From Leptolinea sp. HRD-7 (GTDB lineage Bacteria; Chloroflexota; Anaerolineae; Anaerolineales; Anaerolineaceae): a stretch of DNA of 64,000 bases. The stretch is from the NCBI GenBank assembly GCA_024363285.1, contig AP024710.1, forward strand, positions 3,442,001-3,506,000. Direction: 5' to 3'. Below are positions 1 to 64,000 of the stretch, in pieces. The notes beneath the pieces were generated by a model. It ran no database searches. It had not been told where the DNA came from and saw nothing but the letters and a program-made list of their open reading frames with translations. The translations under genes were made by a program, and so were the position numbers. The number at the start of each line of letters is the position of its first letter. Positions within the stretch are counted from its first letter, which is position 1.

Positions 1-1
1 T

Positions 2-1642
2 TTCGTTGATACTTACCTGGGAGGTGCGAGCACGATCGCCCTCCCCCTGATTGCATTGAGCTTTCTGTTACTCGCGATTGTGGAAGGCGGCTTTTCTTTT
101 CTATCAGGCGCTTTCGCCGCGCGCACAGCTGAAGGTGTGACCCGCCGGTTGCGGAACTATCTGTTTGATCACATCCAGCATTTGACCTTCACATACCATG
201 ACAACACCCAGACCGGCGAACTCATCCAACGCTCCACCTCAGATGTAGACGCGCTTCGCCGATTCTTTGCCGATCAGGCCATCAGCGTTGGACGTATTCT
301 GTTAATGTTCATTGTCAACTTCGTTGCCCTGCTGAACCTGAATGCCAGCCTGGCGTGGCGTTCCATAGTTGTGATCCCCATCGTAGTGATCATTTCCATG
401 ATCTTCTTCCATTATATTTCCAAAGCCTACGAAGCTTATCAAGAACAGGAAGCCGTCTTAAGCACCACCCTGCAGGAAAACCTGACCGGCGTACGGGTGG
501 TCAAGGCATTCGCCCGGCAGGAATTTGAAAAAGATAAGTTCGAAACCCACAATTTTGAGAAATTTGTTCGCGGTAAAAGACTTTTAATCCTGAATTCCTT
601 TTTCTGGCCTGTAACAGACATTATGTGTACAGCACAGGTGCTGTATGGTTATTTCACCGGCGCTACCATGACCATAAACGGTGAGATAACGCTGGGCACC
701 TACCTCGCGTATACCGGTTTGATCATCTGGATCATCTACCCAATGCGAAACCTGGGGCGTTTGATCGTGCAAATGTCCACCGGGCTGGTTTCGTACAGCC
801 GGGTAATGGAGATCATCAAACAGGACAGGGAGGAATTGGATAATGGCGTCATTTCGCCCGAAACCGGAAGCGCCGGCAACATTAAGTTCGATCATGTCGG
901 TTTCACCTACAGCGATGGAACAGTAGCGCTTCAGGATATTCACTTTGAGGTCAAACCCGGGCAGGTAACAGCTCTTCTCGGGTCAACCGGTTCAGGTAAA
1001 ACGACGCTGGTCAACCTGCTGCCACGATTTTATGAATATACATCCGGCAGCATATTGCTTGACGGACGTGAGTTGAACAGTCTGCCGCGCCGCTGGCTGC
1101 GCTCACAGATCGGTATTGTGGAACAGGAACCGTTCCTTTTCAGTCGATCGATTGAAGAGAACATCTCCTATGGCATCGGACGAGAAGTGACGCATCAAGA
1201 AGTTGAAGCTGCCGCGAAAGCCGCGGCCATTCATGATGTGATCCTTACTTTTCCAGAAGGATACAAGACCGTGGTTGGAGAGAAGGGCGTCACCCTTTCC
1301 GGCGGGCAGAAGCAGCGATTGGCTATCGCCCGTACTTTACTTAAGAACCCGCGCATCTTAATTCTGGATGATTCAACATCATCAGTGGATACTGAAACAG
1401 AGGCAGAAATCCAATCTGCGCTTCAATCTCTGATGAAAGGGCGTACCACGTTTATCATTGCCCATCGGATACAATCCATCCAGGCAGCAGATCAAATACT
1501 TGTGATGGACCATGGAACAATTACTCAACGCGGCACACACAACGAATTGATTCAACAACCGGGGATGTACCGCGAGATATTCAACATTCAAACCCGAGTA
1601 GAAGAAGAATTGCAAAGAGAGATCGCCAGTGTCAGAAATTGA
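2..1642 (+). CDS. ABC exporter half-transporter, degenerate-site subunit (5' partial)
   Basis: The frame is open to the left edge, so the true start lies outside the window; at least 546 residues are visible. The N-terminal half is a six-helix type IV exporter membrane domain and the C-terminal half a nucleotide-binding domain with Walker A GSTGSGKTT (about 980-1005), a canonical LSGGQ signature and Walker B ILILDD. The residue that should be the catalytic Glu is Asp. In heterodimeric exporters such as TM287/288 or BmrCD this marks the subunit carrying the degenerate ATP site. The next gene overlaps by 14 nt and is the complementary half. The substrate cannot be read from sequence; lipids or drugs are typical of the family. 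Confidence 0.93.
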   Translation, partial: FVDTYLGGASTIALPLIALSFLLLAIVEGGFSFLSGAFAARTAEGVTRRLRNYLFDHIQHLTFTYHDNTQTGELIQRSTSDVDALRRFFADQAISVGRILLMFIVNFVALLNLNASLAWRSIVVIPIVVIISMIFFHYISKAYEAYQEQEAVLSTTLQENLTGVRVVKAFARQEFEKDKFETHNFEKFVRGKRLLILNSFFWPVTDIMCTAQVLYGYFTGATMTINGEITLGTYLAYTGLIIWIIYPMRNLGRLIVQMSTGLVSYSRVMEIIKQDREELDNGVISPETGSAGNIKFDHVGFTYSDGTVALQDIHFEVKPGQVTALLGSTGSGKTTLVNLLPRFYEYTSGSILLDGRELNSLPRRWLRSQIGIVEQEPFLFSRSIEENISYGIGREVTHQEVEAAAKAAAIHDVILTFPEGYKTVVGEKGVTLSGGQKQRLAIARTLLKNPRILILDDSTSSVDTETEAEIQSALQSLMKGRTTFIIAHRIQSIQAADQILVMDHGTITQRGTHNELIQQPGMYREIFNIQTRVEEELQREIASVRN

Positions 1643-3440
1643 ATCCTTTGAAGAAGAAGATTTTGAAACCCGGTTCAATGGTAAAACATTCAGGCGGATC
1701 CTTGGGCTGACCAGGCCGCATTGGAAATGGGTGGCGGGATTCTTATCCACCATCCTACTCGTATCCGCGCTGGATGCCCTGTTTACCTATCTTAGTAAAC
1801 AGGTTATTGATGTTGGTATAGCGGAAAAGAACATACCGGAATTGATACAGATTTTTTACCTCTACGGCGGGTTGACTCTCCTTCAGGCTGTAATGGTATT
1901 CGCGTTTATCTATCTGGCCGGAATTCTCGGTGAACGGGTTCGCTATGACTTGCGCAGAGATATGTTCAACCACCTTCAAGATCTGTCTCTCTCGTATTAC
2001 AGCAAGACTCCGGTCGGATGGATCATGTCTCGCGTCACATCGGACTCTGACCGAGTAGCCGATCTGGTCACCTGGGGACTGGTCGATACGTCCTGGGCTG
2101 TAATGAACATCAGTACCTCTTTGATGTTCATGTTCATTATTAACTGGCAATTAGCCCTGATCGTCATGGTGATGGTACCAGTTCTGGTTTTTGTGGCTGT
2201 CCAATTCCGCAAACGTATACTTCATTCCTACCGCTCAGTACGAAAACTTAATTCGAAGATCACCGGGGCATTCAACGAGAATATTTCCGGGGTACGGGTG
2301 ATCAAATCTCTCAGTCGGGAGGATGAAAATCTGGCCGAATTCAGCCAGATCACTGGAGAGATGTATAAAGCCAGCTACCGCGCGGCATGGTTGAGCGCTC
2401 TGTTCCTTCCAACCGTACAGATCATCGCGGCAATTGTTGTAGGTGTGGTGGTCTGGTACACTGGAGCCACGTATTCGTCCTCTACGATGACAATTGGTAG
2501 TATTCAAGCATTTATTGCCTATATCACATTCATGATGTGGCCGATTCAAGATCTGGCCCGTGTCTTCGCGGAAATCCAGCAATCCATCGCATCGGCTGAA
2601 CGCATCTTTTCTCTGGTTGACGCCGTCCCTGATATTACCGAAAAACACGGCGCGATAGACCCCGGTCATCTTTCCGGCGACATCCAGTTTGACCATGTTA
2701 CTTTTAAATATGACGACGGGAACATAGTATTGCGAGATCTGTCATTAACCGTCAAACGAGGAGAGACCATCGCGCTGGTCGGCCCTACCGGAGGCGGCAA
2801 AACGACCATTGTCAATCTTCTGTGCCGCTTTTATGAACCAACATCCGGTTCGATCAAGATCGGTTGCTGCGATTACCGTGATTACTCGCTTTATGCCATT
2901 CAATCGCGGATCGGTGTGGTTCTGCAAACCCCACATCTATTCTCCGGAACCATTGCCGAAAACATCCGGTACGGCCGGTTGGATGCTTCAAGGGAAGAAG
3001 TGGAAGAAGCGGCCGCCATGGCCGGCGCGGCGGATTTCATTTTGAAATTCCCCAAAGGATATGATGAGCCGGTTGGCGAAGGCGGCAATATGCTTTCGGT
3101 CGGTCAAAAACAATTGATAAGCCTTGCCAGGGCTATTCTGGCAAAACCTGAAATATTTGTGATGGATGAAGCCACCAGTTCGGTTGACACACTCACTGAG
3201 GCACATATTCAGAAGGGCATGGAATTAATGATGCAGGGGCGCACCAGTTTCATTATTGCCCACCGCCTTTCGACCATTAAAAAGGCAGACCGTATTCTGG
3301 TGATCGAAAACGGAACAATCTCTGAAATTGGCACCCACACGGAATTATTACGGAAAAAAGGAAAGTATTTCAACCTGTACACCCGTCAGTTTCGCAGCCA
3401 GATGACAGAAGCCTATAACCCGCTTTCCATTCAGGCATAG
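1629..3440 (+). CDS. ABC exporter half-transporter, consensus-site subunit
   Basis: 603 residues from a GTG start that overlaps the upstream half-transporter by 14 nt, implying translational coupling. A membrane domain (about residues 40-330) is followed by a nucleotide-binding domain with Walker A GPTGGGKTT and Walker B IFVMDE, retaining the catalytic Glu. The signature is LSVGQ rather than LSGGQ. The two subunits are complementary: this signature would face the partner's Asp-bearing Walker B (degenerate site), while the partner's LSGGQ faces this subunit's Glu (active site). That is the asymmetric arrangement known for heterodimeric bacterial exporters. No regulator gene adjoins it in the window. 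Confidence 0.94.
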   Translation: MSEIESFEEEDFETRFNGKTFRRILGLTRPHWKWVAGFLSTILLVSALDALFTYLSKQVIDVGIAEKNIPELIQIFYLYGGLTLLQAVMVFAFIYLAGILGERVRYDLRRDMFNHLQDLSLSYYSKTPVGWIMSRVTSDSDRVADLVTWGLVDTSWAVMNISTSLMFMFIINWQLALIVMVMVPVLVFVAVQFRKRILHSYRSVRKLNSKITGAFNENISGVRVIKSLSREDENLAEFSQITGEMYKASYRAAWLSALFLPTVQIIAAIVVGVVVWYTGATYSSSTMTIGSIQAFIAYITFMMWPIQDLARVFAEIQQSIASAERIFSLVDAVPDITEKHGAIDPGHLSGDIQFDHVTFKYDDGNIVLRDLSLTVKRGETIALVGPTGGGKTTIVNLLCRFYEPTSGSIKIGCCDYRDYSLYAIQSRIGVVLQTPHLFSGTIAENIRYGRLDASREEVEEAAAMAGAADFILKFPKGYDEPVGEGGNMLSVGQKQLISLARAILAKPEIFVMDEATSSVDTLTEAHIQKGMELMMQGRTSFIIAHRLSTIKKADRILVIENGTISEIGTHTELLRKKGKYFNLYTRQFRSQMTEAYNPLSIQA

Positions 3441-3585
3441 GAACCTCCGGGAATGAACACAGAAAGAAGGCATGTGATCTTCATTACACGCCATCTTCTC
3501 TAAATAAAACCGAATGAATTCCCGGCTCGAAAAATTAGCCTATACTAATAGATAATCCTTACGCAATGCTCCAGGAAAATCGGAA

Positions 3586-6540
3586 ATGCGGACTGAAAAA
3601 GACAGGTTTCTACCCAATGAACCAGCCGAACAGGCAAATTACTTTCAGACCCTTTTTGACCAGATATTACGTAATGAAGGGACAAAAGGGATTTATTCCC
3701 TGTTAGATTCACTCTCAATACCGGTATTCTTTCTTGATAAAAATGAAAGGGTTGTCTTTAAAAATACTGCCGCTATTGAGCTATCTGATTTTTATATAAC
3801 GTCCATTGACGATGAAGAAATAACATCGCCTGATATTTTGTCTGCTATTGTAAAAAAAATGGGCAACGGGCGAACGATATTCATTTTTCAGATCGAGTTG
3901 CAAAATCATCAGGGAAAAGGTATTTGCCAGGAAATCATTGCCAAAAATGTCTTCGATAACGAAAACTCTCTTTATGGTCGAATAATTATCGCCCGATCGA
4001 TTTCTCCATGCCCAAGATTACAAAAATCTGATGAGGAAGAACGGGTTTTCGCTGAAGCAATGGTTGAATCAGCTGCGCTTCTTGGGAGTTCACTTAACCT
4101 AGAAGATTTGCTGGATAAAATTCTGGAACTTACAGACCGGGTTATTCCGCACGAATCGACAAATATCATGTGGATAGAAGGTGACCGGTTTAAAGTGGTT
4201 CGCGCGCGGGGGTACAGAACACAACGGCTCAATAATTTCACTAAAGGCCTGAATGCCCGGGTGGAAGATTTTCCTTCTATGGTGCAAATGGTTAAAGATG
4301 GTAAGCCTCTCTTACTCCCAGATACCAGTCAGTATCCCGGTTGGAAAACAGCACCCGAATTTGCCTGGATCAAGTCATACATGGGTATTCCTCTGCGGGT
4401 AAAAGGCCGTGTTGTCGGCGTTGTAAACCTGGATAGCGGAGAGAAAGATTTTTTTAAAAAATCTGATCTACCACACATGCAAGCCTTCGCAGATCTGGCA
4501 GCTTCGGCCATCGCGAATGCTAATCTGTATCAGGCGCTCCAGGATGAAGCCGCTGAATCCACTTCGTTATTCAAAGCGGCTACCGCTTTACTGGAAGCCG
4601 GCGGAGATATTAATGCGCTCGCGAGCCGTATAACTCAGACAGTTCATCATGATTTTTCGACAGCCCATGTTGCCATTCTCCTGATCAACGAGACGACAGG
4701 TAAACTGGAACAAATCGCGCAGGCCGGGTATTCGTCGATGCAAACTCACACAATGGACCTTAATGGAAAAGGACTGGCTATCGCGGCTATCAATACCCGG
4801 CAGCCGGTATATGTAGAAAATGTTGAACTGGACCCCCGATTTATCCGCGATTCAGATTTAACCCGATCGGAGTTTGATATTCCTTTTGTAATTCAAGATA
4901 ACGTAATCGGGGTTCTGAATCTTGAAAGCCCTGAAATTAATGGTTTTAACGAACGCGCCCGCCGTATCATTTTAGCCTACGCTCAAAGGGCAGCCGCGGC
5001 TCTTGAAAACGCGCGGTTAATCGAGCGGATGCAAAAACATGAATTTCAAATGTCCCTGGTCAACCGGCTGACACAGATTTCGCTTCAAACCAGTGATTTC
5101 AATGAAATGCTGGTCAAACAGGTGACTACATTGTACGAAACACTCCAACCAGACGGAATTTTGTTCATCATATCCCATGAGGAGTTACGCAATATCACCA
5201 ACGGATACGCGCTTGCCCGAACCGAAGAGGCGGCAGTAGTATTAAATCGGACATTGCAACGGAATGACTTAGCCCAACAGATGGGGCAATATAAAGATCT
5301 GGTTATTACAGATGGAAAAATCAATAAACCGAATGTACCTGAAAAGCATGAAAACCCTCTGAAAGCTTTCATTTTGCATTCGCTAGAAGCGGATGGCATT
5401 AAACTTGGAACAGCCATAATGGGTTACTTCACAACACATGTTTTTTCGGATACAGAAATTCAATTCTTCCATCAAACCATTGATCAAATTGCCCTTGGGG
5501 TGGCAAAAAACCTTTCAATATTGACCGCAAATAATCGAGCCAGAGAAGCAGAGAATTTGCGCAAAGCGACTGCCACTCTCACGTCAACACTCAACCTTCA
5601 GAACGTTTTGGAGAGCATATTACAAACAGCCGTCGGTGCCATCCCTTCAGCAGATCACGGCCTGTTGCTATTATTTGATGAGAAAAATCACGTTTTTAAG
5701 GTACGTGCTCAGATAGGGTTTTCCAACCCGAATATTTTTACACTTCAATTACGCCGCCATGAAGGTATGGCAGGTGTTGTGATCGGAAAGAAAAAAGCGG
5801 TATTATTTCCGGATGTGACCAAAGAAAAAATCGAATACTTCGGGCAGGATGATCCAATTTTACAGAGTCAAAGATGTTGGATTGTCGCCCCTCTATTGCA
5901 GAATGACAGGGTATTCGGTGTCATTGAACTGGCATCTAAAGAACCACATGCCTTTAGTGAAAATGACCTGAACACTCTGGTCAGTTTTGCCGATACAGTA
6001 ACGGCCGCGTTGCATAACGCGCAATTACATAATGAGATTCAACAGATTGCGATTACCGATATGCTTACCGGTCTTTATAACCGGCGGGGCTTTGAAGAAC
6101 TCGGACAACGAGAGATACTGAGGTCAAAGCGTACAGGCGCGCCACTTTCGCTTTTAGTGGTGGATGTTGATTATCTGAAACAGATCAATGACGAAATCGG
6201 CCATTCTGCCGGCGATATGATGATCAAAGCCATCGCGGAATGCTGCAAAAAAACATTTCGACAAATGGATCTTGTCACCCGGTACGGGGGAGACGAATTT
6301 GCCATCTTGTTACCAGATACACCACTTGACCATGCCAGTGAGGCCGCCGAACGATTACGTCAGGTAGTAACCAATTCACCGGTGAATATTTCAGGAAAAG
6401 TGATCAATTTGTCTGTTTCCATCGGATTAGCCGGATTACAAAAAGACAAAGATACAATCAGTTCGCTGTTTGAAAAGGCGGATAAAGCACTCTATAACGC
6501 AAAGAGAAACGGAAGAAATAGTGTTTCTGTTTTCTTATGA
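3586..6540 (+). CDS. multi-GAF diguanylate cyclase
   Basis: 984 residues with no membrane segments. A PAS-like region lies near residues 40-90, followed by four GAF-like modules (about 150-320, 320-480, 490-650 and 655-820; the third is weakest) and a C-terminal GGDEF domain (about 825-984). The active-site signature GGDEF is intact at 901-905. An RxxD inhibitory site (RQMD) sits exactly five residues upstream, so the enzyme should make cyclic di-GMP from GTP and be product-inhibited. Repeated GAFs suggest cytosolic sensing of small ligands or redox state. It stands alone between a 145-bp gap and a convergent terminator. A PilZ protein at 21178 could be one receptor for its product. Confidence 0.93.
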   Translation: MRTEKDRFLPNEPAEQANYFQTLFDQILRNEGTKGIYSLLDSLSIPVFFLDKNERVVFKNTAAIELSDFYITSIDDEEITSPDILSAIVKKMGNGRTIFIFQIELQNHQGKGICQEIIAKNVFDNENSLYGRIIIARSISPCPRLQKSDEEERVFAEAMVESAALLGSSLNLEDLLDKILELTDRVIPHESTNIMWIEGDRFKVVRARGYRTQRLNNFTKGLNARVEDFPSMVQMVKDGKPLLLPDTSQYPGWKTAPEFAWIKSYMGIPLRVKGRVVGVVNLDSGEKDFFKKSDLPHMQAFADLAASAIANANLYQALQDEAAESTSLFKAATALLEAGGDINALASRITQTVHHDFSTAHVAILLINETTGKLEQIAQAGYSSMQTHTMDLNGKGLAIAAINTRQPVYVENVELDPRFIRDSDLTRSEFDIPFVIQDNVIGVLNLESPEINGFNERARRIILAYAQRAAAALENARLIERMQKHEFQMSLVNRLTQISLQTSDFNEMLVKQVTTLYETLQPDGILFIISHEELRNITNGYALARTEEAAVVLNRTLQRNDLAQQMGQYKDLVITDGKINKPNVPEKHENPLKAFILHSLEADGIKLGTAIMGYFTTHVFSDTEIQFFHQTIDQIALGVAKNLSILTANNRAREAENLRKATATLTSTLNLQNVLESILQTAVGAIPSADHGLLLLFDEKNHVFKVRAQIGFSNPNIFTLQLRRHEGMAGVVIGKKKAVLFPDVTKEKIEYFGQDDPILQSQRCWIVAPLLQNDRVFGVIELASKEPHAFSENDLNTLVSFADTVTAALHNAQLHNEIQQIAITDMLTGLYNRRGFEELGQREILRSKRTGAPLSLLVVDVDYLKQINDEIGHSAGDMMIKAIAECCKKTFRQMDLVTRYGGDEFAILLPDTPLDHASEAAERLRQVVTNSPVNISGKVINLSVSIGLAGLQKDKDTISSLFEKADKALYNAKRNGRNSVSVFL

Positions 6541-6557
6541 TTAACTTATCGAAAAGA

Positions 6558-6594
6558 AGAGGCTGGTAATACAAAATCACCAGCCTCTTTTTTT
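6558..6594. terminator. intrinsic terminator between convergent genes
   Basis: A perfect 10-bp stem (AGAGGCTGGT at 6558-6567, ACCAGCCTCT at 6579-6588) is followed by a T run on the plus strand. An A-rich stretch precedes it, giving some T residues on the minus strand. It lies between the stops of the diguanylate cyclase and the channel gene, so it may work for both. Confidence 0.88.
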
Positions 6595-6600
6595 ACCCGC

Positions 6601-8496
6601 TCACGATTCTGCCAACACGATGACCTTATCATGTTCATTCAATTTGATCGTTCCATTTTTTGGAGGGTTGATATGAACCCCATACCCTTTATCTGCTTCA
6701 TGGGCGAATTCTTCCAAACGATATCCGATAGCTGTCTCTCCAATCCGGCTGGCCGCTTCGACAATGGAGGCGAATGTGGTTTCCTTACCAGAAAGGATAT
6801 ACCGTGTAGCCGGTTTCAGGTAAATTTCTGCGCCTTCAGGATCGAACATATCGGTGAACACATCGTTCAATCCTTTATTTTCTGAGACTTGCGCCATGAT
6901 CAGGCTGACCAGTTTGTCGCTGACAATAAAGTCGTCCGCGCGGGTGACTTCCGCCAGGTTCCGGTTGCGAACGTCCTGCATTTCGCTGACTATGGTGAAA
7001 TCTTTGCCCGATCTTTCAGACATGTTTCTGAGATGTAGCAGAGTCATCAATGTCTTTGAATCCGCCTGTTGAACAGTCACACGGTCTGAATCACTCAGGA
7101 CAACAATGTGGTCAAAAGTCGCCACATTCAGTTCTTCCAGAACAACCCGGGATGTGGTGTCACCATTAATCGTTTTTAGTGTCTGATTTTTCAGGCTCTT
7201 CTTCAGTTCGCGGATAGTTTTTTCGATGATTTCGTCTTCATTCACGATCAGTATTTCTGATTTTGGCGCCACGTAGTTATCGAGCTCACGCACCAGATTA
7301 AGACCCCGCCAGTTCCACCCCAGGATCAAAGTTCTTTCCGGTTTCATAACCATCTCCTGTGGATGGGCAAAATTACTCTCATCATAGGCAACGGGAGTTT
7401 CTGTCTGGAAGATTTTGTCATCATCTTCCGCGATGACGATCAATTGGTCGCCTTCATGCAGAATAGTATCCATGGGAGGATTCAGAATGGCAACTCCATC
7501 GTGGGGAACAATGCCCATAACGGTATTGGTTACAAACCGATTGAGGGATTCTTTATACGTTTTGCCTGCCAATGATCCGATGCCGGTAAAGTAAATCTCG
7601 TCACCCCCAAAATCCAGCAATTCGGTATACACAGTTGACAAACCGGACTGACGGCAGGTTTGCGCGATAATGCGAGCCACCAGCCCGCCGAGTTGGATCC
7701 ATTCTACTTCGCCTTTGCCCACAACTTCAGCGATCTCGTAATTTTTCGGGTCCCGCAGCTCAGCCACAATATGATATGGTTCCGCCCGGTGCTCAGGGTG
7801 ATTCAGAATAGCCACTACGGTTTTTATCACTTCCGCGTCTGGATTTTCGGTTTCAGGTGAAAGCACCAGTATGGATTTGCTCGTATTTAACGAGACAATG
7901 TTCAAGTCAGACATGTCGATGGGATTGCCCGATCGGCAAACAACTCGGGTTTTGCCGGTGCCGCCCACTTTTTCTCTGATCTCATCTTCCATTTCAACCT
8001 TGTCTTTATCGCCCATGATCACAATACAGGCATCCGGTTGATTTGAATTTGCTTCTACCAATTCGGAAATGATGGTGAAGACCTGTTCAGACCAGCCAAG
8101 AATCACAGTATGGTTCTTTTCAATCACTCGTGATCGACCTTTTCGCAGTTCGTCCATCTTTGATTCAATGCCGCTTGTAAGCACACCAATCAGCATGCTG
8201 ATCACAAACACACCCCCGATTGTCACAACAAACATCGCCAAACGGAACCCCCAGCCGGTATCACCTCCCATTGTTCCGGCATCCAAAGTACGCATCAAAC
8301 TTAACCAGAAAGCTTCAACAAAACTAACCTTTTCACCATCTCCCGGTGCAATCCCCAAAATGACAACAACTAAAGAAACAATCAAAATGATAACTACAGA
8401 AACAACGGCCAGACCGAGGATCAATGATCCGGTTCCCCTGGACATGAAATTGTCAAATTTGTAACGGAGTCGCTCTTTTAATGATGAGTCAGTCAT
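6601..8496 (-). CDS. CASTOR/POLLUX-like ion channel with RCK-type domains
   Basis: 631 residues. The start is ATG at 8496 because TGGAGGAA lies 7 nt upstream; a longer frame begins inside that Shine-Dalgarno sequence. A long hydrophobic helix (about residues 20-45), a pore-loop-like segment with RTLDAGTMGGDTG and a second helix form a two-helix pore. Two cytosolic Rossmann/TrkA-C-like units follow (one begins HTVILGWSEQ, the other RTLILGWNWRG). This architecture matches bacterial relatives of plant CASTOR/POLLUX channels, which gate K+ or Ca2+ flux. Ion selectivity cannot be predicted safely, since the loop lacks a TVGYG filter. It is monocistronic, with a terminator on each side. Confidence 0.88.
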   Translation of the reverse strand: MTDSSLKERLRYKFDNFMSRGTGSLILGLAVVSVVIILIVSLVVVILGIAPGDGEKVSFVEAFWLSLMRTLDAGTMGGDTGWGFRLAMFVVTIGGVFVISMLIGVLTSGIESKMDELRKGRSRVIEKNHTVILGWSEQVFTIISELVEANSNQPDACIVIMGDKDKVEMEDEIREKVGGTGKTRVVCRSGNPIDMSDLNIVSLNTSKSILVLSPETENPDAEVIKTVVAILNHPEHRAEPYHIVAELRDPKNYEIAEVVGKGEVEWIQLGGLVARIIAQTCRQSGLSTVYTELLDFGGDEIYFTGIGSLAGKTYKESLNRFVTNTVMGIVPHDGVAILNPPMDTILHEGDQLIVIAEDDDKIFQTETPVAYDESNFAHPQEMVMKPERTLILGWNWRGLNLVRELDNYVAPKSEILIVNEDEIIEKTIRELKKSLKNQTLKTINGDTTSRVVLEELNVATFDHIVVLSDSDRVTVQQADSKTLMTLLHLRNMSERSGKDFTIVSEMQDVRNRNLAEVTRADDFIVSDKLVSLIMAQVSENKGLNDVFTDMFDPEGAEIYLKPATRYILSGKETTFASIVEAASRIGETAIGYRLEEFAHEADKGYGVHINPPKNGTIKLNEHDKVIVLAES

Positions 8497-8577
8497 AACC
8501 GGTTCCTCCAATTTTGATTAAAAAAGGATTAATGATCAATCATGTTATTTTAATGATTTATGTGGTTTTAGGCACAG

Positions 8578-8620
8578 AAAAACTGCCGGAAATCCCAAAA
8601 GGAAAGTCCGGCAGTTTTTT
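8578..8620 (-). terminator. terminator closing the ubiquitin-like operon
   Basis: An inverted repeat of 13 bp (AAAAACTGCCGGA at 8578-8590, its complement at 8607-8619) gives a G+C-rich stem followed by T residues when read on the minus strand. It sits 12 nt past the stop of the VWA gene and is the natural 3' end of the seven-gene operon. Confidence 0.88.
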
Positions 8621-8631
8621 AAGTGTTCACA

Positions 8632-9768
8632 TTAGTCTTTAATTTTTATGGCAACTTTCTTCACTTCCTTCATCTTTATATTAGGACGAGGCTTGTGAAG
8701 CCTTTCGCGGACTATTGGAATTATCTGAGGTCCCACCGCCAGCGCACCGATAAAAACCAGCAGTCCAAAGAACATCGGCCACGAGCCAGCTACCGGCACT
8801 TCGGGGATCAATCCACCGGGGTTGTATGTCGCAGAAGCACCCTGCTGCATTGCTGCTCCGGGGTAGGATTCAAGTGCGACGGATAACGACCGGTTTAGAC
8901 CGTTGCGCAAGCCGTATGGCGACGTGTAGGTCAGAACATATTCACTACGCATCAACGCGCCAAAAGACGCGTACAGCGCGCTTAATTGCTCACGGTTCTC
9001 CGCGTAACCGTAAAGTCCACCGGTTTCTGATGCCAGTTTCTTCAGAACAGACTCGTCCAACGCCTCCTGTGAAGCCGCACCCTGACTGGCATCACCGAAT
9101 CCCACAGTGGAAATGGTCATGCCGCTGCGTCCTATGGATGAGATCACACCGTCCACCGAGGATTTGCTTCGGTTATCCAGCCCATCGGTATAAACCAGAA
9201 TGGCTTTACGGCCCGAAACATTGTTCAACTGGGTGACAGCTGAGATCAGGGCGTCATACATGGCGGTATCGCCGCCGGGAGAGATGGTATCAATTGCCTG
9301 GGCAAGCTGCGCGCGATCACCTTTGATCATCTGCAGTGTACGCACCTGAGTATTGAACAGGATAATACCGGCCTTATCGCCCTCGCGCATTTGCGAGACA
9401 TACTCTTTGGCAACCGCTTTAGCGGATTCAATTTTGCCCAATTTCTCCATGCTTCCAGAGATATCCATCACCAGCAGCGTGGTTAATGGGCCAACCTGCC
9501 CCGCTCCCTGGATATTACTGGCTGGCACCACTTTACCGCCTTCCCGTACAACCAGGTCACCCGGGTTGACAGCCACCGGCTCGCCCTTCGCGTTCACAAC
9601 CGACACATAGACGGTTACCTGCGGGAATTTTGAATCATCAACTTGAGTAATGCGGATGGTCAAATTTCCCACCTGTGGAGTCACAGAATGTACCGGGATG
9701 AAGGCAGTCAGCATGGCGACAAGAACAATCAACGTGATTGTGAGAGAAAGCCTTTTTTTTGTTTTCAT
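8632..9768 (-). CDS. membrane-anchored von Willebrand factor A domain protein
   Basis: 378 residues, last gene of the ubiquitin-like operon; starts 6 nt after the FHA gene with an AAGGTGAG ribosome site. An N-terminal signal or anchor (about 8-28) leads to a beta-rich segment. A VWA domain follows with a complete MIDAS: DISGS (D102, S104, S106), a Thr in GGDTAMYDA and the Asp of VYTDGLDN. A transmembrane helix near 335-358 is followed by a basic tail. The VWA domain therefore faces outside, with a short cytosolic tail. VWA proteins bind partners through a metal ion. The role in this operon is unknown; it may be a target or a surface-sensing component. Confidence 0.9.
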   Translation of the reverse strand: MKTKKRLSLTITLIVLVAMLTAFIPVHSVTPQVGNLTIRITQVDDSKFPQVTVYVSVVNAKGEPVAVNPGDLVVREGGKVVPASNIQGAGQVGPLTTLLVMDISGSMEKLGKIESAKAVAKEYVSQMREGDKAGIILFNTQVRTLQMIKGDRAQLAQAIDTISPGGDTAMYDALISAVTQLNNVSGRKAILVYTDGLDNRSKSSVDGVISSIGRSGMTISTVGFGDASQGAASQEALDESVLKKLASETGGLYGYAENREQLSALYASFGALMRSEYVLTYTSPYGLRNGLNRSLSVALESYPGAAMQQGASATYNPGGLIPEVPVAGSWPMFFGLLVFIGALAVGPQIIPIVRERLHKPRPNIKMKEVKKVAIKIKD

Positions 9769-9774
9769 CGCAGC

Positions 9775-10632
9775 TCACCTTTTCTCATGATAGACCAGTT
9801 CCGTGTTGCCCATACGGATGGTCTGCATATTGGAAAGACGAGCCTGTTCCACGCGTTTGTTATTGACAAACGTCCCGTTCATGCTCATGTCTTTCAGGTT
9901 GAAGTAGTCACCCCCGCCTTGCAGCATGGCATGCTGCGGCGCGATATCGGGGTCTGGCAGGGCAATATCGGCCTTGAGTGAACTGCTTCCGATGATCGCG
10001 GAAGGGCCGTTAGGTTGCAAGAATTTATCGAGGATGAATTCCGTGCCTTTTAATTTGCCTGACTTAACTTCAAACCAGGCTTTAGACAGCGTGAACACGA
10101 TCAGCGCGATGCAGCCGCCCACGGCCATGCCCATCAGGATCAAGCCAGCCGCCTTACCCAGCAGCGGATCTGAGAGCGCGCCTCGTGAGAATTCCAGCAG
10201 CAAGCCGCCGAGGATGCCGCCGGCAAAACCGCCGGCCGCTCCCTTCCAGATCTGCGCGCCGCCCTTGTAGGCGGCGGCGGTACCGGTTAAAAGACCAAAC
10301 AACCCCCACCCCAACGGCCTGGCCCAACTATACCCGCCGATCACCTGCAGAAAACCTTCCGCGATAGGCAGCCCAATCGCCCCGCCTAACGCGCCCAATC
10401 CACCGGTGATGGCGCCTGAAACCACAGCTTTTTCCCAGTTGCGGGCAGATATGCCTTCGACCGCTCCGATCATGAACCCGATCAGGAACCCGATGAAACC
10501 GCCCACCACCAGGGCATTAAAATACAGACTTTTCGTAAATGACATGCCTGTGAGATTGCTCAACTGCCATGCCAGCAAGCCCCCCAGCCCGCCAAGTACG
10601 GCATAGTAATAGATCTTCATTAACCGGCTCAT
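9775..10632 (-). CDS. polytopic membrane protein with C-terminal degenerate FHA domain
   Basis: 285 residues. The first two thirds are Gly/Ala-rich hydrophobic helices (six or so) resembling a glycine-zipper membrane module. The last 90 residues are FHA-like: IGSS, then DIAPQHAML, then MNGTFVNN. Classical FHA domains read phosphothreonine using GR and SxxH motifs. Here the Arg is Ser (IGSS) and the Ser before xxH is Pro (PQHA), while the NGT turn is kept, so phospho-peptide binding is doubtful. An AAGAGGCG ribosome site precedes the ATG. It lies 9 nt after the JAMM gene and 6 nt before the VWA gene, clearly in the same operon. Confidence 0.88.
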   Translation of the reverse strand: MSRLMKIYYYAVLGGLGGLLAWQLSNLTGMSFTKSLYFNALVVGGFIGFLIGFMIGAVEGISARNWEKAVVSGAITGGLGALGGAIGLPIAEGFLQVIGGYSWARPLGWGLFGLLTGTAAAYKGGAQIWKGAAGGFAGGILGGLLLEFSRGALSDPLLGKAAGLILMGMAVGGCIALIVFTLSKAWFEVKSGKLKGTEFILDKFLQPNGPSAIIGSSSLKADIALPDPDIAPQHAMLQGGGDYFNLKDMSMNGTFVNNKRVEQARLSNMQTIRMGNTELVYHEKR

Positions 10633-10641
10633 AATCGCCTC

Positions 10642-11328
10642 TTATTCTTCCTGTATGTTTTCAACGGGAACAAGGTTACGCCAGTGGACGATGGACCGTC
10701 GGCGGCGGTGATACAGTTCGTTGAACCCGAAATAACAGCGGGTATCCAGCTTGCCATTCACCTGCTTTTGAAAAAAACCGGCCGCGGCGCTATACGGTTC
10801 GATGACCAGCCCAACCTGCCATGGCTCCGGAAAAAAGTTTTCATGAAGCCAACGATCCCATTCTGAGAAAAAGACACCCATTTTGGGGTGGGTATGAAAC
10901 CACCCCAGCAGACGCAGATCAGGATAGTCGTCCGTCAATGTGGCATGCATCCTGACCTGGCTGTCTTGTGTGAATGTCAGAAACGCGCTTCCATGTTCCG
11001 TGAATTCTGCCGGCAGCACCGTATTGATCACGATAAAAGGTTTTCCGGTTTGATTATCCAGATAGGCCTTTCCTGCCAGCCAGCCGCCCACTTCATTGTG
11101 CAGATCGGAACCGGCATGGGCACAGATGCGGATGAAAGCCTGTTGTGTCAAAAAAACCTGAACCGCGGGTTTAATGAGTTCATCCATTTCTACCGGTTTC
11201 CATTGCAATGCGCGGTAGTAAGGCGCGCGGTGATGCCTGAATTTCATATCATCGTGTGTACCGATCCGAATGCGTGACGTGCGATCCACGGAAACCTCGT
11301 TGAAAAATTGCCAGGCGGTTCTGACCAC
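10642..11328 (-). CDS. JAMM/MPN+ metallopeptidase, predicted deubiquitinase-like enzyme
   Basis: 228 residues from GTG at 11328; an ATG at 11247 (201 residues) is an alternative, and neither has a strong ribosome site. The full JAMM zinc motif is present: E79 (HNEVGGW), then H145-T-H147, S155 and D158 in the canonical HxH-x7-S-x2-D spacing. JAMM enzymes (Rpn11, AMSH, bacterial JAB) hydrolyse the bond after a Ubl C-terminal glycine or trim Ubl precursors. In this operon the likely jobs are removing the Ubl from targets or cutting the Ubl-E2 fusion after its Gly88. There is no secretion signal, so it should act in the cytosol. Confidence 0.93.
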   Translation of the reverse strand: MVRTAWQFFNEVSVDRTSRIRIGTHDDMKFRHHRAPYYRALQWKPVEMDELIKPAVQVFLTQQAFIRICAHAGSDLHNEVGGWLAGKAYLDNQTGKPFIVINTVLPAEFTEHGSAFLTFTQDSQVRMHATLTDDYPDLRLLGWFHTHPKMGVFFSEWDRWLHENFFPEPWQVGLVIEPYSAAAGFFQKQVNGKLDTRCYFGFNELYHRRRRSIVHWRNLVPVENIQEE

Positions 11329-11353
11329 CAGAGTACCGCCTGGCCTTTGGATA

Positions 11354-11620
11354 CTACCCCGCGGTGATATCCGCGGTGACCATCAGGCGGTCATCGGCGG
11401 GTACGCCGGCTGCAGCAAGTGTCTCAGCTTCCTGCAACTCGCGTCCCAGTGCTTTACTGTCCAACCGGTAGCTGATCGGACGGCCGTCCGGACCGGTTGT
11501 CGGGAGTTGAAGTGATGTCGCCAGTTCCGGGATCAAGTCGGAAACGGCCACATCATCCGGCACTTCCGCAGTGCGGCTGCCACCCGAAGGGAGAATAAAT
11601 GTTACGCTTTTATCAGACAT
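11354..11620 (-). CDS. free ubiquitin-like protein (YukD/EsaB-like) ending in glycine
   Basis: 88 residues. The ATG at 11620 follows a GGAGGTAACC ribosome site; a longer frame starts inside that site. The sequence has the beta-grasp pattern of YukD/EsaB Ubls (FILPSGG..., VPDDVAVSDLI, LGREL, DDRLMVTADI). It ends ITAG, so the C-terminal glycine is already exposed and no processing is needed for E1 activation; there is one Gly rather than the Gly-Gly of ubiquitin. It aligns without gaps to residues 1-88 of the neighbouring Ubl-E2 fusion, with 61 of 88 identical by hand count. Predicted role: the modifier conjugated by this operon's E1/E2/RING. Confidence 0.9.
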   Translation of the reverse strand: MSDKSVTFILPSGGSRTAEVPDDVAVSDLIPELATSLQLPTTGPDGRPISYRLDSKALGRELQEAETLAAAGVPADDRLMVTADITAG

Positions 11621-11675
11621 GGTTACCTCCATTTGGTTCAGTGAGTTCCTTAAACAAGGTGCACCTTGATGTAAG

Positions 11676-12521
11676 TTATTTAAGTTTGACCCGTGGTCTG
11701 GGGGCCGGTTCCACCGTTTTGATCTTCACGCGCTCCGGGCGCAGCAGTTCACGTTTGTCCAGCGGGAAGCAGCCCGGATGCACGGCGCGGTAGGAACGGC
11801 ACCATTTTGCCGCTTCCGCGTCCCATGGGAACGGCGGTTTGGTGGGGTCATCGTGGAAATTCTTGTACTGCAGCATTTCACCGAGCATGATCACCAGCCG
11901 GTCCAACGAGCGGCTGGCCGCCCACCACGCGGCGTCAATACACACGCTGCCGTTCAAATGATTGATGTTCGGGTGCCAGATGGGAGTCAACCAGCTCATA
12001 CCGGGCCAGCGCTGCGGGTACTGCGCGTGCAGATAGATCTCTACCTGGTGATGTTCTCCGATCTTCGGATTGCCTTTGCCATCAATACCGACGATGGATT
12101 TGCACTTGAAGGTGACAATGTAACGCTCCGGCGGCATACCCGGAACGGCAGACCTGGTCTGCACCGAGATCAGGTCACTGCGGGCCACCAATTCCTGGAT
12201 CAGGTCATAGTCAGCACGCAGACGGCGCATGCGCGGGCTCTGGTCCAGTGAGCCAGCCCCGGCAGTGATATCCGCCGTCAACACCAACCGGTCGCCATCC
12301 GGTACGCCGGCATCGGCGAGGGTTTCTTTTTCCAACAATTCACGTCCCAGGGCTTTGCTGTCCAGCCGGTATCCCATGGGGCGGCCATCCGGCCCGATGG
12401 TGGGCAGTTGTAACAATGACGTCAACTCGGTCAAAATATCGCCAATGGCAACATCATCCGGAATATCCGCCCGGCGGGCTCCGCCATTCGGCAGCACAAT
12501 GGTGATGGAACGATCAGACAT
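11676..12521 (-). CDS. ubiquitin-like domain fused to E2 ubiquitin-conjugating enzyme
   Basis: 281 residues, ATG preceded by CGGAGGA. Residues 1-88 are a Ubl nearly matching the free Ubl downstream. After TADITAG the chain continues through a short linker into a UBC fold (about 97-255). The E2 core is very eukaryote-like: WHPNIN (H183, P184, N185) then GSVCID with the catalytic Cys at 194, nine residues after the HPN Asn, and the following helix pair with a PPFPWD segment. E2 enzymes accept a Ubl thioester from E1 and pass it to a lysine with RING help. The built-in Ubl could bind the E2 backside, or be released by the JAMM enzyme at Gly88. Confidence 0.95.
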   Translation of the reverse strand: MSDRSITIVLPNGGARRADIPDDVAIGDILTELTSLLQLPTIGPDGRPMGYRLDSKALGRELLEKETLADAGVPDGDRLVLTADITAGAGSLDQSPRMRRLRADYDLIQELVARSDLISVQTRSAVPGMPPERYIVTFKCKSIVGIDGKGNPKIGEHHQVEIYLHAQYPQRWPGMSWLTPIWHPNINHLNGSVCIDAAWWAASRSLDRLVIMLGEMLQYKNFHDDPTKPPFPWDAEAAKWCRSYRAVHPGCFPLDKRELLRPERVKIKTVEPAPRPRVKLK

Positions 12522-12542
12522 ACAAATCCTCCGGTAACAGGG

Positions 12543-13583
12543 TTAGAGCATGGCGTGGTTGTGGGGTACCTGGCATGAGCCGGTGATATCCCAGCATTCT
12601 TTATGATGCGCTGTGTGACAGATGGGGCATACAACCATAGACTTTTTATCACGCCCTGTGATCTCTTGCAGGCAATACGGGCAGCGCATCTCTTCTTTTC
12701 CCGTCAACCGCACGGAATGGGGCATTTTGCGCCCTCCGTGTTTGCGCGGCAGTTTGACCGGCAGCGCGGCGGGTGGAACCGTACGGTGATCAGGCTCCGA
12801 AATGTGCAGGCGGGCTTCCGCTTTGCGCTGACCGGTGATCACCACACGGCTCCCGGGGTGCAGCCAAAGCTGCACAGGTTTGACAATGGAATGCCGGAAG
12901 AATTTACCCAGAGCCTTCCACTGATTATTCACCTTACGTTTCCACCGGCGCCACGCGCTCTGGCGGAAATAGCGTTTGCGCATGTCATCCGGGATGATCG
13001 AAAAGGAGCGTGACCGGTTTTGTGATACAGGTTTTCTCTCTGCTGAATGACGCACGGATGGTACCTCCGTGTATTCCATGGTGTTGACCGGTTCCGAATA
13101 AACGTCGCGCGGCTCAACTTCAATGATTTCCGCCTTCGGCTTACGGCTCCAGGCGAATACCGAAACGAGTGACGTGGCTATGCCCATCCCGGTGAGGATG
13201 AAGAAATCGGGCTGTACCAGCGCGGTATGAAATTCCGTAAGATCAACCTCCAGCCAGTATTTTCCTGCCAGTCCGGCGACGGCCAGCACCAGGGGCACGG
13301 TCACTGCGGCCAGCAGCCAGCGGATAACGTAGTGCGCGCCGACAAACATGAAACGCGCCAGCACACCCGCGGATAGGCCGCAGAAGACCGCCAGAACCGT
13401 GGGGATCAGATCCACCCAGGTAAACCGGGTGAACAGAAGAAAATACACCAGAATGCCGCAGAAATCCGCCGTCAGGAAGATCAATATGAAAAGGCGGACG
13501 AGAAAGCTGTTCACCGCTTTCATGAACGGGCGTGTTCCGGAACGGGTGAGCCCCGCCGATGGGAGTTCCATACCACTTTCCAT
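12543..13583 (-). CDS. membrane protein with C-terminal prokaryotic RING-like zinc finger (candidate E3)
   Basis: 346 residues, ATG one base after the E1 stop, with GGAAAGAG upstream; an ATG at 13571 is a possible alternative. About four transmembrane helices occupy residues 25-165, followed by a long basic cytosolic region. A C-terminal zinc finger has ligands C301, C304, C319, C322, H326/H327, C330, C337 and H341 (CPYC, VVCPIC, HHKECW). The CxxC...CxxC-x3-HHxxCW pattern is that of the bacterial Prok-RING treble-clef families found in ubiquitin-like operons. Together with E1 and E2 it is best read as an E3 that holds conjugation at the membrane. Ligase activity is inferred, not shown. Confidence 0.87.
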   Translation of the reverse strand: MESGMELPSAGLTRSGTRPFMKAVNSFLVRLFILIFLTADFCGILVYFLLFTRFTWVDLIPTVLAVFCGLSAGVLARFMFVGAHYVIRWLLAAVTVPLVLAVAGLAGKYWLEVDLTEFHTALVQPDFFILTGMGIATSLVSVFAWSRKPKAEIIEVEPRDVYSEPVNTMEYTEVPSVRHSAERKPVSQNRSRSFSIIPDDMRKRYFRQSAWRRWKRKVNNQWKALGKFFRHSIVKPVQLWLHPGSRVVITGQRKAEARLHISEPDHRTVPPAALPVKLPRKHGGRKMPHSVRLTGKEEMRCPYCLQEITGRDKKSMVVCPICHTAHHKECWDITGSCQVPHNHAML

Positions 13584-13584
13584 G

Positions 13585-15243
13585 TCACTCTTTCCACAGG
13601 GTCACCCGACCATGTGCCGGATTAGAAGGCGGTTCGTCGGCTGCCGAAACGGCGTGCAGTCGGATGGACTGGCGCAGCGCGGTGGCCATCAACCGGTTAT
13701 CCTGTTTTTCAAAATGCCGGAAGTGCAGCGTGTTGCCCAGGTCGCCGGTTAATTCGTAAAATCTGTATTCTGCCGCGTTGAACGCGCGGACGACATGCAG
13801 CGGCGGAATTCCGGCCGCCGCCAGTGACATACGGGCGAATGGTTCTTTGCCGGTAATGGTATGGGTCATTTCGATCTCACGCAGAATACCGCAGGCCGGG
13901 CAGTGCGCCGCCTTGAACCCTACCTGTGACATGGGCTTCAGTATCTCTTCATGGGTGCCGCACTGCGGGCATGTGAGCGAAAGGATCAGTTCCTGATCCA
14001 GCTCAATGACCGTATCCGGCCCGAGGTCGGACTGAGCGATGCGCGCCAGGTCAGCCAGCGTGGTGGTGCCGGCGGAAATCGGCAGTTCGCTGATCTCACC
14101 GTAGCTCCAATGGCTTTCGCAGTCTTCGCGCGCTGTGTAGGCGGAAGTGTGCATCTCATTGGTCAGCCCGTTGAAATGGGTGACCTTACCCGCCTGCACC
14201 GGCATGCCGTGGATCAACTTCAGGGCTTCCTGCGCCTGCATCGCCCCGATGATCGACGCGATGGTCGGCGTGGTGGGCACCTTGCCCAACAGCACATTTT
14301 CGCGGGCCAGAAGGGGGCAGGAGTAACGCACGGCCAGATCGCGGCGCGCCTGTTCGGTGAGGCTGCATTCAAAGCAGGCTCCCTGCCCGGGGATGAATAC
14401 CCTGACCAGACCGTAAAGCTCCTGGATGGCGCCATCAACCCAGGGTTTGCCCACCCAGTAGGCAAAGCGGTTGACAGCCAGCCGGGCTTCACGGTTATCA
14501 AGGCAGCCGATGATCACATCCATGCGGCGGAATATACCCAGTCCCACCTGGTTGGAAATATCGCCGTGCAGGTACTGCACTTTGACATTCGGGTTGAGTT
14601 CTTTGACACGGGCGGCGGCCACTTCCGCTTTGTCGCGGGACGAGTCACTCTCACGGAAAAGCACGGAGCGGCTCAGGTTGGCCATTTCCACCGTATCAAA
14701 ATCGACGATCAGGATGTGCCCTACGCCCATCAGGGCCAGATTTTTGACGACTTCGTTGCCCAGCGCACCCGCGCCCACCACCATCACATGGGCGTTTTCC
14801 ACCTTTTCGCGTTCCCACCATGAGATCAACTGGAAGGTGCCGGAACGGTCGGTTTTCAGGTTCGGGATCTGCAGCGGCTTCTCGGGGGTCACCGGCAGGC
14901 GGCGGGGACCGGTGGGCGGTTCCTGCCCGGCCGGCCTTGCCTGCGCGGGCGCTTCCGCCCTGGCCCAGGAAGCCAGTTCGCGGGCGCGGGCCGCGTTGCC
15001 GGCGGTGATAGCGCACACGAACCAGCCCACGCTGACGCGTGATTCGATCAGGCGGCTGTCCAGCAGGATCTTGAGGGCTTCCCGCAGGGTTGACCGGCTG
15101 ACGCCGAATTCCTTGACCAGGTCGCGTTCCGTGGCGAGTTGCGTGCCGGGGGCATAGATGCCGTCAAGTATGCTGGCGGCTAACTTGCCGGCGATGATCT
15201 CGGCAAGGGATTTACGGGTGATGGGGGCGTTTGGTATGTTCAT
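13585..15243 (-). CDS. GntR-type winged helix fused to E1-like ubiquitin-activating enzyme
   Basis: 552 residues in one frame. Residues 8-78 are a GntR/FadR-type DNA-binding domain (PGTQLATERDL, EFGVSRSTLREAL, SVGWFV). After a Pro/Ala-rich linker (95-130) comes an E1/ThiF/MoeB adenylation domain: VGAGALG (156-162), the DFD acid at the end of the next strand, NLSR, K205, and CLDN (247-250). Zinc ligands are C290, C293 and probably C375 with H378; a second ribbon is C425, C428, C448 and C451. Cys309 (RYSC) is a candidate catalytic thiol; the crossover-loop site used in eukaryotic UBA3 has no Cys here. First gene of the operon, so the HTH may autoregulate it. Confidence 0.93.
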   Translation of the reverse strand: MNIPNAPITRKSLAEIIAGKLAASILDGIYAPGTQLATERDLVKEFGVSRSTLREALKILLDSRLIESRVSVGWFVCAITAGNAARARELASWARAEAPAQARPAGQEPPTGPRRLPVTPEKPLQIPNLKTDRSGTFQLISWWEREKVENAHVMVVGAGALGNEVVKNLALMGVGHILIVDFDTVEMANLSRSVLFRESDSSRDKAEVAAARVKELNPNVKVQYLHGDISNQVGLGIFRRMDVIIGCLDNREARLAVNRFAYWVGKPWVDGAIQELYGLVRVFIPGQGACFECSLTEQARRDLAVRYSCPLLARENVLLGKVPTTPTIASIIGAMQAQEALKLIHGMPVQAGKVTHFNGLTNEMHTSAYTAREDCESHWSYGEISELPISAGTTTLADLARIAQSDLGPDTVIELDQELILSLTCPQCGTHEEILKPMSQVGFKAAHCPACGILREIEMTHTITGKEPFARMSLAAAGIPPLHVVRAFNAAEYRFYELTGDLGNTLHFRHFEKQDNRLMATALRQSIRLHAVSAADEPPSNPAHGRVTLWKE

Positions 15244-15282
15244 GGTGTTTTGGTCTGACCTTCATACCAAGATTTTAGACCA
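15231..15282 (-). promoter_or_regulatory. nested palindromes over the E1 start: candidate GntR operator
   Basis: Three nested symmetric motifs cover the promoter and start codon. TGGTCT (15251-15256) and AGACCA (15277-15282) form one inverted repeat; TTGGTATG (15231-15238) and CATACCAA (15263-15270) form another. At the centre, GGTCTGACC (15252-15260) is an odd palindrome, and TGGTCTGACCT differs at one specified position from the TNGTNNNACNA consensus of FadR-subfamily operators. The first gene encodes a GntR-type HTH, so negative autoregulation by the E1 fusion protein is the simplest reading. Inference only. Confidence 0.55.
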
Positions 15283-15299
15283 CATCACCACAATGTCAA
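15272..15299 (-). promoter_or_regulatory. sigma70-type promoter of the ubiquitin-like operon
   Basis: On the minus strand a perfect TTGACA (15299-15294) is followed, after 16 nt, by TAAAAT (15277-15272). The expected transcription start is near 15265, leaving a leader of about 20 nt before the ATG at 15243. The leader lacks a strong ribosome-binding site, which may keep E1 expression low. Confidence 0.7.
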
Positions 15300-15404
15300 C
15301 CGTTTTTTACCGACGACTTTCTTAAATTTAAGTATACGGGATGCTTAAAACATCATATTCAAGCTGCAATCTTAAACTATCCTATGCGCATACAGAATCA
15401 AAAT

Positions 15405-15438
15405 AAAAAAACTTCCAGCTTATCACCGGAAGTTTTTT
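15405..15438 (-). terminator. terminator downstream of tRNA-CAU
   Basis: AAAAAACTTCC (15405-15415) pairs with GGAAGTTTTTT (15428-15438). On the minus strand the stem is followed by a T run and lies 6 nt beyond the tRNA 3' end. Confidence 0.85.
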
Positions 15439-15443
15439 ATATT

Positions 15444-15518
15444 TGGTGGCGAGAGTGGGATTTGGACCCACGACCAAGGGCTTATGAGTCCCCTGCTCTA
15501 CCACTGAGCTACCTCGCC
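15444..15518 (-). tRNA. tRNA with CAU anticodon (Met elongator or Ile2)
   Basis: A 75-nt cloverleaf on the minus strand has acceptor stem GGCGAGG/TCTCGCC with one G-T pair, D-arm AGCTCAGTGGTAGAGC, anticodon loop CTCATAA, T-arm GTGGGTCCAAATCCCAC and encoded CCA. The anticodon is CAU and it is not an initiator, since the acceptor is fully paired. The anticodon arm and the TTGGTCG variable region look more like isoleucine-2 tRNAs (read AUA after lysidine modification) than elongator Met, but this is not decisive. A terminator follows. Confidence 0.9.
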
Positions 15519-15558
15519 AAAATCGCGAGGCATAGTTTAACATAATGCCGGATAGCTG

Positions 15559-16926
15559 TCAACGGCTTTGGGCGTGGATCAGCCCCTTATACCACCGGCC
15601 GCTTTCCTTGACCGTGCGTTTCTGCGTGGCGTAATCCACATACACAATGCCAAACCGTTTGCTGTACCCGGCCGCCCACTCGAAATTATCCATAAGCGAC
15701 CAGACGAAATAGCCGCGCAGATCGCAGCCTTCTTCCAGCGCCTGATGCGCCTTGCGGATATAGCTGTCAAGGAACTGCACCCGCAGCGGGTCGTTGACCG
15801 TCCCGTCTTCCAGCGGACGGTCGTCAAAGGCCGCGCCGTTCTCGGTGATATACACCGGCGGGTTGTTGTATTCATCCTTGAGCAGGCGCAGGCACTCGTA
15901 GATGCCCTGCGGGTAGACCTCCCAGCCCATGCTGGTGTGCTGCACGCCGTCACGCACAAATTCGGTATCGGCGATGTCCGACCCGCTGATGTCCATCTGC
16001 AAGAACGGTACGTACCACCTGAAGGTGGCGAACTCGCGCTGGTAGTTGTTGATCCCCAGGAAGTCAATGGGCTGCGAGATGAGGCTCATGTCACCCTCTT
16101 TGACAGCCGGGTGCAGCAGGCGGGTGCGTCCCCATAGAGGTTCGGGGTAACTGCCCTTGTAGATCGGGCTGAGGGTGATGTGATTCAGGAACTGGTTAGC
16201 CAGCATGGCGGCCTGGCGGTCTTTGTCCGTATCGGTCTGCGGGTGGATAGGTGTCAGGCTGACCACGATGCCCATCTTGCATTGCGGGGCAACGGCGCGG
16301 ATGCGCTCCACCGCCATGCCGTGCCCCAGCAGCAGGTGATGCATCACCCGGAAATAGGCGGGTAGGCTGGTTTTGCCCGGCGCGTGCTGCCCGAGGAAAT
16401 GCCCGAGGGCGGCAAACTCGAACGGCTCATTCAACGTCGTCCAGTTGACGACGCGGTCGCCCAGGGCACGCACCACTGTCTCCGTGTAATCGGCGAACAG
16501 GCTGCTCACGGCGCGGTTCTCAAACCCGTTGTATCGGGTCTGCAGCGCCTGCGGCAGGTCCCAGTGGAACAGCGTGGGGAACGGGGTGATATCGTTCTTC
16601 AGCAGCAGGTCAGTCAGCCGGCTGTAAAAATCAAGACCTTTCTGGTTGACCTGCCCTTCCCCATCCGGGTAAATCCGCGGCCAGGCGATGGAGAACCGGT
16701 AGGCCTTCAAGCCAAGGGATTTCATAAGCGCCACATCTTCGGCCATTCGGTTGTAGTGGTCACAGGCTATGTCACCGTTATCGCTGTTACGGATCTTGCC
16801 TTTGGTGTGGCTGAAGGTATCCCAGACCGACGGGCCCCGGCCGTCAACATTCACGGCCCCTTCAATCTGATAAGCGGAAGAAGCGGCGCCGAACACAAAA
16901 CCGGGCGGGAATTTCGGGTACTCCAT
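15559..16926 (-). CDS. glycoside hydrolase family 1 beta-glucosidase
   Basis: 455 residues from ATG at 16926, chosen because GGAGGTTTGAC directly precedes it and the GH1 N-terminus (FPPGFVFGAASSAYQIEG) begins here; an upstream in-frame extension is not needed. Both GH1 catalytic glutamates are present: acid/base E167 in TLNEP and nucleophile E362 in YITENG. Full-length (alpha/beta)8 barrel with no signal peptide, so it hydrolyses beta-linked disaccharides or glucosides in the cytosol. It is divergently transcribed from an MFS sugar permease across a 126-bp region that carries a palindrome, suggesting co-regulated uptake and hydrolysis. The exact glycoside is unknown. Confidence 0.95.
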   Translation of the reverse strand: MEYPKFPPGFVFGAASSAYQIEGAVNVDGRGPSVWDTFSHTKGKIRNSDNGDIACDHYNRMAEDVALMKSLGLKAYRFSIAWPRIYPDGEGQVNQKGLDFYSRLTDLLLKNDITPFPTLFHWDLPQALQTRYNGFENRAVSSLFADYTETVVRALGDRVVNWTTLNEPFEFAALGHFLGQHAPGKTSLPAYFRVMHHLLLGHGMAVERIRAVAPQCKMGIVVSLTPIHPQTDTDKDRQAAMLANQFLNHITLSPIYKGSYPEPLWGRTRLLHPAVKEGDMSLISQPIDFLGINNYQREFATFRWYVPFLQMDISGSDIADTEFVRDGVQHTSMGWEVYPQGIYECLRLLKDEYNNPPVYITENGAAFDDRPLEDGTVNDPLRVQFLDSYIRKAHQALEEGCDLRGYFVWSLMDNFEWAAGYSKRFGIVYVDYATQKRTVKESGRWYKGLIHAQSR

Positions 16927-16950
16927 GTCAAACCTCCGGAAATTTGATAT

Positions 16951-16966
16951 AGTAATAAGCGTTACT
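16951..16966. promoter_or_regulatory. palindrome between divergent sugar genes, candidate operator
   Basis: AGTAATAAGCGTTACT has symmetric arms AGTAA/TTACT around a centre containing CG when read on either strand, as in LacI-family operators. It is the only clear palindrome between the GH1 and MFS starts. No LacI-type gene lies in the window, so the regulator would be elsewhere. Confidence 0.4.
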
Positions 16967-17052
16967 TTATGGTTTGATTTTATACCAAACCCCTCCCGCA
17001 CCACTAAATTTTTTCTTACAATCCAGATTATTTTTACTCAGGAAGGTTCCCC

Positions 17053-18375
17053 ATGAGCGTCGCGTCCCCTGCCGTACCTCCCACCCGCAAACACCTGTCA
17101 ACATGGCAGCAGGCTGTTATGAGCTTTTTCTGGTTCGCCACCAACGCCCATTGGACGGCCATCCTGCTGGTGACCCTGCCCAGCCAGATCAAATCTGCCG
17201 TGGGTAACGACACCAAGGGCAGCGCCCTGGGGCTGGCTCTGGGTATTGGCGCGTTCATTTCCATGCTGGCTTCGCCTGTGTTCGGTGCACTGTCAGACCG
17301 CATCAAATTGCCGGGCGGCCGCCGCAAACCCTGGGTAGTGATCGGCACCCTGGGTAACATCGTCAGCCTGTTTGGGCTGGCATTCCTGATCAAACCCGGC
17401 GAACCTTCATCTGTCACACCATGGATCATTGCTTTCCTGTTCGTTCAGCTATTCAACAATATCGCCACCGCCCCGTATAGCGCGTTGATCCCGGACATGG
17501 TGCCGGCAGAACAACGCGGCTCAGCCTCAGGCTGGATGGGCCTGATGACCATGCTGGGCACCTTTGCCGGCGGTCTGACCGGCCTGTTCATGGACTCCAT
17601 GGGCGGCATCACCCCGGTGTATTTTGTTCTCATGGGTCTGATGCTGCTGGGCATGCTGGTGACAGTGTTCGGTGTGAAAGAACCGGAGGTGGTCACCACC
17701 CGGCCGTTCGTGTGGGATGAGTTCTGGCGCGGCCTGTACAGCCCGTTCAAACACCGCGATTTCACCTGGGTGTTCCTCACCCGCATGCTGGTCACCATGG
17801 GCGTGTACACCGTGCAGGAATTTCTTCAATACTTCATGGGTGACGTGGTCGGCGCGCCGTTCTCTTTGCCCGGTCTGGGTTTGGTGGCAGATTCACCGGA
17901 AGCTGCCGTATCCTTCTTTATTTTGCCCCTGCTGATCGGAGCGATCATCAGCTCGATCACTGCCGGTGTATTATCAGATAAATTCGGCCGCAAGGTGATG
18001 GTCTACATCGCCGGCGCGTTGATGGGTGTGGTGGCATTGATCTACATCTTCTTCCACTCGTTCCTGCTGGTGGTGGTCACCGGAATCGTCTTTGGTCTGG
18101 GCTACGGCGCCTACGAAAGCGTTGACTGGGCGCTGGCTTCTGACGTACTCCCCTCGATGGACGATTTCGCCAAGGATATGGGCGTCTGGCATATTGCCCT
18201 TGTCTTCCCACAGGTGATCGCCACGCCCATTGCCGGAGTTCTGTTGGATAATTTCCAGGTGGTTGGCAAGGCGCAAAACATTGCCAATCTGGGTTATACC
18301 GTGATCTTCAGTTTAGCCGTTGTGTATTTCATCTTCGGCACAGTTTTCGTCAAACAGATAAAAGGCGTTCGCTGA
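17053..18375 (+). CDS. MFS/GPH-type sugar permease
   Basis: 440 residues with about twelve transmembrane helices. ATG at 17053 follows CAGGAAGG. The first cytosolic loop carries the MFS A-motif variant GALSDRIKLPGGRR, and the fold resembles the sucrose/melibiose-type cation symporter branch (NNIATAPYSALIPD segment after helix 4). It is divergent from the intracellular GH1 beta-glucosidase, so it probably imports a beta-linked disaccharide or aryl glucoside for that enzyme. Substrate and coupling ion are inferred only. Confidence 0.88.
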   Translation: MSVASPAVPPTRKHLSTWQQAVMSFFWFATNAHWTAILLVTLPSQIKSAVGNDTKGSALGLALGIGAFISMLASPVFGALSDRIKLPGGRRKPWVVIGTLGNIVSLFGLAFLIKPGEPSSVTPWIIAFLFVQLFNNIATAPYSALIPDMVPAEQRGSASGWMGLMTMLGTFAGGLTGLFMDSMGGITPVYFVLMGLMLLGMLVTVFGVKEPEVVTTRPFVWDEFWRGLYSPFKHRDFTWVFLTRMLVTMGVYTVQEFLQYFMGDVVGAPFSLPGLGLVADSPEAAVSFFILPLLIGAIISSITAGVLSDKFGRKVMVYIAGALMGVVALIYIFFHSFLLVVVTGIVFGLGYGAYESVDWALASDVLPSMDDFAKDMGVWHIALVFPQVIATPIAGVLLDNFQVVGKAQNIANLGYTVIFSLAVVYFIFGTVFVKQIKGVR

Positions 18376-18408
18376 TACTTTCCCTCCAATTTATCTATGG
18401 CTGCCAAA

Positions 18409-18440
18409 ACGCCCCGGCCCGGGCAAACCGGTCGGGGCGT
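18409..18440. terminator. strong hairpin between convergent genes
   Basis: An 11-bp GC-rich stem with one G-T pair (18409-18419 with 18430-18440) lies between the MFS stop and the ABC-F stop. On the minus strand it is followed by TTTT only, and on the plus strand there is no T run, so termination is likelier for the ABC-F transcript. Confidence 0.5.
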
Positions 18441-18457
18441 ATTCGCAATATATGATG

Positions 18458-20116
18458 TCAGCTTTCCAGATCCCACCGGTAATCCGGGGCGATCTGCCCG
18501 TCCTCCATTTTCCATACCTGTTTCGCGAAATGACGGATAAACGCGCGGTCATGCACCACCGCCAGCACTGTTCCCTGAAATTCCGCCAGCGCCTGTTCAA
18601 AGCGTTCACGTGACGGGATGTCCAGATGGTTGATCGGCTCATCCAGGATCAGCAGGTTGCACCCCTGGATGACGAGGCAGGCCAGTGAAAGCCGCACCCG
18701 CTCCCCGTATGACAGGTCCTTCACGATGGTGAAAACCTCGTCACCGGTGAACAGGTATTTTGACAGGTATGAGCGGGTTTCCGTCAGCGTCAGGCGGCCT
18801 TTATCCAGCATCACATCCAGCACGCGCTTATTGCCATCCAGCGTCTCCTGCTCCTGCGCCATGAAGCCTGGCTTCACCCCCGCTCCCAGCCGTACCCGGC
18901 CGTCCAGCGCCGGGATGGCGCCGGTGATGGTGCGCAGCAGCGTTGACTTACCGCAGCCATTCGGCCCGGTGAGCACAATGCGGTCTCCGTATCGTACCGT
19001 CAGGTTGACCGGCCCGCCAAGAACCCTGTCACCGTACCCGATGACCAGGTCTTCCATCACCACCACATCGCGCCCGGATTCAGTCACATTCTGGAAGTCC
19101 ACCTTCATCTGCCAGGTACGCGAGGGTTTGTCAACGCGTTCATCCGTCAGCAGGTGTTCGATGCGTTTCTCCAGATTCTTCGCGCGCTGATTGGTCTCTT
19201 TGGCGCGATTGGCAAAGAACCCGATGGCAAAGCCATCCGCCTTATTTGGATCGGTCTTGCCGCCCCTGTGATAACGTGCCTGGTCGCGGATGCCGGCGGC
19301 GGACTTGCGCAGCCGGTGTATCTCATCCTGCTGGTCTACATAGTCATTCCATTGTTTCTCACGCTCGTCACGTTTCTTCTGAACGTAATCGCTATAGTTA
19401 CCGGCATATTCCCGGATAGTGTGGGTGTGTTCATCCAATTCGAGGATCCCGTCCACAACGCCATCCAGAAAGGCTCTATCGTGTGAGACGATTAACGCGG
19501 CACAGCGGGTCTGTTTGAGCCAGCCTTCCAGCCATTCCAGCATATCGATATCCAGATGGTTGGTGGGTTCGTCCAACAGAAGCAATTGCGGGTTGGAAAC
19601 CAGGATGCGCGCCAACCCCAACCGGGTCTTTTCTCCGCCGCTCAACTGGCAGATGACCGTGTTCGGTGTAATGTCACCCAACCCCAGCTTTGCCAGCACC
19701 GGCTCCACCATCCCCGCGGATTCATACGCCAACTGCAGGTCCGTCAGCAGGCGGTCATAGCGTGCCGCTTTTTCACGGTTCGCCGGATTGTGGGCCAGTT
19801 CAAGAGCGAGCGTTTCGATCGCTGACGATAGTTCAGCCGGGTCGCCATGCGTGTGGTTCAAGAAGCCGTATACCGTATCACCCTCCGGCAGGATAAGACC
19901 CTGATGCAGGTAGCCTATACGCAAATCAGATGGGGTGAGGTCAATTGTGCCTTTATCGGGTTTCAGTGCCCCGGTGATAATTTCCAGCAGCGTAGTTTTC
20001 CCGGTGCCATTGAGACCGATTAACCCGAGCTTTTCGCCTTCATTCAATTGGAAGCTGACATCTCTTAAAACGGGTTTCATCCCGTATGATTTAGAAATAG
20101 AATTTACAGATAGCAT
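18458..20116 (-). CDS. ABC-F family ribosome-associated ATPase
   Basis: 552 residues with two nucleotide-binding domains in one chain and no membrane domain. Walker A sequences are GLNGTGKTT (N-domain) and GPNGCGKST (C-domain), with signatures LSGGEKTR and LSYGERVR and catalytic Glu in LLLLDEPTNHLD and LLILDEPINHLD. A long charged helical linker between the domains (about 245-330) is the tRNA-contacting arm of ABC-F proteins. These bind the ribosomal E site and either relieve stalling or displace antibiotics. The leader carries an upstream ORF and a terminator (separate entries), typical of antibiotic-resistance ABC-F genes. No drug class can be assigned from sequence alone. Confidence 0.93.
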   Translation of the reverse strand: MLSVNSISKSYGMKPVLRDVSFQLNEGEKLGLIGLNGTGKTTLLEIITGALKPDKGTIDLTPSDLRIGYLHQGLILPEGDTVYGFLNHTHGDPAELSSAIETLALELAHNPANREKAARYDRLLTDLQLAYESAGMVEPVLAKLGLGDITPNTVICQLSGGEKTRLGLARILVSNPQLLLLDEPTNHLDIDMLEWLEGWLKQTRCAALIVSHDRAFLDGVVDGILELDEHTHTIREYAGNYSDYVQKKRDEREKQWNDYVDQQDEIHRLRKSAAGIRDQARYHRGGKTDPNKADGFAIGFFANRAKETNQRAKNLEKRIEHLLTDERVDKPSRTWQMKVDFQNVTESGRDVVVMEDLVIGYGDRVLGGPVNLTVRYGDRIVLTGPNGCGKSTLLRTITGAIPALDGRVRLGAGVKPGFMAQEQETLDGNKRVLDVMLDKGRLTLTETRSYLSKYLFTGDEVFTIVKDLSYGERVRLSLACLVIQGCNLLILDEPINHLDIPSRERFEQALAEFQGTVLAVVHDRAFIRHFAKQVWKMEDGQIAPDYRWDLES

Positions 20117-20130
20117 TGAAGCAGCCTTTT

Positions 20131-20160
20131 AAAAATAAAACCAGAGGCAACGCCTCCGGT
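20131..20160 (-). terminator. leader terminator (attenuator) in front of the ABC-F gene
   Basis: On the minus strand ACCGGAGGC pairs with GCCTCTGGT (nine pairs, one G-T, 3-nt loop) and is followed by TTTATTTTT. It ends only 15 nt before the ABC-F start codon, inside the leader, which is the position of an attenuator rather than an end-of-gene terminator. Confidence 0.8.
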
Positions 20161-20202
20161 TAAATACAAACCGAACAGAACGTTCCCTGAAAAGTGTAGA
20201 AA

Positions 20203-20223
20203 TTAGAGGCTGCTACCGTTCAT
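20203..20223 (-). CDS. six-codon upstream ORF, putative leader peptide MNGSSL
   Basis: ATG at 20223 follows AAGGATAGGGTA, a plausible ribosome site. It encodes Met-Asn-Gly-Ser-Ser-Leu and stops with TAA. Codons 4-6 (AGC AGC CTC) contain AGCAGCCT, which is exactly complementary to AGGCTGCT at 20127-20120, the segment covering the ABC-F ribosome site. A ribosome stalled on this ORF would mask that arm. Too short for gene finders; support comes from promoter, position and complementarity. Confidence 0.6.
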   Translation of the reverse strand: MNGSSL

Positions 20224-20253
20224 TACCCTATCCTTGAATCTTGACCAGCCCGT

Positions 20254-20282
20254 AGTATAAGGAATTTTGGAGAAAAAATCAA
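20254..20282 (-). promoter_or_regulatory. promoter of the ABC-F leader transcript
   Basis: TTGATT (20282-20277), a 17-nt spacer and TATACT (20259-20254) on the minus strand make a good sigma70-type promoter. Transcription would begin near 20247, giving a leader of about 130 nt that contains the upstream ORF and the attenuator. Confidence 0.75.
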
Positions 20283-20368
20283 TAGTGCGCTTTCAACAGA
20301 CAATTTTTTAAATTTCGGGGTTATCCAATATCATTCCATGTTCGGTATTATAGAAACAGTCGTGTTTT

Positions 20369-21076
20369 CTACCCGCTGAATCCCAACCCCTTATCCTTCA
20401 ACGAGACAAACTTGTTCTGCCCGATCACAATGTGATCCAGCACTTCCACATCCAGCAGGTGACCTGCCTGTACTGCCGCTCTGGTGAGCGCCACATCCTC
20501 AGGGCTGGGCGTGGGGTCGCCGCTCGGGTGGTTGTGCGCCACAATGATGGACGCCGCGTTGTTGGTCAACGCGGATTTGAATAATTCCCCCACCCTCACC
20601 GTGGACGAATTCAGCGATCCTTTGTAGAGCTTTTCAATTTTTAATACCCGATTTCGGGTATCCAGCAGAAGCACCCACAGGTTTTCCTGCGGCAAACCAA
20701 CCATCTCATACTGTATTAAATCCGCGGCATCTTTGGGGCTGCGTATCACAGGTTTATCTTCTGCGTCTTCTTTCGGAAGCCGCCTTCCCAGTTCCAGAGC
20801 TGCCTTGATCTGGCTGGCTTTCGCGGTACTGATCCCTTTTTGTTGACATAATTCTTCGTATCCGCATCTGTGAATCCCGACAATGCCGCCAAATTGCTTC
20901 AACAGACGCTGCCCCACCTGAATAGCATTTTCTCCGGGCAACCCGGTTCTCAGCAAAATAGCCAACAATTCCGCGTTGGAAAGCGCGGATGCCCCTAATT
21001 CAGCCAACCGTTCCCGGGGCCTTTCATTCTCATCAAAATCCTGTATGCGGTGAATAGTGTTGGAAGGTTCGCTCAT
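20369..21076 (-). CDS. radC: RadC family JAMM-domain protein
   Basis: 235 residues. An N-terminal helix-hairpin-helix-like region is followed by the RadC MPN+ domain with the zinc motif HNHPSGDPTPSPED, the GSLNSSTVRVGELF segment and a conserved EVLDHIVIG strand. RadC is widespread; its molecular function is unsettled, and the historic DNA-repair assignment is doubtful. Although it shares the JAMM fold with the peptidase of the ubiquitin-like operon, this belongs to the ordinary housekeeping family. It is transcribed divergently from the PilZ gene. Confidence 0.95.
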   Translation of the reverse strand: MSEPSNTIHRIQDFDENERPRERLAELGASALSNAELLAILLRTGLPGENAIQVGQRLLKQFGGIVGIHRCGYEELCQQKGISTAKASQIKAALELGRRLPKEDAEDKPVIRSPKDAADLIQYEMVGLPQENLWVLLLDTRNRVLKIEKLYKGSLNSSTVRVGELFKSALTNNAASIIVAHNHPSGDPTPSPEDVALTRAAVQAGHLLDVEVLDHIVIGQNKFVSLKDKGLGFSG

Positions 21077-21113
21077 GTGATTTACCCCTCACGAAAAATT
21101 ATAACCGGACTGG

Positions 21114-21142
21114 TTGCAAAAGGGTTATGAAGGGCATATAAT
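21114..21142 (+). promoter_or_regulatory. sigma70-type promoter of the PilZ gene
   Basis: TTGCAA (21114-21119), a 17-nt spacer and a perfect TATAAT (21137-21142) lie 36 nt upstream of the PilZ start. It is one of the best promoter matches in the window and likely drives 21178 onward. Confidence 0.78.
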
Positions 21143-21177
21143 GCAAAACACAGGGATTTTTCAAAAAGGAGGTGGTC

Positions 21178-21516
21178 GTGGTAGAAAAACGAAAATTTAA
21201 CCGCATTCATCTGATCCATTATTTGCGGGTTTTTGACCGGAAAACCAATGACCTGATCGGCAATCTTGTCGATTTAACTTCCGAAGGCCTGCAATTGATT
21301 TGTGAAACACCCATAGAAAAAGGCAAACTGCTGGAACTCCGGATGGAGTTTCCTGAAGAAGTCGATGGTGAACGTCAACTCTTCTTGAATGCCGAAACTA
21401 TCTGGTGTGACCATGAACTTGACCCTGATCTGTTTTCGGTAGGATGCAAATTATTACCAGTCACACCCACCCAGGTGACCGTTATCCGCGACCTGATCGA
21501 TAACTATCAGGATTAA
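21178..21516 (+). CDS. PilZ domain protein, probable cyclic di-GMP receptor
   Basis: 112 residues from GTG at 21178, five bases after AAGGAGG; an upstream in-frame GTG overlaps that ribosome site and is rejected. A single PilZ domain shows the N-terminal KRKFNRI arginine motif and DLTSEG, corresponding to the RxxxR and (D/N)xSxxG motifs that grip cyclic di-GMP. No output domain is attached, so it probably acts by binding a partner. A product-inhibited diguanylate cyclase is encoded at 3586-6540. Confidence 0.85.
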   Translation: MVEKRKFNRIHLIHYLRVFDRKTNDLIGNLVDLTSEGLQLICETPIEKGKLLELRMEFPEEVDGERQLFLNAETIWCDHELDPDLFSVGCKLLPVTPTQVTVIRDLIDNYQD

Positions 21517-21539
21517 TCTTTCTTTTCGGACTCTCACTG

Positions 21540-22025
21540 ATGCCATTTGACCCATCATCCATTAGCGGCTATTTCCAGTATTTGCTCGGTTTTGCCGCCG
21601 CCTTTTTTGCCGCGTTGTGGCTAAGCCTTATCTTCTGGACCTTTCGAGATATCCGCACTCGAACCAGAGATTCTTTTGCACGTGTTCTGGCCATTCTACT
21701 GGTTGCAGTCCTGTTCCTTCCGGGTATTGTCATCTATTTAATTATTCGACCGGGGCGGACCATTGAAGAAGAATACCAGCGTACTCTGGAAGAAGAGGCT
21801 CTGTTGAAATCCATCGAAGAGATCAACACCTGCCCGGGTTGCGGACGCCACACGCGTGAGGATTGGATAGTTTGCCCGACATGCCAGACCAAACTGAAAA
21901 AGACTTGCCCTTCCTGCCGGAAATTGCTGGAGCTCCCCTGGAACATCTGCCCATACTGCGGCGCACCCTCAACAGATAATCCATCCGCTCCTCCGGCCGA
22001 TTCTGATCAGCCGCTTCAGGTATAA
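21540..22025 (+). CDS. membrane protein with double zinc ribbon
   Basis: 161 residues. Two transmembrane helices (about 12-35 and 45-68) precede a charged helix and a C-terminal double zinc ribbon with four CxxC knuckles (CPGC, CPTC, CPSC, CPYC). Such zinc-ribbon tails usually mediate protein contacts. It lies 23 nt after the PilZ gene and 7 nt before the PfkB gene, so probably in one transcript. Function not recognised. Confidence 0.8.
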   Translation: MPFDPSSISGYFQYLLGFAAAFFAALWLSLIFWTFRDIRTRTRDSFARVLAILLVAVLFLPGIVIYLIIRPGRTIEEEYQRTLEEEALLKSIEEINTCPGCGRHTREDWIVCPTCQTKLKKTCPSCRKLLELPWNICPYCGAPSTDNPSAPPADSDQPLQV

Positions 22026-22032
22026 TCAGGCT

Positions 22033-22899
22033 ATGCTTGAACGCAAGAATATTGAACCGGTTGACTATCTGGCAATCGGTCATGTCACATTTGACCTTAT
22101 CCCCAACGGAAAAACCCCCGGTGGGACTGTTTTGTATTCCGCCCTGACGGCGTGTTCCCTCGGGCACAGAGTCGGGGTGGTTACCTCTTGCGAAGAGCAC
22201 TATCCATTCCCCGAACGCGACGGCATCACGTTTTTTCCGATTCCGTCTGAAACCACAACCACATTCGATAACATTTACACCCCGGAAGGCCGGATACAGA
22301 TGATTCATCATGTGGCTGACGCTTTGAGTTTTTCTTCAATTCCTGAAGTCTGGCGTTCCACCCCGATCATTCATCTTGCTCCGGTTGCCCGCGAAGTTGA
22401 CCCCACCCTCGCTCGTAATTTTTCACATAATACTGTCTGTGTAACCCCACAGGGATTTATGCGTTCCTGGAATTCTTCTGGTCGGGTAACCTCAGCAGAG
22501 TGGCCAGAAGCCGCGTTTGTTTTGGAAAATTCATCCATTGCTGTTATGAGTATTGAAGATATCAATGGCGATGAAGAACGTATAGAAGAAATGCTTCGTT
22601 CCATCCGAATTCTGGTTGTAACAGAAGGCGCTGATGGCGCGCGCGTTTACTGGAATGGCGATGTGCGCCGTTTTCCAGCCCCGCGAGTTGATGTAGTTGA
22701 AACCACCGGAGCCGGCGACATATTTGCCGCCTGTTTCTTCTCAAAATACTTTGCGACAAAAGATCCCTGGGCAGCAGCTCGTTTTGCGGTTAGACTGGCA
22801 TCCCAATCGGTGACCCGCCGGGGAATGGACAGTATTCCAACAGACGATGAAATCCTTGCTGCCAGTATCGAAATCCTACCCGCGGAACAACAACTATGA
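22033..22899 (+). CDS. PfkB family carbohydrate/nucleoside kinase
   Basis: 288 residues with the ribokinase-like fold: N-terminal DYLAIGHVTFDLIPNGKTPGG containing the glycine-rich substrate loop, and the C-terminal signature VVETTGAGDIFAA with the catalytic Asp. The lid is short, so the substrate (sugar, nucleoside or similar) cannot be named. Its last codons overlap the parA start by 4 nt (ATGA), coupling it to the chromosome-partition genes, an unexpected partner. Confidence 0.87.
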   Translation: MLERKNIEPVDYLAIGHVTFDLIPNGKTPGGTVLYSALTACSLGHRVGVVTSCEEHYPFPERDGITFFPIPSETTTTFDNIYTPEGRIQMIHHVADALSFSSIPEVWRSTPIIHLAPVAREVDPTLARNFSHNTVCVTPQGFMRSWNSSGRVTSAEWPEAAFVLENSSIAVMSIEDINGDEERIEEMLRSIRILVVTEGADGARVYWNGDVRRFPAPRVDVVETTGAGDIFAACFFSKYFATKDPWAAARFAVRLASQSVTRRGMDSIPTDDEILAASIEILPAEQQL

Positions 22900-23687
22900 C
22901 AAAAATTTTTACCTTCGTGAATCAAAAAGGCGGTGTGGGAAAAACCACCTCTGCCATTAATCTGGGAGCGTTTCTGGGGTATTACGGGCAGCGCGTATTG
23001 TTGGTTGACCTCGATCCTCAAGCCAATGCCACTTCCTCCCTCGGTATCGATAAGAACACGGTCAAAACCGGCACGTACGAGGTGCTGATCGGAACAGCCC
23101 AACCTGCGCCCCACATCCTCCACAATCCACGGATTAAGATATCTCTGCTTCCTTCTTCACCCGCTCTGGCAGGTGCTGATATAGAGTTGATCGACGGCGA
23201 GAATCGCGAAGGACGTCTGCGCGATATTGTCAATGGGCTTTCAGACCGTTATGATTACATTTTGATCGATTGCCCGCCATCCCTCAGCCTCTTAACGGTC
23301 AACGGGCTTATGGCCGCCAAAGACGGCGTGATCATTCCGGTTCAATGCGAATACCTCGCCCTCGAAGGATTAGGTCAACTCACCCAGACCATCAACCGGG
23401 TAAAAACATCGCTATTCCCCGGGTTGATTGTTCGCGGTGTAATACTAACCATGTACGACGGCCGTACCCGCCTGGCGATCGATGTGGTGAACGAAGTTCG
23501 CAAACACTTTCCCACTCAGGTGTTTCAGTCGGTCATTCCCCGGTCTATCCGTCTGGCAGAAGCTCCCTCTTATGGGATACCGATTTCCATGTACGCTCCA
23601 GATTCTGGCGCGGCCAAAGCGTATGCCGCGCTCGCCCGCGAAATTTTGGGGCAGGATGGCATTTCCATTCCAGCATCAGCAGAGTAA
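22896..23687 (+). CDS. parA: chromosome partitioning ATPase ParA/Soj
   Basis: 263 residues. It has the deviant Walker A KGGVGKTT near the N-terminus, the LVDLDPQANATSSLG switch and the DCPPSLSLLTVN Walker B segment typical of ParA/Soj. It binds DNA nonspecifically as an ATP dimer and is stimulated by ParB to move origin regions. It starts at an ATGA overlap with the PfkB gene and parB follows after 9 nt. The short N-terminus without HTH places it with chromosomal rather than plasmid type Ia proteins. Confidence 0.96.
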   Translation: MTKIFTFVNQKGGVGKTTSAINLGAFLGYYGQRVLLVDLDPQANATSSLGIDKNTVKTGTYEVLIGTAQPAPHILHNPRIKISLLPSSPALAGADIELIDGENREGRLRDIVNGLSDRYDYILIDCPPSLSLLTVNGLMAAKDGVIIPVQCEYLALEGLGQLTQTINRVKTSLFPGLIVRGVILTMYDGRTRLAIDVVNEVRKHFPTQVFQSVIPRSIRLAEAPSYGIPISMYAPDSGAAKAYAALAREILGQDGISIPASAE

Positions 23688-23696
23688 GGGGGAATT

Positions 23697-24542
23697 ATGG
23701 CACATAAAGGCGGATTAGGACGTGGTTTAGACGCAATCATACCGGCCTCAAGTGAGCCGAAAACCGGTGTTGACACCATTCCTACGGTCAGCATCATACC
23801 CAATCCCCGCCAACCACGCACCATTATGGCGGAAGAGGGGCTGGAAGAACTGGCCGAATCAATCCGGCAGCATGGCATATTGCAGCCATTGATCGTTACA
23901 AAAGAATCAGACAACCAGTACGTGTTGATAGCCGGTGAACGCCGGTTAAGAGCCGCGAAATTGGCCGGATTAGAAATGGTGCCCGTTGTCCTGCGTGAAG
24001 CTAACGACCGCGACCGTCTTGAACTGGCATTGATTGAAAACGTCCAACGGGCCGATCTGATGCCGCTGGAAACCGCGGAAGCCTATCGGCAGCTTGCGGA
24101 AGAATTTAACCTGACCCATGATGAAATTGCCTTACGCGTCGGAAAGAGCCGTGTTTCGGTCACAAACACGCTACGCCTGCTAAAGTTGCCTGAAAGCGTA
24201 CGCCATGCCATACTTACCGGCGAAATATCTGAAGGGCACGCCAGAGCTCTATTAAGCCTGAATACACCCCAATCTCAGAATGCTGTATTGCAGATCATCA
24301 CTCGGAACGGGTTAAGTGTTCGGCAGACAGAAGAACTGGTGAAAAAATATTCCGGAGAGAAAAGCCCATCAAAAGTCAAACCCGAACCGCCGGCGGAAGT
24401 CAAAGAGATCGAAAACCGACTTCGGGAACATCTCGGAACAAGAGTGACAATAAACCACGGAAAAAAAGGTGGAAGCCTGGTAATCTATTATTACTCGAAT
24501 GAAGAACTCAATTCTGTTCTGGATTCGATCTTGAAAAACTGA
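23697..24542 (+). CDS. parB: chromosome partitioning protein ParB/Spo0J
   Basis: 281 residues with an AAGGGGGA ribosome site. The N-terminus KGGLGRGLDAIIP is the ParA-stimulating peptide typical of ParB. A CTPase/ParB box follows (NPRQPR, LIAGERRLRAAKLAG), then the HTH (GKSRVSVTNTLRLLKLP) and a C-terminal dimer region. It loads at parS and slides as a CTP clamp. I saw no consensus parS near the gene, though only by eye. Confidence 0.96.
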   Translation: MAHKGGLGRGLDAIIPASSEPKTGVDTIPTVSIIPNPRQPRTIMAEEGLEELAESIRQHGILQPLIVTKESDNQYVLIAGERRLRAAKLAGLEMVPVVLREANDRDRLELALIENVQRADLMPLETAEAYRQLAEEFNLTHDEIALRVGKSRVSVTNTLRLLKLPESVRHAILTGEISEGHARALLSLNTPQSQNAVLQIITRNGLSVRQTEELVKKYSGEKSPSKVKPEPPAEVKEIENRLREHLGTRVTINHGKKGGSLVIYYYSNEELNSVLDSILKN

Positions 24543-24580
24543 TTATTTTAGAATCACGTCCACGAGGTTCGAATTTCTGT

Positions 24581-25639
24581 ATGGAAAAAGAAAATTCCTC
24601 TTTAGATGACAGGATGGAACCTGAAATTGACCAGAATGACCAGATCATGGTCCCCGAAGTTCTGGTTCCGAGACTTGGTGAATACCTTGTTGAATCCGGG
24701 CGCATCACCAGCGAACAGTTGGAACGGGTTATTGAATTACAGCAAAGCGCTCAAGCGGCTGGACGGACGGAGTTGATTGGTCAGATCTTGATTGAGCAGA
24801 AAATGATTACTCGTAAAGATCTGGACCGTGCGGTAACTGAACAGATCCTGCAATTGCGTTCGGCGTTGCAAACTGCCAACGCCAACCTTGAACAACGTGT
24901 AAAACAACGAACAGCCGAATTGGAAGCGGCTATGGTCAAATTGGCCGATTTAAACCGTATGAAAGCCAATATTGTGGCCAATATTTCACACGAATTACGA
25001 ACCCCGATGACACACATCAAGGGGTATCTTGAATTGATAGCGGCATCGGTACTGGGCCCGTTGACAGAAGACCAGGAAAACGCGATCAATGTGATGCAAA
25101 AAGCGTCATCCCGTTTGGAGCGGTTGATCGAAGACTTGCTTCTCTTTTCTGATTCTGACCGTTCAGAAGTGGCCCTAAACTTGCAGCCTGTTGACATGCA
25201 CCGTTTGAGTCAAACATTGGTCAACCGGGCACAGGTAAAAGCCGAAGAAAAGCATCTTCAGCTTCGATTGGTTTTTGATGCCGACCTTCCAAAGATCAAA
25301 GTAGATGAAGAAAAGATCTCCTGGGCGATAAGCCAATTGCTGGATAATGCCATCAAGTTCACACCGGTCAATGGACATATTGAACTGAGATGCCTTCGGG
25401 AAGATGGCGCCATTCGTGTTGTAGTAAAAGATGACGGCATCGGCATACCTGTAGACCGGATGGAAGAGATCTATGAACCCTTCCACCAACTGGATGGCTC
25501 ATCGACACGCCGTTATGGAGGTACCGGGCTCGGGCTCGCACTGGTTCGCAAGATCATCGAAGCCCACGGTTCAACCATCCGTCTGCGGTCTGAAATCAAC
25601 CAGGGGAGTGAGTTTGAATTTCTCTTATATGCGGGTTGA
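24581..25639 (+). CDS. cytosolic sensor histidine kinase with MshEN-like N-terminal domain
   Basis: 352 residues, no transmembrane segments. Residues about 25-90 contain two tandem copies of the pattern LGxxLVxxGxIT..L..AI..Q (RLGEYLVESGRITSEQLERV and LIGQILIEQKMITRKDL), as in the MshEN/GspE-N domains that bind cyclic di-GMP in secretion ATPases. A coiled coil leads to HisKA (NISHELRTPMTHIKGY, phospho-acceptor His) and HATPase_c with N, G1 (DDGIGIP) and G2 (GGTGLGLAL) boxes. It lies 38 nt after parB and upstream of a second kinase and an OmpR regulator. Direct control by cyclic di-GMP is inferred. Confidence 0.88.
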   Translation: MEKENSSLDDRMEPEIDQNDQIMVPEVLVPRLGEYLVESGRITSEQLERVIELQQSAQAAGRTELIGQILIEQKMITRKDLDRAVTEQILQLRSALQTANANLEQRVKQRTAELEAAMVKLADLNRMKANIVANISHELRTPMTHIKGYLELIAASVLGPLTEDQENAINVMQKASSRLERLIEDLLLFSDSDRSEVALNLQPVDMHRLSQTLVNRAQVKAEEKHLQLRLVFDADLPKIKVDEEKISWAISQLLDNAIKFTPVNGHIELRCLREDGAIRVVVKDDGIGIPVDRMEEIYEPFHQLDGSSTRRYGGTGLGLALVRKIIEAHGSTIRLRSEINQGSEFEFLLYAG

Positions 25640-25671
25640 TTGAATTTATCGGTGCAGGAGAACAACCCAAA

Positions 25672-26874
25672 ATGCCTCCCATAACCGAACCGATCTTCGA
25701 AAACCCCAATTTATACCTTTTACGTTCACTGGGAAAGCTAAACACTACAGATGAATGGAAAGCCGGATTGGATGAGTTTGCGCACCAGATCCGTCTCGGC
25801 TTGATTTATGACCATCTGGTGGTATTTAAGATAAATGGCGGTAATACACTGGAACCGGTATTCGCTCGCGCTGTTGGCAGAGGACGTTCCGGAGAGGCTG
25901 ATACAGCATGGGGCGATTCTATTGGTTACCAGGTTATCAAAGAAAAACGTCCAGTCATCAACAATCCTAAAAAGACACCGGGGACCAACCGGCTTGAATA
26001 CCCGTATGGATTGGGGATTCCGGTCTTTAATAACGGGGATGTTATTGGTGCCATAGTTATCATCCGGTTCGGCGGACCCGAATACACCGATTTAGATATC
26101 GAGCAGGCTCAATGTTTTGCCTCCATACTCGGGTTGGTGCTGGGAAATATACGATTGCGGCATGAAGTGGAAAAATTATCCGAACGCTGCAAAGTTTCTG
26201 ATCTGCAAGATAATTTTATATCCACGATAACCCATGAATTACGCAGCCCTCTGGGATTTATAAAAGGGTATACCACCACCCTTCTTCGATCTGATACGAC
26301 CTGGGATTCAAACACTCAACAGGAATTTTTACGGATTATCGATGCTGAAACTGACCATTTACAGGCGATGATCGATAACCTGCTTGACTCCGCGCGCCTT
26401 CAAAGTAATATGCTTGAATTCCATTTTCAGCCCGTCAGGGTGGAAGCGTTGCTTCATAATATTATCGCGCGTGCCCGGATTCACCATGGTGACATGAACA
26501 TCCAATTGAAAATCATAGAACCGGTGAAAATGGTCAATGCGGATCCTGAACGTTTGGAACAAGTTTTTGAAAACCTCATTACCAACGCGCACAAATATGC
26601 CCCTGAATCGCCTGTATGGATAACGCTGCAATCAAAAAATGGCCGGGTAATCATAGAATTTCGCGATGAGGGACCGGGAATCCCCCCCGAATCGCAGGAA
26701 AAGATATTCTGGCGGTTTTATCGTGATCCACAATCAGAACGGGAAACTCATGGAAGCGGGCTTGGCCTTTTCATTTGTCGGCAGATTCTAGATGCGCACA
26801 AAGGCAAAATATCAGTAGAATCAATAAAAGGAAAAGGTTCTTCATTTGTGATCTCGCTTCCGGCGATGGATTAA
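25672..26874 (+). CDS. GAF-domain sensor histidine kinase
   Basis: 400 residues from ATG at 25672, preceded by GCAGGAGAA; a TTG overlapping the previous stop would add 12 residues but lacks a ribosome site. An N-terminal GAF-like domain (about 35-180) is followed by HisKA (STITHELRSPLGFIKGY) and HATPase_c (NLITNAHKYA, DEGPGIPP, GSGLGLFI). Soluble, so it senses a cytosolic cue. The adjacent OmpR-type regulator is the likely partner, perhaps shared with the kinase upstream. Confidence 0.9.
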   Translation: MPPITEPIFENPNLYLLRSLGKLNTTDEWKAGLDEFAHQIRLGLIYDHLVVFKINGGNTLEPVFARAVGRGRSGEADTAWGDSIGYQVIKEKRPVINNPKKTPGTNRLEYPYGLGIPVFNNGDVIGAIVIIRFGGPEYTDLDIEQAQCFASILGLVLGNIRLRHEVEKLSERCKVSDLQDNFISTITHELRSPLGFIKGYTTTLLRSDTTWDSNTQQEFLRIIDAETDHLQAMIDNLLDSARLQSNMLEFHFQPVRVEALLHNIIARARIHHGDMNIQLKIIEPVKMVNADPERLEQVFENLITNAHKYAPESPVWITLQSKNGRVIIEFRDEGPGIPPESQEKIFWRFYRDPQSERETHGSGLGLFICRQILDAHKGKISVESIKGKGSSFVISLPAMD

Positions 26875-26894
26875 CCTGTGATTGGGAGAAATAT

Positions 26895-27617
26895 ATGCCA
26901 GCAAAAATTCTGGTAGTAGATGACGAAAAACAATATATACATCTCTTGCAGGTAAATCTTCAATCGGAAGGATACGAAGTCATTTCAGCCATGAATGGCG
27001 AAGACGCACTGGAGATGGTTTCCGCCCAAAAACCAGACCTGGTGTTAATGGATGTGATGATGCCAAAATTAGATGGTGTAACCACCTGTGAACGGATCAG
27101 ACAATTTTCCAATGTGCCTGTAATAATGCTGACAGCCAAAAGAGAAGAGCAAGACCGCGTTAAAGGTTTGAATGCCGGAGCCGATGATTATGTGGTAAAA
27201 CCTTTTTCTGCGACCGAATTGATCGCCCGGGTTAAGGCTGTTCTCCGGCGAGCCCGTAAAGATGACTCTTCCATGGGCGAACGATTCTTCCAGCATCATG
27301 ACTTGAAAATTGATTTTGCCCGTGCGGAGGTATGGAAAGGCGATAAACCGGTATTCCTCTCTGCGACAGAATACCGATTGCTTATTCAATTCGCTCATCA
27401 TCTGGGTCAGATAATGACCGGTGAAGAACTGTTGACGGCTATATGGGGTCCGTCGTATAAAGAAGACAAAGAAATTTTGTGGGTCAGCATAGCCCGTCTC
27501 CGTCAAAAACTGGAAGATAATCCTCACAGCCCCTGTCATATTGTTACCCGTTCAGGGCTGGGCTACTTAATGCCGGCGGAGACTGTATCCTCTACCGATA
27601 AAAGAAAGAGGGAATAA
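26895..27617 (+). CDS. OmpR/PhoB-family response regulator
   Basis: 240 residues from ATG at 26895 with GGGAGAA upstream; the longer frame reaches into the kinase gene and is not used. Receiver domain (AKILVVDDEK, phospho-acceptor Asp in LVLMDVMMPKLDG, Thr/Lys at MLTAK and VVKPF) plus a C-terminal winged helix of the Trans_reg_C type ending in THIVTRSGLGY-like wing residues. It starts 20 nt after the GAF kinase, with which it most likely forms a pair. Target genes unknown. Confidence 0.94.
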   Translation: MPAKILVVDDEKQYIHLLQVNLQSEGYEVISAMNGEDALEMVSAQKPDLVLMDVMMPKLDGVTTCERIRQFSNVPVIMLTAKREEQDRVKGLNAGADDYVVKPFSATELIARVKAVLRRARKDDSSMGERFFQHHDLKIDFARAEVWKGDKPVFLSATEYRLLIQFAHHLGQIMTGEELLTAIWGPSYKEDKEILWVSIARLRQKLEDNPHSPCHIVTRSGLGYLMPAETVSSTDKRKRE

Positions 27618-27916
27618 TGTTTTCCAGTTTTGAAGAAAAAGGGAAGATTTTTACTCAGGTAGTCACTAAGAAACCAATTAACGTCACAATTCAAACAACC
27701 AGCCATTTAATCCGCGGCAAAATTCACATCCGACCAGAAGACCGGGTAAAAGACGAATTGAACCGTAAGGATCTGTTCATCGCGGTAACGGATGCCGTTG
27801 TTTTCTCCAATTCCGGAGAATCACTGTATCACAGCGGATTTCTTTCCGTCAACACAGAACAGATCGTCTGGCTGATGCCAGATGAAGAAGTCAAACCAGC
27901 CGGGGGAATAAAATGA
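27617..27916 (+). CDS. conserved small protein of unknown function
   Basis: 99 residues, ATG overlapping the regulator stop by one base (TAATG). Predicted all-beta, with two strands around TIQTTSHLIRGKIHI and an acidic C-terminal EQIVWLMPDEE. No family recognised and no signal peptide. It overlaps the CpaF gene by 4 nt (ATGA), so it is translated between a response regulator and a secretion ATPase and may link the two. Confidence 0.75.
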   Translation: MFSSFEEKGKIFTQVVTKKPINVTIQTTSHLIRGKIHIRPEDRVKDELNRKDLFIAVTDAVVFSNSGESLYHSGFLSVNTEQIVWLMPDEEVKPAGGIK

Positions 27917-29226
27917 TCCAGTCCGGCGGTACAATGCTTAGCCCAACCGACCAGGCCAAACTCAGAAGCTATCTGGTCAGTGCGGTTTCACGGGAAATGG
28001 AATCCCGCCCGCCATCACCCCGCCAACGCCGTGAAGCCATTCTACAGTATTTGCAAATCGCTTATGAATCCACGAGGTTAAACCTTCCGGAACAGCTCAA
28101 GAACCAGATATTCAAAGAAATTCTTGATGAAATGATCGGGTTTGGCCCGCTGCAACCGTTGCTAGACGATCCTTCCATAAGCGAAGTAATGGTAAATGGC
28201 CCAAACATGGTGTATATCGAACGCAATGGTAAATTGGAACTGACCAATCTAAAATTTGACAGTGATGATGCCATTCTGCGGATCATTGATAAGATAATTC
28301 TTCCTCTGGGTCGCAATATTGACACCGATAATCCCACGGTTGATGCCCGTTTGCCTGATGGTTCCCGTGTAAATGCCGTTATCCCTCCGGTGGCGATAGA
28401 CGGCCCGTCCATAACCATCCGCAAATTCATGAAAGATAAGCTTACTATGGATCAATTGATCGCGTTGGGATCAATTACCCAGCCTATGGCCAGTCTATTA
28501 CGAGCGTGTGTCATCGCGAGATTGAATATTATTGTCTCAGGCGGCACCGGCTCTGGTAAGACCACGTTTTTGAATATACTTTCCAGCTACATTCCGGAAA
28601 ATGAGCGCATTGTCACTATAGAAGACGCGGCGGAACTAAAATTGCAACAACCTCATGTAGTGAGACTTGAAACCAAACCACCCAACATTGAAGGTAAACA
28701 CCAGGTTTCCATCCGTGATCTGGTAAAGAATAGTCTGCGCATGCGCCCCGACAGGATCGTGATCGGTGAATGCCGTGGCGGCGAAGCCCTTGACATGCTT
28801 CAGGCTATGAATACCGGCCATGATGGCTCGCTGACCACTCTGCACGCCAACACCCCGCGCGACGCGCTAAGCCGCCTGGAAACCATGTGCCTTATGTCAG
28901 GCATTGAACTTCCAGTAAAAGTATTGCGCGAACAGATCGCGGCAGCGATTGACTTGATCGTTCAGCAGGCTCGACTGAAAGACGGCACCCGCAAGATCAC
29001 CGCCATCTCGGAAGTATCCGGTATGGAAGGAGACACCATCACAATGACGGATATTTTCAAATTTCAGCAAACCGGTGTCAGCCAGGATGGCAAAGTGCTG
29101 GGCGAACTGCGCCCCACAGGGATCCGTCCTGCATTCAGCCAGCGGCTCGAAGCAGCCGGCTACCGGCTTGGGCCGGAAATCTTTGGCGCGAATTTCAATG
29201 ATATGTTGGGAAATCGGAGGAGATGA
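27913..29226 (+). CDS. cpaF: CpaF/TadA-type secretion ATPase
   Basis: 437 residues. An N-terminal helical domain precedes the secretion ATPase core: Walker A SGGTGSGKTTFLN, Asp box IVTIEDAAEL, Walker B DRIVIGECRGGEAL and His box GSLTTLHANTP. It powers assembly of Tad/Flp pili or related type II/IV systems. No other tad genes (tadB, tadC, prepilin) lie in the window, so it is either an orphan serving a distant locus or has another job here. It shares overlapping reading frames with the unknown 99-residue gene upstream. Confidence 0.93.
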   Translation: MIQSGGTMLSPTDQAKLRSYLVSAVSREMESRPPSPRQRREAILQYLQIAYESTRLNLPEQLKNQIFKEILDEMIGFGPLQPLLDDPSISEVMVNGPNMVYIERNGKLELTNLKFDSDDAILRIIDKIILPLGRNIDTDNPTVDARLPDGSRVNAVIPPVAIDGPSITIRKFMKDKLTMDQLIALGSITQPMASLLRACVIARLNIIVSGGTGSGKTTFLNILSSYIPENERIVTIEDAAELKLQQPHVVRLETKPPNIEGKHQVSIRDLVKNSLRMRPDRIVIGECRGGEALDMLQAMNTGHDGSLTTLHANTPRDALSRLETMCLMSGIELPVKVLREQIAAAIDLIVQQARLKDGTRKITAISEVSGMEGDTITMTDIFKFQQTGVSQDGKVLGELRPTGIRPAFSQRLEAAGYRLGPEIFGANFNDMLGNRRR

Positions 29227-29229
29227 CCC

Positions 29230-30102
29230 GTGGCTATTAAACCCCAGATGAAAACTCTAAGGGCACACAAAATCGCGGCACTGGTGCTCGATGCTCGTTT
29301 ATATGCTCGAAGGACACCGGAAGAAGCCTGTGGATTGCTCGGATGGGACGAAGAACATCTGCTGGCATTGGAAACCGCTGCCGTAACACCTTCACTTCCC
29401 GAATTGGAAGCCCTGGCAGCAATCTATGCCGTACCGGTAGACCACTTTTTCGGTTCCACCAGCCTGTCTGACAAAATGCCCAAACTGCGAACTGAAACAA
29501 TGCAGCAGCGGCTTGAATTGCGTAACCGCATACTGGGCGCAATGATCATGCAAACCCGAAGCCGCAAGAATTTATCTCGCGATGACCTGGCAACCATGAC
29601 CGGGTTATCACTGGAAGAGATTACGGCCTACGAACTCGGCCTGCTTCCTTTGCCGGTCACAGATCTGGAAGAAATTACCCGGATTCTTCAAATAGATGTG
29701 AATGATTGGATTGACAGTTATGCCATCCCTACCCGTGATATGATCCGCCCGACAAAACTACCGGAACCTGAACCGGCTCAATCGGAAAAGGCTCCTGAGG
29801 TCACTGCGGCTGCGCCAGTTTCAGTTACTACTGAACCGGCTCAACCCATTTCAGAGAAGACTCCCATTCAGCCAGTTCAAGCCCCAACGCTTGTATCTTC
29901 AGGCAGTCAACCGGTATCTGGTGAAGTTATTGAACTCAGCGAATTGGAATCGATGTTGACTGACAAAATTCCAAAGGAACTCGCGGATTTCATTACCAAT
30001 CCGGTAAATAAGCAATATCTATTATTGGCCAGTAATTTAAGTCACATGCCGGCTGATCAGTTACGCCGAATCGCGGAATCGCTGTTGGAGATCACATTCT
30101 AA
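29230..30102 (+). CDS. protein with two XRE-type helix-turn-helix domains
   Basis: 290 residues from GTG with GGAGGAGA upstream. Two Cro/C1-type HTH modules (about 12-70 and 95-150; signatures EEACGLLGWDEEHLLALE and RDDLATMTGLSLEEITAYE) are followed by a Pro/Glu/Ala-rich linker (about 175-235) and a C-terminal helical segment. The duplicated HTH without a sensor domain suggests a DNA-binding scaffold. It sits 3 nt after cpaF and 3 nt before a TPR gene. Targets unknown. Confidence 0.83.
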   Translation: MAIKPQMKTLRAHKIAALVLDARLYARRTPEEACGLLGWDEEHLLALETAAVTPSLPELEALAAIYAVPVDHFFGSTSLSDKMPKLRTETMQQRLELRNRILGAMIMQTRSRKNLSRDDLATMTGLSLEEITAYELGLLPLPVTDLEEITRILQIDVNDWIDSYAIPTRDMIRPTKLPEPEPAQSEKAPEVTAAAPVSVTTEPAQPISEKTPIQPVQAPTLVSSGSQPVSGEVIELSELESMLTDKIPKELADFITNPVNKQYLLLASNLSHMPADQLRRIAESLLEITF

Positions 30103-30105
30103 AAC

Positions 30106-30645
30106 ATGGAAAATACCACCATCGCTTCATCCGCTGAATTCGGGCGGTTGGCATACGAAGCCGGTAATTACTCCGCCGCGGCAGATATGTTCTTAAAAGC
30201 CGAACAGGCTGCCAGGACCGCCGGTGATGCCCTGCAGGCGGCTGAAATGGCCAACAACCGGAGTGTGGCCCTTTTGCAAGCGGGTGACGCGCAGGCTGCG
30301 CTTGAAGCCTGCGATGGAACTGAAATAGTCTTTGCCGCGGCCGGAGACATTCAACGCGAAGGGTTGGCATTGGGGAATAAGGCAGCCGCGTTGAGAGAAC
30401 TGGGCCGTAGAGATGAAAGCCTGAAACAATATCAGCTTTCGGCGGAACGTCTGAAAAAAGCTGGCGATAAAGAGAATCTCGCTATCGTACACAAAACCAT
30501 ATCTGCAATCGAAATCGAGAAAGGTGATAACTTAGGCGCGATGAGTGCCATGCTCGATGCTTTGCAAGTAAAGGAAAAATTAACGTTGCGAGAGCGATTT
30601 ATGCGCTGGCTCTTCTCGCTGGCATCCCGGTTAATGCCGCGGTAA
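30106..30645 (+). CDS. TPR-repeat protein
   Basis: 179 residues with three or four tetratricopeptide-like helical repeats (for example RLAYEAGNYSAAADMFLKAE and NRSVALLQAGDAQAALEACD). A basic C-terminal helix may touch the membrane. TPRs bind protein partners; none is known here. It lies within the cpaF-XRE-TPR-GNAT run, with gaps of 2-3 nt. Confidence 0.8.
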   Translation: MENTTIASSAEFGRLAYEAGNYSAAADMFLKAEQAARTAGDALQAAEMANNRSVALLQAGDAQAALEACDGTEIVFAAAGDIQREGLALGNKAAALRELGRRDESLKQYQLSAERLKKAGDKENLAIVHKTISAIEIEKGDNLGAMSAMLDALQVKEKLTLRERFMRWLFSLASRLMPR

Positions 30646-30647
30646 CC

Positions 30648-31547
30648 ATGACTTTTCAAACCCGTAATAATGTTCCCACCAACAAATTTCTATTGAGGCC
30701 GGCTTCCGCTGGAGATTTAAACGCGCTCTCCGTCTTTTTTAAGGGCAAAGTCAACATTCAGCATCACCTTGACTGGCGTACCTCTCTGGAATGGCTTGGA
30801 TATCAACCCTATTACCTGCTTTTACGCCAGAATGAGATTCTGGCGGTTATGGCCGCGCCTGTTGACCCTGATGGGATTGCCTGGATCCGCGTCTTTGGCG
30901 CGGTAAAAGAAATTCCTCCCGAGAAATTATTCCCCATTCTGCTTGAACGTTGCTTGAAAGATCTTGACCAGGGTGAGAACCGCCCGATGCTTGCCGCTCT
31001 TGGTCTGCAAGATTGGTTTAAAACAACGCTTGAAACACATAATTTCGTTTTACGGCAGCAGATCGTTGTACTTGGCTGGGATTTTAAACTTCCTCCAGAA
31101 AGGGAAGTACCCGCAAATCTGTCAATTCGTGTAATGACCATGCAAGACCTGCCTACCGTTGCCGCTGTAGATAGACTGGCATTCAAACCCCTATGGCAGA
31201 ATTCTCTTGACGCGCTCATGCTGGCGTTTCATAAAGCTTCTCTCGCTTCAGTGGCCTTGCTGGATGATACGATTGTGGGGTATCAGATCAGTACATCTAC
31301 TCCAATCAATACTCACCTTGCCCGATTAGCCGTAAATCCAAAATACCAGCGTAAGAACATCGGTTACGCTCTGGTACGCGATATGCTGGTTTCCAGCCTG
31401 AAATTAAACAGCTGGCAGGTGACTGTCAATACACAGGGAGATAACACCGCGTCGTTGTCATTATATGATTCACTGGGTTTTACTCTGACCGGTGAAAGTT
31501 TCCCGGTCTTTGTGTATGAAGACCCCGGATTGACAGGTAATACTTGA
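30648..31547 (+). CDS. GNAT family N-acetyltransferase
   Basis: 299 residues. The C-terminal half has the GNAT acetyl-CoA motif (LARLAVNPKYQRKNIGYALVRD) and the later NTASLSLYDSLGF segment; the N-terminal half looks like a degenerate second GNAT-like fold. Substrate unknown; ribosomal-protein or small-molecule acetylation are both possible. It starts 2 nt after the TPR gene. Confidence 0.85.
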   Translation: MTFQTRNNVPTNKFLLRPASAGDLNALSVFFKGKVNIQHHLDWRTSLEWLGYQPYYLLLRQNEILAVMAAPVDPDGIAWIRVFGAVKEIPPEKLFPILLERCLKDLDQGENRPMLAALGLQDWFKTTLETHNFVLRQQIVVLGWDFKLPPEREVPANLSIRVMTMQDLPTVAAVDRLAFKPLWQNSLDALMLAFHKASLASVALLDDTIVGYQISTSTPINTHLARLAVNPKYQRKNIGYALVRDMLVSSLKLNSWQVTVNTQGDNTASLSLYDSLGFTLTGESFPVFVYEDPGLTGNT

Positions 31548-31590
31548 TCTGGTTTAAGCCATAATTAGAAAAAAGCTTGTATGGAATATC

Positions 31591-31619
31591 GAATTCTGCC
31601 CAAACCTCGGGTAGAATTC
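31591..31619. other. hairpin between GNAT and DsbA-like genes
   Basis: GAATTCTGCCC (31591-31601) pairs with GGGTAGAATTC (31609-31619) apart from one mismatch. It is followed by A/T-rich sequence without a T run, so it is an uncertain terminator or processing site. Confidence 0.35.
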
Positions 31620-31650
31620 AAAATATTAATATTGTTTTCCAGGAGATAGA

Positions 31651-32322
31651 ATGAGTAGAAAGCAAGAACTTAAAGCGCTGCGTGCTGCAGACCGCCGCAA
31701 GCAAAACAAAATCACATTGGGTATTATCGCACTGGGTGCGTTGTTAATAGCCGGAGTTCTAATTTGGCCATCAATACAACGGAAAGTTGTAAAACCCGTT
31801 CCTCGTCCCAATGCAGAATTCACATCAATGGGGAATAAAGACGCAAAAGTAAAAGTGGAAGAATTCTCTGATTTTCAATGTCCGTTCTGCAGCCAATTCG
31901 CGAAAAAGCAAGAACCAGGAATTGTCAAAAAATATGTTGAGACCGGTAAGATACAGCTCACATTTGTCCCATTTTCTTTTCTTGGACCTGAATCGGTGAA
32001 AGCAGCCGAAGCCGCCTACTGCGCGGCAGACCAGGGGAAGTTCTGGGAATACCATGATCTGCTCTTTGACAGCCAGCACGGAGAAAATCAGGGAGCGTTC
32101 ACCCGCACCCTCTTTGTTCAATTGGCCAAAGATCTCTCCCTTGACTCAACCCAGTTTAATGATTGCGTGGATAAAAGCACCCACGCGCAGAAGGTGACAG
32201 ACGATCTCAGATACGGCCAGGAAAAAGGAGTAAATGGCACGCCATACTTCATGGTCAACGACAAACTTGTGGATTCTTCGCAGCTTGAAGCTGCCATTGA
32301 AGAAGCACTAGCAGCGAATTGA
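31651..32322 (+). CDS. membrane-anchored DsbA-like thiol oxidoreductase
   Basis: 223 residues with AGGAGATA upstream. A single N-terminal transmembrane anchor (about 24-44) precedes a thioredoxin fold with insertion. The active site is CPFC in DFQCPFCSQF, and the cis-Pro loop is GTPYFMV. It should oxidise or isomerise disulfides in exported proteins. It is separated from the GNAT gene by 103 nt containing a hairpin and has its own strong terminator. Confidence 0.92.
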   Translation: MSRKQELKALRAADRRKQNKITLGIIALGALLIAGVLIWPSIQRKVVKPVPRPNAEFTSMGNKDAKVKVEEFSDFQCPFCSQFAKKQEPGIVKKYVETGKIQLTFVPFSFLGPESVKAAEAAYCAADQGKFWEYHDLLFDSQHGENQGAFTRTLFVQLAKDLSLDSTQFNDCVDKSTHAQKVTDDLRYGQEKGVNGTPYFMVNDKLVDSSQLEAAIEEALAAN

Positions 32323-32343
32323 TCTCTCACGGATGATATCAGC

Positions 32344-32379
32344 AAGACGGTCTTCGAAAGGAAGACCGTCTTTTTTTTT
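32344..32379. terminator. strong bidirectional-type terminator
   Basis: A perfect 12-bp stem (AAGACGGTCTTC at 32344-32355 with GAAGACCGTCTT at 32361-32372) is followed by nine T residues. It ends the DsbA-like transcript and touches the stop of the convergent DUF554 gene. Confidence 0.92.
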
Positions 32380-33094
32380 ATAACCCAAAGAGAGAGAATA
32401 ACCAGGTGATTAATGGTCCCAGTATCAGCGCGGGTAATAGATTGGCCGTTCGTATGGGCTTGATCTCAAGAAAACTGCTAATGGATATGCAAGCCAAAAT
32501 AATCCCGCCGACAGCAGTAAGTTCGTTGATCATGGATGCCGTTAATAGACTTTGAACCTGAGAAGCAAACAGAGAAATCAGTCCCTGATACACGAGAATT
32601 GGGATGCTTGAAAAGGCTACCCCCACACCCAGGCTTGAGGCAAAAGCCAGAGACGCGAATCCGTCAAGCACAGATTTAATAGCCAGTGTGTTGATCTCTC
32701 CCGAAAGACCATTCTGAATAGCCCCCAGTATAGCCATTGGTCCAGAACAATAAATCAACGACGTAGAAAGAAATCCTCGCACGAAATTTCCGTTCCCGGG
32801 TGTATCTTGCACTTTTCCGGGGATGAGTTTATTTTCCAATCGAGCTGTCAAATTAACCAGAACGGTATCTATGTCCAGCCACTCGCCAAGCATTACACCG
32901 CCCAGAATGGAAAGTAAAGGAATAATCGCATTCTCTGTTTTAAGAAATAATTGGGTCGCGTATAAAGCAGTAAAAATACCGAGAACAAGGATGACGGATT
33001 GTTTAATTTTATCGGGCAGGCGTGCTCCCAGTAATAATCCAAGCACACTTCCAATAACGACAGCCGCGCTGTTTAACAGAGTACCGCTGATCAC
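32378..33094 (-). CDS. DUF554 family membrane protein
   Basis: 238 residues, about seven transmembrane helices. The N-terminus GTLLNSAAVVIGSVLGLLLG and the GGVMLGEWLDID and SLIYCSGPMAILGAIQ segments are typical of DUF554 (YqgA/YdfK-like). Function in the family is unknown, probably transport. It follows the cobalamin adenosyltransferase gene by 3 nt. Confidence 0.9.
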   Translation of the reverse strand: MISGTLLNSAAVVIGSVLGLLLGARLPDKIKQSVILVLGIFTALYATQLFLKTENAIIPLLSILGGVMLGEWLDIDTVLVNLTARLENKLIPGKVQDTPGNGNFVRGFLSTSLIYCSGPMAILGAIQNGLSGEINTLAIKSVLDGFASLAFASSLGVGVAFSSIPILVYQGLISLFASQVQSLLTASMINELTAVGGIILACISISSFLEIKPIRTANLLPALILGPLITWLFSLFGL

Positions 33095-33097
33095 GTC

Positions 33098-33646
33098 TTA
33101 CTTTGCCTGACTGGGAGTTTCTGGAAGAGATTCTTTTAATTCTAACAATTCAAGAACGAACAGAAGTGACGACAGGCGGTTCAGATACGCAATAATGTTC
33201 TGATTATTTAGTAACCCTTTATCGGTCATTTCTACAACACGCCTTTCGGCTCGCCGAGAAACAGCACGCGCGTTGGCTAATGCCCCGCCCCCCGGTGTAT
33301 CACCTGACATCAAGAAACTTCGTGGGGCTTCAACCACAGCGGTAATCGCGTCTGCCTGTTGTTCCAACCATTTCACCTGTTCTTCATGAACCGTACGAAA
33401 ACGTTCCGCCTGATCGAGGTCTGAAGCCACCTCCCCCATCATTCCACTCAAGTCGCGCTGAATGTGTAGCAAAATCTCTTTTATCTGCGGTACTGCAGAT
33501 AGTCCGCGTGCCAGACCCAGCGCCGTGGAAGTTTCATCCAGTGTGCCTAATGCCTCAAAACGCAGGTCATATTTTTTCAGACGTCCTCTACCAATGAACG
33601 ATGTTAATCCATCGTCACCTTTACACGTGTAAAAGGGGCTCATCAA
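33098..33646 (-). CDS. PduO-type ATP:cob(I)alamin adenosyltransferase
   Basis: 182 residues with the PduO pattern: YTCKGDDGLTSFIGRGRLKK at the N-terminus (ATP loop), GTLDETSTALGLAR, and the C-terminal RAVSRRAERRVV helix with the conserved arginines. It transfers the adenosyl group of ATP to cob(I)alamin to make coenzyme B12. The usual TSLFGG is TSFIGR here, a mild change in the ATP loop. Its start overlaps the stop of the upstream unknown gene by 4 nt. Confidence 0.92.
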   Translation of the reverse strand: MMSPFYTCKGDDGLTSFIGRGRLKKYDLRFEALGTLDETSTALGLARGLSAVPQIKEILLHIQRDLSGMMGEVASDLDQAERFRTVHEEQVKWLEQQADAITAVVEAPRSFLMSGDTPGGGALANARAVSRRAERRVVEMTDKGLLNNQNIIAYLNRLSSLLFVLELLELKESLPETPSQAK

Positions 33647-34188
33647 TCCGCCTTTTCATATCGCATAACCCGATACAGGTACCAGAATTTTTCTTTCGGG
33701 AATCCTTCTTGAACTTCCGGTTCCCAGATAAAATCATTATCCGCGGAATACTTGATCAGGAGTTTATCTTTGCGTTGAATGCTTTCCGCGTATTCTTCCA
33801 TTTTTTCAGGATGGGTATCCTCGATCAATTGAACAATCACCCGGTTGCGCACCTGGTGACGGTATGCGGATGATGGCTCGTTTCCGTCATGCGCCAGACC
33901 AAGAATAAAATCGCCCCAGAGCCGCATACGCATTCGGGCTTCCTGTTGACATTTATTCGCCCATGCAACTTTCCAATGATTACGGATCTGGTCGATTTGT
34001 TCCAGACTGTTCGCAACATCACCATCCATACTGGCGGATTGAAGCCGTTTTTGGGCAAGCATCACACCACCGGCCGAGAGTGAAATATCCGGCAGATGAC
34101 GGATGACATCATTGGAAAGCAAAAATGTTTCCAATTCGGGAACGGAATTCTTTATATATAAGACATCTTTATACAGTGTTTCAGACAT
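33643..34188 (-). CDS. unrecognised cytosolic protein
   Basis: 181 residues from ATG at 34188 (GGATGA upstream); an ATG four codons earlier lacks a ribosome site. Predicted mostly helical, rich in charged residues and without signal peptide or membrane helix. Notable segments are QQEARMRMRLWGDF and a C-terminal FWYLYRVMRY. No family recognised. Its stop overlaps the start of the cobalamin adenosyltransferase by 4 nt, so co-expression is likely but a shared role is not established. Confidence 0.75.
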   Translation of the reverse strand: MSETLYKDVLYIKNSVPELETFLLSNDVIRHLPDISLSAGGVMLAQKRLQSASMDGDVANSLEQIDQIRNHWKVAWANKCQQEARMRMRLWGDFILGLAHDGNEPSSAYRHQVRNRVIVQLIEDTHPEKMEEYAESIQRKDKLLIKYSADNDFIWEPEVQEGFPKEKFWYLYRVMRYEKAD

Positions 34189-34218
34189 TCTTTCATCCAA
34201 AACAGACCAGATTGATTT

Positions 34219-35907
34219 TCAGGGAGCCGGTGTGGGAGTGTTTTTTATTACCGGTTTAAGCACCAGATACCAGTCTTGAATGTTATTGAATCGATCAGAT
34301 GTATCGTACAATGGCCCCATACGGATGCCGCCTATGGCGTTGTCAGCACCCCATGTAAACATCGGGTAGAACAACGGGAGAGATGGTAATTCATCTTCGA
34401 AAATCATCTGAAAGTTCCGGTAGAGACGCGTACGTTCATCGAAATCGGTGGTAATTCTGGCCTGCTCTAACATTTCACTGGCTACACGGTGATTCCACTG
34501 CGAATAATTCTGACCACCAGTAGACTGGACCTGATCCCAGAACGGATATGGGTCCGGATCGGGCGAGCGGGAAAAATTAAAGTCAACGAGAGCAGCCTGA
34601 TACGTGCGCGGATTAAGCCGGTCATTAAGTATGGAGTCGTAAGGAAGAACTTCTAAATTAACCTGTATTCCGACATTGGCCAGATCCCTTTGGATAGCTC
34701 CTGCCAGGTTCTTATGTTTTTCGGTGTCAGGCACAGTCAATGTAAACTTCAGGAAAACCTCTTTTTTCGAGCGGATTGTGTCAGTCTCACCGGCCAGTAC
34801 CCATCCATTTTCTTTCAGATCACGTTTCGCAATCTCCGGATCATAAGCTACCGGTTGAATTTTGTCATAATACGCCCATGTACCCGGAAAGATTGGTCCA
34901 TCCGCAATAACAGCCTGTCCCTGCAGCAGGTTATCGATCATCCACTGACGGTTGAGACTACGATATATTGCTTTACGGATATTAACATCCTGAAAGAACG
35001 GGACTTCGGTATTCTTCAGGTTGAGAAGAAGAATGGTCATTTCCGGTTTTCGGCTGGTGTATAAACCCAGATTGGGGAATTTAAGTGCCTGCGGGAGAAC
35101 ATCGGGCGTCAATTGACTGATTCCTTGAGCTCGATTCTCTTTGTATGCGGTAATCGCTCCAATTGAATCTGGATAGAATAGGAAAACCACCTGAGACAGG
35201 TTGGGTTTTTGCCCGTGATAATCTTTGTACGCCCGCAAAACCAGACCGGTGATGTTGCCGTTATCCACGATCAGACGTTCAAACTGGAACGGGCCTGTTC
35301 CAACCGGTTGCAGGTTGAAAGGCGCGTTGACAAACGCATCACCAGTGGTTGAACCGAGCAAATGTTTTGGAAGAACGCCAAAACTGACATAATCGAGGAA
35401 GGGTGAAAAAGCCTCTTTTAATTTGAATTGGATATTTCGTCCGGATCCCTTTACACTCACAGTTTTCCAGAAATCACGAAGATCAGTGGATTGTGAAGGA
35501 TTGCCCTGGCGCATCATATCCACGGTGAAGACCACATCATCCGCGGTTACCGGTTGTCCATCGTGCCATTTCAGGTTTTCACGCAGGGTGAAATTGTAGG
35601 TAGTTCCATCTTTCGAAATACCCCATGATTCCGCCATATCGGGAATTGGCAAACCGCGGGAATCAAAACGAATCAGACCACTGAAGATCAGGCGGTCGAT
35701 ATCGCGATCGGGTTGGTTCTTACTATCAAGCAGTGGATTTAATCGTTGCAAATTGCCAACCACGGCTTCTGTATAAATACCACCCTGCGCGGTGCGGGGA
35801 GTCGCTTCAGCGGTAAGCGTATCTTTCTGCTCACCCAACAGCAAAATACCGACGACAAGTCCGGTGAGGAAAATGATTACAAATTGCCAGCGAAGGTTTT
35901 TCATCAT
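34219..35907 (-). CDS. family 5 (oligopeptide/dipeptide-type) substrate-binding protein
   Basis: 562 residues with an N-terminal hydrophobic anchor (about 8-26) lacking a clear lipobox Cys, so it may stay membrane-tethered. The body is an SBP_bac_5 domain: YNFTLRENLKWHDGQPVTADDVVFT near the front and the repeated AIYRSLNRQWMIDNLLQG and DPYPFWDQ segments. It binds peptides or similar ligands outside the cell. No permease or ATPase genes adjoin, so it is an orphan component. It lies just after the secG terminator. Confidence 0.92.
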   Translation of the reverse strand: MMKNLRWQFVIIFLTGLVVGILLLGEQKDTLTAEATPRTAQGGIYTEAVVGNLQRLNPLLDSKNQPDRDIDRLIFSGLIRFDSRGLPIPDMAESWGISKDGTTYNFTLRENLKWHDGQPVTADDVVFTVDMMRQGNPSQSTDLRDFWKTVSVKGSGRNIQFKLKEAFSPFLDYVSFGVLPKHLLGSTTGDAFVNAPFNLQPVGTGPFQFERLIVDNGNITGLVLRAYKDYHGQKPNLSQVVFLFYPDSIGAITAYKENRAQGISQLTPDVLPQALKFPNLGLYTSRKPEMTILLLNLKNTEVPFFQDVNIRKAIYRSLNRQWMIDNLLQGQAVIADGPIFPGTWAYYDKIQPVAYDPEIAKRDLKENGWVLAGETDTIRSKKEVFLKFTLTVPDTEKHKNLAGAIQRDLANVGIQVNLEVLPYDSILNDRLNPRTYQAALVDFNFSRSPDPDPYPFWDQVQSTGGQNYSQWNHRVASEMLEQARITTDFDERTRLYRNFQMIFEDELPSLPLFYPMFTWGADNAIGGIRMGPLYDTSDRFNNIQDWYLVLKPVIKNTPTPAP

Positions 35908-35911
35908 AATA

Positions 35912-35954
35912 GAAAAAAAGGGCGTGCGCTTCAGGCTATGGAGCGTCGCCCTTT
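35912..35954 (-). terminator. terminator after secG
   Basis: Read on the minus strand, AAAGGGCG and CGCCCTTT (35947-35954 and 35917-35924) form a stem followed by a run of T. It ends the secG transcript 5 nt before the downstream binding-protein start. Confidence 0.75.
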
Positions 35955-35988
35955 AAATTCGCGCAAATAGGAAAAAATATTCCGGATA

Positions 35989-36213
35989 CTATTTGCTAAC
36001 GATGATGGTGACCAGTGTAAGAATAACAAATAATACACTGAGACCGATAGTGATCCAGAAGAGGGTCTTTTCAATTCCACGGCGGGCAGAGAAAACGCCC
36101 CCGGTATCGGCGCCGGTTAATCCACCGAGGCCAACGCCCTTATTCTGAAGAATAATGCTTATGATCAATGTCACCGAGATTATAATCAGCGCGATATCAA
36201 AATATGTCGACAC
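35989..36213 (-). CDS. secG: preprotein translocase subunit SecG
   Basis: 74 residues from GTG at 36213 with AGGAGG six bases upstream; the longer frame adds eight residues and is not needed. Two transmembrane helices flank the conserved ILQNKGVGLGG loop, followed by GGVFSARRGIEK. It is an auxiliary subunit of the SecYEG channel. Monocistronic with its own terminator. Confidence 0.93.
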   Translation of the reverse strand: MSTYFDIALIIISVTLIISIILQNKGVGLGGLTGADTGGVFSARRGIEKTLFWITIGLSVLFVILTLVTIIVSK

Positions 36214-36274
36214 GTTTAGCCTCCTAAAACAAAACACGATTATACCTTTAGATGGAGAAAACCGTCAAACAAAT

Positions 36275-37372
36275 ATGGAAGAAATCAGCCTGAATCTCCA
36301 CATCCATACCCACTATTCTGATGGGAGCGGCTCGCATGAAGAAATTGCCCGCGCCGCCAGCGAAGCCGGATTGGACGTGATCATAACTACCGACCATAAC
36401 GTGCTTGTAGACGGTAAAGAGGGATATTACACCTTTGACGGCCGGCGCGTCTTATTGCTGGTGGGTGAAGAAGTTCACTTCCAGGCTCGCCATCCACAAA
36501 AGAACCACCTGCTGGTGTTTGGCACCAACCGTGAAATGGCCACATTCGCGCCAGATGTTCAAAATCTGATCAATCAGGTGCGTTCATCTGGAGGCAGCAG
36601 TTTTATTGCCCATCCGATCGACCCTGCCCTGCCCATGTTCGGCGAAGACGATATTTCCTGGGAAGCATGGTCAGTTCACGGCTATACCGGTATTGAATTG
36701 TGGAACGGCTTCAGCGAATTAAAATCGGTGGTAAAGAACAAACTTGACGCTATCTGGTATGCGTTTTTCCCGCAGTATATGGCGCATGGGCCCTTGCCCC
36801 AAACCCTCAAGATATGGGATAACCTTCTGGCGGGAGGGGCTAAAGTGGCTGCCGTGGGAGGGTCAGACGCTCATGCCCTGCACAAATCTCTGGGGCCGAT
36901 CCATAAGACCATCTTTCCGTACCAGTTCCATTTTTCCGCCGTGAATAACCATCTGATCCTGCCAAATCCACTACGCGGTGACCTGGCATATGACCGGGGC
37001 GCCATTCTTTCAGCTCTGGCCCGAGGTAATAGTTTTATAGGGTACGATCTGCCTGCTTCAACACGCGGCTTTCGGTTTTCGGCCCATAATCTGCGTGGAA
37101 ATGCCATCATGGGAGATGAGATCACACTGGAAGACGGCGTGACCCTGCAGGTCAAATTGCCCTCGAATGCCGAATTGCGCCTGCTCTGTGATGGTGATGT
37201 TGTAAAAGAATGGAAAAACACCACCACTGGCGCTCACATAACCACCCGTCCTGGTGTGTACCGCGTGGAAGCCTACACGCAATTCCTGGGCAAACGTCGC
37301 GGTTGGATTTTTAGTAATCCCATCTATGTGCGCTCTAATAAAACTCACCGGAGGACCAATGACTACAAATAA
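36275..37372 (+). CDS. PHP-domain metal-dependent phosphoesterase
   Basis: 365 residues from ATG at 36275, where the PHP fold begins (EISLNLHIHTHYSDGSG); no strong ribosome site is visible and the longer frame runs into antisense secG. Metal-site motifs: HIHTHYSDG, TTDHN, GEEVHF, SFIAHP, and VGGSDAHAL near residue 205. A C-terminal beta-sandwich-like region (about 275-360) may bind partner or substrate. PHP enzymes hydrolyse phosphoester bonds; the substrate is unknown. Confidence 0.9.
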   Translation: MEEISLNLHIHTHYSDGSGSHEEIARAASEAGLDVIITTDHNVLVDGKEGYYTFDGRRVLLLVGEEVHFQARHPQKNHLLVFGTNREMATFAPDVQNLINQVRSSGGSSFIAHPIDPALPMFGEDDISWEAWSVHGYTGIELWNGFSELKSVVKNKLDAIWYAFFPQYMAHGPLPQTLKIWDNLLAGGAKVAAVGGSDAHALHKSLGPIHKTIFPYQFHFSAVNNHLILPNPLRGDLAYDRGAILSALARGNSFIGYDLPASTRGFRFSAHNLRGNAIMGDEITLEDGVTLQVKLPSNAELRLLCDGDVVKEWKNTTTGAHITTRPGVYRVEAYTQFLGKRRGWIFSNPIYVRSNKTHRRTNDYK

Positions 37373-37844
37373 TGTCACCCGGTTTCTGGATTCAAAAAAA
37401 GTGAAGTATAAGGCGTTTGACCTTCCAGCCGAAAAACTGGGGGCGATCGAATCCGCGCTTCTTTTGAACGTACCGGCTTCCCAGGTCTTTAAATCCATTG
37501 TGGTGCTGCGTACTCGTCCCGGAAAACCAATTCTTGCTATTGTTCCAGGTGACCACGAAGTTGACCTGAAACTGCTCGCGGAAGCAGCCGGTGAAAAGAA
37601 GTTGCAGGTTTCCACACAGGCTGAAGCAGAAAAGTTAACCGGACTGCAAACCGGAGGAATTTCTCCGCTTGCTCTGATCAACCGAGGTTTTCAAATGTGG
37701 CTGGATTCATCGGCCTCCAACTTTGAAGAGATCCATATCAGCGGCGGTCAAAGGGGACTAAATATACGTCTTCCGGTGAAAGATTTGCTGATTCTTACCG
37801 GTGCCAGGCTGGCTTTGATCAGTCACGCCGAATCCAGAGAGTGA
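37359..37844 (+). CDS. ybaK: YbaK/ProX-type aminoacyl-tRNA deacylase
   Basis: 161 residues from ATG at 37359 (CGGAGGACC upstream), overlapping the PHP gene by 14 nt. It has the YbaK features FKSIVVL with the catalytic Lys, the GISPLAL loop and an N-terminal VTRFLDSKKVKY segment. YbaK hydrolyses Cys-tRNA(Pro) mischarged by prolyl-tRNA synthetase. Stand-alone editing domain. Confidence 0.9.
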   Translation: MTTNNVTRFLDSKKVKYKAFDLPAEKLGAIESALLLNVPASQVFKSIVVLRTRPGKPILAIVPGDHEVDLKLLAEAAGEKKLQVSTQAEAEKLTGLQTGGISPLALINRGFQMWLDSSASNFEEIHISGGQRGLNIRLPVKDLLILTGARLALISHAESRE

Positions 37845-37927
37845 CCGAAAAAATCATCCCATCTCTTTTCCGGTTTTCCTTGGTATGAATGGCTTTTCCC
37901 AGGTTTCCCCAAAACCCGGTAGTTCAT

Positions 37928-37933
37928 TATAAT
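37928..37933 (+). promoter_or_regulatory. -10 element set for a leaderless FhaA-like transcript
   Basis: A perfect TATAAT ends exactly six bases before GTG at 37940, so transcription would begin at or next to the start codon. No Shine-Dalgarno sequence is present. The -35 region is weak. Confidence 0.4.
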
Positions 37934-37939
37934 AATCTC

Positions 37940-38722
37940 GTGAAAATTAATTTTGATTCCATTGAAGCCCGGCTGAAATCACTGGTTGAATCCAGCTCGA
38001 ATATTATTTCCCGGAAAAATGTTGAAGATCCAAAGACAACTCAGCTGGTCTCAGCCTTTCAATCTTACCTGGAAAAGAAGTCAATCTCAGGTGAGACGCT
38101 CATACCTGAAGTCTTGATATGTAAAGTACCGGAATTATCATTGCGTGACTGGCACAACTATCCATTCAGTCAGACGTTTGCCTCTATCATGAAAGATTCT
38201 GGACTGTCGACAGCAGCGATTCCTCGGATTGTTCTCACAGGCAGCCCGGATTTGCTGCAAGGTGAGATTCTGGTGTATGACGCAGAACCTGACGCCCTCC
38301 CATTAGATAAAACAGCTTCCATGCCGATTATGGTCACCGTTGATCAACCACTTCCTGGTGATAGTATTCCGGCAAATGCTTTTGTGATTATTAATGGGTT
38401 GGAAACATATCCATTAAATCAACCGGTGATCAACATTGGCCGGCGGCTTGAGAATGACCTGGTAATAGAAGATCCCCGGATTTCACGAGAACATGCCCAG
38501 ATCCGGGCAGTCAAAGGACAGTATGTGATTTTCGATCTGAATTCAACCGGAGGGACATTCGTAAACTCTGTCCGGGTGACGCGGCAGCCGCTTTTCCCCG
38601 GCGACGTCATCTCCCTGGCTGGAGTTCCTCTCGTATACGGGCAGGATTCCCCTCTGGCAAATACTCAAACCGGACCGGTAGAACCATTCTTTACCCCACC
38701 GCCGGAGAAGGGCAAATTGTGA
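37940..38722 (+). CDS. FhaA-like protein: DUF3662 plus FHA domain
   Basis: 260 residues from GTG at 37940, chosen because the FhaA-type N-terminus (FDSIEARLKSLVESS) starts here; an ATG at 37889 is possible. Residues 1-110 resemble the DUF3662 domain of actinobacterial FhaA. The C-terminal FHA domain (about 165-245) keeps all phosphothreonine motifs: IGRRLEND, ISREHAQI and STGGTFVN. FhaA regulates cell-wall synthesis in actinobacteria by binding phosphorylated MviN and PbpA. It overlaps the next FHA gene by 4 nt. Confidence 0.87.
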   Translation: MKINFDSIEARLKSLVESSSNIISRKNVEDPKTTQLVSAFQSYLEKKSISGETLIPEVLICKVPELSLRDWHNYPFSQTFASIMKDSGLSTAAIPRIVLTGSPDLLQGEILVYDAEPDALPLDKTASMPIMVTVDQPLPGDSIPANAFVIINGLETYPLNQPVINIGRRLENDLVIEDPRISREHAQIRAVKGQYVIFDLNSTGGTFVNSVRVTRQPLFPGDVISLAGVPLVYGQDSPLANTQTGPVEPFFTPPPEKGKL

Positions 38723-39144
38723 GCGGAATAGTCGTACTGGTTGTTCGCACGATCGTTGCATTGATGCTATACGCGTTCCTGGGAACCGCCCTGTATGTTC
38801 TCTGGCAAGACTTGCAAATGCATGTTGAAATGGTTAAAGCCGCTCAGGTTCCCATTCTGACAATTTCATCCATCATCGGCGATTCCAATCCGATGGAATT
38901 CAACGTTCCAGAGGTGATCATAGGCCGAGACCCGCTGAACAATTGCCCGATAGCCGATGAAACCGTTTCTTCACGTCATGCGAAATTAAGCTATCACCAT
39001 AACCAGTGGTGGTTAGAAGATATGAATTCCACCAACGGCACATTCCTTAATGATGAACGTGTGTATACTCCCACCGTAGTCATTACCGGTGACGAAGTTC
39101 GCTGCGGCCAGGTTGTTCTAAAAATATTGATCGCGGCTAAATAG
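38719..39144 (+). CDS. FhaB-like membrane protein with FHA domain
   Basis: 141 residues from GTG (GTGA overlap with the upstream gene). A single N-terminal transmembrane helix (about 3-26) is followed by an intact FHA domain with IGRDPLNN, VSSRHAKLSY and DMNSTNGTFLNDERV. Same layout as actinobacterial FhaB/FipA, a cell-division factor. Its last 8 nt overlap the convergent methyltransferase gene. A Ser/Thr kinase to phosphorylate its ligands is not encoded in the window. Confidence 0.9.
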   Translation: MSGIVVLVVRTIVALMLYAFLGTALYVLWQDLQMHVEMVKAAQVPILTISSIIGDSNPMEFNVPEVIIGRDPLNNCPIADETVSSRHAKLSYHHNQWWLEDMNSTNGTFLNDERVYTPTVVITGDEVRCGQVVLKILIAAK

Positions 39145-39922
39145 CCGGCCTGGTTGCACGCAATACCAGTGATGAGCCAAACGGTAGCCGGTGACCCCGT
39201 GCAAGCCATCCGGCTTCAAAATACAGGATCTCACGAACGATATCATTGATCACCGGCACAATTTTTAGATCGTCTTCCGCCTGGTTACCAGCAGCTATCG
39301 GATTCTCAATGTGAGACCTGTTCATCAGCAAGCGTTGAATACGGAGTGCCGGATAAGTCAGCGCGATAAAAGGCGATATAAAATTGACCGAAAAACCAGC
39401 CGTCTGAACCTTCTCTTGCAGGTCTTTTAAAGAATACCGTCGAAAGTGGCAGCTGGCCACATCAAAATAACTCCAAAGTCCGGGGTCAGCCGGCACCGTC
39501 AATAGCAGGCTGCCACCGGGTTTGACAAGATGATAGAGATGATCAAGCACAGCGCGGTCGTCTTCAATATGTTCAAGAACATCGAACATACCAACCAGAT
39601 CAAATCCGTCCATAAACGGCGGAGCGGCCAGATCACCCTGCACCAGTCCGCAGGTCACCCTCTTACTGGCAAGCCGTAATCCTTCGAGGAACAAGTCCAT
39701 ACCGGTCACATGCATCGTAGAAAATTCTTTTTCAAGCGCCCGAAGCACAAATCCGGTTCCGCAACCCACCTCTAATATTTTTCCCGATACAGTATCCCTC
39801 AGAGAATTTGCCGCCAACCGGCAAATCACACGGTTACGGGCCAGAAACCAGAAATGACGGTCTTCTGTGGCAAAAAGCGGCTCGAAATATCTCGGATCGT
39901 AACTATCGTGTGTGTCTGTCAT
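39137..39922 (-). CDS. class I SAM-dependent methyltransferase
   Basis: 261 residues. Motif I is ILEVGCGTGFVLRAL, motif II GMDLFLEGLR and motif IV FDLVGMFDVLEHIEDD, the Methyltransf_11/23 type common in cell-envelope and quinone pathways. A C-terminal hydrophobic stretch may bind membrane or a lipid substrate. It is a minus-strand gene breaking the FHA/RodA-PBP series. Acceptor unknown. Confidence 0.9.
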   Translation of the reverse strand: MTDTHDSYDPRYFEPLFATEDRHFWFLARNRVICRLAANSLRDTVSGKILEVGCGTGFVLRALEKEFSTMHVTGMDLFLEGLRLASKRVTCGLVQGDLAAPPFMDGFDLVGMFDVLEHIEDDRAVLDHLYHLVKPGGSLLLTVPADPGLWSYFDVASCHFRRYSLKDLQEKVQTAGFSVNFISPFIALTYPALRIQRLLMNRSHIENPIAAGNQAEDDLKIVPVINDIVREILYFEAGWLARGHRLPFGSSLVLRATRPAI

Positions 39923-40022
39923 GAGGTTTTCTAGTATACCATCTCGAGAAGACCGGCTTTTCCGTTGGATTTCTTGTGCTATGATTCAGGATATACGTTC
40001 AGTCACACATCCCGGAGGAAAC

Positions 40023-40895
40023 ATGTCCAACCCACCCGTTTTAGGTGTCATTGGCGGTTCTGGTTTATACGCCATCTCGTCGTTGAAAGATGTGGAAACG
40101 CTGGAAATGGATACCCCGTTCGGCAAACCCAGCGCCCCTGTAGTGGTAGGTACGCTGAAAGAAAAGCGGGTGGCCTTTCTTGCGCGGCACGGCATCGGTC
40201 ACACCATTAGCCCGACAGAGGTAAATTATCGGGCCAATATTTACGCGATGAAGATGCTGGGCGTTCCCCGAATTGTTTCCATCAGCGCGTGCGGTTCATT
40301 GCGTGAAGATTATGCCCCCGGACATATTGTGATACCCGATCAAGTGGTTGACTTTACCCGCAGCAACCGGGTTCACTCCTTCTTTGGCGATGGTCTGGTA
40401 GTGCATGTGGGTACTGCGAATCCATACTGTGAAGACCTCACAGCCCGGGTATTTCAGGCAGTCTCGCAGACGGGGGCAACCACCCATGCCGGCGGTACGT
40501 TGATCACCGTGGAAGGGCCGCGTTTTTCCACCAAAGGCGAATCTGATCTGTTCCGCTCATGGGGAATGTCGATCATCGGTATGACGGCCTGCCCGGAAGT
40601 ATTTCTCGCCCGTGAAGCTGAGATCTGTTATGTGACCATGGCGCATGTCACGGATTATGACGTATGGCGAGTGTCAACGGAACCGGTCAGCGTGGAGATG
40701 GTCATTCAGACGCTCAACAAGAATACTCAGGCAGCCCGGCAGGCGTTAGAGAATTTGATCGAATTACTACCCGCCTCCCGAACCTGTGGATGCGGAGACG
40801 CTTTAAAAGATACGTTCATTACCAATCCTGGTGCGGTTCCAAGTGAAACCCGCAGGAAATTACGTATATTAGTGGATAAATACTTACCGAGTTGA
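40023..40895 (+). CDS. mtnP: S-methyl-5'-thioadenosine phosphorylase
   Basis: 290 residues from ATG at 40023 with GGAGGAAAC upstream; the longer frame overlaps antisense coding and is rejected. Family II nucleoside phosphorylase features: GVIGGSGLY phosphate loop, FLARHGIGHTISP, GTLITVEGPRFST, and MTACPEVFLAREAE. It cleaves methylthioadenosine to adenine and methylthioribose-1-phosphate for methionine salvage. The stop overlaps the TTG start of the next gene. Confidence 0.93.
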   Translation: MSNPPVLGVIGGSGLYAISSLKDVETLEMDTPFGKPSAPVVVGTLKEKRVAFLARHGIGHTISPTEVNYRANIYAMKMLGVPRIVSISACGSLREDYAPGHIVIPDQVVDFTRSNRVHSFFGDGLVVHVGTANPYCEDLTARVFQAVSQTGATTHAGGTLITVEGPRFSTKGESDLFRSWGMSIIGMTACPEVFLAREAEICYVTMAHVTDYDVWRVSTEPVSVEMVIQTLNKNTQAARQALENLIELLPASRTCGCGDALKDTFITNPGAVPSETRRKLRILVDKYLPS

Positions 40896-43498
40896 ATCGC
40901 CTTTTCAAAGCCTCCACTTCGTATCACAGTCAGGTAGAAAGCCAGCTGCTTACCCAGGCGGCATGGTTCCTGTTCTTTTATGCGGCGGCCATCTCTTTGT
41001 CGCCGGCCGCCCGTCTGCATTCCTGGGAAGTTACATACCGCTGGGATCATTGGGTTGGATATGGTGTCTGGCTCGCGTCGGCATCCATAATTTTTCACCG
41101 GTTAAACCACACGTTACCTGACCGCGATCCGTTTATTTTGCCACTGATCATGACCCTGTGCGGATGGGGACTTTTGGAAGTCTGGCGTCTCTCCGCCGGG
41201 TTTGGTGTGCGGCAGACAATCTGGCTGGCTGTATGCCTGACAACACTGTTCTTTTTATCGGCCAGGCCGATAATTCTGGACCTGCTGCGCCGTTATAAAT
41301 ACCTTTGGCTGGCAGGTGGCCTCGCGCTGACAGCTCTTACATTCTTCATTGGCACATATCCCGGTGGTAGTGGTCCACACCTCTGGCTGGGATTATTTGG
41401 AATGTATTTACAGCCGTCAGAACCATTAAAACTGTTACTTATCATCTACCTGGCGGCTTATCTGGCAGATTTGCGGATACAACGATTGACATTTTTTCAA
41501 TGGTTGATGCCGGCTCTCATTATTCTGGCTGCTTCATTGTTGATCCTACTGGCTCAGCGCGACCTTGGAACCGCCACCATTTTTATACTTATCTTTGCCT
41601 TTATTGTGTATCTGGCCACAGGGCGCCGCCGGGTAATTTTGATCTGCCTGTTAGCCATCGCGGCAGCCGGATTGATGGGTTACCAGTTGTTTGACGTTAT
41701 CCGTGTGCGGGTCGATGCCTGGATAAATCCATGGTTGGATCCCTCCGGCCGCTCATACCAGATCGTCCAATCTATTATTGCGGTGGCAAGTGGTGGTGTG
41801 TTTGGCCGCGGGCCCGGACTGGGAAGCCCCGGTTTGATCCCGGTTGCCCAATCTGATTTTATTTTCGCGGCAATCTCTGAAGAAACTGGTTTGGTTGGAA
41901 CGATTGGTTTACTGACCATTATCAGCCTGCTGTTCACCCGGGGTATCAAGATCGCCCTGTATGCGTCTGATACTTACCGACGCAATCTGGCAGCCGGTAT
42001 CTCAATTTACCTTGCCATTCAAAGTATCTTTATTGTTGGAGGCAACCTTCGGTTGTTGCCATTAAGTGGAGTTACTCTGCCTTTTGTTTCCTATGGCGGA
42101 TCCTCTCTGTTGACTGGTTTCGTTGCCGCATGGATTTTGCTTTCCATCTCAGATCAATCAGAAAAACGGGTGACCACAACCATCCGGATCAAACCTTACA
42201 TAATTTCAGTTGCCCTGATCCTGACAGGCGTACTGGCAGCCGCGTTGGTTAATGGATGGTGGTCAGTTTTCCGTTCAGCTTCACTTTCCGGGCGGGTAGA
42301 CAATCCTCGGCGTTCCATCGCCGAACGTTACGTGCGCCGCGGCGCGCTGGTTGACCGTTCAGGTCAACCGATTACCATGTCAATGGGCACTCCTGGAGAG
42401 TTCACCCGTGAATATCTGGTTCCCGGGCTGGCCGCGACCACCGGATACTCTCATCCGGTTTACGGGTTAAGTGGGCTGGAACAGGCGTATGATGACTATC
42501 TGCGCGGTGTTGACGGTAATCCATCCTTGCTGATCTGGTCAAACCAGTTGCTGTATGGTCAACCTCCGACCGGGTTAGATATTCGGTTAAGTATTGATTC
42601 CTTTATTCAAAAACTCACGGATCAGGCTCTCTCGGAGAAGAAAGGCGCTGCCATTGTGCTAAATGCGCAGACCGGCGAGATACTTGCGATTTCTTCTCAA
42701 CCAGGTTTTGACCCGAACACGCTGGATGAAAATTGGCTTTCCTGGACTACGCGCGTTGATAGCCCGTTGATGAACCGGGTCACGCAGGGTTCGTACCCGG
42801 TGGGAACAGCTATTACACCGTTCGTTCTTTCCGCTCAAAGCATGTCCATTCCGTTCAATACACCGCCTTCCCGCACCAGTCTTGACGGATTTGGTTGCGC
42901 ATTGCCCATCTCTGAAAATCCCTCATGGAGTGAGGCACTTACGGCGGGCTGTGCGGGAGCTGTGGATGACCTGTTGAATCACATGCCCCAGAATGATATG
43001 AAAGAAATCTACCGTCTGGGAGGCTTCTTCACACTGCCTGATCTGCCGCTTCCGCAAGCCGCTCCATCAAGCTTACAAGATCTTCAACGAAAAGATACGC
43101 TGCTCGGAAATAGCGCAGGATCTGCCACACCACTTCAGATGGGACTGGCGGCTGCTTCCATATCCTCTGGCGGTACGCGTCCATCTCCCCGCATAGCCAT
43201 GGCTGTAGATACATCGGCTCAGGGCTGGGTAATTCTGCCAGCCGGAAAAGGCACTCAAGTGTATTCCGCGGAGGGACTTAAGATGGCGCTTACCCTCTTG
43301 AAAAATGAAGATACTCCCACCTGGAGTACCACCGCCAGCGTACCCACCAGCGAAGGACAGATACACTGGTTCGTTGGGGGCACCACACCGGATTGGCAGG
43401 GAACATCGCTGGCCGTGGCAATTGTGGTAGAAAACGGCACTGCCGAGTCAACGCAACGACTCGGCAGAGATCTGCTCAACGCGATTATGATGAAATGA
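40892..43498 (+). CDS. SEDS (RodA/FtsW) glycosyltransferase fused to inactive penicillin-binding domain
   Basis: 868 residues, TTG start overlapping the previous stop (TTGA). Residues about 15-435 form a SEDS polymerase with the invariant Asp at 322 in QSDFIFAAISEETG and the LLPLSGVTLPFVSYGGSS segment. A transmembrane helix near 435-455 leads to a class B PBP-like dimer and transpeptidase region (about 470-868). The catalytic motifs are lost: the expected SxxK reads TAIT (T639, T642), the SxN region is AGCAG, and the KTG site before HWFVGG is STTAS. So it can polymerise glycan but not cross-link. Long, single-chain version of the RodA-PBP2 pair. Confidence 0.92.
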   Translation: MNRLFKASTSYHSQVESQLLTQAAWFLFFYAAAISLSPAARLHSWEVTYRWDHWVGYGVWLASASIIFHRLNHTLPDRDPFILPLIMTLCGWGLLEVWRLSAGFGVRQTIWLAVCLTTLFFLSARPIILDLLRRYKYLWLAGGLALTALTFFIGTYPGGSGPHLWLGLFGMYLQPSEPLKLLLIIYLAAYLADLRIQRLTFFQWLMPALIILAASLLILLAQRDLGTATIFILIFAFIVYLATGRRRVILICLLAIAAAGLMGYQLFDVIRVRVDAWINPWLDPSGRSYQIVQSIIAVASGGVFGRGPGLGSPGLIPVAQSDFIFAAISEETGLVGTIGLLTIISLLFTRGIKIALYASDTYRRNLAAGISIYLAIQSIFIVGGNLRLLPLSGVTLPFVSYGGSSLLTGFVAAWILLSISDQSEKRVTTTIRIKPYIISVALILTGVLAAALVNGWWSVFRSASLSGRVDNPRRSIAERYVRRGALVDRSGQPITMSMGTPGEFTREYLVPGLAATTGYSHPVYGLSGLEQAYDDYLRGVDGNPSLLIWSNQLLYGQPPTGLDIRLSIDSFIQKLTDQALSEKKGAAIVLNAQTGEILAISSQPGFDPNTLDENWLSWTTRVDSPLMNRVTQGSYPVGTAITPFVLSAQSMSIPFNTPPSRTSLDGFGCALPISENPSWSEALTAGCAGAVDDLLNHMPQNDMKEIYRLGGFFTLPDLPLPQAAPSSLQDLQRKDTLLGNSAGSATPLQMGLAAASISSGGTRPSPRIAMAVDTSAQGWVILPAGKGTQVYSAEGLKMALTLLKNEDTPTWSTTASVPTSEGQIHWFVGGTTPDWQGTSLAVAIVVENGTAESTQRLGRDLLNAIMMK

Positions 43499-43511
43499 TC
43501 GGATACAGAGA

Positions 43512-44729
43512 TTATCCGAATTTGATACGCACAAAATGACGCTTGCCAACCTGCAAGACGCCTTCATGGTCAAGGGGCGCTTTTCCGTCCGTCAAAACCT
43601 GTCCATCCAGTTTAACACCCTTCTGGTCTACCAGGCGGCGGCCGTCACTGCGTGAAGCGACCAACTGGCAATTCACCAGAATATCGATTACCGAAAGATC
43701 ACGGGACACCACGGATTCAGCCACTTCGTCAGGGATGTCGTGCTTTTGGAACATGCTGACAAATGTGTTCTGGGCTTGATCGGCTTCGGCTTCACCGTAA
43801 AATGAAGCCGTTACTTCGCGGGCTAATTTCATCTTGGCATCACGTGGATGCAATGAACCGTCTTTTAGTCCATCTTCCATCACCTTAATATCCGCCGGTG
43901 TCCAGCGGGTGACCAGGCGAGAGTACGTTCCCATAGCCGAATCCGGAATGCTCATTACTTTACCGAACATGTCGGCGGCATTGGTGTTGATGGGAATATG
44001 GTTGCCCAGAGATTTGCTCATCTTGACCACACCATCAGTGCCGGGCAGAATGCCCAGGATGATGGCGATATTGGGTTTTTCGCCCATATAGGTCATCACC
44101 TTGCGGGCCGCCGTGACAATATTGAACAACTGGTCGGTTCCACCAACCTGTACATCAGAGCGCATGGCATAGGCATCATATCCCTGCATGATGGAGTAGA
44201 ACGTCTCATGCAGATAAATGGCATCACCTTTTTCCCAGCGTAATTTGAAATTCTCTCGGGTCATAAATTGCTGAACGGTAAAATTGGAAGCCAGTTTAAT
44301 GAGGTCAGCAAAGGAAAGTTTGGCCAGCCAATCAGCGTTATACCGGATGATGGTTTTTTGTGGATCCAAAATGCGGAAAGCCTGTTCGGCATACGTGCGT
44401 CCATTTTCGGCCACTTCTTCCGGGGTCAACTGCGGGCGCAGGATATCTTTATCAGAGGGATCCCCGATCAATGAGGTAAAGTTCCCAATCAAGAAAGTGA
44501 CTTCATGTCCACAATCCTGAAACTGGCGTAGTTTGTTCATGGGGACTGTGTGTCCGAGGTGCAGGTCAGCTTTACGGGGATCGAAACCGCAATAAATCCG
44601 CAGGGGACGTTTCTCTTTTTCCGCTTCGATGAGCCGCTGTTTCAGCTCATTTTTCATGGCATTCTTTAGGGCGTCATCACCATATTCGGTTCCCTGCATG
44701 AATAATTCAACCTGGTCATCAATATTCAC
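43512..44729 (-). CDS. tyrS: tyrosyl-tRNA synthetase
   Basis: 405 residues from GTG at 44729 (GGAGGAAGCT upstream); an extra 21 residues in frame are not needed. Class I signatures HLGH (ADLHLGHTVP) and KMSKS (VVKMSKSLGN) are present, plus the Tyr/ATP-binding QVGGTDQLFN and a C-terminal S4-like domain (VSRDLSVIDILVN). It is the TyrRS-II form of usual length. Convergent with the SEDS-PBP gene. No T-box is visible in the short leader. Confidence 0.95.
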   Translation of the reverse strand: MNIDDQVELFMQGTEYGDDALKNAMKNELKQRLIEAEKEKRPLRIYCGFDPRKADLHLGHTVPMNKLRQFQDCGHEVTFLIGNFTSLIGDPSDKDILRPQLTPEEVAENGRTYAEQAFRILDPQKTIIRYNADWLAKLSFADLIKLASNFTVQQFMTRENFKLRWEKGDAIYLHETFYSIMQGYDAYAMRSDVQVGGTDQLFNIVTAARKVMTYMGEKPNIAIILGILPGTDGVVKMSKSLGNHIPINTNAADMFGKVMSIPDSAMGTYSRLVTRWTPADIKVMEDGLKDGSLHPRDAKMKLAREVTASFYGEAEADQAQNTFVSMFQKHDIPDEVAESVVSRDLSVIDILVNCQLVASRSDGRRLVDQKGVKLDGQVLTDGKAPLDHEGVLQVGKRHFVRIKFG

Positions 44730-44840
44730 AGCTTCCTCCACCGTATAAAGCGTCAAAAGACGCCGGATTTTTCCGGTCAGATTATACCGCACACAGTAGA
44801 TGATTTTTCAGAGCAAAGCCGCCCGGGTTTTTAACGAAAA

Positions 44841-45758
44841 TCAACCGGGATAAATGCTTCGAAGCGCGGATTCCAGTGAGGGATGCTCAAATTTATAGCC
44901 AACTTCATTCATCAGGCGGCCGGGGATCACCCGCTGCCCATCCAGAACCAGTGTGGACATCTCCCCCAGCGCCAGCTTAATCGCCGCGCCAGGCACAGGC
45001 AGCCAACAGGCCCGATGCAAAACCTTACCTAAGGTACGCGAAAACTCGAGATTTGAAACCGGTTCTGGCGAAGTAAAGTTATAAGCTCCCCTGGCTTCCG
45101 AATCTTGTAACAAAGTCAGCATACCTTTCACCAGGTCATTAATATGAATCCAAGAATAGATTTGCTTTCCGCTGCCTACCGGTCCTCCGGCAAAGAAACG
45201 GAACGGCAATTCCAACCGAGGGAGAACCCCGGCTCCTTTTGCCAGAACCAGACCCGTACGAGATACCAGACGCCGTAATCCATATTCTTCCACCATTTTT
45301 GTGCTGTCTTCCCATTCTCGACATAAAGCTGACAACCTGTCACTGCCGGATGGAGATGTTTCATCCCAGGCGGAACTATCCGATATATCTTGAGTTCCAT
45401 AAAAACCGATGGCTGATATTTGCAGGAAAACGGATGGTTTATGCGACGCACGACGGATAGCTTCTGAAAGCAATTCACCGGATAGAATTCGGCTGTCGCG
45501 TATCTGCTGCCAGCGTGCCGATGACCAGGGCTTTGCGCCGATATTTTCACCGGCAAGATTTATAATCCAATCCGCCTGGTTTACCAGGTCCATCCAGATC
45601 CCCGGATGAACACCATCCCAGACGACGCTTTCACCATAAGCAGGTTGTTTGTACGCGTCCCGCGTTAAAATCACCACCCGGTTCCCCCTGGCCAGAAGCC
45701 AACGAGAGAGTGCCTTCCCAATCATTCCACTTCCACCACTTATTAATGCCAGAGCCAT
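44841..45758 (-). CDS. TIGR01777-type NAD(P)-dependent epimerase
   Basis: 305 residues from ATG at 45758, with GGAGAGATAAT upstream. Extended short-chain dehydrogenase fold with SGGSGMIGKAL for dinucleotide binding and the family's NLAGENIG and WIHINDLV segments, and a C-terminal DUF1731 region. The family (YfcH, SulA-like) has no firm substrate. Monocistronic. Confidence 0.9.
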   Translation of the reverse strand: MALALISGGSGMIGKALSRWLLARGNRVVILTRDAYKQPAYGESVVWDGVHPGIWMDLVNQADWIINLAGENIGAKPWSSARWQQIRDSRILSGELLSEAIRRASHKPSVFLQISAIGFYGTQDISDSSAWDETSPSGSDRLSALCREWEDSTKMVEEYGLRRLVSRTGLVLAKGAGVLPRLELPFRFFAGGPVGSGKQIYSWIHINDLVKGMLTLLQDSEARGAYNFTSPEPVSNLEFSRTLGKVLHRACWLPVPGAAIKLALGEMSTLVLDGQRVIPGRLMNEVGYKFEHPSLESALRSIYPG

Positions 45759-45870
45759 ATTATCTCTCCAGAATCTTATTGTACTGATTCGAATGGGTAA
45801 GTAAAGTCCGTGCACTCGGTTTGGCTGTGTTAATTGAATCTGGCGTATTAAAATAAGGTAAAATTTCGAA

Positions 45871-48459
45871 ATGCCATCAATCGTCGAATCACTATCAAAA
45901 TTCTTAAAACTCGAAAAAGAGCGGGGGTTTAAAAATACCGCCATTATTGGCGGCCTGCATAAGGTAGTTCCCTACTGGAAAAATGAAGCAAAAACCCTGT
46001 CCATTTCCTCGGAAACTGTCCATTCAGTAACTGACTTGCTCGAAGAATACAGTACCGCTGAAAGCGGCCGCCGCCAGGATATCATCATGGAGTTAAATAT
46101 TCTCCTGGATGGCATTCCTGTGCCCCCTATCACTTTACGCAAACCCACCGGGCCTCTCAGCCAGCCGCAAAGGCCCATTCCTCAGACACCGGTTCAAAAG
46201 ACCACCATACCTGAGCGGCCGGTTCCAACGGTGGAGAAAGCTCCCGCATCCGTCAGGGCTGCTACCCCACAACCGGCACAGAGCACCCCGCGTACACCGG
46301 CGGCTGCTCCTGCTCGTCCCCCTCGAGATGTCCAATCACCCCGCCGGCTCACCCCTGGCTCACGTTTACCGGATTCTGCCACACCGGTGACTTTGAACGC
46401 GCCGCTTACAGTAATTAGCGGGATCGGGGAAGAAACTGCCAAAAAACTTCGCAATCTGAATTTATACACACTGAAAGACCTGCTCTATAACTTCCCGCGC
46501 GATTACCACGATTTCAGCCAGGCAAAGACCATCAACCGTATCATGTACGGCGATACATTGACCGTCATCGGCACGATACAGTCGATTCACGCACGTGATG
46601 CCCGCAGCGGAAAAGTCAGCATTGTAGAAGCCGTAGTCGGTGATTCAACCGGCAACCTGCGCGTTACCTGGTTCAACCGCAAGTTCCTCGTAAATCAGTA
46701 TCACCCGGGAGATCAGGTTTCCCTTAGCGGTACTGTAAAACAGTACCTTGGCCGTCTGGTAATGGACAATCCTGAAATTGAACCGCTGGAAGCCGAAAAC
46801 CTGTCTACCAATCGCATTAGCCCTGTTTATCCGCTGACGGCAGGTATTACGCAAAAATTTATGCGCCGTATTATGAAGCAGACGGTGGACTTCAATGCCC
46901 GCCGTGTAGCCGATTATCTGCCGGAAACGATCCGTCAAGACGCGAATCTGACCACCCTTCCGGACGCTCTGCAGCAAGTTCACTTTCCGGATACACAACA
47001 GACATTAGACGAAGCCCGCCGCCGGTTGGCATTTGATGAAATATTCCTTCTGCAGATGGGTGTATTAAAACAGAAAGCCCAGTGGCAAATGAATACGGCC
47101 CGGACTTTTGAGCCACCGGCTGACTGGATGGAAGCGCAAATAAAACGACTGCCCTATGAATTGACATCGGCGCAGAAACGGGCTGTGGATGAGATCAAGA
47201 ACGACCTGGCTGCCGGCCGTCCGATGAACCGCCTCTTGCAAGGCGATGTAGGTTCCGGCAAGACCATTGTCGCCGCGTTGGGTGCGCTAATGATCGCCCG
47301 TGAAGGCGCGCAATCCGCGTTCATGGCGCCCACAAGTATTCTGGCTGACCAGCACTTCCGCGGACTAACCCGCCTGCTGACAGATGGGGAAGACGCGCCA
47401 TTGCAGCCCGAACAGATCCGCCTTTTGATCGGTGATATACCGGAATCGGAGAAAGCCGATATCCGCCAGAAACTGGCAGATGGCACCATCAAGATCATCG
47501 TCGGCACCCATGCTCTGATCGAAGACCCGGTAGTTTTCCAGCAATTACAGTTGGCTGTGATTGACGAGCAGCACCGCTTTGGTGTGGGTCAACGCGCGGC
47601 GCTGCGTCAGAAAGGTGACAATCCGCATCTGCTGGTGATGACCGCCACACCCATCCCCCGCTCCCTCGCGTTGACAGTATATGGTGACCTCGATCTCTCT
47701 GTTATGGATGAGATGCCGCGAGGCCGTCTTCCCATTGAGACACATGTGCTTCATCCTCTGGAAAGAGAACGAGCGTATCAGTTGATTCGAAAACAGGTGG
47801 AACAGGGGCATCAGGCTTTCATTATTTACCCGCTTGTCGAACAGGCAGAGGATAGTGATGAGAACAACGCCGCCGTTCAAGAATATGCCCGGCTGCAGGA
47901 AGAGGTCTTTGCGCAATATAAACTTGGATTGATGCACGGGCGTTTAAAACCAGAGGAAAAAGATGCCGTGATGAATGCGTTCCGAGCGGGAGAAACTCAA
48001 ATCATGATATCCACTTCTGTTGTCGAGGTGGGTGTGGATGTTCCTAACGCTACCATCATGTTGATCGAAAGCGCCAACCGTTTTGGACTTTCACAATTGC
48101 ACCAATTCCGCGGGCGGGTAGGCCGTGGTGACGCGCAGTCATACTGCCTGCTTATTCCCGATTCAAATGAATCATTGGAAAATGAACGGCTTTCGGTAAT
48201 GGAATTAACGAATGACGGTTTTGTACTGGCCGAAAAAGATCTGGAACAACGCGGTCCCGGAGACTTTCTGGGAACACGGCAATCTGGCTTTTCTGATCTT
48301 CGAATGGCCAGGTTAACGGATGTCCGCCTGATCGAGTCTGCCCGGCGTCACGCACAATCGGTGTTCGAGTCCGACCCGGGATTGCAAAACCCCGATAATA
48401 AACGTTTGGCTGCTGCCCTCGAGGATTTCTGGGGTGACGGTAAAGGAGACGTAAGTTAA
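45871..48459 (+). CDS. recG: ATP-dependent DNA helicase RecG
   Basis: 862 residues, longer than the usual 680-820. Residues 1-190 are an extra N-terminal region with a helical part and a Pro-rich linker. A helix-hairpin-helix (VISGIGEETAKKLRNLNLYTLKDLLYNFPRDY, split over residues 180-210) and an OB-fold wedge follow, then superfamily 2 helicase domains: GDVGSGKT, DEQHR, TATPIPRS and QFRGRVGRG. RecG remodels stalled replication forks and R-loops. The stop lies 2 nt before coaD. Confidence 0.95.
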   Translation: MPSIVESLSKFLKLEKERGFKNTAIIGGLHKVVPYWKNEAKTLSISSETVHSVTDLLEEYSTAESGRRQDIIMELNILLDGIPVPPITLRKPTGPLSQPQRPIPQTPVQKTTIPERPVPTVEKAPASVRAATPQPAQSTPRTPAAAPARPPRDVQSPRRLTPGSRLPDSATPVTLNAPLTVISGIGEETAKKLRNLNLYTLKDLLYNFPRDYHDFSQAKTINRIMYGDTLTVIGTIQSIHARDARSGKVSIVEAVVGDSTGNLRVTWFNRKFLVNQYHPGDQVSLSGTVKQYLGRLVMDNPEIEPLEAENLSTNRISPVYPLTAGITQKFMRRIMKQTVDFNARRVADYLPETIRQDANLTTLPDALQQVHFPDTQQTLDEARRRLAFDEIFLLQMGVLKQKAQWQMNTARTFEPPADWMEAQIKRLPYELTSAQKRAVDEIKNDLAAGRPMNRLLQGDVGSGKTIVAALGALMIAREGAQSAFMAPTSILADQHFRGLTRLLTDGEDAPLQPEQIRLLIGDIPESEKADIRQKLADGTIKIIVGTHALIEDPVVFQQLQLAVIDEQHRFGVGQRAALRQKGDNPHLLVMTATPIPRSLALTVYGDLDLSVMDEMPRGRLPIETHVLHPLERERAYQLIRKQVEQGHQAFIIYPLVEQAEDSDENNAAVQEYARLQEEVFAQYKLGLMHGRLKPEEKDAVMNAFRAGETQIMISTSVVEVGVDVPNATIMLIESANRFGLSQLHQFRGRVGRGDAQSYCLLIPDSNESLENERLSVMELTNDGFVLAEKDLEQRGPGDFLGTRQSGFSDLRMARLTDVRLIESARRHAQSVFESDPGLQNPDNKRLAAALEDFWGDGKGDVS

Positions 48460-48461
48460 AT

Positions 48462-48986
48462 ATGATTCGCGCATTCTTTCCCGGTTCGTTTGACCCCATT
48501 CATTATGGGCATATCGATATCGCCTGGCGGGCTTCGAAGCTTTTCGATGAGGTAATAGTTGGTGTCTATAACCGCTCATTGAAGAATATGTTGTTCTCGC
48601 CGGAAGAACGAATTGCCATGGCGAAAAAGACGTTTGAAGAAGAACCCAGAATTAATGTGATGGGCTACAATAAATTAACGGTGGATTTTGCCCGCGAAAT
48701 CGGCGCGAAAGTAATTGTCCGCGGCCTGCGGGTATTCTCTGACTTTGAGTATGAATTTCGTATGGCGCTTGCCAACCACCGTCTGGCCCATGATATTGAA
48801 GTAGTGGCATTGATTACCAATGAGGAACATACTTTTCTTTCCTCAACTACTGTCCGCGAAATTGCCTCACTGGGAGGAAATATTTCCACCATGGTTCCCC
48901 AGCATGTTTCCGATGCTTTAATCCATAAGTTCCAGGAAATATCAGACGGACGAACCAACATTCACATGACGTCCCTGAGAGATTAA
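48462..48986 (+). CDS. coaD: phosphopantetheine adenylyltransferase
   Basis: 174 residues. The nucleotidyltransferase signature is FPGSFDPIHYGHID, with the ATP-contacting RGLRVFSDFEYE and the C-terminal FLSSTTVREIASLGG. It makes dephospho-CoA from phosphopantetheine and ATP, the fourth step of CoA synthesis. Directly follows recG. Confidence 0.96.
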   Translation: MIRAFFPGSFDPIHYGHIDIAWRASKLFDEVIVGVYNRSLKNMLFSPEERIAMAKKTFEEEPRINVMGYNKLTVDFAREIGAKVIVRGLRVFSDFEYEFRMALANHRLAHDIEVVALITNEEHTFLSSTTVREIASLGGNISTMVPQHVSDALIHKFQEISDGRTNIHMTSLRD

Positions 48987-49062
48987 GCCACCCACCAGTC
49001 TGGATTTGCAGCCTGGCCCAATCCTTGCAACTCAATGGACAGCGTACGCGTCGGAGGTTGGA

Positions 49063-49524
49063 ATGGATATATTGCACCTGGTAGACCGCCTGGAAGAATT
49101 GTTTAATGAGAGCCGATCGATCTGGTTCACGCATAGTGTCGTCGTTGACGAAGACCGTATGCTTGACCTGATCGACCAGATGCGTGTTTCTATTCCCGAA
49201 GAGATCAAAAAAGCCCAGCAATTGCTGGCTCAGCGCGATCGAATTATGGCTCAGGCACAGGAAGAAGCCAACCGTACGCTGGCTTTAGCCCGTGAAAAAG
49301 GTGAAACCCTCATCCAGCAGGACTCGCTGGTACAGGCGGCGCAGACACGCGCTAACCAGATCATCAATGATGCCAAGATTGAAGCCGAGAATACGCGCCA
49401 GGAAGCAGATGATTATGTACTTCAATCCCTCTCCAAGCTGGAGATGGAAATGGAACGGGCGCTCACCCAGGTGCGAAACGGAATACGCACCCTGCAAAGC
49501 GAAAAGCAGGCCAAAGGTAAATGA
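49063..49524 (+). CDS. coiled-coil cytosolic protein, DivIVA-like
   Basis: 153 residues from ATG at 49063, five bases after GGAGG; the longer upstream frame is rejected. An N-terminal compact part (MDILHLVDRLEELFNES) precedes a long coiled coil from about 50 to 150, rich in Glu/Gln/Ala. No transmembrane segment. It resembles DivIVA/GpsB or ATP-synthase-b-type coiled coils, but no specific family can be assigned. It may be co-transcribed with coaD and ends at a strong terminator. Confidence 0.78.
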   Translation: MDILHLVDRLEELFNESRSIWFTHSVVVDEDRMLDLIDQMRVSIPEEIKKAQQLLAQRDRIMAQAQEEANRTLALAREKGETLIQQDSLVQAAQTRANQIINDAKIEAENTRQEADDYVLQSLSKLEMEMERALTQVRNGIRTLQSEKQAKGK

Positions 49525-49530
49525 TCAACC

Positions 49531-49556
49531 AGCCCGGAAATCCGGGCTTTTTTTTT
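49531..49556 (+). terminator. intrinsic terminator after the coiled-coil gene
   Basis: AGCCCGGA (49531-49538) and TCCGGGCT (49541-49548) form a perfect 8-bp stem followed by nine T residues. Confidence 0.92.
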
Positions 49557-49580
49557 GATTCATTTCTGATATCAACCGTG

Positions 49581-49798
49581 CCGAAAATAACCATATCTTG
49601 TAAGGTAGATGCAAGCGGGAGGATACATATCTCTTGACATAAAACTCAAATCCGCTTGCATCTACCGCCGATAATTTCGGGGATTTGGTCATGGATGGAC
49701 CGGTTTCCCGACAGGCAAGCGGTTGATGCGGCGGAAATTGGGTAATGTGAATCTAGACACATTTCATCCCCGCCGGCATCAACCAGAGTAATTTTCGG
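49581..49798. repeat. 218-bp palindromic element with terminal inverted repeats
   Basis: The ends CCGAAAATAAC (49581-49591) and GTAATTTTCGG (49788-49798) are inverted repeats with one mismatch. Inside are two hairpins. The first has perfect 15-bp arms (GGTAGATGCAAGCGG at 49604-49618, complement at 49652-49666) with a 33-nt loop. The second has GGTTGATGC-GGCGG (49721-49734) paired with CCGCC-GGCATCAACC (49770-49784), one bulged base, and a 35-nt loop. The arms of both hairpins share the GGTwGATGC core. There is no ORF. The element fills the gap between convergent genes; it may be a MITE-like mobile element or a structured RNA. Confidence 0.65.
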
Positions 49799-49823
49799 AT
49801 GCCGCCCGCAAGAGGGGCAAAAA

Positions 49824-50603
49824 CTACCGGCTCTGATCCGATTTCTTCCACCACAGATCGGTGACATACCAACCCAGCAACCCGGTGACGACCACGATCC
49901 AGAAACCTGCCGGGCCTACCAGTTCCTTTCCCTGCGAATATAACCCCGGGATGCTCCAGGGGAACAGATCTCCTCGCCCCAGCGCGGCGGCCACATTGGC
50001 CAGGATCAGTGTCAAAACTGCCATGCTCATGGGCAACAGATATCCTCGCCCGGCGCTTGCTAACAGGGCAAAGGGTATCACAACCAACACCGTCAACAAC
50101 GTAGTGACCGCAACACCCAGTATTCCCTGAACGATGACGGCCGTCGAACCATCCGGTAGCTGGATCAACGAGCCCAGCAAAAGGCTGACAGTCAGTGTGA
50201 TCAAAGACATGGCAAAAGACCAACCACCAAACACGATGACCTTGGCCATCAGAATTGTTGTACGCTCAACCGGAACCGCCAGCATATCTTTCAAGGTTCC
50301 ATCAGCAAACTCTCGTCCAAAGATCCAACTGAGGATCACTACGAACATAAAGAAACCCGCGGCCGCGATTATTTCACCGGTCAATGCCATGTACGCCGTC
50401 CAATTGGTAGCTGAAAACGCGATCAGGTCGGCTTTCGCGCTGAGAATTCCAAGTTTCTGTGATATTTCAGGATTCCGGGCGATCAACACCATCATGGCAA
50501 TAGCCATCGGTAAAAATGCCGCGAAAACGGATGTCCAATACGGAATACGCGAACGGATGGCTTTGCGCCATTCTACAATGATCATATTATTAAGAGTTGA
50601 CAT
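49824..50603 (-). CDS. ABC-2 type transporter permease
   Basis: 259 residues from ATG at 50603 (AAAGGAATTGAGA upstream), overlapping the ATPase gene by 14 nt. Six transmembrane helices with the N-terminal NNMIIVEWRKAIRSRIPYW segment and the extracellular FADGTLKDMLAVPVERTTI conserved in ABC-2 permeases of the NatB/bacitracin-resistance type. It works with the upstream ATPase as an exporter. Substrate unknown. Confidence 0.9.
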   Translation of the reverse strand: MSTLNNMIIVEWRKAIRSRIPYWTSVFAAFLPMAIAMMVLIARNPEISQKLGILSAKADLIAFSATNWTAYMALTGEIIAAAGFFMFVVILSWIFGREFADGTLKDMLAVPVERTTILMAKVIVFGGWSFAMSLITLTVSLLLGSLIQLPDGSTAVIVQGILGVAVTTLLTVLVVIPFALLASAGRGYLLPMSMAVLTLILANVAAALGRGDLFPWSIPGLYSQGKELVGPAGFWIVVVTGLLGWYVTDLWWKKSDQSR

Positions 50604-51522
50604 TCTCAATTCCTTTTTCCAGTCCAACCAACCGGAGGAAATACTCCTCCAGGTCTTCTTCTTCCACCATCAACCGGGTCGGCGGGAATCCTGCCTGAAC
50701 CAGCATTGTGTTGATCCTGTCGGGATTTGCCAGACTTTCCGGGTCATCAAGGACTATGGTTCCATTCAAAGGAACGTGCAGCCTGAACCCGGCAGAAGAA
50801 AGCATTTGCGCGGCAGCCGGATTGTCACGGGTTTGAACCAGCAGGCGGCGCAGCCGGTTCCTTTCTAACTCATCAATGTTCATCTCCTGTAACAAATGCC
50901 CGTTGTGGATAATTCCAATTCGCTGCGCCATCCTTGATACCTCAGCCAGAATATGACTGGACATGAAGACCGTTGTTCCCTGCTCGCGGGTCATTTCCAG
51001 CAGCATCTCGCGGATTTCCACGATTCCCGCCGGGTCAAGGCCGTTGGCCGGCTCGTCCAGGAACAACAGTCGCGGTTTATGAATTAATGCTTTTGCCAGT
51101 CCCAACCGCTGGGCATTCCCCAGTGACAGATTACCGGCACGGATATTTGTGTACTTTTGCAGACTCAAACGTTCGATCACGTCAGATATGGCCGAAACCG
51201 GAGTTCCCGGATGCAGCCGGCGAGACGCGTCAAGATTTTCGAATACCGTCAATTCCGGATAGGCATGCGGTGTTTCAACCAGATATCCCACGTCTTTCCA
51301 GGGTTTGCTTGACCCCAATTCGACCTTTGTGCCAAGTACTTCGGCATACCCGGTGGAGGGACGGATCATCCCCAACAGCATACGGATGGTGGTAGTCTTT
51401 CCAGCGCCATTTAGCCCCAGAAAGGCATAGATCTCTCCCTCGGCCACATGCAGTGACAGGTTTTCCACTGCTTTGACTTTCCCGTATTGTTTTCCGAGGT
51501 TTTGTGTTTCAATCAGGTTCAT
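50590..51522 (-). CDS. ABC transporter ATP-binding protein (exporter, ABC-2 partner)
   Basis: 310 residues. Walker A LNGAGKTTTIRM, signature LSLGNAQRLGLAKALI (a variant of LSGGQ), Walker B LLFLDEPANGLDP and H-loop MSSHIL; the C-terminal 80 residues are a DUF4162-like region. Typical of multidrug or antimicrobial-peptide exporters of the BcrA/NatA kind. It follows a TetR regulator by 39 nt, so expression is probably drug- or metabolite-inducible. Confidence 0.93.
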   Translation of the reverse strand: MNLIETQNLGKQYGKVKAVENLSLHVAEGEIYAFLGLNGAGKTTTIRMLLGMIRPSTGYAEVLGTKVELGSSKPWKDVGYLVETPHAYPELTVFENLDASRRLHPGTPVSAISDVIERLSLQKYTNIRAGNLSLGNAQRLGLAKALIHKPRLLFLDEPANGLDPAGIVEIREMLLEMTREQGTTVFMSSHILAEVSRMAQRIGIIHNGHLLQEMNIDELERNRLRRLLVQTRDNPAAAQMLSSAGFRLHVPLNGTIVLDDPESLANPDRINTMLVQAGFPPTRLMVEEEDLEEYFLRLVGLEKGIENVNS

Positions 51523-51561
51523 TGTTGCTTCCCTTCTTTGTTTTCAAACCGGCGCGCCCGG

Positions 51562-52179
51562 TTATTGACATTCCAATTTGACCTCGCCCAGGCAATATGC
51601 GGCAATTAATTCCAGATTGCCATCCAGGCTGGTTGTCAGGCGGTTTCCGCCTGAACCGGTTTCCAACAGAAATGAAGTCACCAGCGGGTATAACAGGTTG
51701 ACCATTTCCTCCGACCCGACCACTACCGGAATTCCGGCATCTCGGCAGGCGTTTAATAGCTGGTCAAAGAAACCCTGGTCGCTGGCGATGTGCTCGCGGA
51801 ACTTTTCCGCAGGAATTTGATGCATCAACATACCGAAATCACCCGCGCTGAATAAACGCAGTATCGGCAATTCTCCAAACAGGTCAAATGCCTTTTTTAG
51901 AATGGCGTACAAACGTGCTCTGGGAGTAGAGCCCGGCAGGCCGATCGTTTTCATGATCTCTTCCCGCCCTTTGATCTCCAGCTCTTCAATGACATCCATA
52001 AACAGCAACTCCTTGGATTTATAGAACCGATAAAAAGCTCCTTTTGATATCCCGGCTGCCCGGGCGATCTCGTCCACATTGGTCTTTTTAAAACCGTATG
52101 TGGAAAAGTGCTTCAATCCCAGATCAAGTATCCGTTTCCGGATTTCGTCTTTTTCCTGTGTGCTGAATGACCGTGTCAT
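51562..52179 (-). CDS. TetR family transcriptional regulator
   Basis: 205 residues. N-terminal HTH (HFSTYGFKKTNVDEIARAAGISKGAFYRFYKSKELL, split at residues 24-58) and a C-terminal ligand-binding helical domain. First gene of a three-gene operon with an ABC exporter, so it is the likely local repressor. GGAGAGAAG precedes the ATG, and an inverted repeat stands in the intergenic region. Confidence 0.93.
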   Translation of the reverse strand: MTRSFSTQEKDEIRKRILDLGLKHFSTYGFKKTNVDEIARAAGISKGAFYRFYKSKELLFMDVIEELEIKGREEIMKTIGLPGSTPRARLYAILKKAFDLFGELPILRLFSAGDFGMLMHQIPAEKFREHIASDQGFFDQLLNACRDAGIPVVVGSEEMVNLLYPLVTSFLLETGSGGNRLTTSLDGNLELIAAYCLGEVKLECQ

Positions 52180-52189
52180 CTTCTCTCCA

Positions 52190-52222
52190 GTGACTCTATG
52201 ACTTATTTGGTTTTTGAGTCAC
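52190..52222. promoter_or_regulatory. inverted repeat upstream of tetR, candidate operator
   Basis: GTGACTC (52190-52196) and GAGTCAC (52216-52222) form a 7-bp inverted repeat with a 19-nt centre, 10-45 nt upstream of the TetR start. Position fits TetR autoregulation; the half-site spacing is wider than usual for the family. Confidence 0.4.
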
Positions 52223-52315
52223 AGATAGTATGTCACATATTCGAGTGAATTCTTATTCTTACCCGCCTATAATGAGAAATAACAGAAGAATTGGTTGTAT
52301 GCTATGGAGGTGAGA

Positions 52316-53491
52316 ATGACGGTGTTTTTCTCAACCCGATTCATGGCTGTTTACATCATTCTGATAACCCTTTGCGGTTGTTTTATAAATAAGCCTGCTC
52401 TCCCTGAACAAATAGAAATAACACCTTCACCGGATGTGCCGCTTTTGTCAACATCACATCCAGTAATTCTTCAGGGTAGACTGTTTTTTGATATTGACCT
52501 TTCCGGCACACAGAACATCGTCCCGTTCCGCTACAGTACCGCTCTGATTCAACCTTTCAGTATGGACAAGACGCAAAATCCTGACCTTGTCAGGGCATTG
52601 GAAACATACAGGCTAGCCAATCCGGATGTAATTAATAATCAAGTGATCGATCTGCCTGAGCCGGGGTTATCCAATATTGAAGTATGCGCGTCAAATAAGA
52701 AGGTTGCCAATGTCTGTGTTCTCACCGATAAGCAGGGTAACTTTTTCCTCTCTCATCCACTCATTAATTCCGGCGATCCGGTAGGGTTAACCTTCACAGA
52801 TAAAAATATCGGCGCATTTCAAAAAATGGCATTTCAAAACCGATATGTGAAACCGGTAACTGTTCCACCGTATGAGATGAACGGCATACGTGTACCGAAA
52901 CAGAATCTGACCCAAACTCACCTGATGAAGATTACAAATACATATTATGTCATAGCCGGTGAGGGTGATATTCAAATCGGTTTATTACAGGGAGTACTCC
53001 CATATCCATTGGTTTCCGGAAATTCACAAATCCGGGGTTTTTCTGATCACGATCCGCGTACCGGTTTCTTACGTGATTGGCGTGGAAAAACGGTTATTGT
53101 CTCATCGAATGGTTCCCCTCAACCAGATGGTATAGTGGATAACCTGAAAGGGGTAGATATTTCCAGTGAAGAAGGCAGCTTCGTATATTCCGCTGGATTC
53201 GGGATGGCCACCATACGCAAAATTGATGGCATTCCAAAGGAGATCATTGTGATGGTCGATAACTATCCAGGCCTGTTTGAATACAGTCATCTGGACACCC
53301 TGCTAATTTCTGGGACGCAAGAAGTGTTCGCGGGAATGATCATAGGGACAATTGGAAAAAAAGACAACGAATCCGGCGCACCATTTTTTCACTTAGAGAT
53401 AGGCAACTCGGGAATAGACCCATTCGGTCACCCTGAGGGTAAATATGAACAACTGTGGACAAGAGCGTTCTCGCCATTGGAGTTTCCGTAA
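52316..53491 (+). CDS. lipoprotein with degenerate M23 (LytM-like) peptidase domain
   Basis: 391 residues from ATG at 52316, just after TGGAGGTGAGA; the earlier ATG overlaps this site. A signal region ends with ITLCGC, a near lipobox, so it is probably a lipoprotein. The C-terminal third looks like M23/LytM: GVDI, YSHLDTL, GTIG and PFFHLEI. In active enzymes the metal and catalytic His residues lie in HxxxD and HLH; here the first His of HLH is Phe and no His precedes the Asp at the first site. It is probably a pseudo-peptidase or amidase activator. N-terminal 250 residues not recognised. Confidence 0.72.
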   Translation: MTVFFSTRFMAVYIILITLCGCFINKPALPEQIEITPSPDVPLLSTSHPVILQGRLFFDIDLSGTQNIVPFRYSTALIQPFSMDKTQNPDLVRALETYRLANPDVINNQVIDLPEPGLSNIEVCASNKKVANVCVLTDKQGNFFLSHPLINSGDPVGLTFTDKNIGAFQKMAFQNRYVKPVTVPPYEMNGIRVPKQNLTQTHLMKITNTYYVIAGEGDIQIGLLQGVLPYPLVSGNSQIRGFSDHDPRTGFLRDWRGKTVIVSSNGSPQPDGIVDNLKGVDISSEEGSFVYSAGFGMATIRKIDGIPKEIIVMVDNYPGLFEYSHLDTLLISGTQEVFAGMIIGTIGKKDNESGAPFFHLEIGNSGIDPFGHPEGKYEQLWTRAFSPLEFP

Positions 53492-53525
53492 AAAAACAAA
53501 CCGCCGGGAAAATTGCCGGCGGTTT
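53491..53525 (-). terminator. terminator between lipoprotein and lon
   Basis: AAACCGCCGG (53498-53507) pairs with CCGGCGGTTT (53516-53525). On the minus strand the stem is followed by TTTGTTTTTT and lies just past the lon stop; on the plus strand there is no T run. Confidence 0.8.
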
Positions 53526-53545
53526 AAGTTTGACTTCAAGTGATA

Positions 53546-56062
53546 TCAGGCTTTCGTGGTAGAGCCTTCGGTGAGGCTGTCTTTTGCGGGAGACTTTTTG
53601 GAGGTCTTTTTTGTCTCAATCTTGAGACGTTGTTTCCGCTCCACAGGTGGATGCAATGCCACATCCAACACCTGATCCATGTGAGTAACCGGTATCACTT
53701 TGATATCGGAAAGTACCTTTTTTGGTACGTCGACAAGGTCTTTGATATTGCGTTCCGGCAGGATTACTCGTTTTAATCCGCTGCGGTGGGCGGCCAATAT
53801 CTTTTCTTTCAAGCCGCCAATGGGCAGCACACGTCCACGCAGGGTTATTTCACCGGTCATTCCAACATCCTTATATATCGGCCGCTCGGTGAACGCGGAG
53901 ATCAAAGAAGTGGCAATCGTAATGCCCGCGCTTGGTCCATCTTTCGGGATAGCACCCTCGGGAATGTGAATGTGAATATCCAGATGCTCAAATTCACCGG
54001 GGTCAATATCCAACTCGCGGCAGCGGCTCTTCAGATAAGAGAATGCGGCCTGCGCGGATTCCTGCATTACTTCTCCCACCTGTCCGGTGATCTGCAGGTT
54101 ACCCTTGCCTTCCATGATTAATACTTCCACCGGCATGATCTCGCCGCCATTTTCCGTCCAGGCGATAGCCGTGGCCACACCCACTTCGTCTGTTCTCTCA
54201 GCTTCAGTAAGCAAAAATTCTGGCGGCCCCAGGAATTTTTCCACGATCGACGGTGTGATAAACCGGGGGAATTTCTTTTTTTCAGATTTCATCCGCGCGA
54301 CTTTGCGGCAAGTGCGACCAATCTCACGCTCCAGGTTCCGAACACCGGCCTCATACGTGTATTCACGCACGATCTTGCGCAATGCAGGTTCCTGGATGGT
54401 CATCTCGCCTTCATCCAGCCCGCTTTCTTCCATCTGGCGGGGGATGAGGAATCGGCGGGCAATTTCGACTTTTTCTTCTTCAATATATCCGGGGAATTCG
54501 ATCAATTCCATGCGGTCCAGCAACGCCGGCGGAATGGTGCTCACGCTGTTCGCTGTGGTGATGAACATAACTTTGGACAGATCGAAAGAAAGCTCCAGGT
54601 AATGGTCTGAAAACGAATTATTCTGCTCGGGGTCAAGAACTTCGAGCAACGCGGCTGAAGGATCTCCACGAAAATCAGCCCCCAGCTTGTCAATCTCATC
54701 CAACATGAATAGCGGGTTGATGGAACCCGCGCGCCGCATGGTTTGAAGAATACGCCCTGGAAGCGCTCCGATATAAGTACGCCGATGTCCACGGATTTCA
54801 GCCTCATCACGGACGCCACCCAGAGATAAGCGTACAAATTTACGACCCAAGGCTTCAGCGATGGACCGACCCAGCGAGGTCTTGCCGGTTCCAGGAGGAC
54901 CAACAAAACATAGGATGGGCTGGCGGTCTTTTTTCGGTTTCAAACTGCGGACGGCGATATATTCCAGAATGCGGTCTTTGGCTTTACCAAGTCCGTAATG
55001 GTAGTTATCAAGTATCTTTGCCGCGTGTTTTACGTCAAGGTTGTCTTCAGTGGCGGTATTCCACGGCAACTCCAATATCCAATCCAGATAGGTACGGATG
55101 ATTCCCACTTCAGGCGCCATCTGCGGCATCTGGTTCAGCCGTTCGATCTCTTTTAGCGCGGCGGTTTTCGCTTCTGCCGGCAATTCGGCCGTCTGGATCT
55201 TTTCTTTTAGCTCATTGATCTCACGCGTCCAGATATCACCTTCGCCCAGCTCGGTCTGGATGGCTTTCATCTGCTCTCGCAGGTAGAACTCACGCTGACT
55301 GCGGTCGACCTCGCTCTGAACACGGGTTTGTATCTCATCTTCCAACTGCAACACATCCAACTCTTGAGCCAGCAGCCAGTTGACCCGCTTCAGGCGTTCT
55401 TCGGGGTCAACGATCATCAGCAGTTTCTGGCGTTCGTGAATAGACAGGCTGATGGATGTGCAGATCATATCGGATAGCCAGCCAGGTTCATTGATGTTCA
55501 TGGCTACCAGATGAGCTTCTTCGGGCAGACTGCGGTCCAATTGCACACAGCGTTCAAACAGGTCGCGTGTTGTTCGCATCAACGCGTCAACACGGCGCGT
55601 AACCCGTATGGCTTCTTCCACTACACGGGCACGTACACGGGGGAAAGGTCCGTCTTCCAATACTTCAATGATCTCTACACGCCGGCGGCCCTGTACCAGA
55701 GCGGAACTGTTGCCATCCGCCACAGAGAGTAACCGGCCAACCACCATCTCAATGCCGATTCCCAGATATTTACCGGATTCAGGAAAATCCAATTCCCATT
55801 CCCGCTTCATCAGGCCGATGACCGGTTCCATGTTTTCCTGGGCTTCTTCGATTGCCAGCAGGTTAGGTCCTGCCGTCAGAAAAACCGGCAGGGTTAGACG
55901 GGGGAAGATTACCAGATCGGTCAGAACAACACCCGGTAATTCAATGATCCCCTGGTCATCGCTGACCGCGTTGGGGATGCGGTACAACTCTTCCGTCCGC
56001 TGATGCATCGCGGCGTTATAATCATCGTTTCCGTTTCCGTTACCGGTATTCCAGTCGTCCAT
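53546..56062 (-). CDS. lon: ATP-dependent protease Lon
   Basis: 838 residues. N-terminal LON substrate-binding domain, long coiled-coil linker, AAA+ module (Walker A GPPGTGKTSLGRS, Walker B LFMLDEID) and the S16 protease domain with catalytic Ser711 (PKDGPSAG) and Lys754 (IGGLKEK), 43 residues apart as in other Lons. The extreme N-terminus is Asn/Gly-rich and the C-terminus Lys/Thr-rich. Degrades misfolded and regulatory proteins. Upstream lies folC, 20 nt away. Confidence 0.96.
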   Translation of the reverse strand: MDDWNTGNGNGNDDYNAAMHQRTEELYRIPNAVSDDQGIIELPGVVLTDLVIFPRLTLPVFLTAGPNLLAIEEAQENMEPVIGLMKREWELDFPESGKYLGIGIEMVVGRLLSVADGNSSALVQGRRRVEIIEVLEDGPFPRVRARVVEEAIRVTRRVDALMRTTRDLFERCVQLDRSLPEEAHLVAMNINEPGWLSDMICTSISLSIHERQKLLMIVDPEERLKRVNWLLAQELDVLQLEDEIQTRVQSEVDRSQREFYLREQMKAIQTELGEGDIWTREINELKEKIQTAELPAEAKTAALKEIERLNQMPQMAPEVGIIRTYLDWILELPWNTATEDNLDVKHAAKILDNYHYGLGKAKDRILEYIAVRSLKPKKDRQPILCFVGPPGTGKTSLGRSIAEALGRKFVRLSLGGVRDEAEIRGHRRTYIGALPGRILQTMRRAGSINPLFMLDEIDKLGADFRGDPSAALLEVLDPEQNNSFSDHYLELSFDLSKVMFITTANSVSTIPPALLDRMELIEFPGYIEEEKVEIARRFLIPRQMEESGLDEGEMTIQEPALRKIVREYTYEAGVRNLEREIGRTCRKVARMKSEKKKFPRFITPSIVEKFLGPPEFLLTEAERTDEVGVATAIAWTENGGEIMPVEVLIMEGKGNLQITGQVGEVMQESAQAAFSYLKSRCRELDIDPGEFEHLDIHIHIPEGAIPKDGPSAGITIATSLISAFTERPIYKDVGMTGEITLRGRVLPIGGLKEKILAAHRSGLKRVILPERNIKDLVDVPKKVLSDIKVIPVTHMDQVLDVALHPPVERKQRLKIETKKTSKKSPAKDSLTEGSTTKA

Positions 56063-56082
56063 ATGTACTCTCTATTACTGAA

Positions 56083-57471
56083 TTATGACGCATTTGCCTT
56101 AAGTCGTTTAAACCAGGCGGAACGCACGGCCGCCGCCACAAACAGGCTTCCGGCGGCCAGTATAACCCCTTCAGGTTCTCCGGGATTTAGACTGAACTCA
56201 AGAGCGATTTCAATAGATTCCGCGGTTATAAGAGGGCATCCATACTGGCCTGCCGATTTTATCAGACTATCCATTTCCGCGGCCCGCGGATGCGTGGAAC
56301 GCGTCAGAATCACCCGAGAACAAACCGGAACCAATTCGGCGAACATACCGGAAATATCCTTATCTTCAGATGCCCCGAAGATCAACGTTATTGGTTTTTC
56401 CGGAAAATAATCTTGAACAGCCAGGCGCAATTTGTGGGCTGAATCTCGATTATGGGCTGAATCCACCACTATAAGTGGATTGCGTGAAATCACTTCAAAA
56501 CGGCACGGCCATACAACTTTTGCCAGTCCATCCTGCATGGCTTTGTCGCTGATCTCGTAGCCTAGCTGCCGCAATTTCATAACCGCGGTGATCGCTGTAG
56601 CGGCATTATCCACCTGGTGACGGCCTAACAACGGAATATAAAAATCAACTCCTTTGTCAAATTCCGGTGGGAATAATCGCTTATTCATATCCGTCTCACC
56701 GGATCTGGATTGTGGTGTCTTAATGATAAACCACTGTCCATTGATCGAATATTTTGAAATCCGGGTTTCCACGTCACGATTGACAACCGTCAACTCGCTG
56801 CCTGCTTCCATGGCTTTTGCTGCTATCACGCCCAGCGCGTCAGGCAATTGCGGCGAACTGATCACCGGCTTACCCGGTTTGATGATCCCGGCTTTTTCTG
56901 CCGCGATCTGCTCCAGCGTATCACCAAGAACTTTCATATGATCCATCGAAAGCGATGTGATGACCGATAGTTCCGGGTTAACGATATTGGTTGAATCCAG
57001 CCGTCCGCCCAACCCCACTTCGACCACAGCCGCATCCACATGCTGGCGGCGGAAAGCTTCAAAAGCCAGCGCCGTGGTAATCTCGAAGGTGGTCAGTTTG
57101 CCGATCTTTTCCACAACGGGTTTGATCTCGTCCACCAGTTTGACCAGAGCCGCATGCGGTATTGGCTGCCTATTAACCTGGATTCGCTCGGCAAAGTCAT
57201 CCAGATGCGGTGAAATATAGAACCCGGTGCGGTAATCGGCCGCCATCAACATGGAGGCGATCATGGCGGCGGTGGATCCTTTTCCTTTGGTACCCGCCAC
57301 GTGAATTACAGGAAAGGTATTCTGTGGATTTCCCAACGCTTCCATCAACGCGCGCATTCGGTCAAGATTAAACTTTTCCGGGGAATAGTGTAGATCGCGC
57401 GTGAGGCTGTAATCAACAAACGAATAAAGATAATCCAGAGCTTCCTGGTACTTAGGTTCAATAGGTATCAT
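56083..57471 (-). CDS. folC: folylpolyglutamate/dihydrofolate synthase
   Basis: 462 residues of the Mur ligase family: ATP loop HVAGTKGKGSTAAM, GLGGRLDSTN, and SLSMDHMKVLGDT with the Mg-site residues, then VVDSAHNRDS in the C-terminal domain. It adds glutamate tails to folates and may also make dihydrofolate. It lies upstream of lon on the same strand. Confidence 0.94.
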   Translation of the reverse strand: MIPIEPKYQEALDYLYSFVDYSLTRDLHYSPEKFNLDRMRALMEALGNPQNTFPVIHVAGTKGKGSTAAMIASMLMAADYRTGFYISPHLDDFAERIQVNRQPIPHAALVKLVDEIKPVVEKIGKLTTFEITTALAFEAFRRQHVDAAVVEVGLGGRLDSTNIVNPELSVITSLSMDHMKVLGDTLEQIAAEKAGIIKPGKPVISSPQLPDALGVIAAKAMEAGSELTVVNRDVETRISKYSINGQWFIIKTPQSRSGETDMNKRLFPPEFDKGVDFYIPLLGRHQVDNAATAITAVMKLRQLGYEISDKAMQDGLAKVVWPCRFEVISRNPLIVVDSAHNRDSAHKLRLAVQDYFPEKPITLIFGASEDKDISGMFAELVPVCSRVILTRSTHPRAAEMDSLIKSAGQYGCPLITAESIEIALEFSLNPGEPEGVILAAGSLFVAAAVRSAWFKRLKANAS

Positions 57472-57582
57472 GTATTCCTTCGATTCTGTGACAGGATTGT
57501 AACCATCCGTGGATGATTATGCAAGCCATCAGCCGGATGTTTGACTTGACCTGCCAAATCCTTACAATGGAATTTAACCACA

Positions 57583-57867
57583 ATGGCTGTTGGAATCTTA
57601 ACCCTGCACATCTCTATTACGGATTGCCACTCGCTGAAACAGAAACGCGGCCGTATCCAGCCGGTTCTGGCGCGGTTGCACCGAGAATTTAATGTGGCAG
57701 CCGCCGAAACCGGCCTGCAAGACCGCCGAGATGAAGCGGTTCTTCAGTGCGCCGCACTGAGTACCAGCGGTGGAGAGGTTCAGGCATTTTTACAAAAAGT
57801 GGTGGATTTTTATGGAGATACCTGGCCTGAAATGGAGATTCTGCAATATCGTATTGAATGTGTATAA
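57583..57867 (+). CDS. DUF503 family protein
   Basis: 94 residues. MAVGILTLHISITDCHSLKQKRG is the characteristic DUF503 start, followed by a two-stranded ferredoxin-like pattern. Family members (YlxP-like) are linked to ribosome assembly genes in other bacteria, but the function is unproven. It precedes the SDR gene by 9 nt. Confidence 0.9.
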   Translation: MAVGILTLHISITDCHSLKQKRGRIQPVLARLHREFNVAAAETGLQDRRDEAVLQCAALSTSGGEVQAFLQKVVDFYGDTWPEMEILQYRIECV

Positions 57868-57876
57868 GGAGTAAAT

Positions 57877-58668
57877 ATGGACCTTGGATTGAAAAATAAA
57901 GTAGCTCTAGTGACCGGTGCCAGCCGGGGATTGGGATTCGCCACAGCGCATCAGCTTTTATTAGAAGGCGTACGTGTGGTTATCAACAGCCGGAGCATGG
58001 AAAAATTAGAGAAAGCCGCTGATAAATTGATAAAAGAAACCGGCGGTGAGGTTTTAGCAGTAGATGGAGATATGGCGGACCCGGCAGTGCCGGAAAAACT
58101 GATAACCAAAACCATCGAAAAATTCGGCGGACTTGACCTTCTATTGACCAATGCTGGTGGCCCTCCATCTGGCGCGTTTGAAACCTTTGATGATGCCGCC
58201 TGGGAAAAAGCCTTCCATCTGGTATTCCTTTCGCACGTTCGGTTGATCCGCGCCGCCCTCCCCGCGCTGCGCAAATCAGATGCGGCTTCGGTGTTGACGG
58301 TCACCTCAATCTCCACCAAGCAGCCCATCACCAATCTGATACTGTCCAATTCGCTTCGATTGGGAACCGTCGGGCTGACCAAGAGTCTCGCGTTGGAACT
58401 GGGGCATGAGCATATTCGCTTCAATTCGATCTTACCCGGGTGGACGGTCACCGAGCGGGTTACGGATCTACTGGGTACAAGGGCGCAGGTCAACCACACG
58501 ACAATTGAGGAAGAAGAACGTAAACAGGCGGCTGAGTCACCCCTGGGACGCATGGCCACCCCGGAAGAGTTCGCGAAAGCCGCCGTTTTCCTGCTTTCAC
58601 CGGCCGCGTCGTATTTGACAGGCGTGATGCTTCCGGTTGACGGCGGTATGTATAAAGCAACGCTGTAA
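57877..58668 (+). CDS. short-chain dehydrogenase/reductase (FabG-like)
   Basis: 263 residues with AAGGAGTAA upstream. Cofactor loop TGASRGLGFA, NAGG loop, and a catalytic Ser in LTVTSISTKQP. The catalytic YxxxK is not in its usual form: the aligned stretch reads SNSLRLGTVGLTKSLALE, with the Tyr replaced. That places it with SDR branches that lack the classical Tyr or use another residue, so reductase activity is uncertain. C-terminal PASYLTGVMLPVDGGM is standard. Confidence 0.86.
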   Translation: MDLGLKNKVALVTGASRGLGFATAHQLLLEGVRVVINSRSMEKLEKAADKLIKETGGEVLAVDGDMADPAVPEKLITKTIEKFGGLDLLLTNAGGPPSGAFETFDDAAWEKAFHLVFLSHVRLIRAALPALRKSDAASVLTVTSISTKQPITNLILSNSLRLGTVGLTKSLALELGHEHIRFNSILPGWTVTERVTDLLGTRAQVNHTTIEEEERKQAAESPLGRMATPEEFAKAAVFLLSPAASYLTGVMLPVDGGMYKATL

Positions 58669-58982
58669 ACCAATTTTTGTTCTCCCGTAGGGGTGGACAC
58701 ATGAAATACAACATCCGGCGAAGGCCGCGCCCACCTCAGGCTTGATTGGGATCAATCCCTCCGGTTGGGTCTATTGTCTATTTTCGTCCGGGGCGGGTGT
58801 TCAATTATTTTTCGTAGGGGTGGACCGCGTCCATCCCGGGTATGGTCAAAAATGTTCTGTTTGAATAGGAAGGTCGCCCCGACACATCCGGGGCGGATAC
58901 CATCCGCCCCTACGGATCATCAAACGGGGACAAAATCGGGTAAAATCCATCCTGTTTATTAAAGATTCTCAGGAGTTTACCG
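58669..58982. repeat. intergenic region with dispersed palindromic repeats
   Basis: A 314-bp gap holding no gene. CGTAGGGGTGGAC occurs at 58686-58698 and 58813-58825, and a related inverted copy ATCCGCCCCTACG at 58903-58915. The second copy continues into a hairpin (GGGGTGGAC, CGC, GTCCATCCC, 58817-58837), and GGGGCGGAT, ACC, ATCCGCCCC forms another at 58891-58911. It resembles REP-like repeats common in Chloroflexota genomes. The last 60 bp lead to the radical SAM gene with AGGAG at 58971-58975. Confidence 0.7.
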
Positions 58983-60890
58983 GTGATCTCACCTACCGAG
59001 ATATCCACCCGCCTTCAGCGGGTGTTGCTGAAAGTACAAAAACCCGGCCGTTACGTGGGCGGTGAATACAATCAGGTGCAAAAAGACTGGAACACGGTTA
59101 AAACAAAGGTCGCGCTGGTCTTCCCCGAGATATATGATATCGGGCTGCCCAACCTCGGCATCTCCATCCTGTATGACACCATCAACCGCCGGGATGATAC
59201 TCTGGCCGAACGCGTCTACCTGCCGTGGAAAGATATGGAAGACGAAATGCGCGCGGCAGAAATCCCGCTGTACGCGCTGGAAAGCAAGAACCCGCTGACC
59301 GCCTTTGACATCCTTGGTTTTTCGGTTCCGTATGAAACCCTTTTTACCAACGTGCTCAATGCCTTTGACCTGGCCGGCATACCCTTTCTGGCCTCCGAAC
59401 GTGATGAGTCCTGGCCGTTGATCATTGCCGGCGGGCATTCTACTTTCAATCCCGAACCACTGGCGCCCTTCTTGGATGCCTTCTTCCTGGGTGACGGTGA
59501 AGCCGTGATGGACGAGCTGATCACCATCTGGCAGGATTGGAAAGCCACCGGCGGAACCAGAATTCAGCTTCTTGAACGCCTGGCCAGCGTGGAGGGCATG
59601 TACATCCCATCATTCTATGACGTGGAGTATGACCTTGATGGTCGTGTCACCCGGCTGGAACCCAACAACCCGCACGCTCCGAACAAAGTGGTCAAACGAT
59701 TTGCCGTGCCGCTTCCCCCTCCGGTGACCGATTTCCTGGTGCCCAACATTGACACCGTCCACAACCGGGTGGCGGTTGAGATCATGCGAGGCTGCAGCCG
59801 AGGCTGCCGTTTCTGCCAGGCCGGGCATATCCTGCGGCCGGTGCGTGAACGGCCGGTGAAAGAAGTGGTGGACGCCATCGAAAACGCCATTGACCAGACC
59901 GGTTACGAAGAAGTCGCCCTGCTCTCGCTGTCCTCTTCAGACTATACGCATATCACCGAACTTGTCCAATCCATCACCGAACGCTTTGCCGGCCGGCAGA
60001 TCACCGTCTCTCTGCCTTCCCTGCGCATCGAATCCTTCTCTATCGATCTGATGGAGCAATTGCACGACCTGCGCCCCTCTGGAGGCTTTACACTGGCTCC
60101 TGAGGCTGCCACCGAACGTATGCGCCGGATCATCAACAAACCTGTGACAACAGAACAGCTCCTGCATACCGCATCGGATATCTTTGAACGCGGTTGGACG
60201 TCGATAAAACTGTACTTTATGATCGGGCATCCGTCCGAAACCATGGAAGATGTGGCCGCCATTGCCGATCTTTGCAAGCAGGTTTATTCCATCGGCCGTA
60301 AGAAAGTGGGCGGGCGGGTGAAAGTGCATGCCGGGGTTAGCACCTTCATCCCCAAGCCGCACACCCCTTTCCAGTGGGCTGCCTGTGACAACACAGACAG
60401 CATCCGGGAAAAACTCAACTACCTGCGCAATGAATTGCGCCAGCCCGGCCTCAAAATGACCTGGGCCGATCCAGACTCCAGCCTGCTGGAAGCCTGGCTC
60501 TCACGTGGCGACCGCCGCACGGCTCATGTTATCAAGCGCGCCTGGGAGCTTGGCTGCCGCTTTGACGCCTGGCAGGATTGCTTTGCCTTTGAAAAATGGC
60601 TGCAAGCCTATGCTGAGTGCGGACTGGATCCCCTAACCTACAGCCACCGCCCCCGTGAACTGGATGAAACCCTGCCCTGGCAGCATCTGGGCAGCGGCAT
60701 TGAACTGGACTACCTGAAACAGGATTACACCATGAGCCTGAACGGTGAAATACGAGACGACTGCCGCGAAGGCTGTCACAATTGCGGTATTCTGGCATCG
60801 TATGCCAGCCTGAAAACCGGCATCAAACCGGGTGAGTGGAACTGCCCGCCCACCCACCCAAAACGCAAAATTGCTGTGGTGAGTGACTGA
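58983..60890 (+). CDS. B12-binding/radical SAM protein (TIGR03960-like)
   Basis: 635 residues from GTG with AGGAG upstream. N-terminal cobalamin-binding-like domain (KVALVFPEIYDIGLPNLGIS), then the radical SAM site RGCSRGCRFCQAG with CxxxCxxC, and a C-terminal EGCHNCG cysteine cluster. It usually pairs with a DUF2344 protein, as here. The pair is found in many bacteria near ribosomal or RNase genes; its reaction is unknown. Confidence 0.92.
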   Translation: MISPTEISTRLQRVLLKVQKPGRYVGGEYNQVQKDWNTVKTKVALVFPEIYDIGLPNLGISILYDTINRRDDTLAERVYLPWKDMEDEMRAAEIPLYALESKNPLTAFDILGFSVPYETLFTNVLNAFDLAGIPFLASERDESWPLIIAGGHSTFNPEPLAPFLDAFFLGDGEAVMDELITIWQDWKATGGTRIQLLERLASVEGMYIPSFYDVEYDLDGRVTRLEPNNPHAPNKVVKRFAVPLPPPVTDFLVPNIDTVHNRVAVEIMRGCSRGCRFCQAGHILRPVRERPVKEVVDAIENAIDQTGYEEVALLSLSSSDYTHITELVQSITERFAGRQITVSLPSLRIESFSIDLMEQLHDLRPSGGFTLAPEAATERMRRIINKPVTTEQLLHTASDIFERGWTSIKLYFMIGHPSETMEDVAAIADLCKQVYSIGRKKVGGRVKVHAGVSTFIPKPHTPFQWAACDNTDSIREKLNYLRNELRQPGLKMTWADPDSSLLEAWLSRGDRRTAHVIKRAWELGCRFDAWQDCFAFEKWLQAYAECGLDPLTYSHRPRELDETLPWQHLGSGIELDYLKQDYTMSLNGEIRDDCREGCHNCGILASYASLKTGIKPGEWNCPPTHPKRKIAVVSD

Positions 60891-60891
60891 T

Positions 60892-61593
60892 ATGGAAAAT
60901 TCAACCCCCACCCCGGCACCCGTCAAACCTGTGCAGCCGCCTCCCCTCATCCGCGTGCGGGTGACGTTTACCAAATCCGGTTCGCTGATCTACACCGGCG
61001 CGCTGGATATGCAAAAGATCTGGGAACGCGTGCTGCGCCGCGCCAAACTGAATATCGCCTACACGCAGGGATTCAACCCCGGGCCGCGCATCAACCTGGC
61101 CAGCCCTCTACCCCTTGGCGTAAGCAGCGAGCAGGAACTGGCGGATTTCTGGTTTGTCACCTGCCCCGATTTGAACGAATTCTGCGAACGCGTTAACCGC
61201 GCCGCGCCTCCCGGCATGCGCGCGCTGACCGCCGAGATTGTGCCGCTCTCCACTCCGGCCCTGCAAACCCGCGTGGACGCCGCTTCATACCGCACCGGCT
61301 TCATGCCCGGCGAACTCTTCGACAAGGCAAAACTGTCGGTTGACAGCCTGCTTTCGGCTGAAACCCTGCCGCGCGAACGCCGCGGAAAACCCTACGACCT
61401 GCGCCCGCTGATCCTCTCATTGAAAGCCGTGACGGAAGACGGCGGCGGCCATATTGAGATGACCCTGGTTTCGCGCGAAGGCGCCACCGGCCGTGCCGAT
61501 GAAGTTCTCTCCGCGCTGGGTTTGGACGCCAGTGCCGTCACCCTGACACGCACGAAGATTCTCCTCAAACCGGATTCGCCTGTGATAAAATAG
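60892..61593 (+). CDS. DUF2344 (TIGR03936) protein, radical SAM partner
   Basis: 233 residues from ATG at 60892, 1 nt after the radical SAM stop; a GTG at 60883 is a possible earlier start overlapping that gene. Conserved RVTFTKSGSLIYTGALDMQKIWER and QGFNPGPRINLASPLPLGVSSE segments define the family. Here it is a separate gene; elsewhere it is sometimes fused to the radical SAM protein. Function unknown. Confidence 0.9.
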   Translation: MENSTPTPAPVKPVQPPPLIRVRVTFTKSGSLIYTGALDMQKIWERVLRRAKLNIAYTQGFNPGPRINLASPLPLGVSSEQELADFWFVTCPDLNEFCERVNRAAPPGMRALTAEIVPLSTPALQTRVDAASYRTGFMPGELFDKAKLSVDSLLSAETLPRERRGKPYDLRPLILSLKAVTEDGGGHIEMTLVSREGATGRADEVLSALGLDASAVTLTRTKILLKPDSPVIK

Positions 61594-61601
61594 GGACACC
61601 T

Positions 61602-61676
61602 GTCCCCGTAGCGCAATGGATAGAGCGCAAGCCTCCGAAGCTTGAAGTGTGAGTTCGAGCCTCACCGGGGACACCA
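61602..61676 (+). tRNA. tRNA-Arg (CCG)
   Basis: 75 nt with acceptor GTCCCCG/CGGGGAC, D-arm AGCGCAATGGATAGAGCGC, perfect anticodon stem CAAGC/GCTTG around loop CTCCGAA (anticodon CCG), T-arm GTGAGTTCGAGCCTCAC and encoded CCA. Reads the Arg codon CGG. Confidence 0.95.
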
Positions 61677-61683
61677 TCTAAAG

Positions 61684-62580
61684 ATGACTGACCAGACCCC
61701 ACAAAACCGTTTCCGTTTTCAATCGAGAGCCGTTTTGTGGGGTCTGATCGTTGTATATACCCTGCTGATACCCAACGCGATCTACGTGTACCGGTTCATT
61801 GAAGCCCGCTTCGGTCTGGTGTTTGCCGGCAAGATTCCGTTGGTCATTGTGTCAGTACTGGGCATCGGCTATGTGGCCTACCTCTGGCGCACCAGGCTGG
61901 GCTGGAAGAAAGCGCTGTACCTTATCCCCTGCGCGGTCATCGCGCTGGCTATCTTCCGGTTGGAAGGCAACCCGAACAAACACATCCATATCCCGGAATA
62001 CATACTGATGGCCTGGCTGGTGTACGCCGCGCTTAAAAAGGATTATCGCGGAGGCGGTATGTTGATCCTGGTATTCGTGCTGGCATCCATGCTGGGTGTG
62101 GTGGACGAGCTGGAACAGGGCATCCACCCGGGCCGCACCTACGGCTGGACAGACATGCTGGTCAACACCTCATCCGCACTGATGGGGGTATTCACCATCC
62201 TGGGGCTGACGGACTACCATGCCGATAGCTGGGAGTGGACCGACCGGTTGAAAAAACAAAAAGCCCTTATTGGTCTGATCCTGTTCGGCGCGGTTGGCGC
62301 GGTATTGATGTGCGTCAAACTATTTGAGGTTCAGTCCGCCGGCGGGACGATCAGGGAAGTCTACCCGGTCTGGCAGGTTATCTCGAATGTCAGCTATACC
62401 CTGTTGGCTGCCGGTCTATTTGCCCGGTCCAGAAAACAGCGCAATTATCCGGTAGATGATCAAATCGAAGTCGACTCGCTGAAATCAGCCCGGTTATGGG
62501 TATGGCCGGTGGTAATTATTCTCATATATATGCATGTGTTAATAACGGTTGTTTATTTCTCAGGAATCACATTTAAATAA
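61684..62580 (+). CDS. VanZ-like membrane protein
   Basis: 298 residues from ATG at 61684; a frame starting at 61642 lies inside the tRNA and is rejected. Seven or eight transmembrane helices. The VanZ-like core is IPEYILMAWLVYAALKK...VDELEQGIHPGRTYGWTDMLVN (Asp-Glu, Gln and Asp positions conserved). VanZ proteins lower teicoplanin sensitivity, but the superfamily's ordinary function is unknown. Seven nt after the tRNA. Confidence 0.86.
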   Translation: MTDQTPQNRFRFQSRAVLWGLIVVYTLLIPNAIYVYRFIEARFGLVFAGKIPLVIVSVLGIGYVAYLWRTRLGWKKALYLIPCAVIALAIFRLEGNPNKHIHIPEYILMAWLVYAALKKDYRGGGMLILVFVLASMLGVVDELEQGIHPGRTYGWTDMLVNTSSALMGVFTILGLTDYHADSWEWTDRLKKQKALIGLILFGAVGAVLMCVKLFEVQSAGGTIREVYPVWQVISNVSYTLLAAGLFARSRKQRNYPVDDQIEVDSLKSARLWVWPVVIILIYMHVLITVVYFSGITFK

Positions 62581-62583
62581 ACA

Positions 62584-63720
62584 TCAATAGATCGCCATCA
62601 ATCCTTCGCCAAAAACCAGCAGAACCAGCCACAACAGGCTGAACCGCAGCGCCTTTGACGAGCCTTCCAGCGCGCCGTAATCCACTACAGCCGCCACCAA
62701 CCCGATGACCATGCGGATCAATCCCGGCGGGTTGAGCACGTTCGATGTGGGCAGGAAAGGGAAGATCAGGCTGTTCAGCAGCAGTATCCACGTCCCCGCG
62801 CCGAACCTGCGCAGAAAAAGGTTGCGCACTCCGCTGACAATCCCCGCGGTAGCGGGGATCAGCGCCACAGCCAGAACAAAGATGGAAAAGAATATGAAGA
62901 TCAGGGTTTCATCCGTGTGGTAGCCCCACCAGCCGTGGTACGGGATCCATTCGAAAGCCGTGGCGGAAGCACCACCAGAACTCACACCCCACTTCCCCAA
63001 CCAATTGAAAAGAACAATCTGCCACGCGGCAAACGGCGCCAGCACAGCCAGTCCCCAGGCAGCGCCTTTTAGCCACTTCCTGTTATGGAAAATCAAAGAC
63101 AGCGCGCAGGCCGCCGGGAAGAGCAATGTCAACTCGCGGGTTAGCGCGGCCAGAGCGAAAAGCACACCGCTCCATCCATACTTGCGGCGCGAAAAAAACA
63201 ACACACCCCATTGCGCCAGCGCGAACGCCAGCGGTTCGGTGAGGTCAAGGCGAAGGGAAAGCATCTGCCCGGTGAACAGCCCGAACGCCAGCGCGAACCA
63301 GCGGTTTTTGCCGTGTCCGGTCAGGATCAGTTCTGTTGCCAGCGTTCCGAGTGCCAGACCGGCAATATTGATGACGATCATCATCCACGGGATGACTATC
63401 GGGTTACCGAGGCTTAACAGGCGGGCGGACAGCGGGTAGACAATGCGCTGGTAGCGGTACGCCGGGATATCCAGATAGGGTGAAGCCTCCAGCGGGTTGA
63501 TGGCGATCTGGTAGGCAAACTGTCCGTCATACCCCAGTCCGCTTACCCCGTGAACAGGGTCGTATTGCCGGCCGATGACCACAAAGGCCATCGGGTTCCA
63601 CTGGTTTTGTGCTAATGTGAACAGGCAATATGCAATAGAGATGGTCAGAACAACCATCCAAGAGTTTATCAAACTTACTTTCGTGTTATGGATGTTTTTC
63701 AGCGTTTTCTTCATTCCCAT
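62584..63720 (-). CDS. GT-C fold membrane glycosyltransferase-like protein
   Basis: 378 residues with about nine transmembrane helices; ATG at 63720, with a second ATG at 63714. The first outer loop contains GYDGQFAYQIA and AYRYQRIVYPL, a pattern of bacterial polyprenyl-phosphate-dependent GT-C proteins. Its tail is 3 nt from the convergent VanZ-like gene. Sugar and acceptor unknown. Confidence 0.8.
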   Translation of the reverse strand: MGMKKTLKNIHNTKVSLINSWMVVLTISIAYCLFTLAQNQWNPMAFVVIGRQYDPVHGVSGLGYDGQFAYQIAINPLEASPYLDIPAYRYQRIVYPLSARLLSLGNPIVIPWMMIVINIAGLALGTLATELILTGHGKNRWFALAFGLFTGQMLSLRLDLTEPLAFALAQWGVLFFSRRKYGWSGVLFALAALTRELTLLFPAACALSLIFHNRKWLKGAAWGLAVLAPFAAWQIVLFNWLGKWGVSSGGASATAFEWIPYHGWWGYHTDETLIFIFFSIFVLAVALIPATAGIVSGVRNLFLRRFGAGTWILLLNSLIFPFLPTSNVLNPPGLIRMVIGLVAAVVDYGALEGSSKALRFSLLWLVLLVFGEGLMAIY

Positions 63721-63820
63721 GGAATGATTTTACCGGATACTTTCGATGCGTATTTGAAACTTCGTTTCAGGCAAACGTGAGTAGAATAAACCTATATTAT
63801 TCCGGACAGGTTGAATTCAT

Positions 63821-64000
63821 TTGAAATCCCTGAAATCCACTCCCATCATTGTCCATTCAATCAAACAATTCTTTCAGGAATACGGACTGTTACTGGCCAT
63901 TTTGCTGACAGGCCTTACTCTTCGCTTCTACCGCCTGGGTGACAATTGTCTGGGTTTTGACGAAGTTGGCGTTTCGTATGTGACCAAAGCACAAACATTG
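63821..64000 (+). CDS. GT39-type membrane glycosyltransferase, N-terminal part (3' partial)
   Basis: Open frame from TTG at 63821 to the window edge, 60 residues so far; a stop 7 nt upstream fixes the start region. One transmembrane helix is followed by LRFYRLGDNCLGFDEVGVS, the Asp-Glu loop of protein O-mannosyltransferase-like (GT39/PMT_2) enzymes. ACAGG is a weak ribosome site. It is divergent from the preceding membrane glycosyltransferase. Confidence 0.7.
   Translation, partial: MKSLKSTPIIVHSIKQFFQEYGLLLAILLTGLTLRFYRLGDNCLGFDEVGVSYVTKAQTL

Follow-up and report, generated by a model that had tools for sequence, protein, structure and literature searches.

The question raised by this locus is whether seven adjacent minus-strand genes, read in the original prediction as a complete ubiquitin-like (Ubl) conjugation operon, make up one working pathway, and what the cell would use it for. 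We analyzed them in a 64,000-nucleotide stretch of DNA from Leptolinea sp. HRD-7, of the Anaerolineaceae in the Chloroflexota (the window), and in related loci.

Seven genes form one predicted transcription unit

All seven open reading frames, from E1 (13585..15243) down to the VWA gene (8632..9768), were found where the prediction had placed them, each with its named domain, and the gaps from E1 to VWA are 1, 21, 43, 25, 9 and 6 nt. The features are as follows.

15272..15299, minus strand: promoter, −35 TTGACA (15299-15294), spacer 16, −10 TAAAAT (15277-15272), 11/12 matches
15251..15261, minus strand: operator AGGTCAGACCA (family consensus TGGTCWGACCA), between the −10 element and the E1 start
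13585..15243, minus strand: E1, GntR winged HTH (1.1e-15) plus ThiF (1.5e-59)
12543..13583, minus strand: candidate RING E3, membrane protein with Prok-RING_1 (1.5e-9)
11676..12521, minus strand: YukD-E2 fusion (YukD 6.7e-12, UQ_con 1.7e-10)
11354..11632, minus strand: free YukD-type Ubl (YukD 8e-10)
10642..11328, minus strand: JAMM peptidase (JAB 3.3e-10)
9775..10632, minus strand: membrane protein with C-terminal FHA-like domain (FHA 1.3e-12)
8632..9768, minus strand: VWA protein (VWA_2 2.3e-14)
about 8578..8620, minus strand: intrinsic terminator AAAAACTGCCGGA ... TCCGGCAGTTTTT, hairpin and T-run 3' of VWA, direct reading

TTGACA-16-TAAAAT is a strong promoter and the top-scoring one in the region; with the hairpin and T-run at the other end it brackets the set, in keeping with the single promoter and single terminator proposed. 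The terminator was read by eye from the sequence, its loop being longer than the scanner allows. The JAMM gene may start at GTG 11328 or ATG 11247. Two neighbors, an ion channel gene (6601-8511) and a GH1 gene (15559-17004), were considered as further members and set aside, as they lie beside few or no other cassettes.

The same seven genes, in identical order and strand, were present in 57 of 69 non-redundant loci, and nearly all of the other 12 are cut by contig ends. Such agreement among 57 complete loci excludes chance and answers the co-occurrence check raised with the prediction: the homologues are strictly syntenic, not scattered.

The catalytic residues of the pathway are invariant

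E1 consists of a GntR winged HTH (residues 14-76), a single adenylation domain, two Zn sites, a UFD (about 410-501) and an RVTL tail. Its GxGxxG motif, D183, N189, R192, the candidate catalytic residue Cys309 and eight Zn ligands are invariant in 60/60 sequences. The predicted E1 model aligns with SAE2, UBA1, UBA6 and UBA7 through the end of the UFD (against 9dqb_B: Z 27.6, rmsd 3.7, 300 residues, model residues 140-501), and among the matches listed it covers SUMO, NEDD8 and ubiquitin E1s through this E2-recruiting domain.

In the YukD-E2 protein, YukD residues 1-88 end in DITAG (at 12258) and are followed by a flexible linker and an E2 with H183-P184-N185, C194 and the C-terminus RVKLK. HPN and Cys are invariant in 68/68 E2s; the E2 of the window matches canonical E2s and is closest to UBE2K. 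The doubt whether E1 and E2 possess the expected interfaces is thus eased at the level of predicted folds. The free Ubl also ends in DITAG, Gly being its last residue, so that both YukD copies carry the TAG end; the Ubl TAG is kept in nearly all loci. The modifier belongs to the YukD family and ends in TAG; it is not a ubiquitin-family modifier with a GG end. The predicted HPN motif, Cys194 and glycine-ended Ubl were all correct.

The JAMM set (E79, H145, H147, S155 and D158) is invariant in 65/65 proteins, and the closest solved relative is Caldiarchaeum Rpn11. The RING protein has 3-5 N-terminal TM helices by hydropathy, on which all membrane topology given here is based, then a variable linker and a C-terminal C4HC2H finger of the Prok-RING_1 type (12561-12683), whose tested ligands are invariant in 66/66. 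RING-like fingers are not always E3s, and we treat this protein as an E3 candidate. Most other Prok-RING_1 loci of the phylum have no other cassette component.

Because the catalytic residues are invariant, a working conjugation and deconjugation pathway is very likely, judging from sequence. Strict synteny, the E1 UFD match and the canonical E2 match support the completeness of the E1/E2/RING/Ubl/JAMM set as predicted, and genes, residues and predicted folds together suggest that conjugation itself takes place. The YukD proteins might instead play an unconjugated, structural role in a secretion or membrane complex, like YukD of the Bacillus T7SS, which is reported as not covalently conjugated (PMC1779556). 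Their family membership and the FHA and membrane partners, reminiscent of a T7SS, fit such a role; however, they are always accompanied by E1, E2 and JAMM, whose active sites are invariant, the Ubl ends exactly at the invariant Gly, and the genome search found no gene for WXG100 proteins, which with an FtsK-like ATPase are the marks of a T7SS, so we consider this highly improbable.

The cassette is inherited in place

The cassette occurs in 67 of 301 Anaerolineales genomes (22%), a patchy presence indicating that it is dispensable; two cultured hosts are Leptolinea tardivitalis and Pelolinea submarina. It is flanked by ribosomal, tRNA and lexA genes. Genomic location tracks the E1 tree, the rpl, tRNA-Arg and tRNA-Met contexts each corresponding to one clade, from which it follows that the cassette is inherited vertically, in place, and is not a mobile defence island.

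This bears on a possible role in anti-phage defence, comparable to that of Bil, Bub or type II CBASS, in which phage or host proteins would be tagged in the course of an infection. Defence is the function of most bacterial Ubl operons with E1, E2 and JAB that have been characterised (PMC12687455), Bub is described as putatively immune (PMC13373217), and both the patchy distribution and partial PADLOC matches of E1 to E1-E2 models point the same way. Inheritance in place argues against it. Among 148 flanking proteins, moreover, LexA, ribosomal L10/L1, NusG and transporters were commonest and defence matches few; phages, plasmids and IMG/VR, searched with one protein as query, gave no cassette matches; the cassette has no nuclease, CD-NTase or killer effector; and its predicted regulator is E1 itself rather than CapW, CapH/P or CapK/S. 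A defence role is accordingly quite unlikely in our view. The lack of a proteasome beside the genes, noted in the original prediction, extends to the genome, in which neither a proteasome nor HslV was found.

A conserved operator suggests control by E1

The original prediction had noted the HTH-E1 fusion, which is present; a likely regulatory role, through a conserved operator in the operon's promoter, is added here. Of the 57 upstream regions, 44 contain TGGTNNNACCA, where shuffled sequences give 0.25, and 41 of these 44 carry TGGTC-N-GACCA. A looser form is present in 50/57 loci and overlaps the transcription start; in the window, outer half-sites GGTAT/ACACC flank the operator (about 15270-15244). 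Only 42 TGGTCNGACCA sites occur in 1.06 Mb of loci, so nearly all lie at the cassette promoter. The operator was not found at the E1 promoters of two loci whose E1 lacks the HTH (L072, L073), and two loci with the HTH (L118, L123) have no recognisable operator.

The E1 HTH is nearest to PdhR/FadR proteins, whose box is AATTGGTnnnACCAATT (PMC7660256); the FadR-type site is TKGT-N3-ACMA (PMC4494728), and a FadR-type GntR family HTH and such a site at its own promoter are both present here. These sequences predict that E1, by way of its HTH and a FadR-type operator, represses the operon. A search for a wider regulon gave 10 matches against 39 in the reversed control, and none of the four sites read was convincing; an operator-like site near a second JAB gene proved intragenic, in a PRTRC-like island.

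Membrane partners and a shared C-terminal tail

The membrane FHA partner was only partly as predicted. The membrane protein with its FHA match is there, but the phosphothreonine-binding GR arginine is replaced by Ser in 63/63 proteins, and the SxxH Ser is mostly replaced by Ala, Asp or Glu; two other FHA proteins in the window retain GR and SRxHA. We therefore dropped a phosphothreonine reader from consideration, and the protein is probably not a phospho-reader. The VWA protein has an N-terminal signal/TM segment, a C-terminal TM helix and a basic cytosolic tail with KVAIKIK; its MIDAS is intact in 57/57.

A C-terminal R[VI]x[LIF]K tail is common to the E1, E2 and VWA proteins, which are otherwise unrelated. 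The strict motif is present in 55/68 E2, 33/61 VWA and 18/66 E1 proteins, against about 0.9, 0.6 and 0.2 expected from shuffled tails, and in 1 of 554 flank ORFs. A genome search for further tail clients gave 14 pattern matches against 10 in the control, of which only the one in E2 lies at the end of a long ORF.

The tails may be acceptor sites, in which case the pathway would be a self-limiting switch that mainly modifies three of its own members, E1, E2 and VWA. Lysines adjoin the motif in most VWA tails and almost every E2 tail, and in Caldiarchaeum a C-terminal lysine of E2 is a site of automodification (PMC5654768). Many E1 tails, however, carry the motif with no lysine (RVHLID, RVVLHE), which indicates that the conserved part is the hydrophobic-basic core, and no other long ORF of the genome has the tail; self-modification is thus a minor possibility. 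In the model below, the tails of E1, E2 and VWA would instead dock on a common partner.

Proposed model

Taken together, we favor, with a probability of roughly 75%, a vertically inherited housekeeping cassette of Anaerolineae for reversible conjugation of a YukD-type Ubl to lysines of targets at the cytoplasmic membrane, with self-controlled expression. E1 would adenylate the terminal Gly of the Ubl, load the Ubl on Cys309 and pass it through its UFD to E2 Cys194; the membrane-anchored RING would then carry E2~Ubl to membrane targets. JAMM would strip the Ubl and may also cleave the YukD-E2 precursor after TAG, freeing a second Ubl. The FadR-like HTH of E1 would bind TGGTCWGACCA over the start site and repress the operon, presumably less strongly while Ubl and E2 keep E1 occupied, which would let flux set the supply. 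The VWA and FHA-like proteins would act as membrane sensors or scaffolds, and the cassette may serve the envelope. With no proteasome detected in the genome, a signal or localiser is a likelier function for the tag than that of a proteasomal degron. We lean slightly toward a further proposal, in which E1, as a repressor of its own pathway relieved by Ubl/E2 engagement, reads conjugation demand, and an R[VI]x[LIF]K tail code gathers E1, E2 and the surface VWA receptor in one membrane complex.

Biochemically proven bacterial Ubl pathways are mostly immune systems with no RING. This cassette is a complete E1-E2-RING-JAMM pathway resembling stable cellular physiology, with a built-in regulatory readout in the E1 operator. 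From it one could learn what use a cell makes of a full conjugation cascade in the absence of a proteasome, and whether YukD proteins can be true modifiers, a question dating from comparative work of 2006 and 2011.

Comparison with known systems

Bacterial YukD/E1/E2/RING/JAB operons were reportedly predicted in 2011 by Burroughs, Iyer and Aravind (Mol BioSyst; cited in PMC4197634 and PMC5654768). The enzyme set, YukD-type modifier, Prok-RING_1 and UFD-bearing E1 are alike, and the marks of this operon kind, namely five components, an E1 UFD and an E2 with HPN and Cys, are all present here; the GntR-E1 with its operator, YukD-E2 fusion, FHA, VWA and shared tails are features read from the sequences analyzed here. 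Actinobacteria, Planctomycetes and Acidobacteria are given for such operons (PMC4197634). The arrangement regarded as unfamiliar in the original prediction is thus a new variant of a general kind already predicted; what is new is the operator, the shared tails, the TAG-ended YukD pair, the arginine-less FHA and the vertical housekeeping setting.

The Caldiarchaeum subterraneum operon likewise combines Ubl/Ub, E1, E2, RING and an Rpn11-like JAMM, and the JAMM fold matches CsRpn11 and the YukD fold CsUb. It differs in that its modifier is a true ubiquitin, with GG and a tail that is cleaved, and its RING protein is small; its E1 carries no HTH, its E2 is not fused to a Ubl, and it has no FHA or VWA.

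Bub operons often have CapW, CapH/P or CapK/S nearby; the cassette has none of these, and no Bub-labelled chain was among the best 60 E1 PDB sequence matches. Bil (BilABCD) and Bub share with the cassette a Ubl, E1, E2 and JAB in one operon, but lack a RING. In Bil, the Ubl BilA is double, BilD combines inactive with active adenylation domains and BilB has a CEHH site (PMC11354881), all absent from the cassette, which has an HPN...C E2, a single adenylation domain and different regulation. Type II CBASS Cap2/Cap3 has E1 and JAB chemistry in common with it; Cap2, however, fuses E1 to E2 and acts on a CD-NTase, whereas here E1 and E2 are separate and there is no CD-NTase.

A Chloroflexota variant at L072/L073 likewise has E1 (1e-202), a Ubl ending in VTAG, E2, JAMM and RING, but in the order E1-Ubl-E2-JAMM-JAMM-RING and without the HTH, fused YukD, FHA, VWA or promoter operator that distinguish the seven-gene cassette.

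Seven genes form one conserved unit

In the 3.79 Mb genome of Leptolinea sp. HRD-7 (window G000:C1:3442001-3506000), ORF and domain searches found all seven ORFs with their domains where the original prediction had placed them. Its claim of one promoter and one terminator for the set also held, with a strong promoter ahead of E1 and a terminator past VWA:

15299-15272, minus strand, strong promoter before E1
15261-15251, minus strand, operator copy AGGTCAGACCA (palindrome scan)
about 8620-8578, minus strand, terminator after VWA

The cassette E2 and its Leptolinea tardivitalis YMTK-2 counterpart share 91% identity. When about 85,000 species genomes were searched with a single protein as query, an approach that reaches close relatives only, 60 loci came up, all with Chloroflexota titles. 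Together with whole-genome loci, these made 69 non-redundant loci, two divergent loci being counted apart. The seven genes are one unit, and the co-occurrence check bore this out, as 57 of the 69 loci carried all seven in a single order on a single strand. Nearly all of the other 12 stop at or close to a contig edge; one of them, L085, has no recognised Ubl ORF. Three cassettes (L118, L119 and L121) carry a second JAMM in tandem. E2 was found in 67 of 301 Anaerolineales genomes; among the 174 good-quality genomes of that order the count was 42. Phylum-wide, a match occurred in 16 of 400. Being often absent, the cassette is shown to be dispensable.

Conjugation enzymes and the two YukD copies

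Active-site residues of E1, E2, JAMM and the RING finger are invariant across loci; outside the finger, identity among the RING proteins has fallen to about 23%. Over the adenylation domain the E1 model aligned with MoeB; its alignment with SAE2, UBA1, UBA6 and UBA7 extended to the end of the UFD. Since E1 has a single adenylation domain, it should be a homodimer. It has two zinc sites (C290, C293, C375, H378; C425, C428, C448, C451), and Cys309, invariant and dispensable to both, is therefore the candidate catalytic cysteine. The closest structures to E2 and JAMM were UBE2K and Caldiarchaeum Rpn11 (CsRpn11), respectively. The cassette should thus work as a conjugation pathway.

The free Ubl ends in D[IV]TAG with Gly as the exact terminus in 58/61 cases, and in one further case a single Ala follows. 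The fused YukD keeps TAG in 67/68, directly followed by a linker of variable length and sequence and low model confidence. In a YukD tree (88 columns), fused and free copies split across one branch, itself without support, so that a single old duplication would explain both. The fused TAG may be kept because the Ubl is cut off, for which CsRpn11, a protease that cleaves pro-ubiquitin behind the Gly-Gly (PMC6043591), offers a parallel, or because the tail is threaded into E1; either would make sense of its retention.

E1 as a predicted repressor of its own operon

Just past the -10 box, 5' of E1, we observed a palindrome with the consensus tGGTATA-n-TGGTCTGACCA-n-CATACCA. The form TGGTNNNACCA was present in 44 of 57 upstream regions, compared with 0.25 in shuffles, and a slightly looser form in 50; most of the other seven have near versions, and the operator scan of the 57 loci revealed none at L118 and L123. 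Within 1.06 Mb of loci there were 42 strict sites, and 41 upstream regions had a strict operator. No such site was seen at the promoters of the two E1 genes without HTH (L072 and L073). The structures nearest to the HTH were PdhR, FadR-type and NanR, and the boxes known for PdhR/FadR-type regulators read AATTGGTnnnACCAATT (PMC7660256) and TKGT-N3-ACMA (PMC4494728). R40, R50 and R54 of the HTH are invariant or almost so among cassette E1s. On these grounds, repression of the operon by its own E1 is well predicted; as a guess, loading of E1 with Ubl or E2 might lift it. Among the papers listed by our literature search, none dealt with GntR combined with an E1-like protein.

Membrane partners and a shared C-terminal tail

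Simple hydropathy predicted 3-5 membrane segments in the RING protein, 2-4 in the FHA protein, and an N-terminal signal or anchor plus a C-terminal segment in VWA. The GR arginine of the cassette FHA-like domain is replaced by Ser in 63/63, whereas two overlapping FHA genes in the window (37889-39144), used for comparison as a control, keep canonical GR/SRxHA motifs. A role as phosphothreonine reader is therefore unlikely.

E2, VWA and E1 end in KPRIRLK-, KPRIKLK- and GRVKLHD-like sequences. The strict pattern R[VI]x[LIF]K was found in 55/68, 33/61 and 18/66 of them, respectively (<1 expected in each from shuffled tails), and in 1/554 flanking ORFs. One tail in three unrelated proteins of the same operon suggests docking on a common partner, candidates being the FHA-like domain, YukD and RING. 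The VWA tail would be cytosolic if its C-terminal segment crosses the membrane.

Genomic setting

In the E1 tree, sites adjoining ribosomal-protein, tRNA-Arg and tRNA-Met genes form one clade each. Flanking genes encode LexA, ribosomal L10/L1, NusG and transport functions, with few defence matches, and the tests made found no phage or plasmid carrying the cassette. Taken together, these findings favour a stable physiological role, most likely at the envelope, rather than phage defence. Searches of the genome turned up neither a 20S proteasome or HslV nor a WXG100 gene, which makes proteasomal degradation and T7SS, respectively, unlikely as the role.

A convergent lexA-type gene lies just downstream in some 8-11 genomes, most of which belong to the ribosomal-linked clade (e.g. 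L127:11427-12278). At 6601-8511 of the window, downstream of the cassette, is a CASTOR/POLLUX-like ion channel gene, which adjoins it in only one other Leptolinea genome.

Related loci and known operons

A second architecture, E1-Ubl(VTAG)-E2-JAMM-JAMM-RING, occurs in another family of the class (L072:5994-11058 and L073:8048-13207). One of its JAMMs has a membrane segment, and CAP-domain, unknown and dynamin-like genes precede the set on the same strand. Short contigs of the same phylum carry two further sets, E1/E2 or Ubl/E2/JAMM, that are more distant (L202:142-2687, G274; L200:1425-3440, G326). The source genome's second JAB gene (L222, G000:C1:2698000-2712000) is apparently inside a PRTRC-like plasmid or integrative element. 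Genomes G283, G326, G373, G252 and G229 encode up to three Prok-RING_1 proteins each (family f71) at sites without E1, E2 or JAMM; these are probably a RING-like family doing another job.

YukD conjugation and a UFD were reportedly proposed by Burroughs in 2011. Complete E1/E2/RING operons are on record in some bacteria (PMC5654768), and PMC4197634, citing Burroughs 2011, also describes them. The general kind of operon is therefore already known, and the cassette is a variant of that kind, whose operator, tails, TAG pair, FHA loss and invariant seven-gene form are undescribed as far as the literature found shows.
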